Positions 1 through 64,000 of a stretch of DNA of 64,000 nt are shown here, one piece after another. The position numbers and the translations under genes are program-made. The notes under the pieces were generated by a model, which had not been told where the DNA came from, searched no databases, and saw nothing but the letters and a program-made list of their open reading frames with translations. The stretch is from Chloroflexota bacterium (GTDB taxonomy: Bacteria > Chloroflexota > Dehalococcoidia > Bin125): contig JAPPJZ010000054.1 in the NCBI GenBank assembly GCA_028874365.1, positions 1 to 64,000 on the forward strand, read 5' to 3'. Every line of letters begins with the position of its first letter. Position 1 is the first letter of the stretch.

Positions 1-120
1 ATGAATTCGCGGTCGGCTATGGAGTAGTCACCCTAATCTTTGAGCCGATGAACCTAGACGTCGTTGAGGTCATCTCGGTTGCACTTCGCCCGCGACCATG
101 AGCTCGGCTACCAGCCAGCC
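1..120. other. left edge, no supported gene
   Basis: No convincing gene lies between the left edge and the stop codon of the first minus-strand gene. A plus-strand frame open at the edge closes at a TAG at 25-27. It could be the last codons of a truncated gene, but too little is visible to say. Confidence 0.3.
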
Positions 121-1011
121 CTAGCGCTCCGACTCCATCGCCGCAATCTGCTCCGACCAGGCCAGCACGTTTTCCGCCTGTTCGAGTACCGGCTTGTCAA
201 TCATCTGGCCGTCCAACGCGACCGCGCCCAGGTTCTGCTCAACGCCGTCCTGGTAGGCGTCTACGACCCGGCGGGCCCAGTCGACATCGTCGGCCGGAGG
301 GCTGAAAATCCGATTGGCCGGGCCGAGCTGGTCAGGGTGGATGCAGAACTTGCCCTGAAATCCGATCTCCTTCATCCGCCTCAGCTCGTCCTCGTAGCCC
401 TCGGGATCGCGGATGTCGGTCCAGGGTGTGTCGAGCGGCGCGATCCCGGCCGCATGAGCGGCGTTGACCGATGCGCGCCGAGCCAGCTCCAGCTCCGCGC
501 CGCCCTTCGTGCGCCGTACGCCGATGCTGACCGCGTAGTCCTCGCCGCCGACGCAGATGCCCACGAGCCGCTCCGAGGCCGCACAGATCTCGTACGCATT
601 GGCGACCGCGTGCGCGTTCTCGATCCACGCCGCAATCTTCACCTGTCCATCGGACAGGCCACGAGCGCGCTCGAGAAGGGTGAGATAGTCATCGATCCGC
701 TGCACGTCGCGGGCGGTCTCGATCTTCGACACGCTGACGCCGTCCAGCCATGGCTGCACGATCGCGTCGAGTTCCTGCTCGATCAGTCCGGTGTCGTAAC
801 CGTTGGTGCGTACGAAAACCTGGCGGCCGCGCTTGGGGAAGTCGGGTAGCACGCGGCAGAGCAGGTCTCGCGCGGCCGGCTTGTCGTCCCACGCGACCGA
901 GTCCTCGAGGTCGAAACAGAGCACATCCGCCTGGGCGTCGCGTGCCTTCTCGATAAAGCGCTCGCGGATGCCCGGCACCGACAGCATGGAACGCATCACA
1001 GTGGCTGCCAC
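121..1011 (-). CDS. CitE/HpcH-type carbon-carbon lyase (HpcH/HpaI aldolase family)
   Basis: This 296-residue protein has the phosphoenolpyruvate-type TIM-barrel signature of citrate lyase beta subunits, malyl-CoA and citramalyl-CoA lyases. It opens with SMLSVPGIRERFIEKA, followed by the acidic metal-site region CFDLEDSVAWDDK, the strand QVFVRTNG, the glutamate in AAWIENAHA, GGEDY and the C-terminal CIHPDQL. Such enzymes cleave or form acyl-CoA thioesters with a divalent metal. The true substrate cannot be read from the sequence; lone CitE-like proteins have varied substrates. The start is GTG at 1011, and its G is also the last base of the upstream gene's TAG (TAGTG), so translation is probably coupled. 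It is the last gene of a three-gene minus-strand operon after an M16 protease and a degenerate paralogue. Confidence 0.85.
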   Translation of the reverse strand: MAATVMRSMLSVPGIRERFIEKARDAQADVLCFDLEDSVAWDDKPAARDLLCRVLPDFPKRGRQVFVRTNGYDTGLIEQELDAIVQPWLDGVSVSKIETARDVQRIDDYLTLLERARGLSDGQVKIAAWIENAHAVANAYEICAASERLVGICVGGEDYAVSIGVRRTKGGAELELARRASVNAAHAAGIAPLDTPWTDIRDPEGYEDELRRMKEIGFQGKFCIHPDQLGPANRIFSPPADDVDWARRVVDAYQDGVEQNLGAVALDGQMIDKPVLEQAENVLAWSEQIAAMESER

Positions 1012-1721
1012 TAGGAATCCTCCTCGTCTTCATCACTCTCAGGTTCCGGTCTCGTGAAGGTCGCCCGCAAACTCTCCAGGTCGGTCAGCTCACCAGTTGC
1101 GCAGCCGCGGAAACCAAGCGATGCCGCATATTCGGCGTCGGGCGGCGATCCGTACACGACCGGCAGGCCATATGCCGCTGCCGTCATCACCACCTGCGAA
1201 CTGGCCTGCTGGACCGTCGGACTGTCCGCTTGGACGCCCAACGACTGCGCCATCTCCGCGTGGTCGTAGGCAATCCAGGTCGTCCGATCGGACGAGTCGC
1301 GCATCGCCGCCAGGCAGTCTGACATGATGTCGATTGCGCGTGGATCGTGGAATCCGACTGCCATCGCGGTCAGCCCGGGTCGGATGCCGGCTCGGATTTC
1401 GAGTTCTTCCAGCACGCCTTCCAGGTAGCGGAGTTGATCGACGCTCGCGGCCGTCTGGACAGCGACTCCGTAGACTCCGGGCTGCAGCGTGTGTTGCAGA
1501 TAGCCGCGCGCCAGACCGGAATCCAGTCGCGGGATGACGAGATACACAGGAAGCCCGAGCTCGATCGCTGCCGCCGCGCGCTCGTTTGCAGCTCCATAGT
1601 CGTTCTCATCCTGGGGAAAGACGAGGATGAGCCCATCTGCCGCTTCAACATCCGCCGGACCGGGCATTGGCGCGTCGGGCAGCACCACAAACATCGCCCG
1701 AACGTTATCCATGGCCAGCAA
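1011..1721 (-). CDS. degenerate CitE-like paralogue, probably non-catalytic
   Basis: This 236-residue protein aligns by eye with the downstream CitE-like enzyme. LILVFPQDENDYGAANERAA corresponds to the CFDLEDSVAWDDKPAARD region, GVAVQTAASVDQLRYLEGVL to GVSVSKIETARDVQRIDDYL, and AMAVGFHDPRAI to AAWIENAHAV. The metal and catalytic positions differ: Glu-Asp of the LEDS motif, Lys of SKIE, Glu of WIEN and GGEDY are all changed. The protein is also shorter and lacks the CIHPDQL end. A regulatory or structural partner of the intact enzyme is a reasonable inference, given the TAGTG overlap between the two genes. The stop of the upstream M16 gene is 14 bases away. Homology is from visual alignment only. 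Confidence 0.6.
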   Translation of the reverse strand: MLAMDNVRAMFVVLPDAPMPGPADVEAADGLILVFPQDENDYGAANERAAAAIELGLPVYLVIPRLDSGLARGYLQHTLQPGVYGVAVQTAASVDQLRYLEGVLEELEIRAGIRPGLTAMAVGFHDPRAIDIMSDCLAAMRDSSDRTTWIAYDHAEMAQSLGVQADSPTVQQASSQVVMTAAAYGLPVVYGSPPDAEYAASLGFRGCATGELTDLESLRATFTRPEPESDEDEEDS

Positions 1722-1735
1722 CCACGCTTCCGTCC

Positions 1736-3058
1736 TCAGTTTGGGCTGAAGCGGTCGACCCGCTCCCGCAACTCATCGGCCTGATTGAACGGACCCACCA
1801 CCGCCGCAGCGAGGTTGTCCTCGCGCACGAACCGTTGGGCGACGCGCTGAATATCGGCCGCCGTCACGGCCTGGTAGCCGGCGATCGTTTCCTCCACCGG
1901 TTCGATGAAGGCGTTCGCCAGCAGCATCCCGCCCGCCCGGTGGCACCAACTCGCGGCGGCGTCGAGCCCGAGCCGGAACGAGCCGACCGCGTGCTCTCGG
2001 ACGCGCTCAAGTTCCTCATTCGTGACCGGCTCGGCGACGAGCTTGCCCAATTCGTCGAACACGACATCGACCGTTTCGAGCACATGCTCTTCCGTCACGC
2101 CGGCCATGATGGTCAGGTGCCCCGCGTCGTCGAATGCGGTTGGATGCGAGCCGACCGAATACGCGAGCCCGCGCTTCTCCCGAATCTCGGTGAACAGCCG
2201 CGAACTCATCCCACCGCCCAGCACCTCATTCAGCAGCGTCATGGCGTAGCGGTCGGGATCCAGCCGATGGATCGAGCGCAGCGCCAGCGCGAGGTTGCAC
2301 TGCTCAAGCTCGCGGACTTCAATCTGGGCCAGGTCCTCGGACATCTCTTCGGCTGCTGACTCGCGAGCCGGCTTGGCCGCTGTGGAACCACTGGGCCAAC
2401 CGCTGCCCCAGTGCCGCTCGGCCAGTTCGACCACCTCCTCGCGCTCAACGTTCCCGGCCACCGACAGCACGATGTTGGCGGGTCGGTAGAAGGTCTCGAT
2501 GTGGGTTGCGAGATCTTCTCGCGTGATCGCGTCGACCGACTCCAGATCGCCGGCGATCTCCCAGCCCAGCGGCTGCTCGCCGTACGCGGCGTCGCTGATC
2601 AGTTGCATCACGCGTTGTCCGGGCTGGTCGTGAGCGCGCCGAATCTCGGAGCAGATCACCGTGCGCTCGCGCTCGATCTCCGCTTCTGCCAGCAACGAAT
2701 GGCGGACCGAGTCGGCCAGTACATCCATCGCCAACGGCAGCCGGTCGAACGGCACGCGGTTCCAGTAGCAGGTCAGTTCTCGAGAGGTGAACGCGTTGAG
2801 CGAACCGCCGGCGCCCTCGATTGCAGCCGAAATCGCTGTCGGCTCGGGCCGAGATTCCGTGCCCTTGAACAACATGTGCTCGAGATAATGCGACAGCCCA
2901 AGCGTTTTGCGCGCCTCATCGCGCGAACCGACACCGACGTAGGCGGCCAGAACCGCCGCCTGCGAGTGCGGGATCGAGGTCACGACCACGCGCAGGCCAT
3001 TGGGCAGGACATCGATCGTCGGCTCGACCGGGTTTGGCGCTGCGTTGGAGCTGGGCAT
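1736..3058 (-). CDS. M16 family zinc metallopeptidase (processing-peptidase-like)
   Basis: This 440-residue protein carries the inverted zinc motif HXXEH as HYLEHMLFKGTE near residues 58-62, with the upstream LPNGLRVVV strand typical of the family. The distal region has RGLAYSVGSH, the substrate-binding segment of the M16 C-terminal half. Length fits a single-chain M16B peptidase (about 410-440 residues), which usually acts as a dimer on short unfolded peptides. No signal peptide is visible, so it is probably cytoplasmic. It is the first gene of a minus-strand operon with two CitE-like genes; no functional link between these activities is obvious. Start is ATG at 3058. Confidence 0.9.
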   Translation of the reverse strand: MPSSNAAPNPVEPTIDVLPNGLRVVVTSIPHSQAAVLAAYVGVGSRDEARKTLGLSHYLEHMLFKGTESRPEPTAISAAIEGAGGSLNAFTSRELTCYWNRVPFDRLPLAMDVLADSVRHSLLAEAEIERERTVICSEIRRAHDQPGQRVMQLISDAAYGEQPLGWEIAGDLESVDAITREDLATHIETFYRPANIVLSVAGNVEREEVVELAERHWGSGWPSGSTAAKPARESAAEEMSEDLAQIEVRELEQCNLALALRSIHRLDPDRYAMTLLNEVLGGGMSSRLFTEIREKRGLAYSVGSHPTAFDDAGHLTIMAGVTEEHVLETVDVVFDELGKLVAEPVTNEELERVREHAVGSFRLGLDAAASWCHRAGGMLLANAFIEPVEETIAGYQAVTAADIQRVAQRFVREDNLAAAVVGPFNQADELRERVDRFSPN

Positions 3059-3147
3059 ACGTCAGCACAGCATACCCACCTGCCGAATTCCGCAGCGCTC
3101 GCCTTGACTGCTCTTCGCCGCCGCCTTTCAGAGATCCGCCGCCGTTC

Positions 3148-3894
3148 TCACTCGGTCCCAACACCCTGCAGGAAGACGAAGTCGCCATCCTGGTCGTTGC
3201 TTCTCACGTAGCCGTAGACGGCGTAGATCGAATACCCGTACGTCCTCGTATTGACAGTGGAGGTATCGGTGTACGACGTCGCATCGGACGCGGCAGTGTC
3301 CAGCTCCTCGCTGGTGTAGTCCTGCCCCAACTCTGGATGTTCGACGGTGTACCACGAGTCCCGTTCAATGACGTAGCCGCTGAGCGTCAACGCAATGCCC
3401 GTCCAGGACAGCGTTGGAGCGATCCACTCCAACTCAATGCCGCTGGTCGTTCGAGTCTTGGTCAGGCTGCCGGGCTTTGAGACACCCGGCGCGGTGACCG
3501 ACACGGAGTCGCTCGGATCACTACTCGAATCCTCGCTATAGACGGCGCGGACTCGGAACTCGTAACTCTGGTCCGTCAGCAGCAGTTCGGTCGACGTGTA
3601 CTCGGTGTCGCTCACATCCTCCGCGATCGTCGCCCAGTCGCCGTCTCCCGCTGCACTGGTCTTCCGCATCTCAACGTCGTATCCGGTCGGTGCATCGTCA
3701 CCTGGATCCACCGCCGGAGCGCTCCAGGACAGCTCGATCCCGCCCGTCGCCACCGTCGCCGTCAGCCCGGTCGGCGCAGGCGGAGGATCACTCGCGTCTA
3801 CGGCCGATGCAATCAGTGAGCCGACGAGCAGCGCAGCCACAGCTAGCGCAAGCGCGCGGAATCGCCACACTCGAGATCTGGCAGAAATAGTCAT
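3148..3894 (-). CDS. secreted protein with two fibronectin type III domains
   Basis: This 248-residue protein starts with a Sec-type signal peptide: basic MTISARSRVWRFRA, then a hydrophobic ALALAVAALLVGSLIA core ending near ASA. Two fibronectin type III modules follow, each opening with a proline-rich strand (PAPTGLTAT, then KPGSLTKT) and containing the ELSW/ELEW and YEFRVRAVY/YGYSIYAVY strands. No membrane anchor or sorting signal is seen at the C-terminus, so it is probably released or held by partners. ATG 3894 is preferred because GGAG lies 8 bases upstream; an earlier start 27 bases upstream lacks this. A paralogue with the same layout follows at 4133-4927. The binding target is unknown. 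Confidence 0.8.
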   Translation of the reverse strand: MTISARSRVWRFRALALAVAALLVGSLIASAVDASDPPPAPTGLTATVATGGIELSWSAPAVDPGDDAPTGYDVEMRKTSAAGDGDWATIAEDVSDTEYTSTELLLTDQSYEFRVRAVYSEDSSSDPSDSVSVTAPGVSKPGSLTKTRTTSGIELEWIAPTLSWTGIALTLSGYVIERDSWYTVEHPELGQDYTSEELDTAASDATSYTDTSTVNTRTYGYSIYAVYGYVRSNDQDGDFVFLQGVGTE

Positions 3895-4132
3895 GTCATA
3901 TTCTCCATTCACCTTGGACAAGTCAGTCAGGTTAGTGCGGTCAGACTACTAACTAGCGATAAGATTAGTTTTGTCGTGTTGATACTCCGGTACCACTCGA
4001 ACGTGAACAATCTGAATCGAGTTTGCCGCGCACGTCCATGCGCCAATCTCGATCCACGTTCCGCCAGCGGACGGCTGCCTGCCGGCTCGCCGCCAACGCC
4101 CACGGACTACGCCTTTCGACTCCTTCCGCTCC

Positions 4133-4927
4133 TCAATCGCTCGCGATAGGCAGTGGCACCGCCACTGGCGTCGATGTCTCGACCCGGTCGCCGCGGACGA
4201 AGTCGTACACCGCCCGCACGCCGTAGAGGTAGTACGAGCCGCTGCTGCCAGAAGTGTCGCTGTACGACGTCGCGCCGGTGCCAAGCGTCGACAGCTCGGT
4301 CCACGATGCCCCGGCGACGGCCACTCCGTCGGCGTCGGTCTCGAGACGCTCGACGACAATCGAGGTCAGTGACGGCAAGTCCGAGCACCACGACAGCGAT
4401 GGCGCGGTCCACTCCACGTCTGTCCCGTCGTCTCCGATGGTGGCGGACAGGTTCGAGGCCGTGGGCGCGGCAGGAATCGAGATCGTCGCCGTGTCGGACA
4501 CAGGCCCCCGTTGGTTGTAGCTATCGTTGATCCTGAATATCCCAATCACGCGGAAGCTGTAGTCCGAGTCCTCAGACAGGGTCGGCGACACGGTCTGGCT
4601 GGTGGCGGTGTCGCTGCTGCTTTCGTACACAACCGTCCATCCAGAAGATCCGTCTGCCCACTGATAGGCCCGTTGAATCATGTAGCCGACGAGTTCGACC
4701 TCGTAGTCGGCCGACGACTCCACCGTCGGGGCCGTCCAGGAAAACTCAATCCCGCTGGTCTTCAATGTGCCCGTGAAGCCGGTCGGCGCAGAAAGGTCCG
4801 GCTGACTGGCGCCGTGCGTCATCGCGAACGACAGGCACAGGCCGAGCAGCAGCAGACCGAAGGCCGCGAACCTCTTCGCCGCTCCCGGCGCACGCGCGCT
4901 GCCGAACGCGTTCGGAAAGGCCATCAT
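4133..4927 (-). CDS. secreted protein with two fibronectin type III domains (paralogue)
   Basis: This 264-residue protein has a signal peptide (AKRFAAFGLLLLGLCLSFAM, cleavage likely near HGA) and two fibronectin type III modules. The first contains GIEFSWTAPTVESSADYEVELVGY and YSFRVIGIF; the second contains DVEWTAPSLSWCSDLPSL and YYLYGVRAVYDFVRGD. The end of the second module (RAVYDFVRGD) matches YAVYGYVRSND in the paralogue at 3148-3894, so the two genes arose by duplication. The reading frame extends 333 bases further upstream, but that part has no domain and lacks a hydrophobic leader, so the start is placed at ATG 4927 (a second ATG follows directly). The ligand is unknown. Confidence 0.8.
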   Translation of the reverse strand: MMAFPNAFGSARAPGAAKRFAAFGLLLLGLCLSFAMTHGASQPDLSAPTGFTGTLKTSGIEFSWTAPTVESSADYEVELVGYMIQRAYQWADGSSGWTVVYESSSDTATSQTVSPTLSEDSDYSFRVIGIFRINDSYNQRGPVSDTATISIPAAPTASNLSATIGDDGTDVEWTAPSLSWCSDLPSLTSIVVERLETDADGVAVAGASWTELSTLGTGATSYSDTSGSSGSYYLYGVRAVYDFVRGDRVETSTPVAVPLPIASD

Positions 4928-5059
4928 GTTCACCGCCCCGGTCGCCCCCGAAAGACATCGGTCCGATAGCGATCCGCTAAGGACAAAGATACCTGAAAAT
5001 ACAATCGATATTGGCCGCCGATCGGAGTTGTCCGCCAATGCGCCCGGACTGGCCCTATC
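4928..5059. promoter_or_regulatory. AT-rich divergent intergenic region
   Basis: This spacer separates the minus-strand fibronectin gene from the plus-strand gene at 5060. It includes an unusually AT-rich stretch at about 4978-5015 (around AAGATACCTGAAAATACAAT). It probably holds promoters for one or both genes. No -35/-10 pair stands out clearly enough to assign. Confidence 0.3.
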
Positions 5060-5944
5060 TTGGGCCTGGCGGCGTCTGCCCAGCCCGCGCCGCACAAGGA
5101 GCTCGGCCTGCAGGCGTTCGTCGAGGCGCGCTACGAGTATCACTGGGCGCCGCTGCTCGGCTGCCTGGTCGGCCATCTGGATCACATCGGCGCGGCGCAA
5201 CCGAGCCACGTGATCGGCGCAGTCACCGGGACCAGCTACCAGCCGCCGCAGGACGCGCAACTGCCGGCACTGCTTGACGACGGACTCTCGGCGCTGGGCG
5301 TCCGTTCACAGATTGTCTATCTGACGTTCCCCAACCGGCTCCAGCGTTTTCGCTGGCGTCGTCGAATCCGCAGTGAACTGCACGCCGATCGCCCCGTGAC
5401 AGCATTCGGCGTCGGCGTGTCCGCCTTCGGCCCAGCCTGGGGACTGATCGTGGGCTGCGACGACGAACGCCGCGCCTGGCGTCGAGACGGACCGATGACC
5501 GAACAGGTCTCGCCCTGGCTCCTGGAGACAGAGTTCAACGCCTCGCCGGTGCTGATCCTCATTGCCGCACGCCGAGTCGGAGCGATCGCACCCGAGCGCG
5601 TCGAACAGGTCGCCGCCCAGGCCTTCGACCAATCGATGGATCGCGCTGGGCGTGACCTGCTGGACCGCATTGAGCTCCTCGACAGCGACATCGAAATCGA
5701 GCCGCAGCGCTACTCCCACGAGGTCCAGGCGCTCGCCGCCAACTGGGGAGAAGCCGCCACGTTCTGGCGCGAGTTCCCCCACGACGACTTCGGACCAATC
5801 GCCCAGCAAATGGCGGTCGTGCTCTCCCGCTACTCCACCCTGTTCCCCTATCCGATGGGTGGGCAGCCCAACAACCCCGGCGTCCGTAGTGCCGCCGTCC
5901 ACATTCTGCACGAAGCCGTGGACGTTCTCGCCGCGAGCCATTGA
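5060..5944 (+). CDS. unknown protein, 294 residues
   Basis: I do not recognise the family. The protein looks soluble and globular, with no signal peptide or membrane segment. Readable features are an N-terminal ARYEYHWAPLLG stretch, a Gly-rich GAVTGTSYQPP turn, an RRIRSELHADRP basic segment, and a C-terminal helical part with FPYPMGGQPNNPGVRSAAVHI. The only in-frame start before the conserved-looking part is TTG 5060, so the N-terminus is uncertain. It is followed 33 bases later by a MoaD-like gene and then pyrG, all in the same direction, so it may be the first gene of a pyrG operon. Confidence 0.55.
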   Translation: MGLAASAQPAPHKELGLQAFVEARYEYHWAPLLGCLVGHLDHIGAAQPSHVIGAVTGTSYQPPQDAQLPALLDDGLSALGVRSQIVYLTFPNRLQRFRWRRRIRSELHADRPVTAFGVGVSAFGPAWGLIVGCDDERRAWRRDGPMTEQVSPWLLETEFNASPVLILIAARRVGAIAPERVEQVAAQAFDQSMDRAGRDLLDRIELLDSDIEIEPQRYSHEVQALAANWGEAATFWREFPHDDFGPIAQQMAVVLSRYSTLFPYPMGGQPNNPGVRSAAVHILHEAVDVLAASH

Positions 5945-5977
5945 TACACTCCCAACCAACCAGCGACGGAGATCTCC

Positions 5978-6256
5978 ATGGCGATCAGCGTCAAGCTCTT
6001 CATGACCCTCGTGCCGCTCTCCAAGTCGAAAAAGTCCAGCCTCGCGGTTGACTGGTTCGACGGCATCACTGCCCAGCACATCCTTGAGGCCGAAGAGTTC
6101 TCCGAGCAGGACCAGGAGGCGATCGCGGTCGTGATCAACTCCGTCCAGGCCCAGGTCGACGACCCCCTCAACGACGGCGACGAAGTCGACCTGCTGGTCA
6201 ATCTTCAGGGTGGATCGAAAACACACGGATCAAGAGGAGCAACATCGAGCCAGTGA
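5978..6256 (+). CDS. MoaD/ThiS-type ubiquitin-fold protein with a C-terminal extension
   Basis: This 92-residue protein has the pattern of a sulfur-carrier beta-grasp protein. It has a first strand ISVKLFMTLVPLS, a middle VVINSVQAQVDDPLNDGDEVDLLV block like the MoaD segment before its tail, and LQGG at residues 76-79. MoaD and ThiS end at Gly-Gly, which is adenylated and loaded with sulfur. Here 13 more residues follow (SKTHGSRGATSSQ), and their codons contain the pyrG ribosome-binding site. The gene ends in a GTGA overlap with pyrG. Either the tail is cut off to expose Gly-Gly, or this is a MoaD-fold protein with another role. moaA and moaC lie far downstream in the window. The fold call is by visual pattern only. 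Confidence 0.6.
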   Translation: MAISVKLFMTLVPLSKSKKSSLAVDWFDGITAQHILEAEEFSEQDQEAIAVVINSVQAQVDDPLNDGDEVDLLVNLQGGSKTHGSRGATSSQ

Positions 6257-7932
6257 GCAGCGACGAACCCTCACCGAAGTACATCTTCATCACCGGCGGC
6301 GTGATCTCCTCCGTCGGCAAGGGCATCACCACCGCCTCACTCGGACGACTGCTCCAATCCCGCGGCCTCTCCGTCACCGTTCAGAAGCTCGACCCCTATC
6401 TCAACGTCGACCCGGGCACGATGTCGCCCTATCAGCACGGCGAGGTCTATGTCACCGACGACGGCGCCGAGACCGACCTCGATCTCGGCCACTACGAGCG
6501 CTTCCTCGACCAGAACCTGACCGCCGCCTCGTCGGTCACCATGGGCCAGATCTCGGCCGACGTGATCGAGCGCGAGCGCCGCGGGGACTATCTCGGAGGA
6601 ACGATCCAGACCGTTCCGCACGTCACCGATCTCGTCAAGGAACGGGTCCGCAACCTGGCCAGGAAGGCCGGCGTGGACGTGCTGATTGTCGAGGTCGGCG
6701 GGACGGTCGGCGACATCGAGGGCCAGGCATTCCTCGAGGCGATCCGCCAGATGCGCTACGAGGAGCCCCGCAACGGCACCCTCGCGATCCACGTCACGCC
6801 GCTCTTCCACCTCAAGGCGACGAACGAACTCAAGACCAAGCCAACCCAGCACTCCGTGCGCACCCTGCGCAGCATGGGCATCCAGCCCGACATCATCGTC
6901 TCTCGTACCGACATCCCGGCCGACAAGTCGATCACCGACAAGCTCGCCTTGTTCTGCGACGTGCCGGCCGAGGCCGTGATGACCCTCGAGACCGCCTCAT
7001 CGATCTACCAGGTCCCCGCCATCCTCGAGGATGCCGGCCTGACCGACCTCACCCTCGAGCGTCTGGGCCTGCAGCCCAGACCTTCGATACCGGGTCGCTC
7101 GATCGACGACTGGCTCGAATGGACCGACCGCCTCTCACAAACCGACCGCATCTGCCGCGTCGCAATCGTGGGCAAGTACGTCGAGCTGCGCGACGCCTAT
7201 CTGTCGGTCAAGGAGGCACTAATCCATGCCGGCGCGCAACGCGGCGCCGGCGTCGAAATCACCTGGATTCAGTCCGACGATCTCGACCACGCCGACAAAC
7301 CCGAAATCGCCTCGGCGCTGGCCGAGGTCGACGGCGTGATCGTTCCCGGCGGGTTCGGCGAACGGGGAATTGAGGGCGAGGTCGGCGTGGCTCGGTTCGC
7401 GCTCGAGCAGGACATTCCCTATCTGGGACTTTGCCGCGGGATGCAGAACATGGTCATTGCCTTCGCTCGCGAGCGTCTCGATCTACCCAACGCCAACACG
7501 ACGGAGGCCGACGAGGACACCGCCGACCCGGTGATCGCTCTGCTCGATGAGCAACGCGAGGTCACGGAAATGGGTGGCACGATGCGGCTGGGCAAGTACC
7601 CCTGCCAACTGCTGCCCGAGACACGCGCGTACGCGCTCTACGAGTCGGAGTTTGCCTACGAACGACACCGCCATCGCTGGGAATTCAACCCTCAATACCG
7701 CGACCGCTTCGAGCGCGCCGGACTGCTCGCCAGCGGCACGTCCCGCGATGGGGAGCTGGTCGAGATCGCCGAGGTTTGCGATCACCCGTTCATGCTCGGC
7801 TCGCAGTTCCATCCCGAGCTCAAGTCCCGACCTGAGCGTTCACACCCACTCTTCCTCGGCTTCATCGACTCCGTCCTGGCCGAGTCCGAGACCGCATTGC
7901 GACACCCGGTCGGCGCCACCAACAGCCACTGA
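6253..7932 (+). CDS. pyrG: CTP synthase
   Basis: This 559-residue enzyme makes CTP from UTP, ATP and glutamine in the cytoplasm. The N-terminal synthetase domain shows YIFITGGVISSVGKGITTAS (P-loop) and KLDPYLNVDPGTMSP. The C-terminal class I glutaminase domain shows IVPGGFGERG, the nucleophile cysteine in LGLCRGMQN, and the His-Glu pair in QFHPELKSRP. Length is typical. The start is GTG 6253, overlapping the TGA of the MoaD-like gene. A purine-rich AAGAGGAG lies at 6232-6239, with a rather long 13-base spacing that fits coupling to the upstream gene. A long non-coding 3' region follows. Confidence 0.97.
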   Translation: MSSDEPSPKYIFITGGVISSVGKGITTASLGRLLQSRGLSVTVQKLDPYLNVDPGTMSPYQHGEVYVTDDGAETDLDLGHYERFLDQNLTAASSVTMGQISADVIERERRGDYLGGTIQTVPHVTDLVKERVRNLARKAGVDVLIVEVGGTVGDIEGQAFLEAIRQMRYEEPRNGTLAIHVTPLFHLKATNELKTKPTQHSVRTLRSMGIQPDIIVSRTDIPADKSITDKLALFCDVPAEAVMTLETASSIYQVPAILEDAGLTDLTLERLGLQPRPSIPGRSIDDWLEWTDRLSQTDRICRVAIVGKYVELRDAYLSVKEALIHAGAQRGAGVEITWIQSDDLDHADKPEIASALAEVDGVIVPGGFGERGIEGEVGVARFALEQDIPYLGLCRGMQNMVIAFARERLDLPNANTTEADEDTADPVIALLDEQREVTEMGGTMRLGKYPCQLLPETRAYALYESEFAYERHRHRWEFNPQYRDRFERAGLLASGTSRDGELVEIAEVCDHPFMLGSQFHPELKSRPERSHPLFLGFIDSVLAESETALRHPVGATNSH

Positions 7933-8498
7933 TGGCGCCCCGGCAGAATCTGGCAGAATCGGCCTCCGACTCCCTCCACTTTCGTTCTCGCCCCAGCCAG
8001 CGGGATGAGATACCGAGGCAGACGGGGGCTCCCGCCCCACCGCCGAGACTCACGAACCAACCGCTTAGTGGAAGCTACGACACACTCAGGCTTTGCAATA
8101 GAACACAAGTGCAGTATTGTGACACGAAGCACGCGACATTCAAGGCCATTGGGACGATGAAGCTCAAACCGACCTGTCTCCGACCCATGCCGGCAAACGG
8201 CCGAATCCGCTCAACTCTCCGCTACCGATGCCCGAACCGTTTCGGACAGATCCGAACACAGCCGAACAAAACCGAACAGCTTCAACGCTTGAACCGCCCT
8301 GAACCAGACCGAAAAAACCTGAAAGAACCTGAAACCCGAAACAGCCCAATTCCCCGCAAAACACTGGGAATTCGTGCCAGCAGGGCGCCCGAAAAAAAAC
8401 TCTCCGAAAACCTGAAACCGTCTCCTGACCGCGAAGCTCTTCCCGTTCGCCACCGACAATCTGGTGCACCCGATGAAAAGCTCGCGTGAGCCCTTCCC
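7933..8498. other. 566-base non-coding region after pyrG, C/A-rich on the plus strand
   Basis: No credible gene is seen. The open frames here have arginine- and proline-rich or serine-rich low-complexity translations and no start signal. The plus strand is rich in C and A and poor in G and T from about 8160 to 8480, as in Rho-dependent terminator (rut) regions. It starts with a direct repeat of GGCAGAATC (7941 and 7951). It holds a 10-bp phased repeat (8232-8338) and an inverted repeat, AATTCCC at 8348-8354 with GGGAATT at 8366-8372. A possible promoter-like TTGCAA lies near 8093 in an AT-richer patch. Confidence 0.5.
8232..8338. repeat. degenerate 10-bp phased repeat, core YYGAA
   Basis: The motif CCGAAC, TTGAAC, CTGAAC, CCGAAA or CTGAAA recurs at 8232, 8252, 8262, 8272, 8289, 8299, 8309, 8319 and 8329. 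The spacing is 10 bases within two runs, separated by one 17-base step. The A-runs inside the units are therefore in phase with the DNA helix. The period is not a multiple of three, so it is not a protein repeat. Possible roles are intrinsic DNA bending, a cooperative protein-binding array, or an unstructured Rho-loading RNA. Confidence 0.6.
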
Positions 8499-8975
8499 AT
8501 GAGTGAGGACGACATCTTCCGTTTCCTCACCACGGTCGCCGCGCTCGTCTACGCGGGCGGCGTCGCCGCGCTGACGCTCGCCCTGACCCGCGCCTGGCAG
8601 ACCGACGACGCCGTCGAGCGCGATGTGCTCTTCCGCTCCGCCGATCGCGCCCACACGCGAATGCTCCTGCCCGGCATCATCGCCACGGGCGTCTTGGGTG
8701 CGATCTGGGGTATTCGCGCCGAGGCAGTGGATCCGATCGAGACCGGCTGGCTTCTGGCCGTCGAGATCCTCTACCTGATCTCCCTGTTCGTGCTCGTGCC
8801 CGGCATGTTCGCCGGTGTCCGACGCGTCCGACTGCTCTCGCTACAGGCCCGCAAGACGGGGCAGATGTCCGAAGAACTCACCGACGCACTGAACGACCGC
8901 GGCCCGCTCGTCTTCGCCGTGCTGATGACGGTACTGCTGCCAGTTCAAGTTGCCCTCGCTACTCTGCAGCCATAA
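8499..8975 (+). CDS. small integral membrane protein (DUF2269-like)
   Basis: This 158-residue protein has four predicted membrane helices: about residues 9-28 (TTVAALVYAGGVAALTLAL), 53-70 (MLLPGIIATGVLGAIWGI), 81-103 (WLLAVEILYLISLFVLVPGMF) and 137-155. A cytoplasmic-looking RRVRLLSLQARKTGQMSEELTD loop precedes the last helix. The pattern resembles the DUF2269 family of uncharacterised four-helix proteins; this is a weak assignment. It lies 25 bases before the transaldolase-family gene and may be co-transcribed with it. No function is known. Confidence 0.65.
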   Translation: MSEDDIFRFLTTVAALVYAGGVAALTLALTRAWQTDDAVERDVLFRSADRAHTRMLLPGIIATGVLGAIWGIRAEAVDPIETGWLLAVEILYLISLFVLVPGMFAGVRRVRLLSLQARKTGQMSEELTDALNDRGPLVFAVLMTVLLPVQVALATLQP

Positions 8976-9000
8976 CGCTCGGTAAAGGACACCAGCAAGC

Positions 9001-9690
9001 ATGAAGATCTTCCTCGACACCGCCCGACTCGACGAGATTCAGCAGGCGGCCGATTGGGGCGTCTGCGACGGCGTGACGACCAATCCCTCGCTCCATTCGC
9101 GCGCCGTGGCGCACGAGGGCGACGCCGCGATCGGCTATCGCGAGCGCATCCTGCGCATCGCCGACATCGTCGACGGGCCGATCTCAGCCGAGTGCGTCAC
9201 CAGGACCACCGAGGAACTGATCGCAGAGGCGCGAGAGCTGGCGAGCTGGCATCCGAGCGTCGTCGTCAAGATTCCGATCGATGGGCCAGGACTGGCCGCC
9301 ATCAAGGCGCTGTCCGAGGAGGGCATCCGGATCAACACGACCTTGATCTTCTCGCTCAACCAGGCCCTGCTGGCGGCGCGCGCCGGCGCGGCCTACGTTT
9401 CCCCATTCGTCGGACGGCTGGACGACATCGGCGAGAATGGAATCCAGCTTGTCGCCGACACCGTTGATTTGCTCGACCGATTCAACCTGCCCGCCCAGGT
9501 GATTGCCGCTTCGCTGCGCAACACAGACCACACCGCGCAGGCGGCGCGGGTCGGCGCGCACATCGCGACGATCCCGTTTCCCGTGCTGGAGCAGATGCAG
9601 TTGCATCCGTTGACCGACAAAGGCATCCAGGCGTTCCTCGACGACTGGCACAAGGCCGAGGCGCAGCTCCGCGCGCAACCGGTCTCGTAA
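9001..9690 (+). CDS. transaldolase / fructose-6-phosphate aldolase family enzyme
   Basis: This 229-residue protein belongs to the short TalC/MipB-type transaldolases. It starts MKIFLDTARLDEI, followed by GVTTNPSL, the Schiff-base lysine in VVVKIPI near residue 90, INTTLIFSLNQAL, YVSPFVGRLDDIG and a C-terminal HPLTDKGI. These enzymes carry dihydroxyacetone units between sugar phosphates, or split fructose-6-phosphate, in the non-oxidative pentose phosphate route. Which activity applies cannot be read by eye. The window also encodes a two-subunit transketolase, FBPase and class I aldolase, so the route is well represented. Confidence 0.92.
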   Translation: MKIFLDTARLDEIQQAADWGVCDGVTTNPSLHSRAVAHEGDAAIGYRERILRIADIVDGPISAECVTRTTEELIAEARELASWHPSVVVKIPIDGPGLAAIKALSEEGIRINTTLIFSLNQALLAARAGAAYVSPFVGRLDDIGENGIQLVADTVDLLDRFNLPAQVIAASLRNTDHTAQAARVGAHIATIPFPVLEQMQLHPLTDKGIQAFLDDWHKAEAQLRAQPVS

Positions 9691-9719
9691 CCTTTCATAT
9701 GACATTGCGCGCTTACCAC

Positions 9720-9772
9720 GGGGAATGGCTTGCCAATCCGCGATCTGCGGGTCTAGGATTGGGATTGTCCCC
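9720..9772 (+). promoter_or_regulatory. nested inverted repeat in the tal-rho intergenic region
   Basis: Nested arms can pair: GGGGA (9720-9724) with TCCCC (9768-9772), and CCAATCC (9733-9739) with GGATTGG (9756-9762). Such a stem-loop could end the upstream transcript or form part of the rho leader. No T-run follows, so a classical intrinsic terminator is unlikely. Confidence 0.4.
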
Positions 9773-9828
9773 CTGAGATTGGTTTCTGCGCGCCGCGCCC
9801 GTTGAATGCGGTGGTGTCGTAGAGCGCA

Positions 9829-9857
9829 GGAACCCGGTTCCGTACAGACTGAGTCTG
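9829..9857. promoter_or_regulatory. two adjacent 6-1-6 palindromes upstream of rho
   Basis: GGAACCCGGTTCC (9829-9841) and CAGACTGAGTCTG (9845-9857) are each perfect six-base inverted repeats around one central base, three bases apart. They lie 73-101 bases before the rho start. They could be operator sites for a dimeric regulator or consecutive small hairpins in the rho leader RNA. rho genes are commonly autoregulated through their leaders, but no specific mechanism is shown here. Confidence 0.5.
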
Positions 9858-9929
9858 CAATTCATCCCTGTCGCGACGACGCCTGAGTCACCCGAAGAGC
9901 ACGCGATGCGCCGATACCAGAGGTAGCCG

Positions 9930-11207
9930 ATGACGAGCCTGAACATCCCCGAACTCGAAACCATGACGCGCGAGGAACTGCTCGCCAAGGCGCGCGAACT
10001 TGATGTGAGCGGCCTCTCTGGCATGAAGAAGCAGGACATCGTGCTTCGCATCCTCCAGGCCCAGTCCGAGGCTGAAGGACACATCCTCTCCGGCGGTGTG
10101 CTGGAGATCGTCGACGACTCCTACGGCTTCCTGCGCGGCGAATCCCTGCTACCAGCCCCCACCGATGTCTACGTCTCGCAGAGCAGCATCCGACGCAGCG
10201 GCCTGCGCACCGGCGACTACGTCATCGGCTCCGTCCGGCCGCCCAAGCAGGGCGAGAAGTACTACGGACTCTCGCGCGTCGACCTCGTCAATGGCGCTAC
10301 CGCCGACGATGCGGCCGCGCGGCCAAACTTCGAGAACCTGACCGCCGTCTTCCCGCACCAACGCTTTGAGCTGGAGACCGACGATCCGGCCGAACTCTCC
10401 GGCCGCGTCATCGACCTGGTCGCGCCGATGGGCCGCGGACAACGCGGACTGATCGTCAGCCCGCCCAAGGCCGGCAAGACCATGCTGCTTCAGTCAATCG
10501 CCAACGGCATCGCCGTCAACCATCCCGAAGTCCATCTCATGGTCGTGCTGATCGGCGAACGTCCCGAAGAGGTCACCGAGATGAAGCGCTCGGTACGCGG
10601 CGAAGTGATCGCCTCCACATTCGACGAGCCGGTCGAGGAACACACCCGCGTCGCCGAACTGGGACTCGAACGGGCCAAGCGGCTGATGGAGATGGGCCGC
10701 GACGTCGTCATCCTGCTCGACTCGATCACGCGCCTGACACGGGCTTACAACCTTGAGATGCCCTCGACCGGCCGCACCCTCTCCGGCGGCATCGACCCGG
10801 TCGCGCTCTATCCGCCCAAGCGCTTCTTCGGCTCCGCCCGTAAGGCCGAGGAAGGCGGCTCGCTCACGATCATCTCGACCTGCCTGGTCGACACTGGGTC
10901 CCGCCTCGACGATGTTGTGTTCGAGGAGTTCAAGGGCACCGGCAACTGGGAGGTGCGACTCGACCGCAAGCTGGCCGAGCGGCGCATCTATCCGTCGATT
11001 GACATCGCCGCCTCTTCGACGCGACGTGAGGAACTGTTGCTCTCCGGTGAAGAACTGCAGCGGGTCTGGCTCCTCCGACGCATGATGTCGGTGCTTGCCG
11101 GCTCGGGCGGCAGCGCCACCGAACCGACCGAACGCCTGCTCGACCGCCTCGCCAAGACCAAGTCGAACACCGAGTTCCTCGAGAACCTCACCGCCGCCGA
11201 GGCATAA
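9930..11207 (+). CDS. rho: transcription termination factor Rho
   Basis: This 425-residue protein is a hexameric RNA-dependent ATPase that ends transcription. The N-terminal Rho-N helical part ([30 protein letters not shown]) is followed by an RNA-binding cold-shock-like domain ([33 protein letters not shown]). The ATPase core has the P-loop [42 protein letters not shown] and the Q-loop region [18 protein letters not shown] sits 6 bases before ATG 9930. The 239-base leader carries several inverted repeats. A YjbR-family gene follows 20 bases downstream. Confidence 0.97.
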
Positions 11208-11226
11208 CGCGCGTTGAGTAGCAGCC

Positions 11227-11619
11227 ATGAACCGCAACGATGTCGCCGACCTCTGCGAATCCCTGCCCGGCTCCTGGCCGGACTCGCCCTGGGGCGAAGA
11301 CGATCTGGTCTACAAGCTCGGTAACCGCAACGCCGATGGCAAAGGCGGCAAGATCTTCTGCTTCGTCGGTGGCGGCACCACCGAGGGCAAGCCGCACGCC
11401 ATCTCGCTTAAGGCCGATCCGGCCATCGTCCCCGCCCTGCACCAGCAGTACGACGCCGTCACCTTCCCCAGCTACCTGAACAAGTCACACTGGGTCGCGA
11501 TCACCCTCGAGTCCGACCTGCCCGACGACGAACTGGAGGAGCTGATCGTGGATTCCTACGAGCGAATCCTCAGCTCGTTCAGCAAGCGCCAACAGCGCCT
11601 GATCCGCGGCGAAGCGTAG
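11227..11619 (+). CDS. MmcQ/YjbR family protein
   Basis: This 130-residue protein has the features of the YjbR/MmcQ family (DUF419, double-wing DNA-binding-like fold). It has an N-terminal helix DVADLCESLPGSWPDSPWGED, the strand KIFCFVGG, SLKADPAIVPALHQQYDAV, and the typical NKSHWVAITLESDLPDDELEELIVDSYERI close. The family's biochemical role is not established. It starts 20 bases after rho and is probably co-transcribed with it. It converges with the hydrolase gene on the minus strand, only 7 bases apart. Confidence 0.85.
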   Translation: MNRNDVADLCESLPGSWPDSPWGEDDLVYKLGNRNADGKGGKIFCFVGGGTTEGKPHAISLKADPAIVPALHQQYDAVTFPSYLNKSHWVAITLESDLPDDELEELIVDSYERILSSFSKRQQRLIRGEA

Positions 11620-11626
11620 CTCGAAC

Positions 11627-13528
11627 TCAACGCGGCACCACAGAGAGTTCCACCCTCGATGCCCGTTCCGCGTTGTGATGAATGGTATTCAGTGCGATCC
11701 TGGTGTGCGTCTGCCGACCGAGCGGCTCTCCGGTGTTCGGGTTGACATCGAACCGGGGGTAGTTCGACGACGATATCTCGACCCCGATCCGGTGGCCGGC
11801 CTTGAACACGTTCGATGTGGGGTATAGCTCAATCGAGACCTCAACCACGTCGCCCGGCGAGACGAAGTCCTCTGCGTCGTAGCCGTTGCGGAAGCGCAGC
11901 CGCTTGATGCTGTCGGAGATGCGCAGGTTGTAGCCCTCGGGATAGTCGGCGTTCGGCGGATAGCAATCGAGCAGCGCCGCCGTGAAATCGGTGTCGGATG
12001 CGCTGGAGGAGACACACAGACGGACGGTGACGGGTCCACTGACCTCGACATCCTCGACAAGCGGTTCAGAGCGGAACGAGAGCACGTCTGATCGCGTCGC
12101 TGTCGGAAGGTAGGGTGGCTCGGCACCCATCACGTCGGGCCGCGTGCGCTGATCGGCGCCGCCCGGCAGGATCAGCTCCCGCGACCGCTGCGTCGGCGGC
12201 CAGATCTGTGATTTCAACGTCGGATCCTCGGGCGCGTACTCGCGCAGCGACGACACGTTCGCCGAGATCGACGGCACCGGATTCTTCGGGTCGTACTGAT
12301 AGCTGGTCGAGCCGCCATCCTCGCCGGCGGCTTCGGTCGAGAGACCGCCGCCCGGCTGCAGGAACCAGTCCAATTGCTCGGCGCTCGGCGGCGGCCAGTG
12401 CGACTCGTCGCGCCACTCGCCTCCGTGGTCCATTCGCCCCGACGCGATTCGCCGCCCGCTGCCCCCGCCCATGATGAACATCTTGACAGGCGGCATGGCC
12501 GCCCACCCGCTGTCGAGGCCCTTGAGCGCGTGGTCGAAGAACTGCAGCCGCAAATGTGAAATGCTCGGCGCCAGATTGCCGCTGGTAGGCGCGGTGGGGC
12601 CGAAGTCCACGTCGCCCGACCAGGTGCGGTCGAGGGTGACTTCGCCGTGCGTCCAGGGACCCATGAGCAGGTATTGCGGCGATGACATCGCTTCGGAGAA
12701 GGCCATAAACGATTCGGTCGTCGCGCGCGTGTAGCTGTCGTACCAGCCGCCCGAGTAGACGCTCGGCACATCGGCGGTCTGTCCGATGAACCTCTCGAAG
12801 TTCATCGACGGCAGCTTCCACAGCCAGTCGTCCTCACGGCCCAGGGTGAGCAGGTCGATCGCCCAGCGCTCGTAGTCGTCGGTCTGCGAAAGTGGCGTGT
12901 CGCCGGGTCGCCACGGCAAGCGGTCGAGGTATCCGCGCAGGTCGACCGCGGCCTGATCGAGCGCGTTGTAAAGCGCCGGATCGCGCATAGCCTCTGGGCT
13001 GACCGGTGCGTTCCAGAAGGCCCAGGCGAGCCAGCGCAGCTCCAGCGCGCCGCCCTGCCGCAGGGAAGATGTAAGCCCATTGAACGCACCCTGGTTGACC
13101 CACATCGCCGAAAGGTGCGGAGGATTCTGCGTTGCCGCGGCCGACTGCACCCAACCCATGTATGACGTGCCGACCGTACCGACCTTGCCAGTCGACCAGG
13201 GTTGCTCGGCCAGCCACTCAATCGTGTCGTAGCCATCCTCGGCCTCGTTCTTGAGCAGGTAGAAGTCCCCCTGCGAGGCGAATCGGCCGCGCACGTCCTG
13301 CATCACGCGCGCGTATCCCCGCTTCGCCCACCACTCGCCGTCAGCGGCGAAGCCAAGTTTGTCGTACGGCGTACGAGTCAGCAGCGTCGGCCACGGACCC
13401 TCAAGCGCAACGCCGTCCAGCGCCGGCAGGTAAACATCGGTCGCCAGCGAAACCCCGTCTCGCATCTCGACCATGCGACTGCGCTGGATGACGACTTCGT
13501 ATTGAGGTTGCGAACTCTGGTCATCCAT
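11627..13528 (-). CDS. CocE/NonD family alpha/beta hydrolase (X-Pro peptidase S15-like)
   Basis: This 633-residue protein has the N-terminal S15 alpha/beta-hydrolase domain. Visible marks are RDGVSLATDVYLPA, WPTLLTRTPYDK, DVRGRFASQGDFY and the nucleophile serine in VGTSYMGWVQ near residue 122. The C-terminal jelly-roll domain contains GPVTVRLCVSSSASDTDFTAALLDCYP and GHRIGVEISSSNYPRFDVNPNTGE. The family cleaves acyl esters or amides (cocaine esterase, glutaryl acylase, X-Pro peptidases). No signal peptide is evident, so it is probably intracellular. The start, ATG 13528, is one base after the stop of the MBL-fold gene, so the two are likely co-transcribed. Confidence 0.9.
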   Translation of the reverse strand: MDDQSSQPQYEVVIQRSRMVEMRDGVSLATDVYLPALDGVALEGPWPTLLTRTPYDKLGFAADGEWWAKRGYARVMQDVRGRFASQGDFYLLKNEAEDGYDTIEWLAEQPWSTGKVGTVGTSYMGWVQSAAATQNPPHLSAMWVNQGAFNGLTSSLRQGGALELRWLAWAFWNAPVSPEAMRDPALYNALDQAAVDLRGYLDRLPWRPGDTPLSQTDDYERWAIDLLTLGREDDWLWKLPSMNFERFIGQTADVPSVYSGGWYDSYTRATTESFMAFSEAMSSPQYLLMGPWTHGEVTLDRTWSGDVDFGPTAPTSGNLAPSISHLRLQFFDHALKGLDSGWAAMPPVKMFIMGGGSGRRIASGRMDHGGEWRDESHWPPPSAEQLDWFLQPGGGLSTEAAGEDGGSTSYQYDPKNPVPSISANVSSLREYAPEDPTLKSQIWPPTQRSRELILPGGADQRTRPDVMGAEPPYLPTATRSDVLSFRSEPLVEDVEVSGPVTVRLCVSSSASDTDFTAALLDCYPPNADYPEGYNLRISDSIKRLRFRNGYDAEDFVSPGDVVEVSIELYPTSNVFKAGHRIGVEISSSNYPRFDVNPNTGEPLGRQTHTRIALNTIHHNAERASRVELSVVPR

Positions 13529-13529
13529 C

Positions 13530-14183
13530 TCAAGCTCCTCTGGCCAGCAACGGCGTCACGGTTGGCGCGACCGGAATCGATGATCGCGTCACGTTGACGT
13601 GGTTGTCGCTCGGCGGATCGACGGTCACGCCCATCTCGCGCAGGAACGCGGACAGAGGTTCAAGGCTCGTCTCGACCTCATCCGCGCCTTCGGGTTGGTA
13701 GAGCATGGGAATCACCAGCGGCGCGGCGATCGTACCGGCGATGCTCGCTGCAGCCTCGGGCGAGAGATGAGCTCCGCCGCCGCAGGGCATAAGCACCACA
13801 TCCGCCCGCTGCAGCTCTTCCAGCGCCGCCCGTTCCGGCATCGTCTGGATGTCGCCAAGGTGAGCGACGATCACCTCGTCGATCGTGACCACGAACGAGA
13901 CGTTGCGCGCCCCGTCCGGTCCCGGCGTGCGTACCCCGGTCGCGAGAACCCGTTTCACTTCATACTCACCCGGCGCATCGAGCCGGCGGTGGGTCTCCGA
14001 GCCCTCCAGCACGACCCCGTCGACCCAGTTGTGCGCCTGGTCGAGCGCGCGGGAGACCGTGACGATGTCCGCGCTGGGGCGATTGATACGGAAGCCCGTG
14101 TCGGGTGAGCAGGGGTCCATCACCACCGCGGCTTCGCGACCGCGTAAGCGGAAGGCGGCGTGTCCGTACCAGGCGATGTCCAT
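13530..14183 (-). CDS. metallo-beta-lactamase-fold protein without the metal-binding motif
   Basis: The protein (217 residues from ATG 14183; a GTG two codons earlier is possible) follows the layout of UPF0173-type metal-dependent hydrolases. It shows DIAWYGHAAFRLRG, VVMDPCSPDTG, RPSADIVTVS, DAPGEYEVKRVLATGVRT, VIVAHLGDIQ, DVVLMPCGGGAHLSPEAA and PLVIPMLYQ. The position where relatives carry an HxHxDH-type motif reads SRALDQAHN, and the late histidine of IPMHY is leucine. Only HLGD keeps its metal-type residues. It is thus probably not a standard zinc hydrolase. It lies directly upstream of the CocE-type hydrolase in the same operon. Confidence 0.75.
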   Translation of the reverse strand: MDIAWYGHAAFRLRGREAAVVMDPCSPDTGFRINRPSADIVTVSRALDQAHNWVDGVVLEGSETHRRLDAPGEYEVKRVLATGVRTPGPDGARNVSFVVTIDEVIVAHLGDIQTMPERAALEELQRADVVLMPCGGGAHLSPEAAASIAGTIAAPLVIPMLYQPEGADEVETSLEPLSAFLREMGVTVDPPSDNHVNVTRSSIPVAPTVTPLLARGA

Positions 14184-14233
14184 ATCCACAGCCTACGAAG
14201 TAGGTGACATATGCGCTGGCCAAGATCGTTATC

Positions 14234-15481
14234 TCAGTTGACCAGCAATGGCAGTTCGTCCCCGGCTTCGGCTCGGTGAGGCATCAGGATCAGCGCCGCG
14301 TTCTGACCATGGGCCCCATATGCGGCCGTCGCAGCGCCGACGATTCGGTCTTCGTAGAGGCGACTGACGATGCCCAGTTTGCAGGCGATGTCGGGTTCGC
14401 GGTACGTCGCGTGGGGAGGGATCTTGCGTTGGTCGACGATCAGAGCGGCCGAGACTGCGGAGAGCGCGCCCGAGGCGCCAATGGTGTAGCCAACGTTCGG
14501 CGTGAGGGCAGTCGCATACATGTCGAGCGTGCGACGCCCGAAGGCGCGCTCGATCACATCGGTCTCCCGCTCGTCTCCGAGCTTGGAACCGACCCCGGCG
14601 GTGACGATCACATCGATGTCCGCCGGTGCAATCTCGCCGCTCAGCAGCGCGTCCCCGGTTGCGCGTCGGGCGATCTCCACGTCGGTTGGAGCGAGTCCGT
14701 CGCCCATCGGTCCCGAGGTCAGCGCCTCGCCCGCGATTTCGGCGTAGATATGCACGCCGCGTTGCGTGGCCAACTGACGGTCTTCGAGCATCAGCGCCGC
14801 GGCGCCTTCGCCGAGGATCATGCCCTGGCGGTTCGCGTCGAACGGTCTATGCGCCATCGGGTCGTCCGAGGAATCGAGCAGTCCGGCCGACTCATAGGCA
14901 CTCCAGACGTCTTGGCGCAAGGGCGCTTCGGCCCCGATGGCGATCGCCGCACGGGAGATCCCGGAGCGAATCGTTTGGCTCGCCAGGACGACCGAAGCCA
15001 GTCCCGAAGCGCCGCCCATCGAGACCGTGAAGACGGGGCCGGCGATGTTTAGTCCCACCGACGCGCCAGAGAGGCCCGACCCGAGCGCGGCGAACCCTTG
15101 GCCAGCGTTGGGATGTGCGGTCCCGGTCACTGCCCCGACGGCGAACGCGTTCTGCTCGTTGAACACGATCCGCGCATCGGTCTGCGCTTGGATCGCGGCG
15201 GCGAGTGCCAGTTGCGAGGCTCGATCCATCCGCGCCAAAAGCCAGTCGGGCGCGCCCAACACGTCCTGCCACCCGTCCGGGATCTGTCCGGCCGCCGCCG
15301 GTCTGTGGGCGTCGAAAGCGCTGAGCTGTGATACACAGACCCGTCCCTCACAGACCGCCGACCAGTAATCGGAGAGCGCCGACCCTGCCGCGGTGACCGC
15401 TCCGAGGCCAGTGATGACGACGCGCCGCGGGTCGCCCTGGCCTTCTTCGGTCATCCCGCGATACGCACCGGCGCTCACCAT
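14234..15481 (-). CDS. beta-ketoacyl synthase homologue lacking the Cys-His-His triad
   Basis: The 415-residue thiolase-fold protein matches KAS I/II along its length: VVITGLGAVTAAGSALSDYW, PFDANRQGMILGEGAAALMLED, VHIYAEIAG and IPPHATYREPD. The active-site positions differ. The cysteine of TACATG is glycine (MGGASG, residue about 157). The first histidine (AHGT) is alanine (TAGV, about 295). The lysine is threonine and the second histidine (GH) is tyrosine (VGYTIGASG, about 332). It cannot condense acyl chains by the usual chemistry. It resembles in principle the chain-length factors of polyketide synthases, which pair with active ketosynthases. ATG 15481 is preferred because GGAG lies 7 bases upstream; ATG 15454 is also possible. 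An intact FabF is encoded at 51285-52556. Confidence 0.85.
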   Translation of the reverse strand: MVSAGAYRGMTEEGQGDPRRVVITGLGAVTAAGSALSDYWSAVCEGRVCVSQLSAFDAHRPAAAGQIPDGWQDVLGAPDWLLARMDRASQLALAAAIQAQTDARIVFNEQNAFAVGAVTGTAHPNAGQGFAALGSGLSGASVGLNIAGPVFTVSMGGASGLASVVLASQTIRSGISRAAIAIGAEAPLRQDVWSAYESAGLLDSSDDPMAHRPFDANRQGMILGEGAAALMLEDRQLATQRGVHIYAEIAGEALTSGPMGDGLAPTDVEIARRATGDALLSGEIAPADIDVIVTAGVGSKLGDERETDVIERAFGRRTLDMYATALTPNVGYTIGASGALSAVSAALIVDQRKIPPHATYREPDIACKLGIVSRLYEDRIVGAATAAYGAHGQNAALILMPHRAEAGDELPLLVN

Positions 15482-15547
15482 GTCTGCACTCCACAATCAC
15501 GTGTTCTACCGCGTGTTCTGCGATACCCCAGACCCGCGTTATTGTCT

Positions 15548-15576
15548 TTGCCGATTCCTGGAAACGCTGCTACGAT
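15548..15576 (+). promoter_or_regulatory. housekeeping-type promoter of the hrcA operon
   Basis: TTGCCG (15548-15553) and TACGAT (15571-15576) form a -35/-10 pair with a 17-base spacer. The expected transcription start, about seven bases downstream, falls at the first base of the CIRCE element. This is the arrangement expected for HrcA repression. Confidence 0.7.
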
Positions 15577-15583
15577 CACCGCG

Positions 15584-15610
15584 TTAGCACTCTCATACGG
15601 AGAGTGCCAG
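15584..15610. promoter_or_regulatory. CIRCE operator (HrcA-binding site)
   Basis: TTAGCACTC at 15584-15592 and GAGTGCCAG at 15602-15610 are separated by nine bases. The first arm matches the CIRCE consensus fully and the second matches seven of nine positions. It overlaps the predicted transcription start and lies 48 bases before the hrcA start codon, so HrcA would autoregulate the whole chaperone operon. Confidence 0.92.
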
Positions 15611-15658
15611 CGATGGCGAAACGAGGCCTGGCGGCCTGCACCGAACGTGACGCGAGCG

Positions 15659-16768
15659 ATGTCTTCGGAACGGCTCACACACCGTCTCAGTGATCGGCGC
15701 GCCGGCATTCTGCAGCTCGTCATTCAGGATTACATCGAGACCGCGACTCCGGTCGCGTCGCGACACGTGGTCGAGAAGTACGCCTTGCCCGCGTCCCCCG
15801 CAACGATACGTCATGAAATGCATGCCCTCGAGCGGGAGGGCTACCTGACTCACCCGCACACCTCTGCCGGGCGCGTACCCTCCAATCGCGGCTACCGCCA
15901 TTTCGTGCAGTCGCTGATGGGCCATGCCGAACTCGGCTTGGCCGAGCAGGCCTCGGTCCGACACCAGTTCTTTCAGGCAGCGCCATCGGTCGACGAGTGG
16001 GTGGAGCTGGCGGCCACCGTGCTGGCTCGCTCGCTTGGGCTACTGGTGATCGTCGCCCCGCCTCACCCGGAGCAGCTGCGGGTGCGACAGGTGGAACTGA
16101 TTTCACTGAACGAGCTATTGGTGCTGATGATCGTGGTCGTCCAGGAAGCGCGGATGATCCGCCAGCTGATGCCGTTGCCGCAGCCGGTCGAGGTGGACGA
16201 GCTGGACGAACTGGCTACGCGCCTGTCCTGGATGCTGCGCGGCCGCTCGGCCAGCGATGTCCGCACGGCCGCCCGACAGGCGATCGACGCCCGGGAAACT
16301 CATCCGGTTGAGCACTTTGTGCTGGATACGCTGGCCCAGGTGCTCGACCGCGATGCGCTGCGGGCCGGCAACCCGGCGATCGCCGGACTCGGTGGCATGA
16401 TGGCCCAGCCCGAGTTCCAGCACGAGCCGGAACGCTCGTTGGAGCTGATCGAACTGGTCGATCAGCACGCCGCCGACGATCTCGTCCCTGCGGCAGTGAT
16501 CGAGGATGTCACCCAACAGGGAGATATCCGCGGGGCCATGCACGTCCTGATCGGCGACGACCATCCCACGGCGCTGCTACAGCAATGCTCCTTGGTGCTT
16601 GCGCCGTATCGTTCCTCGACCGGCGCTGCCGAACCCCCCGAGATTCCCGGCTACGTGGGGGTGATCGGCCCGACGCGGATGAACTACCCACGCAGCATCG
16701 CCGCAGCCCGCTTCTATTCCCAACTCCTGCAAGAGATGATCGACGCCGTCTATGGGGCTGGCCGATGA
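15659..16768 (+). CDS. hrcA: heat-inducible transcription repressor HrcA
   Basis: This 369-residue repressor binds CIRCE and is kept active by chaperonin in other bacteria. The N-terminal winged helix reads LSDRRAGILQLVIQDYIETATPVASRHVV, then SPATIRHEMHALEREGYLTHPHTSAGRVPSNRGYRHFV. The C-terminal part contains the dimerisation domain, ending in GVIGPTRMNYPRSIAAARFYSQLLQEMI. The start is placed at ATG 15659, because the longer frame upstream runs through the CIRCE element and promoter. It overlaps grpE by ATGA. Confidence 0.95.
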   Translation: MSSERLTHRLSDRRAGILQLVIQDYIETATPVASRHVVEKYALPASPATIRHEMHALEREGYLTHPHTSAGRVPSNRGYRHFVQSLMGHAELGLAEQASVRHQFFQAAPSVDEWVELAATVLARSLGLLVIVAPPHPEQLRVRQVELISLNELLVLMIVVVQEARMIRQLMPLPQPVEVDELDELATRLSWMLRGRSASDVRTAARQAIDARETHPVEHFVLDTLAQVLDRDALRAGNPAIAGLGGMMAQPEFQHEPERSLELIELVDQHAADDLVPAAVIEDVTQQGDIRGAMHVLIGDDHPTALLQQCSLVLAPYRSSTGAAEPPEIPGYVGVIGPTRMNYPRSIAAARFYSQLLQEMIDAVYGAGR

Positions 16769-17358
16769 TCTCGGACAGCCAGTCGACTCAGGAACCGAGT
16801 CAGCAGATCGACGAAATGACCGAGTCCAACGCAGAGTCCGCTTCAACCGAAGCGCCAGTCGACGAGTTGGAAGCGCTACGCGAAGAGTCGGCGCGCAACT
16901 ACGCGGGTTGGCAGCGCGCCCAGGCCGACTTCGAGAACCTGAAGCGCCGCTCCGCGCAGGACGTGCGCGACCGCGTCCAGCAATCCCAGCGCGCGATCCT
17001 GCTCGACCTGATCGAGTTGGCCGACGACTTCGAGCGCGCCAACCGTGAGGCCCCCGCGGAGGACGCGAGCGCCGACGATCCCTGGCGTCAGGGCGTGGAA
17101 CTGATCTCGCAGAAGCTCGATGCGCTCCTGTTGCGCCAGCAGGTCCAGCAGATTGAGACGATCGACCAGCCGTTTGACCCCGAGTACCACGAGGCGGTTG
17201 GCCAGCTGCCCGGCCAACACAACGAGATCGTCGCCGTGCTGCGCACCGGTTACACCGTCGGCAAGCGCATCCTGCGGGCCACGCAGGTGATGGTCGGTGA
17301 CGGCTCTATCGCACCGCCCGAGACAGCGGACGAACCAGAGGACGAAGTAACCAAGTAG
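16765..17358 (+). CDS. grpE: nucleotide exchange factor GrpE
   Basis: This 197-residue cochaperone releases ADP from DnaK. An acidic, glutamine-rich N-terminus is followed by a long coiled coil ([31 protein letters not shown]). The C-terminal beta domain has [41 protein letters not shown]. Start ATG 16765 overlaps the hrcA TGA (ATGA), so translation is coupled. dnaK follows 10 bases later. Confidence 0.96.
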
Positions 17359-17368
17359 GAGAATTCCC

Positions 17369-19261
17369 ATGCCCGGACGAGTCATTGGCATCGACCTCGG
17401 CACGACCAACTCGGCCGTCGCCGTGATGGAAGGCGGCGAGCCGACCGTCATCCCCAACGCCGAAGGCAACCGCACCACCCCGTCGGTCGTGGCACTGACC
17501 AAGACCGGCGAGCGCATCGTTGGCACGGCCGCCAAGCGGCAGGCCGTGACCAACCCCGAGGACACGCTGTTCTCGGTCAAGCGGCTGATGGGCCGCCGCT
17601 TCGAGGATCCCGATGTGCAGGGCGCGGTCGGCCGCTTGCCCTACACCGTCGACGCCGCCGAGAACCATGATGCTCGCGTGTCGATGGGGGGCAATCCGTA
17701 CTCGCCGCCCGAGATCGCGGCGATGGTCCTACAGAAGCTCAAGGCCGACGCGGAGGCCTATCTCGGCGAGACCGTTGAAGAGGCCGTGATCACGGTTCCC
17801 GCCTACTTCGACGACTCGCAGCGCAATGCGACCAAGGACGCAGGCCGGATCGCCGGCCTGAACGTGTTGCGAATCATCAATGAGCCGACCGCCGCCTCGC
17901 TGGCCTACGGCCTGGAAAAGACCGAAGACCACTACATCGCCGTATACGACCTCGGCGGCGGGACGTTCGATATCTCCATCCTCGAGCTGGGCGAGGGCAC
18001 CTTCCAGGTCCGCTCAACCAACGGCAACACGTTCCTCGGCGGCGACGACTTCGACCAGCGGCTGATGGACTACCTCGTCGATACCTTCCGCAGAGAACAG
18101 GCCATCGACCTCTCGCAGGACCGCATGGCGCTGCAACGGCTCAAGGAAGCCGCCGAGCGGGCCAAGGTCGAACTGTCGACCACGCAGTCGACCGAGATCA
18201 ACCTGCCCTACATCACCGCGGACGCCTCCGGTCCCAAGCACTTCACCCACACGCTGACCCGCGCCCAACTCGAGCAGCTCGTACTCGACCTCGTCGAGAG
18301 CACGCTCGAACCCTGCCGCAATGCGCTCGACGACGCCGGCGTCTCGCGCGACCAGGTCGACGAGGTCGTCCTCGTCGGCGGCCAGACGCGGATGCCGTTG
18401 GTCCAGCAAAAGGTCGAGCAGTTTTTCAACAAGGAGCCGCACCGCGGCGTCAACCCGGACGAGGTCGTCGCGCTGGGCGCAGCAATCCAGGCCGGCGTGT
18501 TGCGCGGCGAGGTCAAGGATGTGCTGCTGCTCGACGTGACTCCGCTGACGCTGGGCATCGAAACCCTGGGCGGCGTCTCGACTCCGCTGATCCCGCGAAA
18601 CACGACCATCCCAACATCGAAGTCGCAGGTGTTCTCGACCGCCGCCGACAACCAGTCGCAGGTCGAGATTCACGTACTTCAGGGCGAGCGCGAGATGGCC
18701 GGTGGCAACAAGTCGCTCGGCAAGTTCATCCTCGACGGCATCCTGCCCGCTCCGCGCGGCATGCCACAGATCGAGGTCACGTTCGACATCGACGCGAACG
18801 GAATCCTCAACGTCGGCGCGCAGGACAAGGGCACCGGCAAAGAACAGCGAATCACGATCCAGGGTTCCTCCGGTCTCTCCGAGGAAGAAATCGCTGCGAT
18901 GCAGCGCGACGCCGAGGAACACGCCGAAGAGGATCAGAAACTGCGCGAACTGGCCGAGGTCCGCAACAGGGCCGAAACGACTGCCTACGAGGCGGAGAAG
19001 GTCCTCAACGACCAGGAGGACAAGATCGACGAGGAACTCAAGACCGAGATGCAGGGCAAGATCGAAGCCCTCCGCGGCACGCTCGAGTCCGAGGACGCAG
19101 CCGCCATCCAGTCAGCCCTCGACGACCTCAACACAACCCTGATGAAGGTCGGAGAGAAGATTTACGGCCAGCAAGAACCGGCGGGAGCGACCGCCGACGC
19201 CGGAGGCGCCGCTCCGCCGCCGGACGACGACACCGTCGAAGGCGAATTCCGCGAGGTTTAG
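17369..19261 (+). CDS. dnaK: chaperone DnaK (Hsp70)
   Basis: This 630-residue protein has the nucleotide-binding domain with [46 protein letters not shown] and [13 protein letters not shown]. The substrate-binding domain starts after the linker [15 protein letters not shown] and ends in an acidic tail finishing [11 protein letters not shown]. Length is typical. AGGAG lies 7 bases before ATG 17369. It works with GrpE and DnaJ encoded on either side. Confidence 0.98.
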
Positions 19262-19343
19262 GATTGGCAGCTCGGTGCGCATCCTTCGAATGCGGCTGGC
19301 GATACCCTACGTCCGTGTGCGCGTTTGGCAATGAAACGGCCTG

Positions 19344-20468
19344 ATGGCTCAATCCGACGACTTCTATGAGATTCTCGGCCTCTCGCGGGAGGCTTCGCAG
19401 GACGACATCCGTCGATCGTTCCGCAAGCTGGCGATGGAGCACCATCCCGACCGCGTGACCGATCCGGTCGAGAAAGAGGCCTCGGAGGCCAAGTTCAAGC
19501 GCATCGCCGCCGCATACGAGGTGCTCTCCGACCCCGAGAAACGGGCCAAGTACGACCAGTACGGTTCGGCTGGCGCGTTTGCTCAGGGCACCGGCTTTGA
19601 GGGATTCGACTTCGGGGGCTTCGGCGACATCTTCGACGCGTTCTTTGGCGGACGCCGCGCCGCCGGCCCGATTCGCGGTGGTGACCTACGCATCCAGATC
19701 GAGCTCGACTTCGAGGAGGCCGTGTTCGGCTGCGAGGAAGAGATCCGAGCCTCGCGCCTCGAACACTGCACCATCTGCGGTGGCTCGGGCGGCGAGCCTG
19801 GCACCCAGCGCGTCGCATGTGAGTACTGCGGCGGCTCGGGAGAGGTACGCCGTACGCAAAGCAACGTGTTCGGGCGTTTCGTCAATGTCGCGCCTTGCGA
19901 GCCCTGCGAGGGTGAGGGCACCGTCATCGAGCACCCGTGCACATCGTGCGGCGGAGTCGGCCGCGAACAGCGCAATCGTCGGCTCAAGGTCAAAATTCCG
20001 GCGGGCGTCACCGATGGAGCGCAGATGCGGCTCTCGGGCGAAGGCGACGCGGGTCTGCGCGGCGGGCCGGCGGGCAATCTCTATGTCGATATCGCGGTTC
20101 GCGCCCACGAGCTGTTCCTGCGCGACGGCAACGACTTGATCCTGCCGCTTCACCTCAACGTCGCCCAGGCCGCTCTTGGCGCGACCGTCACGATTCCCGG
20201 TATCAACGGACACGGTCAGCCGCTCAACGTCCCGGCGGCGACGCAGCACGGGCACGAGTTCCGACTGCGCGGCGAGGGCGTGCCCCACCTGCGCGGGCGT
20301 GGGCGCGGCGATCTCCGCGTGCAGGTCGTCGTCGAGGTGCCGACCAAGCTCTCCAGCGAACAGCGCGAACTGTTCGAGCAACTCGCCGAGATACTCGACG
20401 AGCCCGCCAACCGTGGCGGTGAGGACGAGGGCGTGTTCTCGCGCATCCGCGGAGCGTTCACCAATTAG
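19344..20468 (+). CDS. dnaJ: chaperone DnaJ (Hsp40)
   Basis: This 374-residue cochaperone starts with a J domain (DFYEILGLSREASQDDIRRSF, then HPD in MEHHPDR). A Gly/Phe region (GTGFEGFDFGGFGDIFDAFFGG) follows. Four zinc-finger repeats read CTICGGSG, CEYCGGSG, CEPCEGEG and CTSCGGVG. The C-terminal peptide-binding domains contain GDLRVQVVVEVP. It is 82 bases after dnaK in the CIRCE-controlled operon and is followed at once by prmA. Confidence 0.97.
   Translation: MAQSDDFYEILGLSREASQDDIRRSFRKLAMEHHPDRVTDPVEKEASEAKFKRIAAAYEVLSDPEKRAKYDQYGSAGAFAQGTGFEGFDFGGFGDIFDAFFGGRRAAGPIRGGDLRIQIELDFEEAVFGCEEEIRASRLEHCTICGGSGGEPGTQRVACEYCGGSGEVRRTQSNVFGRFVNVAPCEPCEGEGTVIEHPCTSCGGVGREQRNRRLKVKIPAGVTDGAQMRLSGEGDAGLRGGPAGNLYVDIAVRAHELFLRDGNDLILPLHLNVAQAALGATVTIPGINGHGQPLNVPAATQHGHEFRLRGEGVPHLRGRGRGDLRVQVVVEVPTKLSSEQRELFEQLAEILDEPANRGGEDEGVFSRIRGAFTN
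20451..20454 (+). promoter_or_regulatory. ribosome-binding site supporting an ATT start of prmA
   Basis: GGAG lies inside the end of dnaJ, nine bases before ATT 20464. No ATG, GTG or TTG codon occurs in the prmA frame between here and the start of the conserved protein. This makes ATT the best-supported start. Confidence 0.5.
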
Positions 20469-21384
20469 TCGCTCGCCGAAACTGCTCCGAGTCGCCCTCA
20501 GCGTCGACGCGGCGCAGGTAGAACTCGCCGTTGCAGCCTGGGAACTGGCCGGCATTCACAACTCGAGCGTCGAGTACCTGATCGACGAGCCAACCGAGGA
20601 ACCCTGGCCCGGCCACGACAACCGGACCGATCGAGCCGAGGTAGCCGCCTATCTCACCGACGACCAATGGGGCGAGATCGAAACCAGGCTCCGCGAATCC
20701 GCGGTCAATCTGCTTGGCGCCGCGCCTGCATTTCAGGTAAAACCGCTGCCCAACAGAGATTGGCGTAGCGCCTGGCACGACCACTTCGACATCGTCAGGA
20801 TTCCAGGACCGAAACCCATCGTCGTCCGACCGCCGCACATCCCCTACGAAGCGAACGCCAACGAAGTGGTAATCGATCTCGTTCCGGGCCTCGCCTTCGG
20901 CACCGGACAGCACCAGTCGACGAGGCTCTGCCTCGCGCTCCTGGCAGAACGAATCCAGGGCGGAGAACGGGTCCTGGACGTGGGAACGGGAAGCGGAATC
21001 CTCGCCGTTGCCGCAGCAATGCTCGGCGCCGCGTCGGTGGTCGCAACAGACATCGATCCGCTGGCCGTCGACGCCGCGCGTCAGACGGTCCGTCAGAACC
21101 GGCTGTCCGGCCAAATCGAAGTTCGAGAGGCATCAATCCCACCGGAGGAACAGTTCGATCTGGTCGTCGCGAACCTGACAGCCGACCTGTTGCAGTACCT
21201 GGCCCAGGATCTCGTGAGTGCGCTGAAACCAAATGGCAAGCTAATCGCCAGCGGCTTGGTTGAGCATCGCCAGGAGGCGGTCGTTTCGGCGCTCACCGAC
21301 TCCGGTCTGGAGCTTTGGTCCGTTCGCTCAGAAGACGAATGGCGGGCGTTGTTCCTTTGCTCCCCCTCGGATTGGGAGGAGTAG
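20464..21384 (+). CDS. prmA: ribosomal protein L11 methyltransferase
   Basis: This protein of about 306 residues trimethylates ribosomal protein L11 with S-adenosylmethionine. The N-terminal domain reads KLLRVALSVDAAQVELAVAA. The methyltransferase domain has GLAFGTGQHQSTRLCL, motif I VLDVGTGSGILAVAAA, ATDIDPLAVDAA and VVANLTADLL. Adjacency to dnaJ is common in bacteria. The start is unusual: the ATT at 20464 overlaps the dnaJ TAG (ATTAG) and has GGAG 9 bases upstream. CTG 20482 and a GTG inside dnaJ (near 20413) are alternatives. Confidence 0.93.
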   Translation: MSRSPKLLRVALSVDAAQVELAVAAWELAGIHNSSVEYLIDEPTEEPWPGHDNRTDRAEVAAYLTDDQWGEIETRLRESAVNLLGAAPAFQVKPLPNRDWRSAWHDHFDIVRIPGPKPIVVRPPHIPYEANANEVVIDLVPGLAFGTGQHQSTRLCLALLAERIQGGERVLDVGTGSGILAVAAAMLGAASVVATDIDPLAVDAARQTVRQNRLSGQIEVREASIPPEEQFDLVVANLTADLLQYLAQDLVSALKPNGKLIASGLVEHRQEAVVSALTDSGLELWSVRSEDEWRALFLCSPSDWEE

Positions 21385-21394
21385 CTCAGCGTGC

Positions 21395-22174
21395 CTACCA
21401 AGCCGGAGAGGCGCCACCATCGATGTTGATCGCGCAGCCCGAGATGAAGCTGGCTGGACCGGAGGCGAGGAAGACGATCATGTTGGCCGCCTCCTCCGAC
21501 GTGCCGATCCGCTTGACGGGGATGCCTTCGCCGACCCGGTCAAGGAACTCCTCGTAGGTCGCGTCGGGCATCTGGTTCTGATGGAACCCGTGCCACTGGG
21601 CCGAGTCGACCGAGCCGATGCAAACCGCATTGACCAGAATCTGGTCGGCCGCGACCTCCTTGCTCAGCGCCTTGGTCATTGCCAGCCCGGCCGCACGCGA
21701 GGCGGCAGTCGGCATCGAGCCGGCGCCCGGCGTCTTACAGCCGATGTTGAGCAGGTTGACGATTCGGCCGCCGCCGCGTTCCCGCATCGAGGGCACGCAG
21801 AGCTTGGCCAGACGAATCGCGGCGTAGAGCTTGAGATCGAGATCGACGGCCCAGGTCTCGACGTCGTGCGATTCAATCATGCCGGAGGATGACTGACCGG
21901 CGTTGTTGATCAGGATGTCGACGCCGCCGAAACGCTCGATCGTCGCAGCCACGAGGCGATCGCATTCGTCGTCCGAGGTCACATCCGTCGACAGAGCCAG
22001 GCAGTCGCCGCCCGCCGCTTCGACGGCCGCACGCGCTTCGTCCAGCGGTTCCTGTCGACGCGCGCCGATCGCCACCTGGGCGCCTTCCTGCCCCAGCAGG
22101 ATCGCGGTCGCTCGGCCGATGCCCTCCGAGCCCCCCGTGACGATCGCCACCTTGCCATCCAACCCGAGATCCAT
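21395..22174 (-). CDS. short-chain dehydrogenase/reductase family protein with atypical catalytic residues
   Basis: The 259-residue Rossmann-fold protein shows the cofactor motif VAIVTGGSEGIGRATA, DILINNAGQSS and a C-terminal FLASGPASFISGCAINIDGG. In the catalytic region RIVNLLNIGCKTP...SMPTAASRAAGLAMTKAL, the usual Ser-Tyr-Lys positions read Asn, Thr and Arg (the YxxxK motif is TAASR). Nucleotide binding looks intact, but standard dehydrogenase chemistry is doubtful. I recall similar TxxxR forms in other bacteria, so this may be a conserved subfamily. The start, ATG 22174, begins MDLGLDGKVAIVTGG and fits the family. Confidence 0.85.
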   Translation of the reverse strand: MDLGLDGKVAIVTGGSEGIGRATAILLGQEGAQVAIGARRQEPLDEARAAVEAAGGDCLALSTDVTSDDECDRLVAATIERFGGVDILINNAGQSSSGMIESHDVETWAVDLDLKLYAAIRLAKLCVPSMRERGGGRIVNLLNIGCKTPGAGSMPTAASRAAGLAMTKALSKEVAADQILVNAVCIGSVDSAQWHGFHQNQMPDATYEEFLDRVGEGIPVKRIGTSEEAANMIVFLASGPASFISGCAINIDGGASPAW

Positions 22175-22200
22175 GTGATACCCCGTCCCCAAGAACGCGT

Positions 22201-22217
22201 GAACAGTAGTACAGTTC
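22201..22217. promoter_or_regulatory. 17-bp near-perfect palindrome between SDR gene and rsmE
   Basis: GAACAGTAGTACAGTTC reads as GAAC-n-GTA-n-TAC-n-GTTC, with 14 of 16 flanking positions symmetric. It also lies within a wider CAAGAAC (22190-22196)/GTTCTTG (22214-22220) inverted repeat. It is 27 bases upstream of the SDR start and 59 bases upstream of rsmE, a likely position for an operator. The regulator is unknown. Confidence 0.55.
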
Positions 22218-22275
22218 TTGTCCCAGCGGAGTCTAGCGCTCGCCCCGACTCGCATTCTCGGAGAGGCTCGGCGCG

Positions 22276-23079
22276 GTGGCACGGCACTTCGAAGACCAAA
22301 TGCCCGATCGACAGGGACCGCCCGGCCTGGTTCCGCGGTACTTCCTCGACGAGTCGGCGCGCGTGGACGAGGACACGATCACGATCACTGGAGGCAAGGC
22401 GAACCGGCTCAAGCGGGTGATGCGCGTGCGACGCGACGACCCGCTGCAACTGGTGCATCCGCTCACGGATCGTCTCTACCGAGCCACAATTGAACGCGTC
22501 TCGCGCGACGACGTGATCTGCCGCATCGACCAGAGTCGGCCCCTGCGTCCGCTGCCGCCGCCGCGTATCGTCATCTCGGCATCGCTGATCCGGCCGCAGC
22601 GCTATGACTTCATGATCGAAAAGGCGACCGAGCTCGGCGTCGACGAGATCCGGCCGGTCTGGTCCGAGCGCGCAATCATTCGCGGCGACGCCACGCAGCG
22701 GCTGCATCGCTGGCGGCGGCTCGCAACCGAGGCTGCGGAACAGTGCCGCCGTGAGTACCGCCCGGAGATCCATCCACCCATGCAGGTGGTCGACCTGATC
22801 CAGGAGGAACCGCCGCCGAACTCAATGAGGCTGCTGGCTTCGGCGATTGAGCCGGACCAACGGATCGCACCGATCTTCCAGCAACGACGCGAGGACGGCC
22901 TGCCCGATCCGGACCCGGTGCACCTGCTAATCGGTCCGGAGGGGGGTTACACAGCCGAGGAAGCCGAACTCGCTCGGAGCAACGGTTGGACGCCGATCTC
23001 CCTGGGCAATCGTCCCCTCAGAGCGGAGACAGCAGCGATCATGGCGATCGCGCTCACGCTCGAGGCTGCTCGGTCGTAG
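22276..23079 (+). CDS. rsmE: 16S rRNA (uracil-1498 N3) methyltransferase
   Basis: This 267-residue SPOUT-family enzyme methylates U1498 of 16S rRNA. The N-terminal PUA-like domain contains PRYFLDESARVDEDTITITGGKANRLKRVMRVR. The knotted C-terminal domain shows LIGPEGGYTAEEAELARSNGW and SLGNRPLRAETAAIMAIAL. The start is GTG 22276; ATG 22300 is an alternative closer to the usual N-terminus. Confidence 0.93.
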   Translation: MARHFEDQMPDRQGPPGLVPRYFLDESARVDEDTITITGGKANRLKRVMRVRRDDPLQLVHPLTDRLYRATIERVSRDDVICRIDQSRPLRPLPPPRIVISASLIRPQRYDFMIEKATELGVDEIRPVWSERAIIRGDATQRLHRWRRLATEAAEQCRREYRPEIHPPMQVVDLIQEEPPPNSMRLLASAIEPDQRIAPIFQQRREDGLPDPDPVHLLIGPEGGYTAEEAELARSNGWTPISLGNRPLRAETAAIMAIALTLEAARS

Positions 23080-23114
23080 CGTGCGGAACTTCGTAGAGCA
23101 CGTGGCGGCGCACG

Positions 23115-24242
23115 TCAGCCCCTGGCGAGATTGGTCGACGTCAACGCGTTGGCCGGATTGAGCGCCTGGTACGGGTCGGGGAACTCGAGCGAGCGGATCC
23201 AGGGCAGCGGGTTGACTGTCACGCCCCGCACGACCACCTCCCAATGCAAGTGCGGACCCGTCGCCAGACCAGTCGCCCCCATACGCGCGATCAGGTCGCC
23301 CTGCTCGACGACGGTTCCGGGCGTCTGCAACACCTCCGAGAGGTGGTAGTAGCCGGTGAAAACACCCACCCCGTGGTCGATGATGATCCCGTTCCCTCGA
23401 CGGCGCGTTCGCCCGGCCCAGCTCACGATGCCGCTGTTCCCCGCCTTGACCGCCGTGCCGGTCTCGCCTCCGTAATCGATGCCGGTGTGATACTCCACGA
23501 TCGGACCACCGTTGAAGGATCGTTGTTCGCCGTACAGCGCCGTGATCGCACCGTCCACGGGCGGATCGAACACGCCCAGCCAGTGCAGTTGCGGCGTCAG
23601 GCCCGTCTGATAGGGCAGCCGCTGCGCCTCGTCGGCGCGGCGGATGGCCGGATCGAGCAGCGCCTCGTTGGGCCCGTCGATCTGGATGTTATCGACCGTC
23701 CAGTCGCCGCCGACGATCTCGATCACGGTCTCCTGCCAGAGCAGTTGCTCGCCCCTCCGCCCCCAGACTGCCACGCCCAGCGACTGTGGTCCCACGCCAG
23801 CGTTTGCATCAATTCCGAAGAAGCCGACGAATCTCTCTTCGCTGTGCAACAGCGAGAACGTCTGGCCCTGCCACCACATGGACGCGGTGTCGGCGCCCGG
23901 CGCAACGACCACGATGAGCACGGTCTGGCCCTGCGCGACGGGGTTGGGCATGATGTAGACGGCTGGCTCGGGCAAGGGCTCGATGTCGATCACCTGCGAG
24001 GCCTGTTGCACCGGCGCGAGCTCAAGCGTTTGCTGTTGGTCGGTCTGTTGTGCCTGGCCCGCGGCTCCTGAATCCGGCGATGCTTCCGGTTGGCGGTAGG
24101 CGGCGAACGGGTCCAGATCGTCGCCGCCGCAGGCAGACAAGACGAGGCCGGCGCCGGCTCCCGCGAAGGCACGCAGCACCGTTCGCCGACTCAGACGAAT
24201 CGGCCCGCTCGTGACCCTGCTGAGATCAGCCGATTGCCGCAT
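23115..24242 (-). CDS. M23 family peptidase lipoprotein with Tat-type signal
   Basis: This protein of about 375 residues probably cuts cell-wall peptide bridges or activates wall hydrolases outside the membrane. The signal has twin arginines (LSRRTVLRAFAGAGAGLVLSAC) ending in a lipobox cysteine, so Tat export and lipid anchoring are likely. The C-terminal LytM domain has the zinc ligands in EYHTGIDYGG and HLHWEVVVRG, with GNGIIIDHGVGVFTGYYHLSE. A middle beta-rich part (residues about 75-210) has no clear family. It is divergent from the moxR operon, which also looks envelope-related. ATG 24242 is chosen over GTG 24263. Confidence 0.88.
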   Translation of the reverse strand: MRQSADLSRVTSGPIRLSRRTVLRAFAGAGAGLVLSACGGDDLDPFAAYRQPEASPDSGAAGQAQQTDQQQTLELAPVQQASQVIDIEPLPEPAVYIMPNPVAQGQTVLIVVVAPGADTASMWWQGQTFSLLHSEERFVGFFGIDANAGVGPQSLGVAVWGRRGEQLLWQETVIEIVGGDWTVDNIQIDGPNEALLDPAIRRADEAQRLPYQTGLTPQLHWLGVFDPPVDGAITALYGEQRSFNGGPIVEYHTGIDYGGETGTAVKAGNSGIVSWAGRTRRRGNGIIIDHGVGVFTGYYHLSEVLQTPGTVVEQGDLIARMGATGLATGPHLHWEVVVRGVTVNPLPWIRSLEFPDPYQALNPANALTSTNLARG

Positions 24243-24306
24243 ACAGACGAATCCACTGTACACACATCAGTTACGCTCTCAGGAAGTGCCCCAGTCACCA
24301 GATGCC

Positions 24307-24324
24307 GCCCAGACGTCTCTGGGC
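24307..24324. promoter_or_regulatory. hairpin/palindrome in the M23-moxR divergent region
   Basis: GCCCAGA and TCTGGGC pair as a perfect seven-base stem around CGTC. It lies between the divergent M23 and moxR genes, 65 and 54 bases from their start codons. An operator is possible. A direct repeat of GTAAGCGG follows near 24346 and 24360, just before the moxR start. Confidence 0.35.
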
Positions 24325-24378
24325 CTGCGATGAGGCAAGCACCAGTAAGCGGCAGGGCTGTAAGCGGAGATATCCCCG

Positions 24379-25329
24379 ATGGACGATCCCCGAACCGTGC
24401 TTCTCAGCGTCGTCGCCAACGTCGAGCGCGTCATCCTGGGCAAGACAAGAGAAGTGCGGCAGGCAGTCATCGCGCTCGTCGCCGACGGCCATCTGCTGAT
24501 CGAGGACGTGCCGGGCACCGGCAAGACGATGCTCGCCCGTGCGCTCGCCGTGTCGACCGGTTGCACCTTCAACCGGATCCAGTTCACGCCCGATCTCTTG
24601 CCCTCGGACGTGACCGGCGTCTCGGTCTACAACCAGAAGACGCAGGATTTCGAATGGCGCCAGGGGCCGATCTACTCGCAGATCGTGCTCGCCGACGAAA
24701 TCAACCGCGCAACGCCCAAGACGCAGTCGGCGTTGTTGGAAGCGATGGAGGAACGACAGGTCACGGCGGATGGCGTCACGCGTCAGCTCCCGCCGCCGTT
24801 CATGGTCATGGCGACCCAGAACCCGGTTGAGTACGAGGGCACGTTCCCGTTGCCCGAGGCCCAGCTCGACCGTTTCCTGCTGCGCATCCACCTCGGCTAT
24901 CCCGACGCCAACGACGAGGTCGCAGTGCTCGAAGGACAACAACAACAGCACCCGATCGAGTCGCTGGCGCCCGTCACCTCTCCCGAGGAGGTGCGTGAGA
25001 TCCACCGCGTCGCGCGGGACATCTGGGTTGACCCTCAGCTCAAGCAGTACGCCGTGCAACTCGTCGCCGCGACTCGATCGCACGAAGCGGTGTACCTCGG
25101 CGCGTCGCCACGCGGCTCGCTCGCCCTGTTCCGCTGCGCCCAGGCGTCGGCGCTGCTCTTCGGCCGGGACTACGTGATCCCTGACGACATCAAGACGCTG
25201 GCCCACTCCGCACTAGGACACCGGATCATCCTCAGTCCGTCGGCGCAGGTGCGCAACCAGGACGCACGGACAGTGATCGACGACGTGCTGGAGCGAGTAC
25301 CGGTGCCGGGTGCCCGAGCGGCATCATGA
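24379..25329 (+). CDS. MoxR-type AAA+ ATPase
   Basis: This 316-residue AAA+ protein shows Walker [16 protein letters not shown], the pore-region [17 protein letters not shown], Walker [27 protein letters not shown], and sensor-like [24 protein letters not shown]. MoxR ATPases work as chaperones with VWA-domain partners. It is the first gene of an operon with DUF58 and transglutaminase-like genes. A separate MoxR operon converges from the other side. A 21-codon frame overlaps its stop codon. Confidence 0.94.
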
Positions 25330-25391
25330 CACGCCCAATGACACGCTGGCCAACACGCTGGCCAGGGCTCGTGGTCTGCAGAACGGAATAG
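25326..25391 (+). CDS. possible 21-codon coupling ORF made of 12-bp repeats
   Basis: ATG 25326 overlaps the moxR TGA (ATGA) and opens a 21-codon frame that stops at TAG 25389, three bases before the GTG of the DUF58 gene. Its first part is a 12-bp tandem repeat: units at 25326, 25338 and 25350, with ACACGCTGGCCA perfectly duplicated at 25341-25364. The peptide begins [14 protein letters not shown]. It may relay ribosomes from moxR to the DUF58 gene, or just be a slippage duplication that pushed the two genes apart. Confidence 0.35.
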
Positions 25392-25394
25392 ACC

Positions 25395-26855
25395 GTGCGC
25401 GGCCTCGGTAGAGCCTTGACCAGCCCCTTCCGCGTCATGTTTGGCGGGGCATGGCGGGCGACGTTCGGGACGCGCCGATCATTGAGCATCGTGGTCACGT
25501 TGACGATCGTGGCCTTCGCCGTTGGTTTCGCTTCCAACTACTGGCTGCCTCAGCGACTCGGCTACACGCTGCTGTTCGGCATCGCCCTGGCCGGCGCCTG
25601 GACCTGGTCCTCGGGGCAGGGCGTTCGGGTGCGCATGTCGCGTTCGCGGGACCGGGTTCAGGCCGGCGAGTCGATCGTCGAGCGCTTTGAAGTGATCAAC
25701 GATTCGCCCATCCCCAAGCTCTGGCTCGAGGTGGAGGAAGACTCGGACTTGCCGGGCCATACCGCGCAGTTCATCACCAGCTTGGGACGCTTCGGACACC
25801 GCAACTGGCGCTTGCAGACCACCTGTCGCCGGCGCGGCGTCTACAACCTCGGACCGATCACCGTACGCAGTTCCGACCCCTTCGACATTTTCGGCCGTGA
25901 GCTGCGATTTGGGCACCGGCGCGGCCTCGTCGTCTATCCGCAAGCGCTCGAGTTGCCGCGCTACTCGGCTCCCCCGGCCAATCTGCCGGGTGAGGGTCGC
26001 TTTCGACGCCGCACACATTACGTGACGCCCAACGCGTCCGGCATTCGCGACTACGAGCCCGGCGACTCGGTCAACCGGATTCACTGGAAGAGCAGCCTGC
26101 GCACCGGGTCGCTCAAGGTGAAGACGTTCGAACTCGACCCCGCGTCACATCTGTGGGTCATCCTCGACCTCTCCGGCCAGGACCACCTCGGCAGCGGCGA
26201 CGACGCCACGATCGAAAAGGCTGTGACAGTGGCCGCCTCAGTGGTTCGGCTGTTTGTCAATCAGAATCGCTCGGTCGGCCTGATGATGTTCGGTGATCGC
26301 CTCGATGTGATCGAACCGGATCGCGGCTCGCAGCACTTCGGTCGCATGCTGGAGGCACTCGCCGTCGCCCAGCCGGTCGGTACGGTGCCGGTGGCGTCGA
26401 TTCTCTACCAGCAGTCTCGACGCTGGGGTCGACACACGACCGTGATCGTCGTCACAGCCTCCACCGATCCGCGCTGGCAGGGCGCGATTCGCACGCTGAC
26501 CCAGCGAGGGGTCAAAGCGGCCGTCGCGCTGCTCGATCTCGAGTCATGGGGTGGGCGCTCGGGCGCCGCAGCGACGGCCGTGGAGCTACGTGCGCTCGGC
26601 GTGCAAGTCAACGTAGTTCGCAAGGACGACTTCATCCCGGCGGTCATGGTGGGCCAGATTCCCGGCGGTCCAATGGCTTCGGGGGCTGCGGCCCTCGCCG
26701 ACATGCCCGCGAACGTCGCAAACGGTGTCGACGCCACTACGGCACAGGCCAACATGGAGATGGAAGAGGTGCCATCGGCGACCGACTGGACCAGCGACTG
26801 GACCAGCGACGGGGCAAGCGCCGAAGCCGAAGGCGAAGAGACGACCGTGCAATGA
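25395..26855 (+). CDS. DUF58 (VWA-like) membrane protein
   Basis: This 486-residue protein has two N-terminal membrane helices (SIVVTLTIVAFAVGFASNYW and a second near residue 60). A beta-sandwich part follows, then the DUF58 signature PNASGIRDYEPGDSVNRIHWKSSLRTGSLKVKTFE. After it comes a VWA-like fold (LWVILDLSGQDHLG, SVGLMMFGDRL, TTVIVVTASTDPRWQ). DUF58 proteins go with MoxR ATPases. An acidic, threonine/serine-rich C-terminal tail is present. The start is GTG 25395. It ends in an ATGA overlap with the transglutaminase-like gene. Confidence 0.9.
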   Translation: MRGLGRALTSPFRVMFGGAWRATFGTRRSLSIVVTLTIVAFAVGFASNYWLPQRLGYTLLFGIALAGAWTWSSGQGVRVRMSRSRDRVQAGESIVERFEVINDSPIPKLWLEVEEDSDLPGHTAQFITSLGRFGHRNWRLQTTCRRRGVYNLGPITVRSSDPFDIFGRELRFGHRRGLVVYPQALELPRYSAPPANLPGEGRFRRRTHYVTPNASGIRDYEPGDSVNRIHWKSSLRTGSLKVKTFELDPASHLWVILDLSGQDHLGSGDDATIEKAVTVAASVVRLFVNQNRSVGLMMFGDRLDVIEPDRGSQHFGRMLEALAVAQPVGTVPVASILYQQSRRWGRHTTVIVVTASTDPRWQGAIRTLTQRGVKAAVALLDLESWGGRSGAAATAVELRALGVQVNVVRKDDFIPAVMVGQIPGGPMASGAAALADMPANVANGVDATTAQANMEMEEVPSATDWTSDWTSDGASAEAEGEETTVQ

Positions 26856-29707
26856 GCCAACGGCAGTCGTCCTCAGATTCATCGGATCAGTCCGAGACGC
26901 TCGTCGCGCAGGCCGAGCGCCGCTTCTTCGCGCGTCGCTCGTCGGGAGAGACGCTCGTCGTCTCCGGTGAAGAACGCCCACTGACGCTGATCCAGCGTGT
27001 GCTGGAGCTGACGATCACCTTCGGCATCCTGCTCCTGGTCGCGCTGTCGACCGCGAACAGCATCTACATCGCCGGTTGGGTCGCGGAAATGCCCGACTTG
27101 CGGATCACGGCCGCCGCCGGAGTGCTGATCGCGTTGGTCCTCGGACGAGTCCGTCGACTCCGTGCGCCGTTCGCGATGGTCGTCGCCATCATCGTCGGCG
27201 GGTTGATCATTATGGCTCAGGTGACGCAACTGGAGACGCTGGGCGGACAACCTCTCTTCTGGGACCGATTCACGGATTTCGGCTTTCGTTTTCAGGACTG
27301 GTTCAAGCAGGCCTTCAGCGCTGGCTTGACCACTGACAATCTGCCATTCGTCTTCTTCACCGATGTCTTTGTCTTCATCGCTTCGTTCCTCGGCGCATAC
27401 GCCGTCGCGCGCTGGCGCAACGCCTGGGTCGCGATCATCCTGCTTGGCGCTCTGCTGGCGGTCAATGTCTCGTATCTCTCGGACCGCCAGTGGAACCTGT
27501 CCTACGGCTTCTTCCTGACCGGGGCGATGCTGTTGCTGATGCGCGCCTCGCTGCTGCGGCGCATGGATCGCTGGCGGGCACAGGGCTCGGCCTATCCCGA
27601 TTGGATCTCGCTGTCCTTTCTTGGCGCAACCATGATTGCGGTCGTCCTTCTCCTCACACTCTCGCGGGCCCTCCCACGCCCGGACGAGTCCCAGGCGCTC
27701 GAGGACGCTTGGGCAACCATCGCCGAACCGTTTGAGGGCCTCAATGACGACTTCAGGCGCATTTTCAGCGGGATCGACTCTCGTCGTGGGGTGCCGGTGC
27801 ACTCGTTCGACGATTTCCTTGTCCTGCAGGGCGATGTCGATCCGGGCGACGCGATCATCATGCGCGCGGCAGCGACCGAGCCCGGACTGTTGCGCGGTGC
27901 CGCCTACGACGAGTACACCGGACGCGGTTGGCGCCAGTCACCGTCTGTCTCTCGGACGGTTCCAGAGTTGAAACCGATCAGCGGTTCGTTCGCATCCGAC
28001 GAGACCTCGGTTGCGAATGAGGGCACAGTGATGACCAGCGAGTACCTCGACCGCCGCCCGGTGGCAGCGCAGATTTCGGTCGAGAAGTCACCGGCCGTCT
28101 TGTTCTCATTCGGTGCGCCGGTGATTGCCAACAAGGACACCCGCGTCGACACCTTGGCCTCGGTCGACTTCACCGTCGACTTCGCCGATACCGCACGATT
28201 CGCCGGAACCGACCTCGAGCCCGCCCTGGATGCGATCAGCGAACGTATCACCGCCGCGAAGGCTGATTCCGAAGATGAGATTGAAGAACCGTCGCCCGAT
28301 GAGGTCGCATCGTACGTACCGGTTCAGTACACCCTGGTTGACGTCAACATCGATTCGACGACCGGTCAACCAGTCGGGCTGGTGCTGCGCTCGGAACCGG
28401 AAGAGACGGACGTGCTCTCGCTGCGGCCGGCACAGCGTCGTGTGCGGGCGGGGTTTACTTACCAGATCACCGGCACGGTCTCCGGCGCGAACGAGGAAGC
28501 CTTGGCGGGGTCGGGGATGGATTATCCGCTCTGGGTCAGCGAGACCTTCATGCAACTGCCCGAGTACGACGATGAGGAAATCGCCAACTTGACCGCGTTG
28601 CTGGACACAATCGCTCGCAGCTTCAACCTGGGCCCCGACCCGTTGCGCGAAGATGGCGGCTATAACCCGTACGCGATTGCCGCTGCGATTGAAACCTATC
28701 TGCGTTCAGCGCCGGCGGTGGACGAGGACGGTCGGCTCGTGCTCGACGACGATGGAGAGCCTGTACCGCTCTATCCGCTCACTACTGAAATCGAACTGCC
28801 CCCGGCCAAGTCCGACGCCGTCTATTGGTTCCTGTTCGAGAACTTGGAAGACGGGCTGCCAATTGGTGGCTACTACGACTACCACGCCTCGTCGATGGCC
28901 ATCCTGCTGCGCGTTGCGGGGATTCCTGCGCGGATCGCGACCGGATTCGTGCTCAGCGTGAACAACTTCGACGACCGCACGCAGAACTACATCGTCCGCG
29001 GCCACGACGCCTACGCCTGGGTCGAGGTCTATTTCCCCGACTACGGCTGGGTCGACTTCGATCCCACGCCGAGCACTTCGGCCGACGAAGCGTTGGCCTC
29101 GATCGCAGGCGGAGTGAGCGGCGGCCGACGAATCGCCGCGCAACGTCTGAGCACGCCGCGGTTCGACTTGAGACCCGGTATCGGGGGGACCAGCCTGGCC
29201 GATGTCGTGCTCGATGACATCCTGCAGTACCTCGCGGCCGGGACCATACCGGCGGATCCGGACGCGCTCAGGCAGGGACCGAGCAAGTGGTACTGGATGG
29301 GACCGACCATCGCCGGCGCGATTCTGCTCGCACTATTGGTCCTGTTCTGGCTGGGCTGGCAGATCTCCCTGCGTGGTCTGGAGCCGACGGCGCGGCTCTG
29401 GGTATCGGCTTCTCGGCTCGCGCGCTGGATCGGAGTCGGCGCCGAGCCGTCCACTACTCCGCAGGAACATGCCCGCCAGATCGATGAGATGCTGGGACTT
29501 GGCGATCTCGCGGTCGATCTAGCCGACCACTACGCGGCAACCCGTTTTGGCCGCAAGATGCTGAGCGACGAACAGCGCGAGGACACGATCGAGGTCTGGA
29601 AGCGGCTGCGCAACAGCCTGATCCGGCGCGGACTGCGGATTCCGGTCAAACCGGCGCCCGAGATCGACGACGAGATGGAATCTGCCCCCGCGCCTGCCGG
29701 GGACTAG
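26852..29707 (+). CDS. transglutaminase-like membrane protein with Cys-to-Tyr active site
   Basis: The protein (951 residues from ATG 26852, overlapping the DUF58 stop) has a block of membrane helices in residues about 45-270 and a large extracellular-type region. The transglutaminase core reads GGYYDYHASSMAILLRVAGIPARIATGFV, then GHDAYAWVEVYFPDYGWVDFDPTPS. One more membrane helix (about 815-835) precedes a DUF4129-like cytoplasmic tail (TTPQEHARQIDEML...ATRFGRK). Families of this build (TgpA-like) carry Cys in GYC; here the residue is Tyr 675 (TAC instead of TGC), while His 718 and Asp 737 remain. It is the third gene of the MoxR operon. Confidence 0.88.
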   Translation: MSQRQSSSDSSDQSETLVAQAERRFFARRSSGETLVVSGEERPLTLIQRVLELTITFGILLLVALSTANSIYIAGWVAEMPDLRITAAAGVLIALVLGRVRRLRAPFAMVVAIIVGGLIIMAQVTQLETLGGQPLFWDRFTDFGFRFQDWFKQAFSAGLTTDNLPFVFFTDVFVFIASFLGAYAVARWRNAWVAIILLGALLAVNVSYLSDRQWNLSYGFFLTGAMLLLMRASLLRRMDRWRAQGSAYPDWISLSFLGATMIAVVLLLTLSRALPRPDESQALEDAWATIAEPFEGLNDDFRRIFSGIDSRRGVPVHSFDDFLVLQGDVDPGDAIIMRAAATEPGLLRGAAYDEYTGRGWRQSPSVSRTVPELKPISGSFASDETSVANEGTVMTSEYLDRRPVAAQISVEKSPAVLFSFGAPVIANKDTRVDTLASVDFTVDFADTARFAGTDLEPALDAISERITAAKADSEDEIEEPSPDEVASYVPVQYTLVDVNIDSTTGQPVGLVLRSEPEETDVLSLRPAQRRVRAGFTYQITGTVSGANEEALAGSGMDYPLWVSETFMQLPEYDDEEIANLTALLDTIARSFNLGPDPLREDGGYNPYAIAAAIETYLRSAPAVDEDGRLVLDDDGEPVPLYPLTTEIELPPAKSDAVYWFLFENLEDGLPIGGYYDYHASSMAILLRVAGIPARIATGFVLSVNNFDDRTQNYIVRGHDAYAWVEVYFPDYGWVDFDPTPSTSADEALASIAGGVSGGRRIAAQRLSTPRFDLRPGIGGTSLADVVLDDILQYLAAGTIPADPDALRQGPSKWYWMGPTIAGAILLALLVLFWLGWQISLRGLEPTARLWVSASRLARWIGVGAEPSTTPQEHARQIDEMLGLGDLAVDLADHYAATRFGRKMLSDEQREDTIEVWKRLRNSLIRRGLRIPVKPAPEIDDEMESAPAPAGD

Positions 29708-29708
29708 G

Positions 29709-31583
29709 TCACCAGTCGAGCGGGCGCCCCTCGATCTCCAGCCGCCCGGCGGCGAGACGCTCGCCCGGCACCGCTCGCAGCGCGTCGAGCACGGCTAGCG
29801 CTTGCTCGAGACTCGCGTTCTCGAGCGGCAATGCCTCAAGAGCTTCGCGCAGCTCCTGCATCGCCTCTTGCCGCCGATCGACCAACGACTGTTCTTCGGC
29901 GAACGTCGGCGCGACGGGTGTGGAGGCCTGTCCGAAACCAGCTTGTTCATCTCCGCTTTCCCGACCTTCGCCAACCGCCGTCTGGTCGCCACCCGATTCG
30001 CTCGACTCCGACGCCCCCTCGGTGCCAGACGCCGATAGATTGGCGGCCCCCTGCGAGGCCTGAGCTTGCTCTCCGCCATCGCCGGGTTCGTCGGCCGCTT
30101 GCAGCGACGGGTCGTCCTGCAGCGAGGCAAGCAATCCGTTGACGATTTCGAGGTTGATCTTCGCGTCCAGCAGCTCAGGCGTTTCGCGCAATGCCTCGAC
30201 GTAGGCCTGGCGCGCGCCCAGCAAATCGTCGTTCGTCCACCGGTGATTGCCGACGTGGAACCACGCCACGGCCCGAACCCGCGCGTTCTCAGAGCGCAGC
30301 GCTGCCAGGGTCTCGGTTTCCGCTCGCTCGTACTCGTGGAGTTGGTGGAGTGCGCGTCCGGCATTGAGGTGAAGCCTGGAGTCGACGCTGCCTTCCGACC
30401 TCTGCGCCCGCCGCTGTGCGAGTCTCCAGTCCTCGAGCGCTTCGTTGTACTCGGCCGCCTCATAGTGCACGAGACCGTCGCGATTGGCCTGCTCGACTCC
30501 GGGCCCGCTACAACCGCCGACGAGCGCCGCCGAAGCCGCCAGCGCGCCAATGGACGCAAGCCCCAGCCGTCCGCGCACCGACCAACCGAACACCCGCGCC
30601 GCCACCGCCGCCAAGAGGGCGAACACGGCTGCGCCGGCGAACCACTGGAACTGCTCGGCCAGCGACGTCTCCTCGACGACGACTTCGCGCACGAGGTCGA
30701 GGGCGGCCAGGTCGGCGTTCATGCTGCTCATGGAACCCGGCGCGTCCAATTCGATGAAACGGCCGCCGCCGGCGTCCGCTATCCGGCGGAGCCGTCCCGA
30801 GTCCAACCTCGTGACGATCGGCGAACCGGTGCGGATATCGAGCTTGAGCCTCTCGGACAGACCAAGTGGAATGCCTCCGCCGCGCTCAGTGCCCACGCCC
30901 ACGACAAACACCTGCAGACCGAGTGCCCGCACGGTCGAAGCCGCCAGCTCCGCGTCGCCTGTATGTGTCTCACCGTCGCTGACGACGGCAATCGCCCCGT
31001 TGATCCTGCCTGTCCCATCATCCTCTGAAGCCCTCACGACCGTCTCCGCGGCAACCTCGATCGCCGCAGCGATGTTCGATCCCGGGGGGACAAGTGCCTC
31101 GCCGGGTTGCAATGCCTCCAGGACCTGCAAGGCTGCTTCGTGGTCACGGGTCAGCGGGAATCGTAGGAATGCGTCGCCGGCGAAGATCACGAGGCCGACC
31201 CGGTCGCCGCGGCGGCCATCGATCAGGCGGCGAATCTCGGACTTCGCGGCGGTGATACGGCTGACCGGTTGACCGGTTTCCTCGCCCACGTCTTCGGCCG
31301 CCATGCTCAAGGAGACATCGAGGGCGACCACGAGCGAGAAGTCAGAGAGCCCGAGCGTTTGCTCGCCCGTATCCCACATCGGCCGCGATGCAGCGACAGC
31401 GATCAGAGCCAGCGCCAGGACCAGTAGCCCTCTCGATACCGTTACTCCGCCGCGCAGTCCGGCGACCTGAGTGCCGACCATCAGCCGATGCAACCGGCGC
31501 GCTCGCCAGAGCCACCACCACGCGATTCCGACGGCGGGAAACAGCGCCAGTAACGCGAGCATGGGAGGGGAGCCTAGGGACAT
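29709..31583 (-). CDS. BatB-like VWA membrane protein fused to a lipoprotein-like TPR region
   Basis: This 624-residue protein starts with two membrane helices and a VWA domain with the MIDAS motif ALDVSLSM, then VGLVIFAGDAFLRFPLT and AVVSDGETH. A third helix (QFQWFAGAAVFALLAAVAARV) is followed by a signal-like segment, LASIGALAASAALVGGCSG, with a lipobox-like cysteine at residue 358. TPR repeats come next (GLVHYEAAEYNEALEDWRLAQ, HLNAGRALHQLHEYERAETE), then an acidic low-complexity tail. This resembles BatB joined to a BatC-type TPR protein. ATG 31583 shares one base with the BatA stop (TGATG). Confidence 0.85.
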   Translation of the reverse strand: MSLGSPPMLALLALFPAVGIAWWWLWRARRLHRLMVGTQVAGLRGGVTVSRGLLVLALALIAVAASRPMWDTGEQTLGLSDFSLVVALDVSLSMAAEDVGEETGQPVSRITAAKSEIRRLIDGRRGDRVGLVIFAGDAFLRFPLTRDHEAALQVLEALQPGEALVPPGSNIAAAIEVAAETVVRASEDDGTGRINGAIAVVSDGETHTGDAELAASTVRALGLQVFVVGVGTERGGGIPLGLSERLKLDIRTGSPIVTRLDSGRLRRIADAGGGRFIELDAPGSMSSMNADLAALDLVREVVVEETSLAEQFQWFAGAAVFALLAAVAARVFGWSVRGRLGLASIGALAASAALVGGCSGPGVEQANRDGLVHYEAAEYNEALEDWRLAQRRAQRSEGSVDSRLHLNAGRALHQLHEYERAETETLAALRSENARVRAVAWFHVGNHRWTNDDLLGARQAYVEALRETPELLDAKINLEIVNGLLASLQDDPSLQAADEPGDGGEQAQASQGAANLSASGTEGASESSESGGDQTAVGEGRESGDEQAGFGQASTPVAPTFAEEQSLVDRRQEAMQELREALEALPLENASLEQALAVLDALRAVPGERLAAGRLEIEGRPLDW

Positions 31584-32548
31584 CAGGGCATCCTCCGCCA
31601 CCAGGTCGAGCGGAGCGAGACCTCGAGCACGATCAGCAACCCGGCAGCCATCAACAGCCAGGGTGCGAGTTCCTGGGTGGTCAGGAAGATCTCGTCGCCG
31701 ACGCGCTGACGCTCCAGCGCCGAGATGGATTCGTAGGCATCCTCCAGCTCGCCCGCATCGGTCGCGCGGAAGTAGACGCCTCCGGTTTCATCGGCCATGT
31801 AGACGAGCGTGAGTTCGTTGAATCCGACGCCGACCTGCCTCACGTTGGAGGGCAGCCCGATCGTGTACAGACGCACTCCGACGGCGCGCGCGACGGCGGC
31901 GGCCTGGTTGGGCGTGATGTCGGGCACGTTGTTCTCACCGTCGGTCAGCACGACGACGATTCTCGAGGCCGCGTCCGAGCCGCGCAGCAGATCGATCGCC
32001 TCCATCGTGGCGACACCCAGCGCGGTCCCGTCGGGGATCAGACCGCTGCGCACAGAGACCTCGATCATCTCGTCGATCGCGTCGAGGTCAAGCGTGAGTG
32101 GACTGAGCACGAGCGAGCGGCGCTGGAACATGACCAGGCCGATCCGATCGGCGCCGTGCTCCTCGCGCTGCGCGACGAAGTCGCGCGCGACCCGGCGCGC
32201 GGCTTCCATCCGTGTCTCGTCATTGGTCAAGCGCGCGGTCGCCATCGACGATGAGGTGTCAATCACGAGGACGATGTCGATGCCCTCGGCTGGCCGGACG
32301 GCTTCGACGGTGGTCGCCTGGGGCCGAGCCGCCGCGATCACGATCAGGACCAACGCGATCACACGCAGCGTGCCGAGGAAGGGCCAGGCGCGCAATCGAC
32401 GGCTGCCGCGAGCGGTCAGTGGCGGAGCGCCGAAGAGTTGCGGCAAGAGATAGCGCGGGCGCGCGAGGCGCGCTTCGCGTCGAAGCAGCCATAGATACGG
32501 GATGATTGCCGCGAAGAGGGCGAACAGGGCCGGGTCGTCGATTCTCAC
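31583..32548 (-). CDS. BatA-like VWA membrane protein
   Basis: This 321-residue protein has an N-terminal helix (ALFALFAAIIPYLWLLRREARL), a second helix near residue 60, and a VWA domain with MIDAS residues in VLVIDTSSSMATARL and VVLTDGENN. A C-terminal helix (WLLMAAGLLIVLEVSL) anchors it. BatA proteins act with MoxR ATPases at the cell envelope. The start is GTG 32548, overlapping the previous gene's stop (GTGA), and the stop shares one base with the BatB-like start. Confidence 0.92.
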   Translation of the reverse strand: MRIDDPALFALFAAIIPYLWLLRREARLARPRYLLPQLFGAPPLTARGSRRLRAWPFLGTLRVIALVLIVIAAARPQATTVEAVRPAEGIDIVLVIDTSSSMATARLTNDETRMEAARRVARDFVAQREEHGADRIGLVMFQRRSLVLSPLTLDLDAIDEMIEVSVRSGLIPDGTALGVATMEAIDLLRGSDAASRIVVVLTDGENNVPDITPNQAAAVARAVGVRLYTIGLPSNVRQVGVGFNELTLVYMADETGGVYFRATDAGELEDAYESISALERQRVGDEIFLTTQELAPWLLMAAGLLIVLEVSLRSTWWRRMP

Positions 32549-33441
32549 GTTGCGGCTCCGTTGCTGCCCTCGGACCAGATCGCCTCAGCCAGTTGCAGAT
32601 AGCCGCGTAGCCGCTCCTGGGTCGGCTCTTCTCCGCCGAACTGCACACGGTCGCAGGCTTCGAGCAGCCGGGTCGTGCGCAGGACTACGGCCCCCGGCGC
32701 GCCGGCAGCGGCCAGGGCGGGTCCGATCTCGGAGGCCGTCAGCGCTGATGCCGGTAACGACCACTCCGCGGCAATCCGAGCGCGGACTGCGCTCGCCAGC
32801 TGCCTGCACTGCTCGGCCGCCTGGAGCGACTCGTCCAACCCCAGGGCGGCACGCTCGTGAGCGATTCCGGAGGACTCCGGAACGGGGCCGACCGCCGCGG
32901 CCGCGTTTCGTCGCTGGCGGATGAAGCGAGCCAGGATGAACCCAACCGCGATCCCGATGATCGCCACGATCCAGGGCGTGAACGTGCGTTCCTGACCCTC
33001 CAGCAGGTCTGGAGCGGTCAGGGGCCGAGGTGCGGAATCGTCGGTCAACACCGAGGTCACGCTGATAGAAAGCGGGCGCAATGACACGTCTGTCAATGAC
33101 TGGTCGGCGAGCTGTAGTGAAATGCTCGGCAACTCCACCTCGAACGTGCCCGTCGTGAACGACCGGGTCTGGAACACGACGAGCGTCTCTGTAGGGCTGA
33201 TTTCCGTGATTAGCGGCGCCGACGGCTCCATGCCGCCCATTTGCACGACCGCAGTGTCCATCAGCACGCGGTCACCGCTCTCGTGCGTCAACCGAATCCG
33301 GACTTCTACAGGGTCGCCGACGGTCAGTTCGCCGTCCGGCACGATCTGCACTGTCGCGGTCGGCTGTTCCGCTAGTGCCGTGTTCGAGGCAAGGACACCG
33401 ACTGCAATCGCCAGCAGCAGCGCGAGTGACGCGCGGATCAT
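32545..33441 (-). CDS. BatD-like envelope protein
   Basis: This 298-residue protein has a signal peptide (MIRASLALLLAIAVGVLASNTALA), a beta-sandwich exterior region (TATVQIVPDGELTVGDPVEVRIRL, SFTTGTFEVELPSISLQL), a membrane helix near residues 155-172 (TPWIVAIIGIAVGFILARF) and a helical cytoplasmic domain. This is the layout of BatD proteins but shorter. It sits between DUF58 and BatA genes, overlapping both by four bases. Confidence 0.8.
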   Translation of the reverse strand: MIRASLALLLAIAVGVLASNTALAEQPTATVQIVPDGELTVGDPVEVRIRLTHESGDRVLMDTAVVQMGGMEPSAPLITEISPTETLVVFQTRSFTTGTFEVELPSISLQLADQSLTDVSLRPLSISVTSVLTDDSAPRPLTAPDLLEGQERTFTPWIVAIIGIAVGFILARFIRQRRNAAAAVGPVPESSGIAHERAALGLDESLQAAEQCRQLASAVRARIAAEWSLPASALTASEIGPALAAAGAPGAVVLRTTRLLEACDRVQFGGEEPTQERLRGYLQLAEAIWSEGSNGAAT

Positions 33442-34400
33442 TGTCGTCGCCGCCGCTGCCGGAACAGCCCGACGAGGGTCGGAGCCCAGTCGTCGCCGGT
33501 CGTGATCATCACTGCGTCGCAGCCGCAGTGGCGCAGACGGGCCAGCAACTGTTGTCGTTCCGCATCGAGCTCAGCTTCCTGAATCGCGGAGATGCCCTCG
33601 TCCGCGAGCAGCACGTCTCCACGTTCGGAGCCACCCCACTGCACGATTGCGGATTGGGAGGAGGTGGTGAGCGATGTCTCGCGTGGGTCTCGCAGGCAGA
33701 CGGCCACGACATCGTGCCTGCGCGAGAGCTGGGCCAACGCCGGTTCCCAGACGTGATCTGGGTGGGTCATGACGAAGTCGGAGATCACGATCACAACTCC
33801 GCGCTTGCGCATCACGCGTCCGGCATAGCGGAGCGCGCGGGCCAGCTCGGTGCGGCCACGGGCTTCAAGCGTCAGCAGGTCTCGCAGGATCCTGAGGACG
33901 TGACTCGATCCCTTGGCCGGCGGCACGGCGAGCAGCACATCGGTGGCGAATGCTGCGACGCCGACCAGGTCGTTTGCCGAAGCTGCAGCGAGTCCAAGTA
34001 CGCCCGCAATCTCGACCGCACGATCGCGCACCGACGGACCCGAGGCGGCGTAGCCCATCGAGCCGGAGACATCGACTAGGATCAGAATCGTTTGCTCTCG
34101 CTCTTCCACGTATCTCCGCACGACGGGGGAGCGCAGGCGCGCGGTCGCCTTCCAGTCGATCGAGCGGACATCGTCGCCCGGGTTGTAGGGCTGAAGTTCG
34201 GCGAATTCGAGCCCGCGGCCTCGAAATGCGGTGCGGTACTCGCCGGTCATGACGTCGCGCAAGGCACGACGGGCGCGGATCTCAATGTGGCGAACCTGAC
34301 GGCGCACGTCCTCCAGGGTCGGTGCCGATTGGTTCGCATCCGGTACGGGCGGAGCGACCCAATCGCGGAACCGCCGCAACCGCGAGGTGGTTCGGGGCAT
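33438..34400 (-). CDS. DUF58 (VWA-like) protein
   Basis: This 320-residue soluble protein has the DUF58 core GEYRTAFRGRGLEFAELQPYNPGDDVRSIDWKATARLRSPVVRRYVEERE, followed by a VWA fold (ILILVDVSGSMGY, GVVIVISDFVM). Unlike the DUF58 protein at 25395 it has no membrane helices. ATG 34400 is chosen because GGGGAGG lies 7 bases upstream. It follows the MoxR gene by 22 bases and overlaps the BatD-like gene (ATGA). Confidence 0.92.
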   Translation of the reverse strand: MPRTTSRLRRFRDWVAPPVPDANQSAPTLEDVRRQVRHIEIRARRALRDVMTGEYRTAFRGRGLEFAELQPYNPGDDVRSIDWKATARLRSPVVRRYVEEREQTILILVDVSGSMGYAASGPSVRDRAVEIAGVLGLAAASANDLVGVAAFATDVLLAVPPAKGSSHVLRILRDLLTLEARGRTELARALRYAGRVMRKRGVVIVISDFVMTHPDHVWEPALAQLSRRHDVVAVCLRDPRETSLTTSSQSAIVQWGGSERGDVLLADEGISAIQEAELDAERQQLLARLRHCGCDAVMITTGDDWAPTLVGLFRQRRRRQ

Positions 34401-34422
34401 GGTCGGACCTCCCCGGCAAGAC

Positions 34423-35529
<1,107 letters not shown>

Positions 35530-35583
35530 GAGCGCCTACCATTCACGGACAACACGGGACTCGTATCAGAGTGGACGGTGATC

Positions 35584-36561
35584 ATCATGCGTTTCGGCGT
35601 TGGCGTCGGCAATATGAACGGATTCAACGACGAGTCGGGACCGAATGCCTGCATCGATGTGGCGCAGGCGGCAGAGGACCTCGGCTTCGACTCGGTCTGG
35701 ACCAACGACCACATCGTCGTTCCGACCCAGATCGAGTCGCGGTACCCGTACAACGACCTGGGCGAGTTTCCGGCGCCCTCGACGATCCAGTGTTTCGACC
35801 CGCTGGTGGTGATGTGTGCGCTGGCCGAGGCGACGCAATCGGTCGAGATCGGCTGCTCCGTGCTCGTGATCCCCTACCGCCATCCGGCCGTGGTGGCCAA
35901 GATGCTGGCCGCGGCCGATCAGATCTCGGGCGGACGGATCGTGCTGGGCGCCGGGGTCGGCTGGATGCGCGAGGAGTTCGAGGCGCTCGGCCTGACGGAG
36001 GTCCACTATCGCCGTCGCGGCGCCGTGACCAACGAGTACCTGCGGGCGATGCGCGAGATCTGGACCAATCCCGGACCGTCGTCGTTCCATGGTCAGTTCG
36101 TGGAGTTTCACAACGTAGGGGCGTACCCGAAGCCTGTGAAGCGGGAGGACGGCGGCACGATTCCGATCGTGATGGGCGGCAACGGGATCAACGCCTGGCG
36201 CCGAGCCTCGCGCTACGGTGACGGATTCCACGCCGCATTCCAGACGGTCGAGAACATGGCGGTTGAGGTCGAGGGCGTGCGCAACGCCTGCGAGCGTGAC
36301 CGCCGCGATCCGGACGAGCTGGAGATCCAGCTCCTCCAGAACTTGAAGCCATCGACGACGGCGCTGGACGAGGACGATCGCGAGCTGCTGCACGGCTCGC
36401 CCGACCAGATCGCCTCTGATTTGCTGGCATTCGGCCGAGTCGGGGTCGAACACCTGATCGCGACACCGATGATGATCAGCCCCGAGGGCGATACCACTGT
36501 GGAGCGGGTGCTGAACAGCATGCAGTTCGTCTCGGACGAGATTCTTCCCGCGTTCGCCTAG
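35584..36561 (+). CDS. LLM class flavin/F420-dependent oxidoreductase
   Basis: This 325-residue luciferase-like TIM-barrel protein shows MRFGVGVGN, AAEDLGFDSVWTNDHIVVP, IGCSVLVIPYRHPAVVAKMLAAADQISGGR, LGAGVGWMREEFEALGL and PIVMGGNGINAWRRASRYGDGF. It would oxidise a small organic substrate using F420 or FMN; cofactor and substrate cannot be told from sequence alone. ATG 35584 matches the length of its neighbour. A paralogue follows 15 bases later, so the two form a tandem pair. Confidence 0.9.
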   Translation: MMRFGVGVGNMNGFNDESGPNACIDVAQAAEDLGFDSVWTNDHIVVPTQIESRYPYNDLGEFPAPSTIQCFDPLVVMCALAEATQSVEIGCSVLVIPYRHPAVVAKMLAAADQISGGRIVLGAGVGWMREEFEALGLTEVHYRRRGAVTNEYLRAMREIWTNPGPSSFHGQFVEFHNVGAYPKPVKREDGGTIPIVMGGNGINAWRRASRYGDGFHAAFQTVENMAVEVEGVRNACERDRRDPDELEIQLLQNLKPSTTALDEDDRELLHGSPDQIASDLLAFGRVGVEHLIATPMMISPEGDTTVERVLNSMQFVSDEILPAFA

Positions 36562-36576
36562 TCGAGGAGCAAGACG

Positions 36577-37554
36577 ATGAAGTTTGGAATTCCAATCGGC
36601 AACTTTGGCACGGCTGGCAAGTTCGGCGACATCAACGATGTCGTCGATGTGGCCGAGCGCGCCGAACTGCTCGGCTTTGATTCGGTCTGGGTGCATGACC
36701 ACATCTTCATGCCCGCGACGATCAAGTCGCGCTATCCGTACAACGACTCGGGGGTGGCCGGCTTTGCCTACCACCAGGACATCATGGACCCGTTGGCGGT
36801 GATGTCGGCGGTTGCGGTGCGCACCTCCGAGATCCAGATCGGCACCTCGGTGCTGATCATTCCCTACCGCGATCCGCTCTACCAGGCGCAGGCGATTGCG
36901 ACGATCGACCAGCTCTCGGAGGGTCGGGTGTTGCTGGGGATCGGCGTGGGCTGGATGGAGGAGGAGTTCGAGGCGCTCGGGTTGGGGGGCGAGCCGTTTG
37001 AGCGGCGCGGCGCGCTGACGGACGAGTGGATGTCGATCTTGATCAGCGCGTGGACGCACGGCGTCAACCGCGATCCGATCTCGCACGAGGGCCACTTCCG
37101 CCAGTTCGACAATTTGGGCGGTCTGAGCGGCTGTTACCAGCAACCGCATGTGCCGATCTGGATCGGCGGCAAGGGACGGATTGCGGCGCGTCGAGTGGCG
37201 CGTTACGGCAGCGGATACCACACGATCACCTCGGAGCCCGACCAGATTCGCGATGAGCTGGCGATCGTCGAGGAAGAGATGGAGCGGGCCGGCCGGGATA
37301 TGTCCGAACTGGAGATCTCGATGCTCGGTCCGCTGGTCATGCTGGACGGGGACGCGGACGCGGTCCGGGGATTTCCGGCGGTTGTCGGAGGGTCGCGGGA
37401 CGAGATCGTCGACACGCTGGGCCAGTACGAGGAAGCCGGCCTGGAGCATGCGTTGACGATTCCGGCCTACCGGACGCCGAACTGGGACGTCCCGCCGGAC
37501 CAGCAGATGCAGGCGATGGCGGAGTTGGCGGAGATGGTCGAGGAGGTTCGTTAG
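36577..37554 (+). CDS. LLM class flavin/F420-dependent oxidoreductase (tandem paralogue)
   Basis: This protein is 325 residues long, the same length as the upstream paralogue, and shares its motifs: AELLGFDSVWVHDHIFMPATIKSRYPYND, IGTSVLIIPYRDPLYQAQAIATIDQLSEGRVLLGIGVGWMEEEFEALGL and PIWIGGKGRIAARRVARYGSGYH. Divergence in the substrate-side segments (ISHEGHFRQFDNLGG here, FHGQFVEFHNVGA there) suggests different substrates or a heteromer. The cofactor is unresolved. Confidence 0.9.
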   Translation: MKFGIPIGNFGTAGKFGDINDVVDVAERAELLGFDSVWVHDHIFMPATIKSRYPYNDSGVAGFAYHQDIMDPLAVMSAVAVRTSEIQIGTSVLIIPYRDPLYQAQAIATIDQLSEGRVLLGIGVGWMEEEFEALGLGGEPFERRGALTDEWMSILISAWTHGVNRDPISHEGHFRQFDNLGGLSGCYQQPHVPIWIGGKGRIAARRVARYGSGYHTITSEPDQIRDELAIVEEEMERAGRDMSELEISMLGPLVMLDGDADAVRGFPAVVGGSRDEIVDTLGQYEEAGLEHALTIPAYRTPNWDVPPDQQMQAMAELAEMVEEVR

Positions 37555-37560
37555 GGCCTC

Positions 37561-37589
37561 CCCTTCCCCGCTCCGAGGCGGGGAGAGGG
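37561..37589. terminator. hairpin between convergent LLM genes
   Basis: CCCC-GC (37566-37571) and GC-GGGG (37578-37583) form the core stem. Flanking CCC (37561-37563) and GGG (37587-37589) can extend it past a bulge. It lies between the stops of two convergent genes, a likely place for a bidirectional terminator. No T-run is present. Confidence 0.45.
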
Positions 37590-37601
37590 ATCCCTAGCCA
37601 C

Positions 37602-38903
37602 CTAGTCCGCTGCGACGGTCAGATCCTTGCCGGTTCTGGTGTCGACCTCGAAGGCTGACTTGAGGTCGAGTTCCTTTGCGATTTCGCGAGTGGCGGGGAT
37701 TAATTCCTCGCCGAAGAGGCGTAGGGAGCGCATAGAGTCCTGGTGCGTCATGGCACCGTCGCCGTCCCAGAAGAAGATCTGGCCAGGACGGAGATACTCA
37801 AGCACGTGGCGAATCTTGGGGATGACAGTCTTGGGCGTGCCCGTGATGATCGTCATCCGCGCCTTCTGGTCCTCGTAGGAACCGAAGATGTCCGAGGCCT
37901 CGGGCTGCTGCTCTTCGCGGGCGGCGCGCGCGGCTTCGGCGGCGGCGGTGCGTCCACGTGATGCGGCGGCGGCGAAGTTCTGGATGGTCGGCAGGACGTT
38001 GGTGCGCGAGGTGAGGCCAGGCAGGTTCTGCAGGTTGGCCTTGACCACTCCCTGGTTGCCCTCGAGGAACGGGTTCGAGGGACCCTGGAGGTAGCGCTTG
38101 CCCGCCTCTTCGGCCAGCTCCTCGGTCTCGTCGACGTGCACCTTGAAGAGGTAGCCGTGGTGCTGGGAGCCGGCCTCGTAGCCGTTCTCGCGCGCGACCT
38201 CGTCGTAGTAGGCGAACGACTGCTTGGTTGGTTCGAGGTCGGTGGCCAGCATGATGTAGGGGTATCGGTGCTCGGCGGTCCACTTGACCGTGTTGCGGCT
38301 CATGATCCCGGGGATCCAGATCTGCGGGTGCGGGTCCTGGATCGGTCGGGACCACGGGTTGACGTAGCGGAAGTTGTAGTGCTCGCCCTCCCAGCGGAAC
38401 GGGCCGGCGGTCGACCAGGCCTTGACGACGAAGTCGTGCGCCTCCTGGAAGCGCTCCCAGTTGAAGGGCGCCTGGGCGTTGTGGGAGACGGATTCACGAC
38501 CGCCGCCGCGCACCCAACCGGTGACGAGGCGGCCGTCGGAGATCATGTCGATCTGGGCGAGCGTCTCGGCGAGCCAGAGCGGGTCCTCCCAGATCGGGAG
38601 GATGTTGCCCAGCAAGACGATCTTGGCCTTCTGCGTGATGCGGGCCAGGATCGCCGCCTCGACGTTCATCACCGAGCCCATGCAGAAGGGCGTCGAGTGA
38701 TGCTCGTTGAGCATGAGCGCGTCGAAGCCCATCTCCTCGGCGTAGATCTTCTCGTCGAGGTAGCGGTGATAGAGCTCCGAGCCGACGCGCGGGTCATAGG
38801 CGGAGTTGGAGGCGTCGAGGTCGGTCAGGTCGAGTCCGGTGGCGCCGAAGAATCCGGTCTGTGGGTCCTGGTAGGGGCGCTCGGTGAAGTAGCCGATCAG
38901 CAT
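37602..38903 (-). CDS. LLM class flavin-dependent monooxygenase, 433 residues
   Basis: This luciferase-like protein is longer than its neighbours. Motifs are MLIGYFTERPYQDP, YAEEMGFDALMLNEHHSTPFCMG, AKIVLLGNILPIWEDPLWLAETLAQIDMISDGRLVTGWVRGGGRE and PHPQIWIPGIMSRNTVKW. It resembles the FMN-dependent monooxygenases expanded in SAR202 bacteria, thought to act on recalcitrant organic matter. The substrate is unknown. AAAGGA lies 8 bases before ATG 38903. Upstream lies a 298-base hairpin-rich region. Confidence 0.88.
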   Translation of the reverse strand: MLIGYFTERPYQDPQTGFFGATGLDLTDLDASNSAYDPRVGSELYHRYLDEKIYAEEMGFDALMLNEHHSTPFCMGSVMNVEAAILARITQKAKIVLLGNILPIWEDPLWLAETLAQIDMISDGRLVTGWVRGGGRESVSHNAQAPFNWERFQEAHDFVVKAWSTAGPFRWEGEHYNFRYVNPWSRPIQDPHPQIWIPGIMSRNTVKWTAEHRYPYIMLATDLEPTKQSFAYYDEVARENGYEAGSQHHGYLFKVHVDETEELAEEAGKRYLQGPSNPFLEGNQGVVKANLQNLPGLTSRTNVLPTIQNFAAAASRGRTAAAEAARAAREEQQPEASDIFGSYEDQKARMTIITGTPKTVIPKIRHVLEYLRPGQIFFWDGDGAMTHQDSMRSLRLFGEELIPATREIAKELDLKSAFEVDTRTGKDLTVAAD

Positions 38904-39201
38904 GGCGAGGTCCTTTGCATCTGCGGGCAGTATCGGAAATTTGAGATGGGATTGCCAGCGGGTGTTGCGGGGGGAGGGGAGCACGGAACGCGGGCGCTGT
39001 GCACGGAGATCGAGGTCTGGGCCCCGCATCGAGTGCGGGGCATCGGAGATCGAGTGCGGGGGAGGCTTCGCAAGGATCCTCGCCCTCCGCCCACGCGGGG
39101 ACCCTCACCCCCCGCCTTCGCGGGGGCAGGCTCTCACCCTCTCCCAGAGGGAGAGGGGACCGGACGGAGCAGGGACCAGAAGAGAAGGGGCTTTTAGGGG
39201 C
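38904..39201. repeat. intergenic cluster of GC-rich hairpins and direct repeats
   Basis: No gene is seen. GCCCCGCA/TGCGGGGC (39021-39041) is a perfect eight-base stem. CCCCCGC/GCGGGGG (39109-39126) is a seven-base stem with a CTTC loop. CCCTCTCCC/GGGAGAGGG (39137-39157) is a nine-base stem around AGA. ATCGAGTGCGGGG occurs twice, near 39028 and 39048. The region separates the LLM gene from the stop of the HTH gene, so the hairpins may end HTH transcripts. Their number suggests a small mobile or dispersed repeat. Confidence 0.6.
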
Positions 39202-39897
39202 CTAGCCGGCGGCTTCGGCGTAGACAGCGGGCTCCGATGCTTCGGGGTCGGTGAGTTGGTGGAGGAAGGTGAGGATTTGGTCGGTGGATTGGCCCCTGAG
39301 GTGGGGGAAGTGGTCGATGGCTTCGCTGATCAGGGCGTCCAGGTCGGGAGGATCGGGGAGGTGGACAGTTTCCGGGGAGGTTTTTTCTTCCGAGGGCTGA
39401 TCTGCGACGATTTCCTGCGCTGGACTGGAGATCGTGGGATCGGGGGTGGCAGAAATGGTCAATTCGGTGCTGGTTTCTGCGGATTCCTGCGATTCTTCGT
39501 CGCAGAGACCGGGCTGGTCGGGGCGCTGGGCGGCTCGTTGCTGGACATCGTGGGCGGTGCGGCGGACCTCGCGGGCGAGGCTGTTGAGCTGTGCGGCCTG
39601 GGCTTCGCGGGCGCGCAGATACTCGACCGGTTCAAGGTGACCGGACACATTGCCGACGATGTCCTGATCGGCGGCCAACTGCAGACGAAGCTGCAAGAAG
39701 TAGAGCGATTCGAGCAGGAGGTCGTCGGCCGTGGAGGCGGCGATGCTGGCCCAGTGAGTCTCGATGAGTTGGAGGTCGGAACGCACGGTGGCCCTGGAGA
39801 CCTCGAGCTGTTCGGCGATCTCTCGTTGGGAGCGCCCGCGCTGGGCGAGGTAGTGGACGTGGAGGCAGCGTCGTCGTCGCCTGGGAGGGATGTGCAT
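39202..39897 (-). CDS. helix-turn-helix protein with a long low-complexity tail
   Basis: This 231-residue protein has a basic start (MHIPPRRRRRCLHVHYLAQRG) and a clear helix-turn-helix (SQREIAEQLEVSRATVRSDLQLI, residues about 23-45). A helical, probably coiled-coil middle follows (LLLESLYFLQLRLQL, EYLRAREAQAAQLNSLAREV). The tail is Glu/Ser/Thr/Pro-rich, ending in another helical patch. It is likely a DNA-binding regulator or a replication/integration helper of unknown family. It is divergent from the BKACE gene, making it a candidate regulator of that cluster. Confidence 0.6.
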   Translation of the reverse strand: MHIPPRRRRRCLHVHYLAQRGRSQREIAEQLEVSRATVRSDLQLIETHWASIAASTADDLLLESLYFLQLRLQLAADQDIVGNVSGHLEPVEYLRAREAQAAQLNSLAREVRRTAHDVQQRAAQRPDQPGLCDEESQESAETSTELTISATPDPTISSPAQEIVADQPSEEKTSPETVHLPDPPDLDALISEAIDHFPHLRGQSTDQILTFLHQLTDPEASEPAVYAEAAG

Positions 39898-39978
39898 GGT
39901 TTCGGCCCTTCATGCTGCGTACAGATGTTCGGGTGATTGTAGCGAATGTGTGTTCTGTGTTGGTGTGTCGTGGTTGTC

Positions 39979-40029
39979 GGAGATGCCCCCCTCTGCCTTC
40001 GGCATCTCCCCCCGCGTAGCGGGGGGAGA
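39979..40029. repeat. overlapping hairpin repeat, copy 1
   Basis: GGAGATGCC (39979-39987) pairs with GGCATCTCC (40001-40009). TCTCCCCCCGC (40005-40015) pairs with GCGGGGGGAGA (40019-40029). The two stems share 40005-40009, so only one can form at a time. A closely similar sequence lies at 41576-41616. The element is in the leader of the BKACE gene. Confidence 0.65.
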
Positions 40030-40121
40030 GGGGAAGGGGGAAGAGTCTCTGCGCAGTAGGGCGGGGAGACCGGGCAGGAGGACGGGACGCCTAGACTGCG
40101 TGCCGAGACGGAGGCGGTGAC

Positions 40122-41036
40122 ATGTCCAAGCCTGTGGTGATTGAAGCGGCGATCAATGGCGGGACGCCGCAGTCTCGAAATCCGCACTCTCCTCGATCGG
40201 TGGAGGAGATTGCGGCGGATGCGGTCCGGGCTGTTGATGCCGGTGCGGCGATCGTGCACAACCACAATGACGATGAGGTGATCGGCGAGGGCTCGCGGAT
40301 GCGCGCCGGCTGGCACGATCCGCAGCCCTACATCGACGCGTGGGGGGAGGCGCTGAGCCAGCGGCCGGACACGATCTTCTATCCCACCCAGGCGAGCGGC
40401 GGACCGGGCACCGACATTCATGTGCGGCTGAGCCATCTGGCGGCGCTGGACGCGGCGGGCGTGCTGGGTCAGGGACTGATCGACCCCGGCTGCGTGGCGC
40501 TGGGCGGCAGCGATGCCGATGGGCTGCCCAATGATGTCGATGCGGTGTACATCAACACGTATCGGGATGCGCGGCAGATGTTCGCGCTGGCCAACCGTAT
40601 GGGTCGGGGCGCGAGCATTTCGATCTTCGAGCCCGGCTTCCTGCGGGTGGTGCTGGCCTATGCGGCGAAGGGGCTGGTGCCGCAGGGGTCGCTGGTCAAG
40701 CTGTATTTCGGCGGTACCGGCCGCGGGCCGCTGGGTTTCGGGATGCTGCCCAACGAGCCGTGTCTGGATGCGTACCTGTCGATGCTCGAAGGCACCGGCC
40801 TCGAGTGGTCGGTCGCCGTGCTGGGCGGAGATGTGGTGGGCAGCGGATTCGCCCGCCTGGCCCTGGAGAAGGGCGGCCATGTGCGGGTGGGGCTGGAGGA
40901 CTTCTGGGACGGGGATCGGACGCCGTCGAACACCGAGCTGCTGGAGGAGCTGGTCTCGCTCTGCGACGAGGTTGGGCGACCGGTGGCGTCGCCGGCGGAG
41001 GCTCGCGAGTTGGTCGGCCTGCCGTCGACGCCGTAG
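40122..41036 (+). CDS. beta-keto acid cleavage enzyme (BKACE, DUF849 family)
   Basis: This 304-residue TIM-barrel enzyme cleaves beta-keto acids with acetyl-CoA, as 3-keto-5-aminohexanoate cleavage enzyme does in lysine fermentation. Zinc ligands His 46 and His 48 are seen in AAIVHNHNDD. Other marks are IEAAINGGTPQSRNPHSP, KLYFGGTGRGPLGFGM and the C-terminal GGHVRVGLEDFWDGD. The family uses many beta-keto acids, so the substrate is open. GGAGG lies 7 bases before ATG 40122. It precedes two PPOX-fold genes and an MFS transporter. Confidence 0.92.
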   Translation: MSKPVVIEAAINGGTPQSRNPHSPRSVEEIAADAVRAVDAGAAIVHNHNDDEVIGEGSRMRAGWHDPQPYIDAWGEALSQRPDTIFYPTQASGGPGTDIHVRLSHLAALDAAGVLGQGLIDPGCVALGGSDADGLPNDVDAVYINTYRDARQMFALANRMGRGASISIFEPGFLRVVLAYAAKGLVPQGSLVKLYFGGTGRGPLGFGMLPNEPCLDAYLSMLEGTGLEWSVAVLGGDVVGSGFARLALEKGGHVRVGLEDFWDGDRTPSNTELLEELVSLCDEVGRPVASPAEARELVGLPSTP

Positions 41037-41050
41037 AGAAGGAATGAACG

Positions 41051-41554
41051 ATGTTTGAGATGCAGGCCGAGGTCTTGCGGGAGTTTCTTGATCGGCCGCT
41101 GCCGGCGGTGCTGTCGACGTTGCGGCGCGACGGCAGTCCGTACACGATCCCGCTGTGGTACCTGTGGGAGGGTGAGGTGCCGGACGACGTGCATCCGGTT
41201 CACAATCCGCCGAGCGGCCAGGCCTGGTTCCTTGGGGGCGCGACCAGTACCTGGGTGCGGCATCTGCAGCAGGATCCACGGATGTCGCTGTGCATCGACA
41301 TCGAGGGGCCGCCGGCGATGCACGTGGGCATTGACGGGACGGTGGAGGTCTTGTCGGAGCCGGAGTCAGACCCCTGGCCGATCCTGCGTCGACTGGTCGA
41401 GAAGTACGTCGGCCGAGGCGACCCGGCCAACGAGGGAGAGGTCGAGGGCTACCTGGAGACGACGCGCTCGATGTCGCCGGTCCTGTTCAAGGTGACGCCG
41501 AAGCAGTGGCGGACGATTGACCTGTCAGAGTTTGCGGCGGGGCAGGACATCTGA
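41051..41554 (+). CDS. PPOX-class flavin/F420-binding split-barrel protein
   Basis: This 167-residue protein has the split-barrel pattern of pyridoxamine-phosphate-oxidase-like proteins: PLPAVLSTLRRDGSPYTIPLWYLWEG, STWVRHLQQDPRMSLCIDIEGPP, VEVLSEPES and a C-terminal FKVTPKQWRTIDL. It is too short for true PdxH. F420- or FMN-dependent reductases of this fold modify small organic molecules. It lies 14 bases after the BKACE gene, with AAGGA before ATG 41051. A paralogue follows at 41727. Confidence 0.85.
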   Translation: MFEMQAEVLREFLDRPLPAVLSTLRRDGSPYTIPLWYLWEGEVPDDVHPVHNPPSGQAWFLGGATSTWVRHLQQDPRMSLCIDIEGPPAMHVGIDGTVEVLSEPESDPWPILRRLVEKYVGRGDPANEGEVEGYLETTRSMSPVLFKVTPKQWRTIDLSEFAAGQDI

Positions 41555-41575
41555 GCCTCAGGTATCGGTGAGCGA

Positions 41576-41616
41576 CCCCCTCTGCCTGCGGCATCTCCCC
41601 CTTGCGCGGGGGGAGA
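41576..41616. repeat. hairpin repeat, copy 2
   Basis: This copy shares CCCCCTCTGCCT, CGGCATCTCCCCC and GCGGGGGGAGA-like blocks with 39988-40029. Its stem TCTCCCCC (41594-41601)/GGGGGAGA (41609-41616) is shorter, and the upstream alternative stem is absent. It lies between two paralogous PPOX genes. Confidence 0.6.
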
Positions 41617-41642
41617 ACAGAAGTCGGGATCGATCACCACAC

Positions 41643-41656
41643 TCCCCGCGCGGGGA
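41643..41656. repeat. 14-bp perfect palindrome
   Basis: TCCCCGCGCGGGGA is fully self-complementary. It lies 71 bases before the second PPOX gene and belongs with the GC-rich hairpins of this region. An operator role is possible but not shown. Confidence 0.4.
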
Positions 41657-41726
41657 TGACGCGGTTGTGGCTTACCCTCGAAGCAGTCCAAGCGTGGTGA
41701 CAGACTAACGACCGAAGGAGAGTGAT

Positions 41727-42281
41727 ATGGCTCGAATGCGAGCGGACGCGTGGCGTGAGTTCATGGAGCAGCCGTACATGGGCGTGTTGGCGTCGCTGCG
41801 GCAGGACGGCCGGCCGTACACGGTGCCGCTCTGGTTCCTGTGGGACGGCGAGATCCCCGAGGACGCTCATCCGCTGCGCAATCCGCCGAGCGGGCACCTG
41901 TGGCTGACCGGCACGCTGGGGCGGGTGTGGTGCAAGCAGTTGGTGAACGATCCGCGGATGTCGTTTTGCATCGAGACATCGGGTCCGCCGTCTCAGCACG
42001 TGGAGATTGACGGCACGGCCGAGGCGTTGACGCTGCCTGACTTCGATATCTGGCCGGTGTCGCGCAAGCTGGCGGAGAAGTACGTGGGTCAGGGAGATCC
42101 CGCCAACGCTGCCGCGGTCGACGCGTTCTTCGCCAACATGCAGACCGAGCCGCGGATGCTGTTCAAGGTGACGCCGGAAGTGTGGCGTGCGATTGATCTG
42201 ACGGTCTACCGCGGCAAGCGCAGCGACCGCGAGCACCAGACGGCTCATCAGGCCGCACAGGAGGCTCAGGCGGTGCGGTGA
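41727..42281 (+). CDS. PPOX-class split-barrel protein (paralogue)
   Basis: This 184-residue protein is clearly a paralogue of the one at 41051. Shared segments include MGVLASLRQDGRPYTVPLWFLWDGEIPEDAHPLRNPPSGHLWL, VNDPRMSFCIETSGPPSQHVEIDGTAEALTLPD, EKYVGQGDPANAAAVDAF and FKVTPEVWRAIDL. A basic C-terminal tail (RGKRSDREHQTAHQ) is added. Cofactor (F420, FMN or heme) and substrate are unresolved. A GAAGGAGAG site precedes the start. The stop overlaps the MFS gene (GTGA). Confidence 0.85.
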   Translation: MARMRADAWREFMEQPYMGVLASLRQDGRPYTVPLWFLWDGEIPEDAHPLRNPPSGHLWLTGTLGRVWCKQLVNDPRMSFCIETSGPPSQHVEIDGTAEALTLPDFDIWPVSRKLAEKYVGQGDPANAAAVDAFFANMQTEPRMLFKVTPEVWRAIDLTVYRGKRSDREHQTAHQAAQEAQAVR

Positions 42282-43591
42282 GCCTGCAGGTCGGGCACCG
42301 CAGGCAAAGCGGCAGGCAGGGAGTCGGCGCGCTTGTAGCCAATCCCGATTTCCGACGGGTCTGGGCGGCCGGCGCCGTGACCGGCATGGTGCGCTGGCTC
42401 GACATGCTGGTGCTCACGCTGTTCGCCCGGGATCTGGCTGAGGCTGCGGCTTTTGTGGCGCTCGCGTTCCTGGTCCGGATGGCGCCGAGGCTGCTGTTCG
42501 GGATGTTCGTGGGCGCGCTGGCCGACCGCTTCAACCGCAAGAAGATCTGGATTGCGTCGCTGTTGATCCTGTCCGTGATGTACTTCGCCCTGACGGCATA
42601 CGTGATGCTGGAGGGCATCGACTTCTGGCTGCTGCTGGGATTCGTGTTCGTCGCCGGGACGGTCTGGTCGGTCGAGTTTCCCACGCGCCGGGCGATGATC
42701 GCCGATGTCGTCGCGCCCCACCAGGTTGGCCGCGCGGTCGGGCTGGACTGGTCGACCGATTCGATCGTGCGCATCCCGGGACCGCTGATCGGCGCCGGTC
42801 TGCTGCAGGAGCTGGGCGCCGAGTGGGCGTACCTGTTTACGGCGTGCGCGTTCATCGTCTCGGCGATGATCGCGACGACGCTCAGCTATCGTCCACCGCT
42901 GCGCAGTGGGTCGGCCAGCGGCTTCGGCGAGGTCGCCAAGCAGACCTGGCGCGACATCCGCGACGGATTCAGCTACATCCGTCGCAGCGAACTGCTGCTG
43001 GGGACGCTGGGGGTGACGCTGGCGTTCAACTTGCTCTTCCCCGCCTATGCGGCGGCGCTGCCGGACATCGGTCAGGAGTTACTGGGCGTCGACAAACTGC
43101 GGATCGGCGTCCTCGAGGCGTTGGTTGGGGCGGGTTCGTTTTTCAGCGCCCTCGTGATCGCTGGGTGGAGCAGTTGGGGGCAATCCGGACGGATCTACTA
43201 CACCGGGACGGCGTGGTTCATCCTCTGTGTCCTGGGCATGGTGCTGTCGCCCTGGTATCCGCTGTCGATGCTGATTTCGTTCTGCATGGGTTTCGGGTTC
43301 TCCGCGTTCGCGATCATGCAGACGGCCTTGCTGGTGACGCGCACGCCGGCCGAGATGCGCGGGCGAGTGATGGGCGTGCTGTCGATGGTGATCGGAATGG
43401 GACCGGTGACCGGACTGCAGGTGTTCTTCATGTTCGAGTGGTTTGGGATCCAGGGGGGTGTGATCTCGGTGGTGATCGAGGCGCTGGCGTTGATGCTGGT
43501 GGTGATCTTCTTCTGGCCGGTCGTGGTCCGAAAGCTGGCCGGTTCCGACCCTCGGACGGCGGCGACGTTTGCGCCGCAACGATCACAGTGA
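42278..43591 (+). CDS. MFS transporter
   Basis: This 437-residue integral membrane protein has about 12 helices and the major-facilitator motif GALADRFNRKK between helices 2 and 3. Its middle loop (SGSASGFGEVAKQTWRDIRDGFSYIRRSELLLGTLGVTLAFNLLF) is typical of the enterobactin-exporter-like MFS group. It would import a substrate or export a product of the BKACE/PPOX cluster; direction and substrate are unknown. The start is GTG 42278, overlapping the preceding stop. Confidence 0.92.
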   Translation: MSLQVGHRRQSGRQGVGALVANPDFRRVWAAGAVTGMVRWLDMLVLTLFARDLAEAAAFVALAFLVRMAPRLLFGMFVGALADRFNRKKIWIASLLILSVMYFALTAYVMLEGIDFWLLLGFVFVAGTVWSVEFPTRRAMIADVVAPHQVGRAVGLDWSTDSIVRIPGPLIGAGLLQELGAEWAYLFTACAFIVSAMIATTLSYRPPLRSGSASGFGEVAKQTWRDIRDGFSYIRRSELLLGTLGVTLAFNLLFPAYAAALPDIGQELLGVDKLRIGVLEALVGAGSFFSALVIAGWSSWGQSGRIYYTGTAWFILCVLGMVLSPWYPLSMLISFCMGFGFSAFAIMQTALLVTRTPAEMRGRVMGVLSMVIGMGPVTGLQVFFMFEWFGIQGGVISVVIEALALMLVVIFFWPVVVRKLAGSDPRTAATFAPQRSQ

Positions 43592-43630
43592 GCGCATGTT
43601 GACTAGGCTGCGAACTATTGGAGCGCTCCG

Positions 43631-43969
43631 ATGACGACGATGCGACGACGGCAGCAGTTCAAGGCGGAGGTCTGGACGACTCGTGGGACGAAGCTGACCG
43701 AGTGCTTCGCGATCGTCGACATTGAGACGGTCCGCTCGGGCGAGGTGCGGGAACGCTCGTGGCGGGGCAAGATCTCGTCGCTGTCGAATCCGGAGCATTC
43801 GCTGGGCGGGGCGTACCGGCTTCGGGCTCGGGGCGAGGACGGCGACGGCGCGCGGATCGAGATCATCGACGGGTTCGAGGAGCGTCTGGGTGTGACCTCG
43901 GACGAATACAGTTTCGTCGGCAGCGGCGATCCGCCGAAGGGGCCCGAGCGTCGTCGGCGACGGCGTTGA
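43631..43969 (+). CDS. small basic-ended protein of unknown function
   Basis: This 112-residue protein has no recognised family. It is beta-rich in its middle (QFKAEVWTTRGTKLTECFAIVDIETVRSGE, YRLRARGEDGDGARIEIIDGFEERLGV) and ends in a run of arginines (PERRRRRR), which could bind nucleic acid. GGAG lies 7 bases before ATG 43631, inside a GGAGCGCTCC palindrome. It lies between the MFS gene and proA. Confidence 0.55.
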   Translation: MTTMRRRQQFKAEVWTTRGTKLTECFAIVDIETVRSGEVRERSWRGKISSLSNPEHSLGGAYRLRARGEDGDGARIEIIDGFEERLGVTSDEYSFVGSGDPPKGPERRRRRR

Positions 43970-44023
43970 GTCCATCGCCGGACTACGATCATTGGGAGTC
44001 AAGCGAGCGAACGGACGGACGAG

Positions 44024-45319
44024 ATGACGACAGAGTCGGCGGTGGACGCGTCGGTGGAGTTGCGCGGGCAGGTTGAGGCGGCGAAGGCGGCCTCGCCGGC
44101 GCTGGGCTGGTCGTCGACCGAGCGGAAGAACGCGGTATTGCACTCGGGCGCGGCGCTGTTGCGAGAGCGCTCCGCGCAGATTGTCGCTGCGAATGAGGAG
44201 GATGTCGCCGAGGCGAGTGGTCACCTGAGCGAGGCGATGATCGACCGGCTCATGCTTACTCCTGAGCGCGTGGACGCGCTGGCGGCGTCGTTGGAAGACC
44301 TGGCCCTGCTGGAGGATCCGGTCGGTGAGACGATTGACCGGACCACGACCGATTCGGGACTGAAGATCGAGCGGGTGCGGGTGCCATTGGGCGTGATCGC
44401 GTCGGTGTACGAGTCGCGGCCGAACGTGACGATTGACATCGGGGCGATTTGCCTGAAGTCGGGCAATGCGTCGGTGCTGCGCGGCGGTCGCGAGGCGCTG
44501 CGCTCCAATCGCATCCTGGCCGATGTCTTGCGCGACGCGCTGGCCGACAACGACCTGCCCGCGGACGCGATCCAACTCGTGCGCAGCACCGATCGGGCGC
44601 TGGTCGGCGAATTGCTGGCGATGAACGATCTGATCGACCTGATGGTCCCCCGCGGTGGTCAGGCGTTGATCAACCGCGTGCGCGCCGAGGCTTCGATGGC
44701 GGTCGTCGCGGGCGGCGTCGGCATTTGCCACACGTACATTGACGCCGCCGCCGACCTCGAGATGGCGCTGGCGGTCGTGGACAACGCCAAGCGACGCCGG
44801 GTGAGCATCTGCAATGCGCTGGACGTGATGCTGGTCCACGAAGCGGTCGCGCCGCAGTTTCTGTCGGAGCTGGGTCGGCGCTGGGCGGGCGATGGTCCGA
44901 CGCCGGTGGAGTTACGCGCCGACGATCGGGCTCGCGCGTTATTGTCCGAGACTTCGGCGAACGTGCACCCGGCCGGTCCGGATGACTTCGACACCGAGTT
45001 CTTATCGTTGACGGCCGCCGTCGGCGTGGTTAGCGATGCCGATGCGGCGCTGGCGCATATCGCCGAGCACGGCAGCGGGCATTCGGAGGCGGTGATCACG
45101 GCCGACGAGGCGCTCGGCCAACGCTTCCTGCGGGAGGTCGATGCGGCGGCTGTCTACGTGAACGCCTCGACGCAGTTCACCGACGGCGGGCAGTTCGGTC
45201 TGGGCGCGGAGGTCGGGATTTCGACGGGGAAACTACACGCTCGCGGACCGATGGGTCTGCGCGAGCTGACCTCGTACAAGTGGGTGATTCGCGGCGACGG
45301 GCACATCCGTCCCGTCTGA
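44024..45319 (+). CDS. proA: gamma-glutamyl phosphate reductase
   Basis: This 431-residue NADPH-dependent enzyme makes glutamate-5-semialdehyde in proline synthesis. Motifs include PLGVIASVYESRPNVTIDIGAICLKSGNASVLRGGREA, PRGGQALINRV, the catalytic cysteine in KRRRVSICNALDVMLVHE, and VYVNASTQFTDGGQFGLGAEVGISTGKLHARGPMG. proB is not in the window. A short gene for an unknown protein precedes it. Confidence 0.96.
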   Translation: MTTESAVDASVELRGQVEAAKAASPALGWSSTERKNAVLHSGAALLRERSAQIVAANEEDVAEASGHLSEAMIDRLMLTPERVDALAASLEDLALLEDPVGETIDRTTTDSGLKIERVRVPLGVIASVYESRPNVTIDIGAICLKSGNASVLRGGREALRSNRILADVLRDALADNDLPADAIQLVRSTDRALVGELLAMNDLIDLMVPRGGQALINRVRAEASMAVVAGGVGICHTYIDAAADLEMALAVVDNAKRRRVSICNALDVMLVHEAVAPQFLSELGRRWAGDGPTPVELRADDRARALLSETSANVHPAGPDDFDTEFLSLTAAVGVVSDADAALAHIAEHGSGHSEAVITADEALGQRFLREVDAAAVYVNASTQFTDGGQFGLGAEVGISTGKLHARGPMGLRELTSYKWVIRGDGHIRPV

Positions 45320-45344
45320 GCCGCGGTGATAGAGAGAACGAACG

Positions 45345-46334
45345 ATGTCCAAGAGACCGATCCCGACCGTCGCCGGCGCCGCCATGCGCGCGGCTGCGAC
45401 GGAGTTCGTCAACAGCCTGAACGTCGAGCAGCGCGCCACGACGATCTACGACTACATGGATGGCGAGCGCATCTTCTGGTACTACCCACCGACCAATCGT
45501 CACGGCCTGGCGTTGCGCGACATGACCGAGTCGCAGCGCGGTCTCGCGATGAAGCTGATGGAGGCCGGCCTGAGCGAGCGCGCCTACGAGCAGGCCGTCG
45601 GGATCATCGACCTGGAGATCATCCTCGGCGAGATCGAGGTCGGCGCGGGAATCAAGACGTTCAAGCGCGACCCTGAGCTCTACTACTGGACGATCTTCGG
45701 CGACCCGACAAGCGACGAGCTTCCCTGGGGCTGGCGGGTGGAGGGGCACCACATCTCGCTTAACTTCTCGCTGTGGGGCGACGGTCTGCTGTCGCTGACT
45801 CCGTTCTTCTTCGGCACCAATCCGGCCGAGGTGCGCAAGGGTCCGCAGGCGGGTCTACGCATCCTCGACCAGCGCGAGGACCTCGCGTTCGATCTGATGG
45901 CGTCGCTGGACGGCGAGCAAGCCGAACGAGCGGTGATCTATCCGGAAGCTCCGTGGGACATCCTGACCTTCAACGCCTCACGGGCGGTGATGCCGGCCTA
46001 TGAGGGGTTGGCGGCTTCTGCGATGGACGACGATCAGTGGGCGGTGCTGGATCGGCTGATCAACATCTACGTCGATCAGGCGCCGAGGGATCTCGCCGAC
46101 GATCGCCGCGCCCGAATCGCGGCGGCCGGACGCGAAGGGATGCACTTTGCCTGGGCCGGTCCCGTCCAGAACGGGGAGCCGCATTACTATCGGATCCACG
46201 GCGGGAACTTCCTCGTGGAATTCGACAACCGCCAGAACGGGGCCAACCATATCCATTGCGTCTGGCGGGATGTCGAGAACGACTTCGCCAACGATGTCCT
46301 GGGCGAGCACCTCGTCCTCTATCACGTGCTGTAA
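45345..46334 (+). CDS. DUF3500 family protein
   Basis: This 329-residue protein matches the DUF3500 pattern: FVNSLNVEQRATTIYDYMDGERIFWYYPP, RHGLALRDMTESQRGLAMKLM, GWRVEGHHISLNFSLWGD and the C-terminal HFAWAGPVQNGEPHYYRIHGGNFLVEFDNRQNGANHIHCVWRD. The conserved histidines (GHH, PHYYRIH, NHIH) suggest metal binding, but no activity is established. It starts 25 bases after proA and is followed by a run of overlapping small genes. Confidence 0.85.
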   Translation: MSKRPIPTVAGAAMRAAATEFVNSLNVEQRATTIYDYMDGERIFWYYPPTNRHGLALRDMTESQRGLAMKLMEAGLSERAYEQAVGIIDLEIILGEIEVGAGIKTFKRDPELYYWTIFGDPTSDELPWGWRVEGHHISLNFSLWGDGLLSLTPFFFGTNPAEVRKGPQAGLRILDQREDLAFDLMASLDGEQAERAVIYPEAPWDILTFNASRAVMPAYEGLAASAMDDDQWAVLDRLINIYVDQAPRDLADDRRARIAAAGREGMHFAWAGPVQNGEPHYYRIHGGNFLVEFDNRQNGANHIHCVWRDVENDFANDVLGEHLVLYHVL

Positions 46335-46358
46335 GGGATCACCGAGGCGCAATCCCCG

Positions 46359-46649
46359 ATGTTTCACTACGAACGCGAAAGCCGTACGGCGCAGTCCGAA
46401 TGCTACGTCGTGGAGAACGAAGCGGGCTCGCGGGGCCGCGTCGATCTGCACTTCGCCGCGCCGTTGGTCTATGCCACCCTCTGCGTGCCGGAATCGTGGG
46501 CGGAAGAGGACATCCAGGACGTGATTGCCGATGTTGATGACCGCTGGGCGCAGACGGCCGATCCATTGCGCGATGACCTGATCGTCACCGTCTGGCGTGG
46601 CCAGGAAGTGGGCGTCTATTCACAGGAAGACGGAGCGGCCGATGACTGA
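46359..46649 (+). CDS. small unknown protein, first gene of a five-gene overlapping set
   Basis: This 96-residue acidic protein, MFHYERESRTAQSECY..., has a beta-rich first half (GRVDLHFAAPLVYATLCVPES) and a second half with ADVDDRWAQTADPLRDDLIVTVWRGQEVG. I recognise no family. Its stop overlaps the next gene by eight bases. It follows the DUF3500 gene by 24 bases. Confidence 0.55.
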   Translation: MFHYERESRTAQSECYVVENEAGSRGRVDLHFAAPLVYATLCVPESWAEEDIQDVIADVDDRWAQTADPLRDDLIVTVWRGQEVGVYSQEDGAADD

Positions 46650-47070
46650 CGAAGACGTCATGGTTGAGGACCAGCAGGGCGAGGGCGAAGCGGCCGACGC
46701 ACTACAGATGCTGTTCGACGGGCACGTCGATGTGATGCTGCCGCCGGAGGAGATCGAGGAGTTCCACGATTTCATCCGCGAAGAGGCGTTGATGCGCAGG
46801 CGCTTCGCGGTCTCGTTCCGGCTCGAATGCCGCTGTCTGGCCTGGATCGGCTACTCGCTGGCCAACATCGTGACGCACGAGGACGGGATCGAGTTCAAGG
46901 CCAACCCGATGCAGACCTACGTCCCGGACCATGAGCCGGATGTCGAGCATCCCGAGGGTGCCACCGAGGATCCGCCGGAGCAGTTTCTCGACTGGCCGAT
47001 CTGGCCGCTGGAGATCTACCAGGACGAGCTCGAGGAAGAAGAAGAGGACACGGAAGAGGATGGCGAGTGA
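46642..47070 (+). CDS. acidic protein of unknown function
   Basis: This 142-residue protein has an acidic start, a helical HVDVMLPPEEIEEFHDFIREEALMRRRFAVSF segment, and RLECRCLAWIGYSLANIVTH with two cysteines spaced CxC. A Glu/Asp tail (ELEEEEEDTEEDGE) closes it. No family was recognised. ATG 46642 overlaps the upstream gene by eight bases, and the stop overlaps the HAD gene (GTGA). Confidence 0.55.
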   Translation: MTDEDVMVEDQQGEGEAADALQMLFDGHVDVMLPPEEIEEFHDFIREEALMRRRFAVSFRLECRCLAWIGYSLANIVTHEDGIEFKANPMQTYVPDHEPDVEHPEGATEDPPEQFLDWPIWPLEIYQDELEEEEEDTEEDGE

Positions 47071-47795
47071 GTGGGCCAAATGGGCGGTTCGCAGCGGTCT
47101 TCTTTGACCTGGACGGAACGCTGGTCAGCGAACGCACGGGAGTCAGAGAAGCGCGCACGGCGATTGGTATCCGCCTGAACGAGCTCGGTCTCTACCACAA
47201 GCCAGCGTCGGCGTTCGCCGACACGGTCGAGATGGTGATCGGGGGGATCCTCGAGGACAACGACTGGCAGTGGCCGCTGTGGTTGCACTCGGAGGAGTGG
47301 CTGAGACGGACGCTGGCGGCGGCCGAGGTGACCGTCAGCGAGGATGAGTTTCGCGAGCTGAACCAGGTCTACCGAGATGAGCGGAGTGATCGGGCGGAAG
47401 CAATCCAAGGTTGGCCGGAGGCCCTGGCGGCCGCGCGCAGGCATGGTCCGATCGGGCTGATTACCAACTTCAACGACGGTCCGATGCAGCGGGAGAAGAT
47501 TCGCGGCGCAGGTTTAGCGGGTCAGTTCGACGGCGTCTACATCTCGGGCGAAGTCGGGGTCTGGAAGCCGGAGCGCGGCATCTTTGAGCATGCCGCCAAC
47601 GATCTGGGCGTGGATCCTCGCGAGTGCGTGCATATCGGCAACAACATCCAGTCGGACGTCGAGGGCGCGATCGGTGCCGGGATGATGGCGGTGCTGGTGG
47701 AGGAGGATGATCGGCCGCGGCCGGCGAGCCTCGATAGTGAGGTGGTCTGGTGCGAGGATTTGCAGGGAGTCGCCGAGTGGCTAAGCGGTGGCTGA
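47067..47795 (+). CDS. HAD-superfamily hydrolase
   Basis: This 242-residue phosphatase-like protein has motif I FFDLDGTLVSERTG, motif II LITNFND, the lysine in VGVWKPERGIFEHAA, and motif IV HIGNNIQSDVEGAIGAGM. The helical cap between motifs I and II fits type I HAD enzymes acting on small phosphorylated molecules. The second aspartate of motif IV is reduced to NNIQSD, as in some relatives. It overlaps both neighbours, so it belongs to the coupled five-gene set. Confidence 0.9.
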   Translation: MSGPNGRFAAVFFDLDGTLVSERTGVREARTAIGIRLNELGLYHKPASAFADTVEMVIGGILEDNDWQWPLWLHSEEWLRRTLAAAEVTVSEDEFRELNQVYRDERSDRAEAIQGWPEALAAARRHGPIGLITNFNDGPMQREKIRGAGLAGQFDGVYISGEVGVWKPERGIFEHAANDLGVDPRECVHIGNNIQSDVEGAIGAGMMAVLVEEDDRPRPASLDSEVVWCEDLQGVAEWLSGG

Positions 47796-48129
47796 GGAGC
47801 GGCCGAGGCCAGCGGGGAAGCTAACGATCAGCCCGAGTGGCCTTCTCAAGATCGGCGAGCGCGGGTATGACCTCGACGATGCACAAGCTGTGCACGATCG
47901 AAACCCGATCTGGATCTGGCAGGACGAGCGAATCCGCCGAGACGACCTGGGGCGCTGGAACATTCGACCGGCGCGATGGAGATTGATTGGGCGTGGCCCA
48001 GGCGGCGTGATCCTGTCGGTGGTGATTGAGCTCCCTAGCGCGGATGGCAGGTCCGAAGTGGTCAGCGTCTTCGAAGCGAGTCCAGCGGACAAAAGTCGGT
48101 ACGCTGACTGGATAAGGAGGAGGCAATGA
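47788..48129 (+). CDS. BrnT-like putative toxin
   Basis: This 113-residue protein has a BrnT-type order: GERGYDLDDAQAVHDRNPIWIW (helix and loop), RWRLIGRGPGGVILSVVIELP (central strands) and VVSVFEASPADKSRYADWIRRR (last strand and helix). BrnT toxins are RNase-like growth inhibitors encoded directly before their antitoxin, the same order as here. Similarity is by eye and distant, so the toxin function is a hypothesis. The start is GTG 47788, overlapping the HAD gene by eight bases. Confidence 0.5.
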   Translation: MAEERPRPAGKLTISPSGLLKIGERGYDLDDAQAVHDRNPIWIWQDERIRRDDLGRWNIRPARWRLIGRGPGGVILSVVIELPSADGRSEVVSVFEASPADKSRYADWIRRRQ

Positions 48130-48440
48130 CGGATTCGCGGCAGACCTGGCTGGAGTCACTGGATCCGCGTGTGCGTGCCGAGGTGGAGGCGGAGATTGCC
48201 GACTACGAAGATCCCGAGAATGCGGAGTACGTGGAAGACGACGACTGGGCGCCGCCCAAGGGGGGCGGGATGGGGTTAACGGTTGATTTCAGCAGCGAGG
48301 AGATCACAACGCTGAGCCAGGCGTTTGGCGCGTCGCTCGAAATGTTCAAGATTATGCATGATGCCTTGATGGCGCGCGCCCACGAGGAATTGCGGGAGCG
48401 AGAGGAGTCGGACTCCGACTCCCTCACAGCGGCGGACTGA
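48126..48440 (+). CDS. putative antitoxin partner of the BrnT-like protein
   Basis: This 104-residue protein has an acidic, flexible first half (IADYEDPENAEYVEDDDWAPP). The second half has a ribbon-helix-helix-like pattern: a short strand GLTVDFSS, then helices EEITTLSQAFGASLEMFKIMHDALMARAHEELRERE. That is the layout of antitoxins that bind toxin with one part and DNA with the other. ATG 48126 overlaps the upstream stop (ATGA). The role is inferred mainly from the neighbour. Confidence 0.45.
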   Translation: MTDSRQTWLESLDPRVRAEVEAEIADYEDPENAEYVEDDDWAPPKGGGMGLTVDFSSEEITTLSQAFGASLEMFKIMHDALMARAHEELREREESDSDSLTAAD

Positions 48441-48458
48441 GCTCTGGTCGGGCTGAGG

Positions 48459-49412
48459 TCACTTCCGCGCGATTGCTCGCTTCGCCGCCTTGACCACCGA
48501 CTCGGCCGTCAGTCCGTACTCGTCGAGCAGTTCCTGCCAAGGCCCCGACTGGCCGAAGGTGTCGTTGATTCCGACCTGTTCCATTGGCACGGGGCAGTGC
48601 AGTGCCAGCGTGCGCGCGACAGCGGATCCGAGGCCGCCGATCACGTTGTGTTCCTCGGCGCAGACGATCGCGCCGGTCTGTTCGGCGGCGCGAATCACTT
48701 CCGGCGCATCGAGCGGCTTAATGGTGGCCATGTTGAGGACTCGAGCGCCGATGCCGTCTTGCGCGAGGGCATCGGCGGCGCGAAGTGTCGGTCCGACCAT
48801 CAGACCGCAGGCAATCAGCGTGACGTCGCTGCCGTCGCGCAGCTGGTGGGCTTTGCCTAGCTGGAACGACGCGCCGTCGGTGTACACGACTGGCAGCTTG
48901 GGGCGTCCGAGGCGGATGTACCACGGCTCGTCGTCTTCGGCTGCACGGCAGATCATGGCGTCAGCCTCGACCGAGTCGCAGGGAACGACCACGTTCATGC
49001 CGGGCAGCGATGTCATCAGGGCCAGATCCTCGATCGCCTGGGCGGAGGCGCCGTCTTCGCCGACGGAGATGCCGCCGTGCGAGGCGATCAGCTTGACGTT
49101 CATGCGTTGTTGTGCGATCTGGACGCGGATCTGGTCGAAGCAGTGGCCGGGCATGAAGACGGCGAAGGAGGCGGCGTAGACGGTCTTGCCGGTCGAGGCG
49201 AGCCCGGCGGCAATGCTGATCATGTTGGCCTCGGCCGCGCCGACGGTGAACCAGCGGTCGGGGAACGAGGCTGCGAGCTTGTTGCCGCCGGTTGAGGCGG
49301 AGAGGTCGGCGTCGAGCGCGACGATGTCGTGGCCGGCCTCGGCCAACTTGACCAGGGCCGGACCGTAGGCTTCGCGGGTGGCGGCAGGGGCAGGTGTGGC
49401 AGTGGTTGTCAC
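48459..49412 (-). CDS. transketolase, C-terminal subunit
   Basis: This 317-residue protein holds the pyrimidine-binding and C-terminal domains: PALVKLAEAGHDIVALDADLSAST, FTVGAAEANMISIAAGLASTGKTVYAASFAVF, MNVKLIASHGGISVGEDGASAQAIEDLALM, and the C-terminal GARVLNMATIKPLDAPEVIRAA. It forms one enzyme with the N-terminal subunit. The start, GTG 49412, overlaps the N-subunit stop (GTGA), which keeps the two chains in balance. Confidence 0.93.
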   Translation of the reverse strand: MTTTATPAPAATREAYGPALVKLAEAGHDIVALDADLSASTGGNKLAASFPDRWFTVGAAEANMISIAAGLASTGKTVYAASFAVFMPGHCFDQIRVQIAQQRMNVKLIASHGGISVGEDGASAQAIEDLALMTSLPGMNVVVPCDSVEADAMICRAAEDDEPWYIRLGRPKLPVVYTDGASFQLGKAHQLRDGSDVTLIACGLMVGPTLRAADALAQDGIGARVLNMATIKPLDAPEVIRAAEQTGAIVCAEEHNVIGGLGSAVARTLALHCPVPMEQVGINDTFGQSGPWQELLDEYGLTAESVVKAAKRAIARK

Positions 49413-50269
49413 GAAAGCCCCGCCTCGATCTCTTCGAGCGCCTGGGCGAGTTGCTCGTCCGACGGACCCTTGCCGTGCCAGCCGGCCGGGTTTTCGGCCA
49501 TGAACGAGACGCCGCGTCCCTTGACGGTTTCGCAGATGACCACCTGCGGAGCGTCGGTTCGTGCTCGCGCAATCAGCAGCGCGTCCCGCACGGCCTCGAC
49601 ATCGTGGCCGTCGACGTGCTGAACACCCCAGCCAAAGGCGGTCCATTTGTCGCCGACCGGGTCGATGCGCATGATCTCGTCGCCGGGTCCGTCATTTTGG
49701 AAGTGATTGCGGTCGAGAACGGCGGTGATCCGGTGCAGGCCGAAGTGCGAAGCGGACATGATGGCTTCCCAGTTCTGGCCTTCGTTCAACTCGCCGTCGC
49801 CGACGACGACGAAGATCTGGCCTTCGTCAGCGGGGAAGCCGTTGAGGTGGTGGCCGAGCGCCACGCCGACCGCGAAGGAGAGTCCCATGCCCAGCGCGCC
49901 GCCCGACATCTCGACGCCCGGAGGTTTGTTGCGGACGACGTGCCCTTGCAGCTCAGTGCCCAACGAGCGAAATGAGGGGATGAGCTCGGTGCTGAAGTAG
50001 CCGGCCTCGGCGAGGGTCGCGTAGACGACCGGCGTGGCGTGGCCCTTGCTCAGGATGACGCGGTCTCGGCGCTCCCACAGTGGGTCGGCCGGGTCGTGCC
50101 GTACGACGCCACCGAAGTAGAGCGCGGCGAAGATCTCGGTGGCTGAAAGTGATCCGCCGGGATGGCCCGATTGGGCGGCGTGCGTCATCTCCACGATGTG
50201 TCGTCGAATCCGCTTGCAGACATCGAGCAGAGCTTCGGTGTCTGCGGCGGGCGCGGCTGATGTGGTCAT
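49409..50269 (-). CDS. transketolase, N-terminal (thiamine diphosphate-binding) subunit
   Basis: This 286-residue protein has CKRIRRHIVEMTHAAQSGHPGGSLSATEIFAALYF, RDRVILSKGHATPVVYATLAEAGYF, GALGMGLSFAVGVALG and the cofactor/metal motif VVGDGELNEGQNWEAIMSA. Split transketolases are common in archaea and several bacterial phyla. It works in the non-oxidative pentose phosphate pathway. Start ATG 50269 is divergent from thpR. Confidence 0.94.
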   Translation of the reverse strand: MTTSAAPAADTEALLDVCKRIRRHIVEMTHAAQSGHPGGSLSATEIFAALYFGGVVRHDPADPLWERRDRVILSKGHATPVVYATLAEAGYFSTELIPSFRSLGTELQGHVVRNKPPGVEMSGGALGMGLSFAVGVALGHHLNGFPADEGQIFVVVGDGELNEGQNWEAIMSASHFGLHRITAVLDRNHFQNDGPGDEIMRIDPVGDKWTAFGWGVQHVDGHDVEAVRDALLIARARTDAPQVVICETVKGRGVSFMAENPAGWHGKGPSDEQLAQALEEIEAGLS

Positions 50270-50376
50270 GTGGCTCTGGATTTCGCTGGCATCGTGAGGC
50301 GGCTGAAGCGCACGTTCATGCTAGTGGCGGATTGCGATTGCAGATAGGAAGATGGGACAACGCTGAGGAGATGTGG

Positions 50377-50949
50377 ATGCGCTTGTTCATCGAAACGGTG
50401 TTGGAACCTTCGGCGCTGGATGACGTCTGGTTGGTTGGAGACCACTTGCGACGACAACCCTCGTTCCCAACCGATGCGCTGCGCTGGGTCAAGCGAGAGG
50501 CGATGCACCTGACGCTGAGATTCCTCGGCGAAGTGGAAGAGGCGCGCGTGCAGGACGTCGCCGGCGCGCTGGCCGAACTGGGGAACGGCGGTCGGTTGGC
50601 GCTGCGGGTGGTTGAGGTGGGATCGTTCGGTGGGCGGCGGCCGCGCGTTGTCTGGGTTGGCTTCGCGCGAGACGAAGGTTTCGAACGCTTGCGAACGTTG
50701 CGGCAGCGTCTCGACGGCGCTCTGGTTGGCGCCGGTTTCGAGACGGAGCGGGGCGAGTTTCGGCCTCATCTCACCCTGGGACGTGTTCGCAGGCAGGCGA
50801 CTGCAGGTGATCTTGCGCGTATTCGCTCAGTGGTTGCGGATGCTCCTTCGCTGGACATCACGTCGGTTGTCGATCGGGTGGCGTTGGTTGAGTCGAGGTT
50901 GTTGAGGGATGGGCCTCGGTATCGTCGGCTGGTGCTCACGGAGTTGTAA
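50377..50949 (+). CDS. thpR: RNA 2',3'-cyclic phosphodiesterase (LigT-like)
   Basis: This 190-residue member of the 2H phosphoesterase family has both HxTx motifs, MHLTLRFLGEVEEAR and RPHLTLGRVRR, which form the active site. It opens cyclic phosphates at RNA ends. GAGGAG ends at 50370, so ATG 50377 (six bases away) is preferred over ATG 50371, which is too close. Confidence 0.92.
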   Translation: MRLFIETVLEPSALDDVWLVGDHLRRQPSFPTDALRWVKREAMHLTLRFLGEVEEARVQDVAGALAELGNGGRLALRVVEVGSFGGRRPRVVWVGFARDEGFERLRTLRQRLDGALVGAGFETERGEFRPHLTLGRVRRQATAGDLARIRSVVADAPSLDITSVVDRVALVESRLLRDGPRYRRLVLTEL

Positions 50950-51003
50950 CATTCGGGTGTACCATTGGCCGTCCCGGTAGGACGGATTCGAGGGAGTTGT
51001 GCG

Positions 51004-51264
51004 ATGCAGAGCAGCCTCATCTCGAAGATCGAGAAGGCGCGAATCTACGCGGAAGAACTGGAGCGATTCGAGGTGCTGTCGCTGCGCTGCGACGTACGCG
51101 GCGACTCGACGACGCACACGGCGGAACTCGGCCCGGATGGCTGGGACTGCGACTGCTATTTCTTCCAGGACGCGAAGACCTGCTCGCACACGATGGCGCT
51201 TGAGCGCATCCTCGACCGTATGCTGCCGGAGCGCTTTCGGCCGGCCTTCACCAGCGTGCAATAG
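51004..51264 (+). CDS. SWIM-type zinc-finger miniprotein
   Basis: This 86-residue protein consists of a helix (SLISKIEKARIYAEELERFEV), two strands (LSLRCDVRGDSTTHTAELGPDGWDCDCYFF) and a CxC...CxH motif (CDCYFFQDAKTCSHTMALERIL), the SWIM zinc-finger pattern. SWIM fingers bind nucleic acid or protein partners, usually inside larger proteins. Here the finger stands almost alone. Start ATG 51004 gives a compact protein. The target is unknown. Confidence 0.7.
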   Translation: MQSSLISKIEKARIYAEELERFEVLSLRCDVRGDSTTHTAELGPDGWDCDCYFFQDAKTCSHTMALERILDRMLPERFRPAFTSVQ

Positions 51265-51284
51265 AGGTCCCGCCTGGGCCGCCG

Positions 51285-52556
51285 CTACGGTATCCGGCGG
51301 AAGACGAGACAGGCGTTTTGACCGCCGAATCCGAATGAGTTCTTGAGCACGGCATTGACCTCGGCTTCGCGCGCCTGGTTGGGAACGTAGTCGAGGTCGC
51401 AGTCCGGATCGGGCGTGGTGTAGTTGATCGTGGGGTGAATCTTGCCGTCGGTGATCGCCTTGATCGCGGCGATCGACTCAAGACCGCCGGCTCCGCCGAA
51501 GATGTGACCGATCATGGACTTGGTCGAAGAGATAGGGATGTTGCGGGCGGCTTCGCCGAGCGCGACCTTTAGCGCGCGAGTCTCGGACGCGTCGTTGAGC
51601 GGCGTCGAGGTGCCGTGCGCGTTGACGTAATCGATTTCTTCGGGCTCTATGTCCGCATCCTGCATCGCCCAGTTGATCGCCCGGATCGGCCCGGCGCCGT
51701 CTGCGTCGGGCATGACGAGGTGGTGTGCGTCGGCCGAGGAACCGAAGCCGGCTACTTCGACCTGGTAGTCCACGCCGCGGCGGCGCGCCGATTCTTCAGA
51801 TTCGAGCACGATGATGCCGGCGCCTTCGCCGGGGACGAAGCCGTCGCGGTCGGCGTCGAACGGGCGCGAGGCGGCGGTGGGATCGTCGTTCTTCGTGGTC
51901 AGGGCCCGCATCACGGCGAAGCCGCCGAGTCCAAGCTGACAGAAACCGGCCTCGGTGCCGCCGGAGATGACGATGTCGGCCTGTCCGTTGCGAATCACGT
52001 TGGCGGCGTCGCCCAGCGCCTGGGTGCCGGCGGCGCAGGCGGTGACGACGGTGGTGTTGTAGCCGAGCAGGCCGAACTGCATGGCGATGTTGGCGGCGGC
52101 CATGTTGGGCAGCACCTTGGGCAGGAAGAGCGGATCGAGCCGCATCCCGCCGCGCTCAAAGAGTTTGCCGGCCGTGTCCTGAATCTCCGGGTAGCCGCCG
52201 GCGCCGTTGCCCAGGACAACCCCGACACGGCTGCGATCGGTCGCGTCGAGATCGAGTTGCGCGTCCTCGATGGCCTCACGCGCAGCGGCGACCGCGAAGT
52301 GGGTGAAGCGGGCCATGCGACGGGCAGACTTGCGATCCATGAAGTCTCGAGCGTCGAATCCACGGATCTCTCCGCCGATCGTACAACTGAATCCGGAGAT
52401 GTCGAAGTTCTCGATGGGCTTGATCGCGCTCTCGCCGGCGAGGAGCTTGTCCCAGAACAGACCGACGCCCGGACCATAGGGCGAGATCGCCCCCATTCCC
52501 GTGACCACGACTCGTGGTCGTCGGGCTCGGTCAGGGGCCGACTCTGAGTCAGTCAT
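51285..52556 (-). CDS. fabF: 3-oxoacyl-[acyl-carrier-protein] synthase II
   Basis: This 423-residue condensing enzyme elongates fatty acids. The full catalytic set is present: Cys 174 in VVTACAAGTQ, His 314 in NAHGTSTPLND, Lys 346 and His 351 in STKSMIGHIFGGAG. Start ATG 52556 overlaps the folC stop (ATGA); a longer frame upstream reads through folC. This active enzyme contrasts with the triad-less homologue at 14234-15481. Confidence 0.95.
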   Translation of the reverse strand: MTDSESAPDRARRPRVVVTGMGAISPYGPGVGLFWDKLLAGESAIKPIENFDISGFSCTIGGEIRGFDARDFMDRKSARRMARFTHFAVAAAREAIEDAQLDLDATDRSRVGVVLGNGAGGYPEIQDTAGKLFERGGMRLDPLFLPKVLPNMAAANIAMQFGLLGYNTTVVTACAAGTQALGDAANVIRNGQADIVISGGTEAGFCQLGLGGFAVMRALTTKNDDPTAASRPFDADRDGFVPGEGAGIIVLESEESARRRGVDYQVEVAGFGSSADAHHLVMPDADGAGPIRAINWAMQDADIEPEEIDYVNAHGTSTPLNDASETRALKVALGEAARNIPISSTKSMIGHIFGGAGGLESIAAIKAITDGKIHPTINYTTPDPDCDLDYVPNQAREAEVNAVLKNSFGFGGQNACLVFRRIP

Positions 52557-54010
52557 ACGGTCGGATCCTCCGCTCGACGGAGCAGGTGAGACTCCGGCGG
52601 GGCGCTCAGAAGGCGACGCGCGTCGGCGGCGACCGAGAGAGAGCCGAGCACGACGATCAGGTCGCCGGCGTGAGCCTGGCGCCCGGCTGCGCTCAGCGCC
52701 GACCCGGGGTCGGCATGGGTGGTCACTCCGCCGCTCCATTCCGGGTCGACGAACGCGTCGGCGACCTGTTGCGGCGGACGGGCGCGGGGATGGTCGGAGG
52801 TGGTGGCGTAGACGTGGGCGCTTCGGGTCTGAATGATGTTGGCCATGTCGGACAGCGCCTTGTCGCCCAGGACCCCGAAGATCACGTGGAGTTGGTCATG
52901 AGGGAAGTAGTCGCGGCATGCGTCGAGCGCGCGTTGGACCGACTCGGCGTTGTGTGCGCCGTCGATCACGACCTTCGGGGGGCCACCGGGATCGTTGGCG
53001 ACGAACGACTCCGGCAACTCAAACGGCTCGAGCCGAGCCGGCCAGCGGACCGTGGCCAGGCCTCGATGCAGCGCCTCGGACGGGACCGAGACGACGCCGG
53101 CAGCGTTGAGGGCGTCGATCGTTGCAATCGCGGTCACCGCGTTGTCTATCTGGTGGCTGCCCAGCAGGGGCAAGAGGTGCATGGCCGAGGGCTCTTCCCC
53201 GGGGCGCGGGTTGCGTCTCGAGAGGCGGAACCACTGGCCCCACGGTTCGACACCTGCGGGCTCGGTGGCATAGTCGGCGCCCACGTCAACAAGCGACACC
53301 GGGACATCGTCGGCGGCATTTCTGACCACCGCGGCCGCCTCCTCGTAGCGCTGACGCGCGAGGACCGCCGTACGGCAGGCGGCGCTGATGATGCCGGCCT
53401 TCTCCGAGGCGATCTGCGTGATCTTGTCGCCCAGGATGTCGGTGTGCTCGTGCGAGAGCGAGGCGATCACCGCGGCATCGGTGCGCGAGAAGACGTTGGT
53501 GCTGTCGAGACGGCCGCCGAGCCCTACCTCGACGATCTGCACATCGACATCATGCGCGTGAAACGCGTGGAAGCCGAGCGCGGTCAGAATCTCGAAGGTG
53601 CTGATGTGGCCGGGATCTTCCTCTTGCTCCGCGTTGATCACGTGGCGTAGCTGCTCGCAGAGGCGGGCGAACTCGTCGTCCGGCAAGGGTGCTCCGAGTA
53701 TGCGGATTCGCTCGGAAAACTCATGCAGGTGGGGGCTGGTGAACAGGCCAGTGCGGAATCCGGCGGCGCGCAGGATCGATTCGATGATCGCCGCCGTCGA
53801 GCCCTTGCCCTTGCTACCGGCGATGTGGATCGTGGTGCGGCCGTGCTGTGGATCGGCCAGGCGGCGGAGGATCGATCGGATCCGGTCCAGCGCAAAATCG
53901 CCCTTCGATCGCCTCGGTCCCGAGCCGCGTTCGAAATCGGCGAACGACATCAGCCATTCAACGGCCTGCGAATAGTCGCTAATCGGCTCTTCGGCGGCGG
54001 TTGTCGACAT
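52553..54010 (-). CDS. folC: folylpolyglutamate synthase / dihydrofolate synthase
   Basis: This 485-residue Mur-ligase-like ATPase adds glutamate to folates. It shows the P-loop HIAGSKGKGSTAAIIESIL, FTSPHLHEFSERIRI, VEVGLGGRLDSTNVF, SHEHTDILG and the C-terminal VIDGAHNAESVQRALDACRDYFP. Start ATG 54010 has AGGGGA just upstream. It is coupled to fabF by ATGA. Confidence 0.94.
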   Translation of the reverse strand: MSTTAAEEPISDYSQAVEWLMSFADFERGSGPRRSKGDFALDRIRSILRRLADPQHGRTTIHIAGSKGKGSTAAIIESILRAAGFRTGLFTSPHLHEFSERIRILGAPLPDDEFARLCEQLRHVINAEQEEDPGHISTFEILTALGFHAFHAHDVDVQIVEVGLGGRLDSTNVFSRTDAAVIASLSHEHTDILGDKITQIASEKAGIISAACRTAVLARQRYEEAAAVVRNAADDVPVSLVDVGADYATEPAGVEPWGQWFRLSRRNPRPGEEPSAMHLLPLLGSHQIDNAVTAIATIDALNAAGVVSVPSEALHRGLATVRWPARLEPFELPESFVANDPGGPPKVVIDGAHNAESVQRALDACRDYFPHDQLHVIFGVLGDKALSDMANIIQTRSAHVYATTSDHPRARPPQQVADAFVDPEWSGGVTTHADPGSALSAAGRQAHAGDLIVVLGSLSVAADARRLLSAPPESHLLRRAEDPTV

Positions 54011-54179
54011 TTGTTCCCCTGTCAATCCACACTCCGCATCGAGGTGGTGTGCCTCGACCCAAGCTGGCCCGTTCAGGCGACCGTTTCATCGTACGCCACT
54101 TGATCAGGGGGTTTCAGGCTGCGACGATCCGCGCAACGGACACACTGCGCCGCTGCGGCGCGGAACGAGCGGGACTTCC

Positions 54180-55157
54180 ATGGCTGACGCAGGCGACTCG
54201 TTGAAGACACTGGCGGAGGTTGTCGCTGAGACGGCGCCGGCGGAACTCGTTGCCGACGGCTTTCTTACAGTGGTCTCCGCAATCGCGGATGGAGCCAAGC
54301 ACGTAAGCGGTTTGACCCGGCGCGCTGGGCTGGCTGGCATGCTTGGCGACACGGGCGAAGTCAACGTGCAGGGGGAGATTGTGCAGGTGCTCGACGCCGC
54401 CGGCACGGACGCCTTCGTGACCTCGTTGCGCGACTGCGGCGTGGTCGCCGCGCTGGCTTGCGAGGAACTCGAAGACGCGGTGTTCGTCTCCGATGCCGCT
54501 GATCATCCTTACATCGTTCTGTTCGATCCAGTCGACGGCTCGAACAACATCGATGTCGCGGTGACGATCGGCTCGATCTTCGCGGTGTACCGACGCAGCG
54601 ACGATTCGGCGGTGACCGAAACGTCATTGCTGCGCCCCGGGCGTGAACAGTGCGCGGCGGTGTATTTCGTCTACGGTTCGTCGACGGTGATGGTCGTCGC
54701 GACCGAGGGACGCGTGGACGGATTCACACTCGAACCGACCTCTGGCGAGTTCCTGCATTCCCACGATCAAATCCAGATACCTTCCCAGTGCGCCGCATAC
54801 TCCGTGAACGAAGGCAATCAAAGCAAGTGGTTCCCCGGTATGCAAGCGGCCGTTGCTGATCTGAGGGCCGAATACGGGCTGCGTTACGTTGGATCATTGG
54901 TCGCCGACTTCCACCGCGACCTGCTTAAGGGTGGAATCTTCCTCTATCCGGGCGATGTCAAGTCTCCAGGCGGCAAGCTGCGCCTCGGCTACGAGGCGAA
55001 CCCACTCTGTTTCGTCGCCGAACAGGCCGGTGGGGCCGGCACGACCGGTACCGAGCGCATCCTGGATGTGCAACCCAAGCTGCTGCATCAACGCACGCCG
55101 CTGATCGTGGGCAACGCCGATGTGGTCGAACGCGTCGTCGCCAAACTGGCCGAGTAG
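54180..55157 (+). CDS. fbp: fructose-1,6-bisphosphatase class I
   Basis: This 325-residue gluconeogenic enzyme has the metal-binding motif LFDPVDGSNNIDVAVTIGSIFAVYR, with CEELED upstream. The substrate region shows VGSLVADFHRDLLKGGIFLYPGD and GKLRLGYEANPLCFVAEQAGGAGTTG. Class I aldolase follows 49 bases later, so the pair forms a gluconeogenesis unit. Confidence 0.95.
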   Translation: MADAGDSLKTLAEVVAETAPAELVADGFLTVVSAIADGAKHVSGLTRRAGLAGMLGDTGEVNVQGEIVQVLDAAGTDAFVTSLRDCGVVAALACEELEDAVFVSDAADHPYIVLFDPVDGSNNIDVAVTIGSIFAVYRRSDDSAVTETSLLRPGREQCAAVYFVYGSSTVMVVATEGRVDGFTLEPTSGEFLHSHDQIQIPSQCAAYSVNEGNQSKWFPGMQAAVADLRAEYGLRYVGSLVADFHRDLLKGGIFLYPGDVKSPGGKLRLGYEANPLCFVAEQAGGAGTTGTERILDVQPKLLHQRTPLIVGNADVVERVVAKLAE

Positions 55158-55206
55158 TGCAAGCACCCTTCGACCCCCAGACCGAGTTCCTGAAAGGCGC
55201 AATCCG

Positions 55207-56217
55207 ATGAGCAATCCACTGCATGAGACCGCGCAAGCTCTCGCCGACCCGGGACGCGGCATTCTCGCCGCGGATGAATCCCTGCCGACGATCAAACGTC
55301 GCTTTGACTCGATTGGGCTCGAATCGACCGAGACCAACCGTCGTGACTGGCGCCAACTGCTGTTCACGTCCGAAGGGATCGGCGACTGGATCTCAGGGGT
55401 GATCCTGTTCGAGGAGACTTTGACCCAGAGCTCTTCTGACGGACGCTCGTTGGTGGAGGTGTTGACCTCGAACGGCGTGATTCCCGGGGTGAAGGTGGAC
55501 AAAGGGACAAAGGATCTGGCCGGGTCGCCCGACGAAACGATCACCGAAGGTCTGGACGGGCTGCGCGAGCGGCTGGAAGTCTACCGCGAGCAAGGCGCTC
55601 GCTTCACCAAGTGGCGAGCAGCGATAGCGATCGCCGATGGTCGTCCGACGGACTACTGCATCGACGTGAACGCTCATGCGCTGGCACGCTTCGCCGCGCT
55701 GTCGCAAGAAGCGGGCCTTGTGCCGCTGGTGGAGCCGGAGGTGCTGATGGACGGCGAACACGACATCGGCACATGCGCGGAGGCTACCGAAGCCGCCTTG
55801 CTCGCCACGTACGCCGCCCTTGCCGCACAGAACGTCGACCTACCAGGGACGCTGCTCAAGCCGAACATGGTGCTCTCGGGTAAGAGCGCTGCCGACCGCG
55901 CCCCGGCTGAAGTGGTTGCGTCCGAAACGCTGCGCGTGTTCGCCAACACCGTGCCCCCGGCAGTGCCGGGTTGCTTCTTCCTCTCCGGCGGCCAGTCGGA
56001 CGAGGAGGCGACCGTCAACCTGAACGCGATTAACGTGGCCGCCGCCGGCTCGTCCTCGGCTCCGTGGGAGCTGAGCTTCTCGTACGGTCGCGGACTGCAG
56101 GCGACGCCGCTTTCGGTCTGGGCAGGCAAGCCCGAAAACGTCGCCTCCGCCCAGGCCGCCTTCCAGGAGCGAGCCCGCCTGACGTCGGCGGCTCGCAAGG
56201 GCGAATACGCGGGCTAA
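55207..56217 (+). CDS. fructose-bisphosphate aldolase class I (animal/plant type)
   Basis: This 336-residue Schiff-base aldolase shows LADPGRGILAADESLPTIKRRFDSIGLESTETNRRDWRQLLF, GVIPGVKVDKGTKDLAGS, ARFTKWRAAIAI and the lysine in PGTLLKPNMVLSGK. The C-terminal end reads ARLTSAARKGEYAG. The family is typical of eukaryotes and scattered in bacteria. Start ATG 55207. It pairs with FBPase upstream. Confidence 0.95.
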   Translation: MSNPLHETAQALADPGRGILAADESLPTIKRRFDSIGLESTETNRRDWRQLLFTSEGIGDWISGVILFEETLTQSSSDGRSLVEVLTSNGVIPGVKVDKGTKDLAGSPDETITEGLDGLRERLEVYREQGARFTKWRAAIAIADGRPTDYCIDVNAHALARFAALSQEAGLVPLVEPEVLMDGEHDIGTCAEATEAALLATYAALAAQNVDLPGTLLKPNMVLSGKSAADRAPAEVVASETLRVFANTVPPAVPGCFFLSGGQSDEEATVNLNAINVAAAGSSSAPWELSFSYGRGLQATPLSVWAGKPENVASAQAAFQERARLTSAARKGEYAG

Positions 56218-56236
56218 CTCGGGGTACCAGAAACCA

Positions 56237-56866
56237 GTGCCCCACCGACTCCTGATCGCCACGGGCAACCCGGGCAAACTGCGCGAGTTTGGCGCGCTGT
56301 TTGACGCGCACGTCGAATCGGAGTGGGAACTCGTCGCACCGGCCGATGTTGGATTGAAGGGCTTCACCGTCGTCGAGGACGGCGACACCTATGCCGTGAA
56401 CGCGGGCCGCAAGGCGCGCTCCTATTCCAATGCCAGCGGATTGCCGGCCCTGGCCGATGATTCGGGGCTGGAGGTTGATGCACTCGACGGCGCGCCCGGC
56501 CTGTACAGCGCTCGATATGCTGGGGACGCAGCGGATGACGCCGCCAATCGGACCAAGCTGCTCCAGGCATTGGCGAACATCCCAACCGAGCAGCGAGCGG
56601 CCCGATTCCGCTGCGTGATTGCGCTCGCCTTTCCCTACACGACCAACGTGCGGTTGGGCGAGGGCGTGGTGGAAGGATCGATCGCGATGGACGAGCGCGG
56701 CGACCTGGGGTTCGGCTACGACCCGGTCTTCACGCTGCCCGACGGTCGGCGCATGGCGGAGCTGGATATGTCGGAGAAGAACGCGATCTCGCATCGCGCC
56801 CGAGCCCTGGCCGACGCGGCCTGGGCGCTCGACGTGATGGCTCAGACGCTGGATCAGAGCTCATGA
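56237..56866 (+). CDS. rdgB: non-canonical purine NTP pyrophosphatase
   Basis: This 209-residue Ham1-family enzyme removes ITP, dITP and XTP. It has LLIATGNPGKLREF, ALADDSGLEVDALDGAPGLYSARYAG, the GDLGFGYDPVFTLPDGRRMAELDMSEKNAISHRARAL signature and a short C-terminus. The start is GTG 56237. It overlaps moaA by ATGA. Confidence 0.95.
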   Translation: MPHRLLIATGNPGKLREFGALFDAHVESEWELVAPADVGLKGFTVVEDGDTYAVNAGRKARSYSNASGLPALADDSGLEVDALDGAPGLYSARYAGDAADDAANRTKLLQALANIPTEQRAARFRCVIALAFPYTTNVRLGEGVVEGSIAMDERGDLGFGYDPVFTLPDGRRMAELDMSEKNAISHRARALADAAWALDVMAQTLDQSS

Positions 56867-57894
56867 GTCGCGGGCTCGATGTTCCGGTCGACCGGCTGGG
56901 TCGCCGCTTCGCGGACCTGCGGGTTTCGGTCACCGATCGCTGCAACTTCCGCTGCCCATACTGCATGCCCAAGGAGATTTTCGGACCGGGCTACGAGTTC
57001 CTGCCGCGCTCGGCGATCCTGAGCTTCGAGGAGATTGTGCGCGTCGTCTCGATCTTTGGCCGGCTCGGTCTGCGCAAACTGCGCCTGACCGGCGGCGAAC
57101 CTACGGTGCGCGCCGAACTGCCGACGCTGATCGGAATGCTGCGCGAGACGCTGCCCGAGGTGGACATCGCGCTGACAACCAACGGCTCGCGCCTCGCGGC
57201 AATGTCCGAAGATCTGCAGGCAGCCGGACTCGACCGGGTCACCGTGAGCCTCGATTCGATTGACCCGGAGATCTGCCGCGAGATGAACGGCGTCGACTTC
57301 CCCCATGAGCGTGTGCTCGACGGCATCGACGCGGCTGCGGCCGCAGGGCTTGGACCGGTCAAGATCAACGCGGTGGTCAAGCGTGGTGTGAACGACGAAG
57401 GCATCGTCGACATGGCCCGCCACTTCCGCGGCACGGGGCACATCGTGCGCTTCATCGAGTACATGGACGTGGGCACGACCAACGGCTGGAAGCTAGACGA
57501 GGTCGTCCCGGCGCGGGAGATCATCCAGCGGTTGGCGCAGATCGAAGGACTGGAGCCGGTCGAGGCGGCCTACCAGGGCGAGGTGGCCAAGCGCTGGCGT
57601 TGGTCGGACGGCAGCGGCGAGATCGGCGTGATCACCTCTGTGACCGAGCCGTTCTGCGGTGACTGCACTCGAGCGCGGCTTTCGGCTGAGGGTTCGCTCT
57701 ACACCTGCCTGTTCGCTTCGGTCGGCCATGACCTGCGGGCGCAACTCCGTTCGGGCGCCTCGGACGATGAGCTACACGACCGCATCCAGGGCATCTGGAC
57801 GGCGCGCGAGGACCGCTACTCGGAGATGCGCGCCGCGATGACCGATGACCTGCCGGTGCTTGATCGGGTGGAGATGTCGCACATTGGCGGCTGA
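56863..57894 (+). CDS. moaA: GTP 3',8-cyclase
   Basis: This 343-residue radical SAM enzyme makes the first molybdenum-cofactor precursor from GTP. The N-terminal [4Fe-4S] motif is DRCNFRCPYCMP. Next come LTGGEPTVRAEL, ALTTNGSRLA and the second cluster site PFCGDCTRARLSAEGSLYTCLF. It ends MSHIGG with the conserved Gly-Gly tail needed for activity. It overlaps rdgB and moaC. Confidence 0.96.
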   Translation: MSRGLDVPVDRLGRRFADLRVSVTDRCNFRCPYCMPKEIFGPGYEFLPRSAILSFEEIVRVVSIFGRLGLRKLRLTGGEPTVRAELPTLIGMLRETLPEVDIALTTNGSRLAAMSEDLQAAGLDRVTVSLDSIDPEICREMNGVDFPHERVLDGIDAAAAAGLGPVKINAVVKRGVNDEGIVDMARHFRGTGHIVRFIEYMDVGTTNGWKLDEVVPAREIIQRLAQIEGLEPVEAAYQGEVAKRWRWSDGSGEIGVITSVTEPFCGDCTRARLSAEGSLYTCLFASVGHDLRAQLRSGASDDELHDRIQGIWTAREDRYSEMRAAMTDDLPVLDRVEMSHIGG

Positions 57895-58387
57895 GCAGAT
57901 ACCAGAGACGCAGCCGGAACTGAGTCACATTGACGCGCAGGGACGCGCGCGGATGGTTGATGTCGGCAACAAAGAGATCACCGAGCGGCGCGCCGTCGCC
58001 GAGGGCCGCGTGCTGATGCAGGCCAAAACGCTGGAGCTGATCCGCAATTCAGCATTGAAGAAGGGCGACGTGCTGGCGACGGGCGAGATCGCCGGCGTGA
58101 TGGCGGCGAAGCGGACGCACGAGCTGATCCCGCTCTGTCACCCGCTGATGCTGAACCAGGTGCTGGTCGAGCTGCGCCTGGTCGACGAGCCGCCGTCGGT
58201 CGAAATCCGGGCCGAGGTGCGCTGCTCGGGCAAGACCGGCGTCGAGATGGAGGCGCTGACCGCCGTCTCGGTCGCCGGACTCACGGTCTACGACATGGCC
58301 AAGGCGGTCGACCGCGGCATGCGGATCGACGCGGTGAGACTGCACGAGAAGGACGGCGGCCGCTCAGGCTCGGTGCGGCTGGAGTAG
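57884..58387 (+). CDS. moaC: cyclic pyranopterin monophosphate synthase
   Basis: This protein of about 167 residues acts with MoaA. Motifs are LSHIDAQGRARMVDVGNKEITERRAVAEG, KKGDVLATGEIAGVMAAKRTHELIPLCHPL and GVEMEALTAVSVAGLTVYDMAKAVDRGM. The likely start is TTG 57884 inside the end of moaA, with GGTGGAG 10 bases upstream. No ATG or GTG fits the conserved N-terminus. Confidence 0.95.
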   Translation: MAAEQIPETQPELSHIDAQGRARMVDVGNKEITERRAVAEGRVLMQAKTLELIRNSALKKGDVLATGEIAGVMAAKRTHELIPLCHPLMLNQVLVELRLVDEPPSVEIRAEVRCSGKTGVEMEALTAVSVAGLTVYDMAKAVDRGMRIDAVRLHEKDGGRSGSVRLE

Positions 58388-58394
58388 CCCCCGT

Positions 58395-59618
58395 TCAGTC
58401 GAGGTTGTAGACGCGCGCCGCGTTGCCGTGCAGAACCTTCTCCAGGATCTCCTCGGAGATGCCGCTGCTGTCAAACTTGCGATCCAGGTTCTCGCTGGCC
58501 GTCTCAGAGAACTCGAAGGCGCCCGGCGTGATGCTGGTCGGATGGGGGAAATCGGTCTCGTACATCACGTTGTCCTGGATCAGGTCGATCACGCGCAATG
58601 CGGAATCCTGCTCGAACCAGAAACTGCCGTAGACCTGACGGTAGAAGTACTCGCTAGGCAGCAGGTCGCGCTCGGGATGGGCCTTGTCGAGGCCGAGGTT
58701 GATCCATTGCCAGTCCATCGACTCGAGCAGGTAGGGGATGTAGCCAATCCCGCTCTCGACCGAGACGAAGTCGAGCTGGGGGAAGCGGTGGCAGAGTCCG
58801 GAGAAGATCACCTCTGATATCGCATCGGTGTTGCCGATGAAGCTCATGATCGTGACTTTGACCAGGTAGGTGGCCGGGTCGTAGCCGGGCCAGACGTGCA
58901 TGTCGCGTCCGGCGTCGACGTGGAAGGTGATCGGCAGCCCGGCGTCCTGCGTCGCATTCCAGATTGGATCCCAGTGCTCGTCGGCCAGGTAGGGCAGGTC
59001 GTAGCCGTCGGGCTGGTAGGTCATCATCACCGACTTGTGCCCGGCCGCCGCATTGCGTTCGATCTCCTCGACGCAGGCGGGTACATCCCAGAGCGGCAGG
59101 CTGACCTGGGCCAGCAGGCGATCCGGGTCGGCGCTGCACCAATCGGTCATGAAATCGTTGTAGGCACGGCAGCATTCCAGGGCCAGCTCGGGCTCGGATC
59201 GGGCGATGTTCAGATACTGCCGGCTGCCGCCAACGTTGGGGAACAGCAGGTTGGCGTGGACGCCCACCTGGTCCATGAGCTGGAGCCGGGCCTCGGCGTT
59301 CGTCGCCGCCGGGTGGGCTTGCTGCAGCGTGTGCGGATGCGCGGGCCAGTGTTCGTCGTGCCCGGACCAGGCCAGCAGCGCCGTGGGCATGCCGGGCTTA
59401 CCGTCGACGATCCAGATGTCGTCGGTAGCGCCGCGGTCGATCGAGACGCTCGCCACGATGGAGGTGTTGCCCGACGCGCCGGCGTCGGCGGCATTGACCA
59501 CGTGCGGGATGCGATCACCCCACTTCGAGGAGACGCGCGAGGTCCAGAGGTCCTCGGGTTCGGAGATGTGCGTGTCGACATCGATCACCTTGATGCGATC
59601 GGTGATGCCGGAAGTCAT
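58395..59618 (-). CDS. amidohydrolase family protein (amidohydrolase 2 type)
   Basis: This 407-residue TIM-barrel metallohydrolase starts KVIDVDTHISEPEDLW, giving the first metal motif (DxH). It continues with QVGVHANLLFPNVGG, CRAYNDFMTDWCSADPDRLLAQVSLPLWDVPACVEEIERNAAAGHKSVMM, PITFHVDAGRD, and MYETDFPHPTSITPG with the last acidic metal residue. This group includes decarboxylases and hydrolases of aromatic compounds; the substrate is unknown. It converges with moaC. Confidence 0.9.
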   Translation of the reverse strand: MTSGITDRIKVIDVDTHISEPEDLWTSRVSSKWGDRIPHVVNAADAGASGNTSIVASVSIDRGATDDIWIVDGKPGMPTALLAWSGHDEHWPAHPHTLQQAHPAATNAEARLQLMDQVGVHANLLFPNVGGSRQYLNIARSEPELALECCRAYNDFMTDWCSADPDRLLAQVSLPLWDVPACVEEIERNAAAGHKSVMMTYQPDGYDLPYLADEHWDPIWNATQDAGLPITFHVDAGRDMHVWPGYDPATYLVKVTIMSFIGNTDAISEVIFSGLCHRFPQLDFVSVESGIGYIPYLLESMDWQWINLGLDKAHPERDLLPSEYFYRQVYGSFWFEQDSALRVIDLIQDNVMYETDFPHPTSITPGAFEFSETASENLDRKFDSSGISEEILEKVLHGNAARVYNLD

Positions 59619-59716
59619 GAGCGGGCGCTTTCTCTACCGCGAGTCACGGCCTTCCGCAACTCGTTCGTGTAGAACGAGGGTAGAGATTTCAGCGCGCGCC
59701 GGTCGGAGGTTCGAGG

Positions 59717-60880
59717 TTAGCCGCCGGGGTTGACGAGCGACTCGAAGGCCTGGTTGCCGCGCAGGCTGTCGAAGTGGTCATCGGTCCGCGCCGCTTCGGC
59801 GTAGCGCGGGTTGAGCGCGGTCGCCTGGCGCAACGCGGCGACGGCATTGTCGGCCTGGCCCAGCTTGGCGGCGGCCGAGGCGAGGCCGTAGTGCGCCCCG
59901 GGCTGGTCCGGCTCGAGCCGCACGGCTGCCTGGAACGAGTCCAGCGCTTCCTGCGCGCGGTCTTCGTAGAGCAGGGTCAGACCGAGGTTGGTGTGCGCCG
60001 CGCCGTCGTCGGGTCGCAGCCTGAGCGCGTGGCGGAAGTCGCCTTCGGCCGTGTCGAAGTCACGACCGAACAGCCGCAGCAGCCCGCGGTTGACGTAGAT
60101 GTCGGGGTCGTCAGGCGCGAGTTCGATGGCGCGCTCGTAGTCGTTGGCCGCTTCCTCGGTGCGGTCGAGGCGCACCAACGCGTTGGCGCGGTTGTAGTAG
60201 GCAGCGGCCGAGTTGGCGTCGAGTTCGATCGCGCGGGCGTACTGGTTGACCGCGGCATCGTAGTTGCCGGCGCCGAAGTAGGCGTTGCCCTCGTCCAGGT
60301 GCGAGGCGGCGCTGCGGTCGGCCGGGATTGTCGGAGCGTCTGCCGGCTCGGCCGGCGGCGTTGGCGGCGTTGGTGGGGCGCTCGATGCCGGTGGCGCAGG
60401 CGGAGCCGGAGGCGGTTCGGGCGCGACCGTCGGAGCCGGTGGTGGCGGTGCGGCTGGTGGCGCGGACGCCGGAGGAGGCGCGGCCGGTTGGGCTGCGGCC
60501 GGAGGAGTCGGAGCTGGCGGCGCGGGAGGCGCGGGAGGCGGTGGTGGAACCGCGGCGGGCTGCGGCGGCGCAGGCGGTGGTTCGGGTGCTCGCGCGGGTG
60601 CAGGAGGAGGCGGTGCGGGCCGGCTCGGGGGTGGGGCTGGCGGAGCCGGGGCCATCACGGGGCCGGCCGAATCGCTGCCGCTGGCCTGCGCGATCTGCCG
60701 GGCCATCAATTCGGCCTGCTCGCGGCGTGCGCGTTCATTGCGCAGTTGCAGTTCGAGGTGGTCGATTCGCTCCTCGGTCAGCTCGCGCTCGAGTCGCTGC
60801 TGCGACTGCAGGGCGCGGTAGATCCAGATGATCGCGGCCCAGGGCAAGAGGACGCGCAGGACAAGGGCGATGAATTGCAA
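59717..60880 (-). CDS. membrane-anchored TPR protein with long Pro/Ala tract
   Basis: This 387-residue protein has an N-terminal membrane helix (FIALVLRVLLPWAAIIWIY), a coiled coil (ERELTEERIDHLELQLRNERARREQAELMARQI) and a Pro/Ala-rich stretch of about 110 residues. At least four TPR repeats follow (EGNAYFGAGNYDAAVNQYARAIELD, AYYNRANALVRLDRTEEAANDYERAI and similar). The Pro/Ala part likely forms an extended spacer. It is probably a scaffold at the membrane. It lies near the PP2C-like/propeller protein, but the two are divergent. Confidence 0.75.
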   Translation of the reverse strand: MQFIALVLRVLLPWAAIIWIYRALQSQQRLERELTEERIDHLELQLRNERARREQAELMARQIAQASGSDSAGPVMAPAPPAPPPSRPAPPPPAPARAPEPPPAPPQPAAVPPPPPAPPAPPAPTPPAAAQPAAPPPASAPPAAPPPPAPTVAPEPPPAPPAPPASSAPPTPPTPPAEPADAPTIPADRSAASHLDEGNAYFGAGNYDAAVNQYARAIELDANSAAAYYNRANALVRLDRTEEAANDYERAIELAPDDPDIYVNRGLLRLFGRDFDTAEGDFRHALRLRPDDGAAHTNLGLTLLYEDRAQEALDSFQAAVRLEPDQPGAHYGLASAAAKLGQADNAVAALRQATALNPRYAEAARTDDHFDSLRGNQAFESLVNPGG

Positions 60881-60930
60881 GGGAGTGCTCCTCTACTTCG
60901 CGGACCTCGCCGGATGGGCGATTGCGTGCC

Positions 60931-61362
60931 TCAGACGCTCTGTTGATCGAGTAGTTCGCTGACCGCATCGAGCCCGTTGATCGCGAGCGTCAGCCGGTCG
61001 TGGGATGACAGTGTCTCAAGCTCGACCAGCGTTTCATCGCGCATCGAAACCGGGTCGTTGGCGCCCAGGGTGGCCGCCGGACCCTCGTCGTCGAACGACA
61101 GTTGCAGCTCGCGCAGCGCGCCTTCCTCGGTGACGATCACGCAGCCGATATTGCGATCGCGCACACCGTCCGGCTCGACCTCCACGCCCATCGTGAAGAA
61201 CGCGCCCGGAAAGGGTGGGAACGGCCGCAGCTCAAGCGCCGCTTCGCGCAACAGCGCCTCAACCCGATCGGCCGCCGCATTGAGCGCTTCGTCCGCCATC
61301 CGCCGCCGCAGTTCGGTGCGAACGGCGCGCTGCGTCGCGGCGGAGGGATCGGTGTCGGACAT
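60931..61362 (-). CDS. unknown protein, 143 residues
   Basis: No family was recognised. The first half is helical (ATQRAVRTELRRRMADEALNAAADRVEALLREAALEL). The second half is beta-rich (GAFFTMGVEVEPDGVRDRNIGCVIVTEEGALRELQLSFDDEG). No membrane or signal segment is present. It lies 50 bases upstream of the TPR gene and is probably co-transcribed with it. Confidence 0.6.
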   Translation of the reverse strand: MSDTDPSAATQRAVRTELRRRMADEALNAAADRVEALLREAALELRPFPPFPGAFFTMGVEVEPDGVRDRNIGCVIVTEEGALRELQLSFDDEGPAATLGANDPVSMRDETLVELETLSSHDRLTLAINGLDAVSELLDQQSV

Positions 61363-61385
61363 CGTCTTCGCTCGTGCGGACCGAC

Positions 61386-61427
61386 TGGGTCGAACCGGTT
61401 GGGTCGAGCCGGCTGGGTCGAGATAGC
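61386..61427. repeat. three tandem 14-bp repeats
   Basis: TGGGTCGAACCGGT, TGGGTCGAGCCGGC and TGGGTCGAGATAGC follow each other directly. They lie just upstream of the start of the 143-residue protein gene (minus strand), in the divergent spacer. They could be regulator-binding sites or a simple duplication. Confidence 0.6.
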
Positions 61428-61597
61428 TCAGACGGCTGAACTATGAGTATACGCAGCAGTCGGGATTTGAACCGCTGCCCAATCGACGGAGGCGGGTGGC
61501 CCGGCGCCGGTCGTGCGCCGCATCGGATCTGTCCGAGGAATGGGTACGATAGATCCGGCGCGCGAGATTCGGTCGGGATGACGCACGAGACGAGCGC

Positions 61598-63922
61598 ATG
61601 ACAACCCCTCAAGAGATCTGGAGTTCACAGCTGCGCATCGCGGCCGGGCGGGCGGTCGAGGAGGCGCCCCAGGTCGGGTTCGCCGAACAGGTTGATCAGC
61701 TCGGACGACTGGTCCGACTCTCGATCCTGGCCGAGCCGGCCTCGGACGGCGCCGACGCCTTTATGGATCAGTTCGTGCGCCGGATCGGCGAGCTGTTCAA
61801 CCCGGCCGGCCGCTCCCTCACCGGCGCCTTGAAGGCCGCCGTCCAGACGACACACGAGGAACTCCGCCTCTGGAATGAGCAACACCTGCCGGCCGAGCAC
61901 GCGATGTACGGTCTGTCATGCCTGATCCAGCGAGCGGATCAACCGGCCGTGCTGGCCCAGTGTGGTCCGTCCGCGGCAGTTCTTGCCGGCGATGCCGGGC
62001 TCGCCTCACTACGCGCGATCACCTTCTACGCACACCGACTCCGGCGCGACGATCCAGTCGCCGCTCCGGTCGGGAGTTCGGAGCCGCTGAATCTCGAGTT
62101 TGCGCCGGCAACCGCCAGCGAGGACGGCTGGGCCATGCTGGTCACGTCCAACGCCGCCGCACTGCTGGACGCGGAGTTACGGGTGCAACTCAGCCGGCTG
62201 CCGGTCGAGCGGACGCTGCCTCATCTCTACCCGGCGATGGTTCAGTTGCGCGACGCGGCGGCGCTGGTCGTGGGAGTCGCCGGCAAGCCGCCGCTGCAGT
62301 CGGTCTCGGGCGGCCGGCAGACGGAGGAGGAAGCGCCCGCGGAAGAGAGCGACGATCCGCCCGAGCCCGGGCCCGCGGATCGAGTCGAGCTGCCGTCGGA
62401 AGATCAACACATCGTGACCGATACCCGCCGGGGGACCGCAGGCGAGCGTGTCCCGGAATCGGTGCGCGAACCGCGAATGCCACCGGAGATCCAGCAGGCG
62501 TTCCGGTTCGAGCCTGTCCCGGTTGCGGCGATGGAGACTATCGGTTGGCCTGTGAATCCGTTCGCGGCCGGCTACACCCGCCAGCTTGAAACCCTGACCC
62601 CGGCGCTCTCGATCCCCTCGGGCCCGGTCGGCGCACCGATTCTGGATTTGGGTCGGGCGATGCCTTCGCTACTCGAGAACCGCGGCGAGCCGGCCGTCGA
62701 GCGGCCGAGGATCGCCCTGCGCGATACCGCGGACCGCGCTGCGTCGGCCCGACGGGCGGGGATCGTGTTGGCGGCGATGCTCATTGTTCTGGCCGGCGTT
62801 GCCGCCGCCCTGCTCGGTCCCTCACTCCTGCAGTCGGAGGATGATCAGTTCCGCACACAGGTGGAGCGGGCGCGCAATGGATTGGCCGCGTCGGAGCTGG
62901 CCGCCACCACGGAGGGCGCGCGGCTCACGCTGCAGAATGCACTGTCGGATGTCGAAGCCGCGCTCGAGATCAACCCACTGGACGCCGACGCGCGCCAGTT
63001 GCGCGGCGAGATCGAGGCCGTGCTGGCGGAACTAAATCTCGTGCAGCCGCCGGGCGAGCTCAATCCGGTGGCCGATCTGACACGCTTCGGTCCCGCGATC
63101 GCTCTTGGCGCGGTTCGCTTCGGCGCCGGCCTCGCCTTTGTCGTCGACGATGCGGGCGGGCGGGTGTTCTCGATCGCGGCCGACGGCCAGACCAGCGTGC
63201 TGTTCCTCGAGGGAGAGCTGCTGGGCCTCGGCAGCCAACTCCGCGCCGGCCGCCCGATCTCGATCGCCTGGCAACCGGGCCCGACGACGCCGACGGCTGA
63301 CGATGCGCGCGGTACACAGGCCGGGGACGCGCTCTGGATCCTTGACTCACACGCGCGGCTCTTCCGCTGGACGCCGACCGGCGTGCTCCTCGTGCCGATC
63401 CCTGAGCTGGTGCGGCTCGGCTCGGTCGACGCGATCGCCGCGACATCGGGCAGCATCTATCTGCTCGATCGCTCCGGCGGTGCGGTTTGGCGCTTCGCGG
63501 TCGATCGCTCGGAGCTGAGCGAGCCGAGCCGGGCCGTGGGACGAACCGACCTGCACGGAGCCACCGAGTTCGTCGCCGTGGTCAACGAGTTGGGGCGAGT
63601 CGAGTTCGTGGTCGCATCGAGCGACGGTCGAGTGCGGCGCTTCAGCGGCGACGCGGAGCTACCGCTGGCGATCGATTTGCAACGTGGTCTGCTCGCCCCC
63701 GCTTCGCTCTCGTTGGGCGCCGAATCCGGCTTGATCTACGTGGTCGACCGGGGCCAGGGGCGGATCGTCGCGGTCAACCCCGACAGCGGAGTCGTCAGCC
63801 AGATTCGGTCGACGGAGCTGGCGGATCTGCGCGGGGCCTGGGTCAACGAGCAGACCGGTCAGATTGTCTATGCTCTCTCCTCGTCGGTGCTCGTCGGCCG
63901 TCTGCCCGGCGCGCAGGAGTAG
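61598..63922 (+). CDS. PP2C-like domain, membrane helix and beta-propeller protein
   Basis: The N-terminal region (about 1-230) of this 774-residue protein resembles a degenerate PP2C phosphatase (SLTGALKAAVQTTHEELRLWNEQHL, YGLSCLIQRADQPAVLAQCGPSAAVLAG), without clear metal-binding aspartates. A low-complexity linker follows, then a membrane helix (GIVLAAMLIVLAGVAAALLG, about 387-408) and a helical stalk (VERARNGLAASELAATTEGARL). A C-terminal beta-propeller comes last (GRVFSIAADGQTSVLFLEGE, SGLIYVVDRGQGRIVAVNPDSGVVSQI). The domain order suggests a cytoplasmic sensor or scaffold linked to an exterior propeller. Function is unknown. Confidence 0.7.
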   Translation: MTTPQEIWSSQLRIAAGRAVEEAPQVGFAEQVDQLGRLVRLSILAEPASDGADAFMDQFVRRIGELFNPAGRSLTGALKAAVQTTHEELRLWNEQHLPAEHAMYGLSCLIQRADQPAVLAQCGPSAAVLAGDAGLASLRAITFYAHRLRRDDPVAAPVGSSEPLNLEFAPATASEDGWAMLVTSNAAALLDAELRVQLSRLPVERTLPHLYPAMVQLRDAAALVVGVAGKPPLQSVSGGRQTEEEAPAEESDDPPEPGPADRVELPSEDQHIVTDTRRGTAGERVPESVREPRMPPEIQQAFRFEPVPVAAMETIGWPVNPFAAGYTRQLETLTPALSIPSGPVGAPILDLGRAMPSLLENRGEPAVERPRIALRDTADRAASARRAGIVLAAMLIVLAGVAAALLGPSLLQSEDDQFRTQVERARNGLAASELAATTEGARLTLQNALSDVEAALEINPLDADARQLRGEIEAVLAELNLVQPPGELNPVADLTRFGPAIALGAVRFGAGLAFVVDDAGGRVFSIAADGQTSVLFLEGELLGLGSQLRAGRPISIAWQPGPTTPTADDARGTQAGDALWILDSHARLFRWTPTGVLLVPIPELVRLGSVDAIAATSGSIYLLDRSGGAVWRFAVDRSELSEPSRAVGRTDLHGATEFVAVVNELGRVEFVVASSDGRVRRFSGDAELPLAIDLQRGLLAPASLSLGAESGLIYVVDRGQGRIVAVNPDSGVVSQIRSTELADLRGAWVNEQTGQIVYALSSSVLVGRLPGAQE

Positions 63923-64000
63923 CCCGTTGCCGAACCGGGGCAATACGCTGGCTGCAGGCATGGGTTGGGCCGGATCCACGAATCGGCCGAGGCATTGGGG
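63923..64000. other. right edge, no supported gene
   Basis: Seventy-eight bases remain after the last stop codon. No start codon with a ribosome-binding site or clear regulatory element is evident. Confidence 0.3.

Follow-up and report, generated by a model that had tools for sequence, protein, structure and literature searches.

A diverged, exchangeable BrnTA-like cassette embedded behind a conserved operon in Chloroflexota

The run of five overlapping genes at positions 46,359 to 48,440 of the window (the whole 64,000-nucleotide stretch of Chloroflexota DNA analysed here) is a composite, made up of a conserved housekeeping-type trio and a separate two-gene cassette, T-A, and not a single functional module. 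The cassette is a diverged, operon-embedded and exchangeable relative of BrnT-BrnA. We consider it fairly probable that T-A is a BrnT/BrnA-like toxin-antitoxin cassette, of putative toxicity, that uses a host operon for its expression. The window belongs to contig C68, part of a 3.1-Mb bin; all genomes in the comparison are metagenome bins, and the samples presumably came from sponges, to judge by the isolate labels. The genes concerned are the following:

44024..45319, + strand: gene that we take to be proA from general knowledge of its sequence (glutamate-5-semialdehyde dehydrogenase), first of the conserved core and upstream of orf1 in every locus of family f1 examined
45345..46334, + strand: DUF3500 gene (PF12006, E 3.1e-87), a variable passenger upstream
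46359..46649, + strand: orf1, function-orphan protein of 96 aa, single-copy across much of Chloroflexota
46642..47070, + strand: orf2, function-orphan protein of 142 aa from the ATG at 46642, restricted to family f1
47067..47795, + strand: HAD-superfamily hydrolase of subfamily IA type, 242 aa, GTG start (PF00702, TIGR01549)
47788..48129, + strand: T, BrnT-like protein of 113 aa with a BECR-type fold (predicted fold, profile-profile match), GTG start
48126..48440, + strand: A, putative antitoxin of 104 aa directly following T, with N-terminal helices, an acidic linker, an RHH-like C-terminus and an AAD tail
48459..49646, - strand: reading frame holding a convergent gene, presumably for a transketolase-like C-terminal subunit and probably starting near 49410; right border of the T-A slot, from the gap sizes measured from the HAD stop

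The five reading frames lie where the initial annotation had put them and overlap by 8 (orf1/orf2), 4 (orf2/HAD), 8 (HAD/T) and 4 (T/A) bases; the DUF3500 gene that it reported upstream is also real, ending at 46334, 24 bases before orf1. Its assignment of the third gene to the HAD superfamily stands (PF00702, 83.4 bits, E 3.5e-23; TIGR01549, 42 bits; over the cut-offs of Pfam and NCBIfam), and neither collection had a significant match for orf1, orf2, T or A. Evidently these genes are not chance reading frames, since every genome of the genus has orf1 and orf2 at 74-99% identity, the overlaps recur, and T and A are kept open under purifying selection.

Fold, residues and relatives of T and A

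The predicted structure of T (AF2, pLDDT 91.5, pTM 0.80) is closest to the Salmonella BrnT-type toxin 7vd7_A (Z 11.8, rmsd 2.4 over 90 residues), followed by Brucella BrnT 3u97 (Z 8.4, rmsd 2.2 over 75 residues); the next matches are RelE-type toxins at Z 5.0 and below. A BrnT fold, whose absence from structure prediction the initial annotation would have held against its own BrnT-like reading of T, was therefore found, and that reading is borne out by fold, gene order and remote homology. Among Pfam models, PF04365 (BrnT) is the one matched most often by the T family, with 14 of its 26 members and a best E of 2.5e-5; T of the window has no match to it, and its relatives in the slot behind the HAD gene match only under the curated cut-off of 34.5 bits. 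In whole-genome scans the T loci come up under the BrnT model, and hhalign of the T family against BrnT proteins from its own phylum reaches a probability of 92.7 (E 4.3e-7). Judged by sequence and model, T has the fold and descent of BrnT, yet we do not file it as BrnT.

The reason for this caution lies in the residues. Eight positions of BrnT are reported to be required for RNase activity or toxicity, five in one study (D6, E7, K9, R41 and E78; PMC5086665) and three more in another (K16, H17 and R72; PMC13284704). The profile alignment places I14, S15, S17, R63 and D101 of T at the former and E24, R25 and F95 at the latter, so that one of the eight is kept (R41 as R63, invariant in the T family), E78 is conservatively replaced by Asp, and six are lost; RNase activity of T is thus not to be assumed. 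H17 of BrnT is retained by 15 of 17 T paralogs outside the slot and by one of nine inside it. The conserved set of the T family is otherwise a different one, consisting, besides R63, of W64, G68-R69-G70, P83, Y105 and R5/R7. Together with the missing RNase residues it lends some weight to a variant of our main explanation in which T is a ParE-like or other non-nucleolytic BECR-fold inhibitor with a target chemistry unlike that of BrnT, as ParE toxins are BECR-fold proteins that lack RNase residues (PMC11980606); we hold this variant to be possible, if somewhat unlikely, because the resemblance to ParE is not specific among the fold matches listed and because the counterpart of BrnT R41 is invariant.

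The pair shares with BrnT-BrnA of Brucella abortus (PF04365; 3u97) the toxin fold, the toxin-first order, a putatively RHH-like C-terminus of the antitoxin and the arginine just discussed; it differs in that T falls under the Pfam cut-off and does not keep D6, E7, K9, K16, H17 and R72, that no intergenic space is left in which T-A could have its own promoter, and that A carries its C-terminal AAD tail. The Salmonella complex 7vd7, although the best structural match, is a weak sequence-profile match, and its toxin carries the BrnT motifs WD..K, KHG and RIISAR that T lacks. In RelS-RelI of Mycobacterium tuberculosis (Rv2663-Rv2664) a sequence-divergent BrnT-like toxin likewise precedes a non-standard antitoxin, the N-terminal helix of which blocks RelS (PMC13284704). 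RelS, however, conserves K9, H10 and R69 (equivalent to K16, H17 and R72 of BrnT) for the cleavage of 16S rRNA (PMC13284704), where T has E24, R25 and F95, and RelI is HTH/ClpC2-like rather than RHH-like. No toxicity-tested member of exactly the T family was found in the literature searched. TGW-type relatives of BrnT occur in other Chloroflexota (L131, L139 and L145): they share a C-terminal TGW motif with T and are followed by RHH_1-type partners, but keep the BrnT-like N-terminal EWEWD motif and an HG motif and are located outside this operon. The combination of the BrnT-like N-terminal motif with TGW in these distant relatives makes a stepwise loss of the former plausible.

At every T-A locus A stands directly behind T, in most with its start at -3 of the T stop, and this order together with remote homology upholds the antitoxin-like reading of A in the initial annotation. 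The model of A (mean pLDDT 65.7) shows two confident helices at residues ~1-30 and is of low confidence elsewhere, including a helix-helix C-terminus. A of the window matches no Pfam family; the C-terminus of A gives a modest hhalign match (E 2.2e-5, probability 77) to the RHH antitoxins of distant T-like pairs, which match RHH_1. Both RHH helices are missing from A of two species (L053 and L056), in which the N-terminus and the tail are retained. A match of A to ZorA3 (E 0.005, 13.6 bits) was taken as chance.

Ten of the 12 slot A proteins end in AAD and most A paralogs in [AV]D, compared with none of 135 long reading frames of the same contigs. This ending (48426-48440 in the window; homologs in L014-L030 and L051-L066) outlives the deletion of the RHH part. 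One may guess that it is a degradation signal. A copy of the tmRNA tag was considered and rejected, the tag of this genome being GESRELALAA, with no match to AAD.

Occupancy of the slot and exchange of its contents

The slot was defined as the sequence from the stop codon of HAD to the stop of the convergent transketolase gene and was compared in 15 species of the genus, the window included. It is filled with T-A in nine (gap of 532-670 bases) and empty in six, five of which have 5-33 bases left and one (L060, 7173-7251) a stretch of 79 bases. As this stretch starts like a T gene (GCGATGCGCAGG) and ends like an A gene, it is read as the scar of one internal deletion. Occupancy differs between sister species of the core tree (L052/L054, L055/L056, L057/L058 and L059/L060, the pairings L055/L056 and L057/L058 having low support). 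A second genus (L066) has a tandem array T-A, A, T-A. L058 (7216-7556) has a T frame broken by a frameshift and an A that is still open, either by real decay or by assembly error; in metagenome bins this frameshift and the single losses could include such errors. Intact T without A was not seen in the slot. From these sequences it would appear that the cassette is lost as a whole.

It also moves. The window and L051 form a sister pair in the core tree (support 100), and their five core genes differ by dS of 0.30-0.77, whereas T and A reach 2.19 and 1.93. At fourfold sites the difference is 0.65 (0.53-0.77) for T and A together as against 0.37 (0.33-0.41) for the core. T of the window is 81% identical to that of L058 (79 comparable residues) and 61% to that of L051, and A is 74% and 64% identical, respectively. 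For T and A combined, the tree that keeps the window with L051 is rejected by the AU test (p-AU 0.0007); the single-gene tests are weak (p 0.038 for T, 0.056 for A). Between L063 and L064, a close pair, dS shows no excess in T-A, the values for T, A and HAD being alike, which argues that the slot is neither a mutational hot spot nor simply fast-mutating. The silent-site divergence and the conflict with the core tree thus indicate that T-A alleles have been exchanged between species as a pair; the direction of this exchange is something that we infer. Both proteins have dN/dS of about 0.1-0.2 and are therefore constrained, under purifying selection.

These results bear on a further possibility, namely that T-A was once a toxin-antitoxin pair, is no longer toxic, and at the tail of the operon either acts as a regulator or structural partner or is on its way out. 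The replacement of six BrnT residues in T, the loss of the DNA-binding part from two versions of A, the frameshifted T of L058 and the absence of the pair from six congeners are all as such decay would leave them. We nevertheless think it unlikely, because purifying selection still acts on T and A, because no intact T that has lost its A was seen in the slot, and because exchange of alleles as a pair is what is expected of active toxin-antitoxin modules.

The conserved core and T-A pairs at other sites

The genes orf1, orf2 and HAD follow proA in all 20 searched genomes of family f1, and the order proA-(DUF3500)-orf1-orf2-HAD is constant throughout the family; DUF3500 is present between proA and orf1 in most congeners and was not found in L060, L063, L064 and L067. 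Single copies of orf2 occur in each of the 20 f1 genomes and in none of the 41 other genomes of the class. The distribution of orf1 is wider: 41 of 61 relatives carry it once each, and so do 103 of the 301 Chloroflexota genomes sampled, about a third. The adjacency of proA and orf1 extends to several other families of the class; outside the class the neighbours of orf1 (polyprenyl synthetase, solute-binding protein and others) include no constant partner. The orf1 family, of about 100 aa, single-copy and lacking a Pfam model, may be a phylum-level protein of unassigned role. The genes proA, often DUF3500, orf1, orf2 and HAD form a conserved operon, probably with a metabolic role.

Up to five T matches were found per genome, and in the same genomes T-A pairs lie at other places devoid of HAD, orf1 or orf2: just behind ispG (GcpE) in different species (L021, L024, L026, L029 and L030), just behind a gene resembling F420H2-dependent quinone reductases (L014-L017, L020, L022 and L025), and once behind an isocitrate lyase gene (L013). 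The second T-A pair of the window genome belongs to these (L025; G000 contig C18, 81692-81964), being located downstream of the F420H2-dependent reductase-like gene. In L012 (G005 contig C15, 638076-641321) the A paralog after T is fused to an Mrr_cat/NA-iREase1 nuclease domain (225 aa), a hint of a link to restriction or defence.

The initial annotation took the five genes to be made as a unit, which the overlaps fit but which applies only to the species carrying T-A; similarly the five-gene order, which it proposed to check for conservation, proved constant for proA-orf1-orf2-HAD throughout the family, with T-A present in only nine of 15 species of the genus. Its further suggestion that all five genes could form a single stress or defence module, with the toxin-antitoxin pair acting alongside the HAD phosphatase and the orf1 and orf2 proteins, is not supported and is highly improbable in spite of the four overlaps and of an order shared by nine species and a second genus, because the core is complete without T-A in six of 15 congeners, orf1 is found across the phylum on its own, T-A pairs stand behind unrelated genes, and PADLOC has no match for orf1, orf2, HAD or T.

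Proposed working of the cassette

We return to the reading of T-A as a toxin-antitoxin cassette that relies on its host operon. There is no intergenic space before T; this and the overlaps suggest that T-A would form the last part of the host operon's transcript. In simple scans no sigma-70-like site came up, and the inverted repeats found were weak. A would cover T, presumably a small inhibitor with the BrnT fold, with its N-terminal helices and so keep it silent, while the RHH-like C-terminus of A would repress transcription in the versions that keep this part. Self-repression would be dispensable wherever the host operon drives expression, and the RHH part would be of consequence only in modules left to regulate themselves. 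The two species that have lost the RHH helices and kept T, the N-terminus of A and the tail fit neutralisation by the N-terminus. Finally, the cassette is lost whole and swapped between species as a pair.

A broader and rather doubtful proposal is that a BrnT-fold toxin family of sponge-associated Chloroflexota has traded the BrnT catalytic set for another conserved surface and resides in swappable cassettes attached to housekeeping operons (those of HAD, ispG, isocitrate lyase and the F420H2 reductase) at their 3' ends; transcription from the host would there take the place of self-repression, leaving the antitoxins free to drop their DNA-binding domain and still keep the AAD degradation tail.

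A conserved operon of unassigned role can now be told apart from a mobile passenger that resembled part of it. Within one genus the filled, swapped, RHH-less, frameshifted, scarred and empty slots make up a natural series, in which a toxin-antitoxin pair can be watched as it is lost from, or exchanged within, the housekeeping operon that carries it. If T should be toxic without the catalytic residues of BrnT, the BrnT fold would have a second mode of action.
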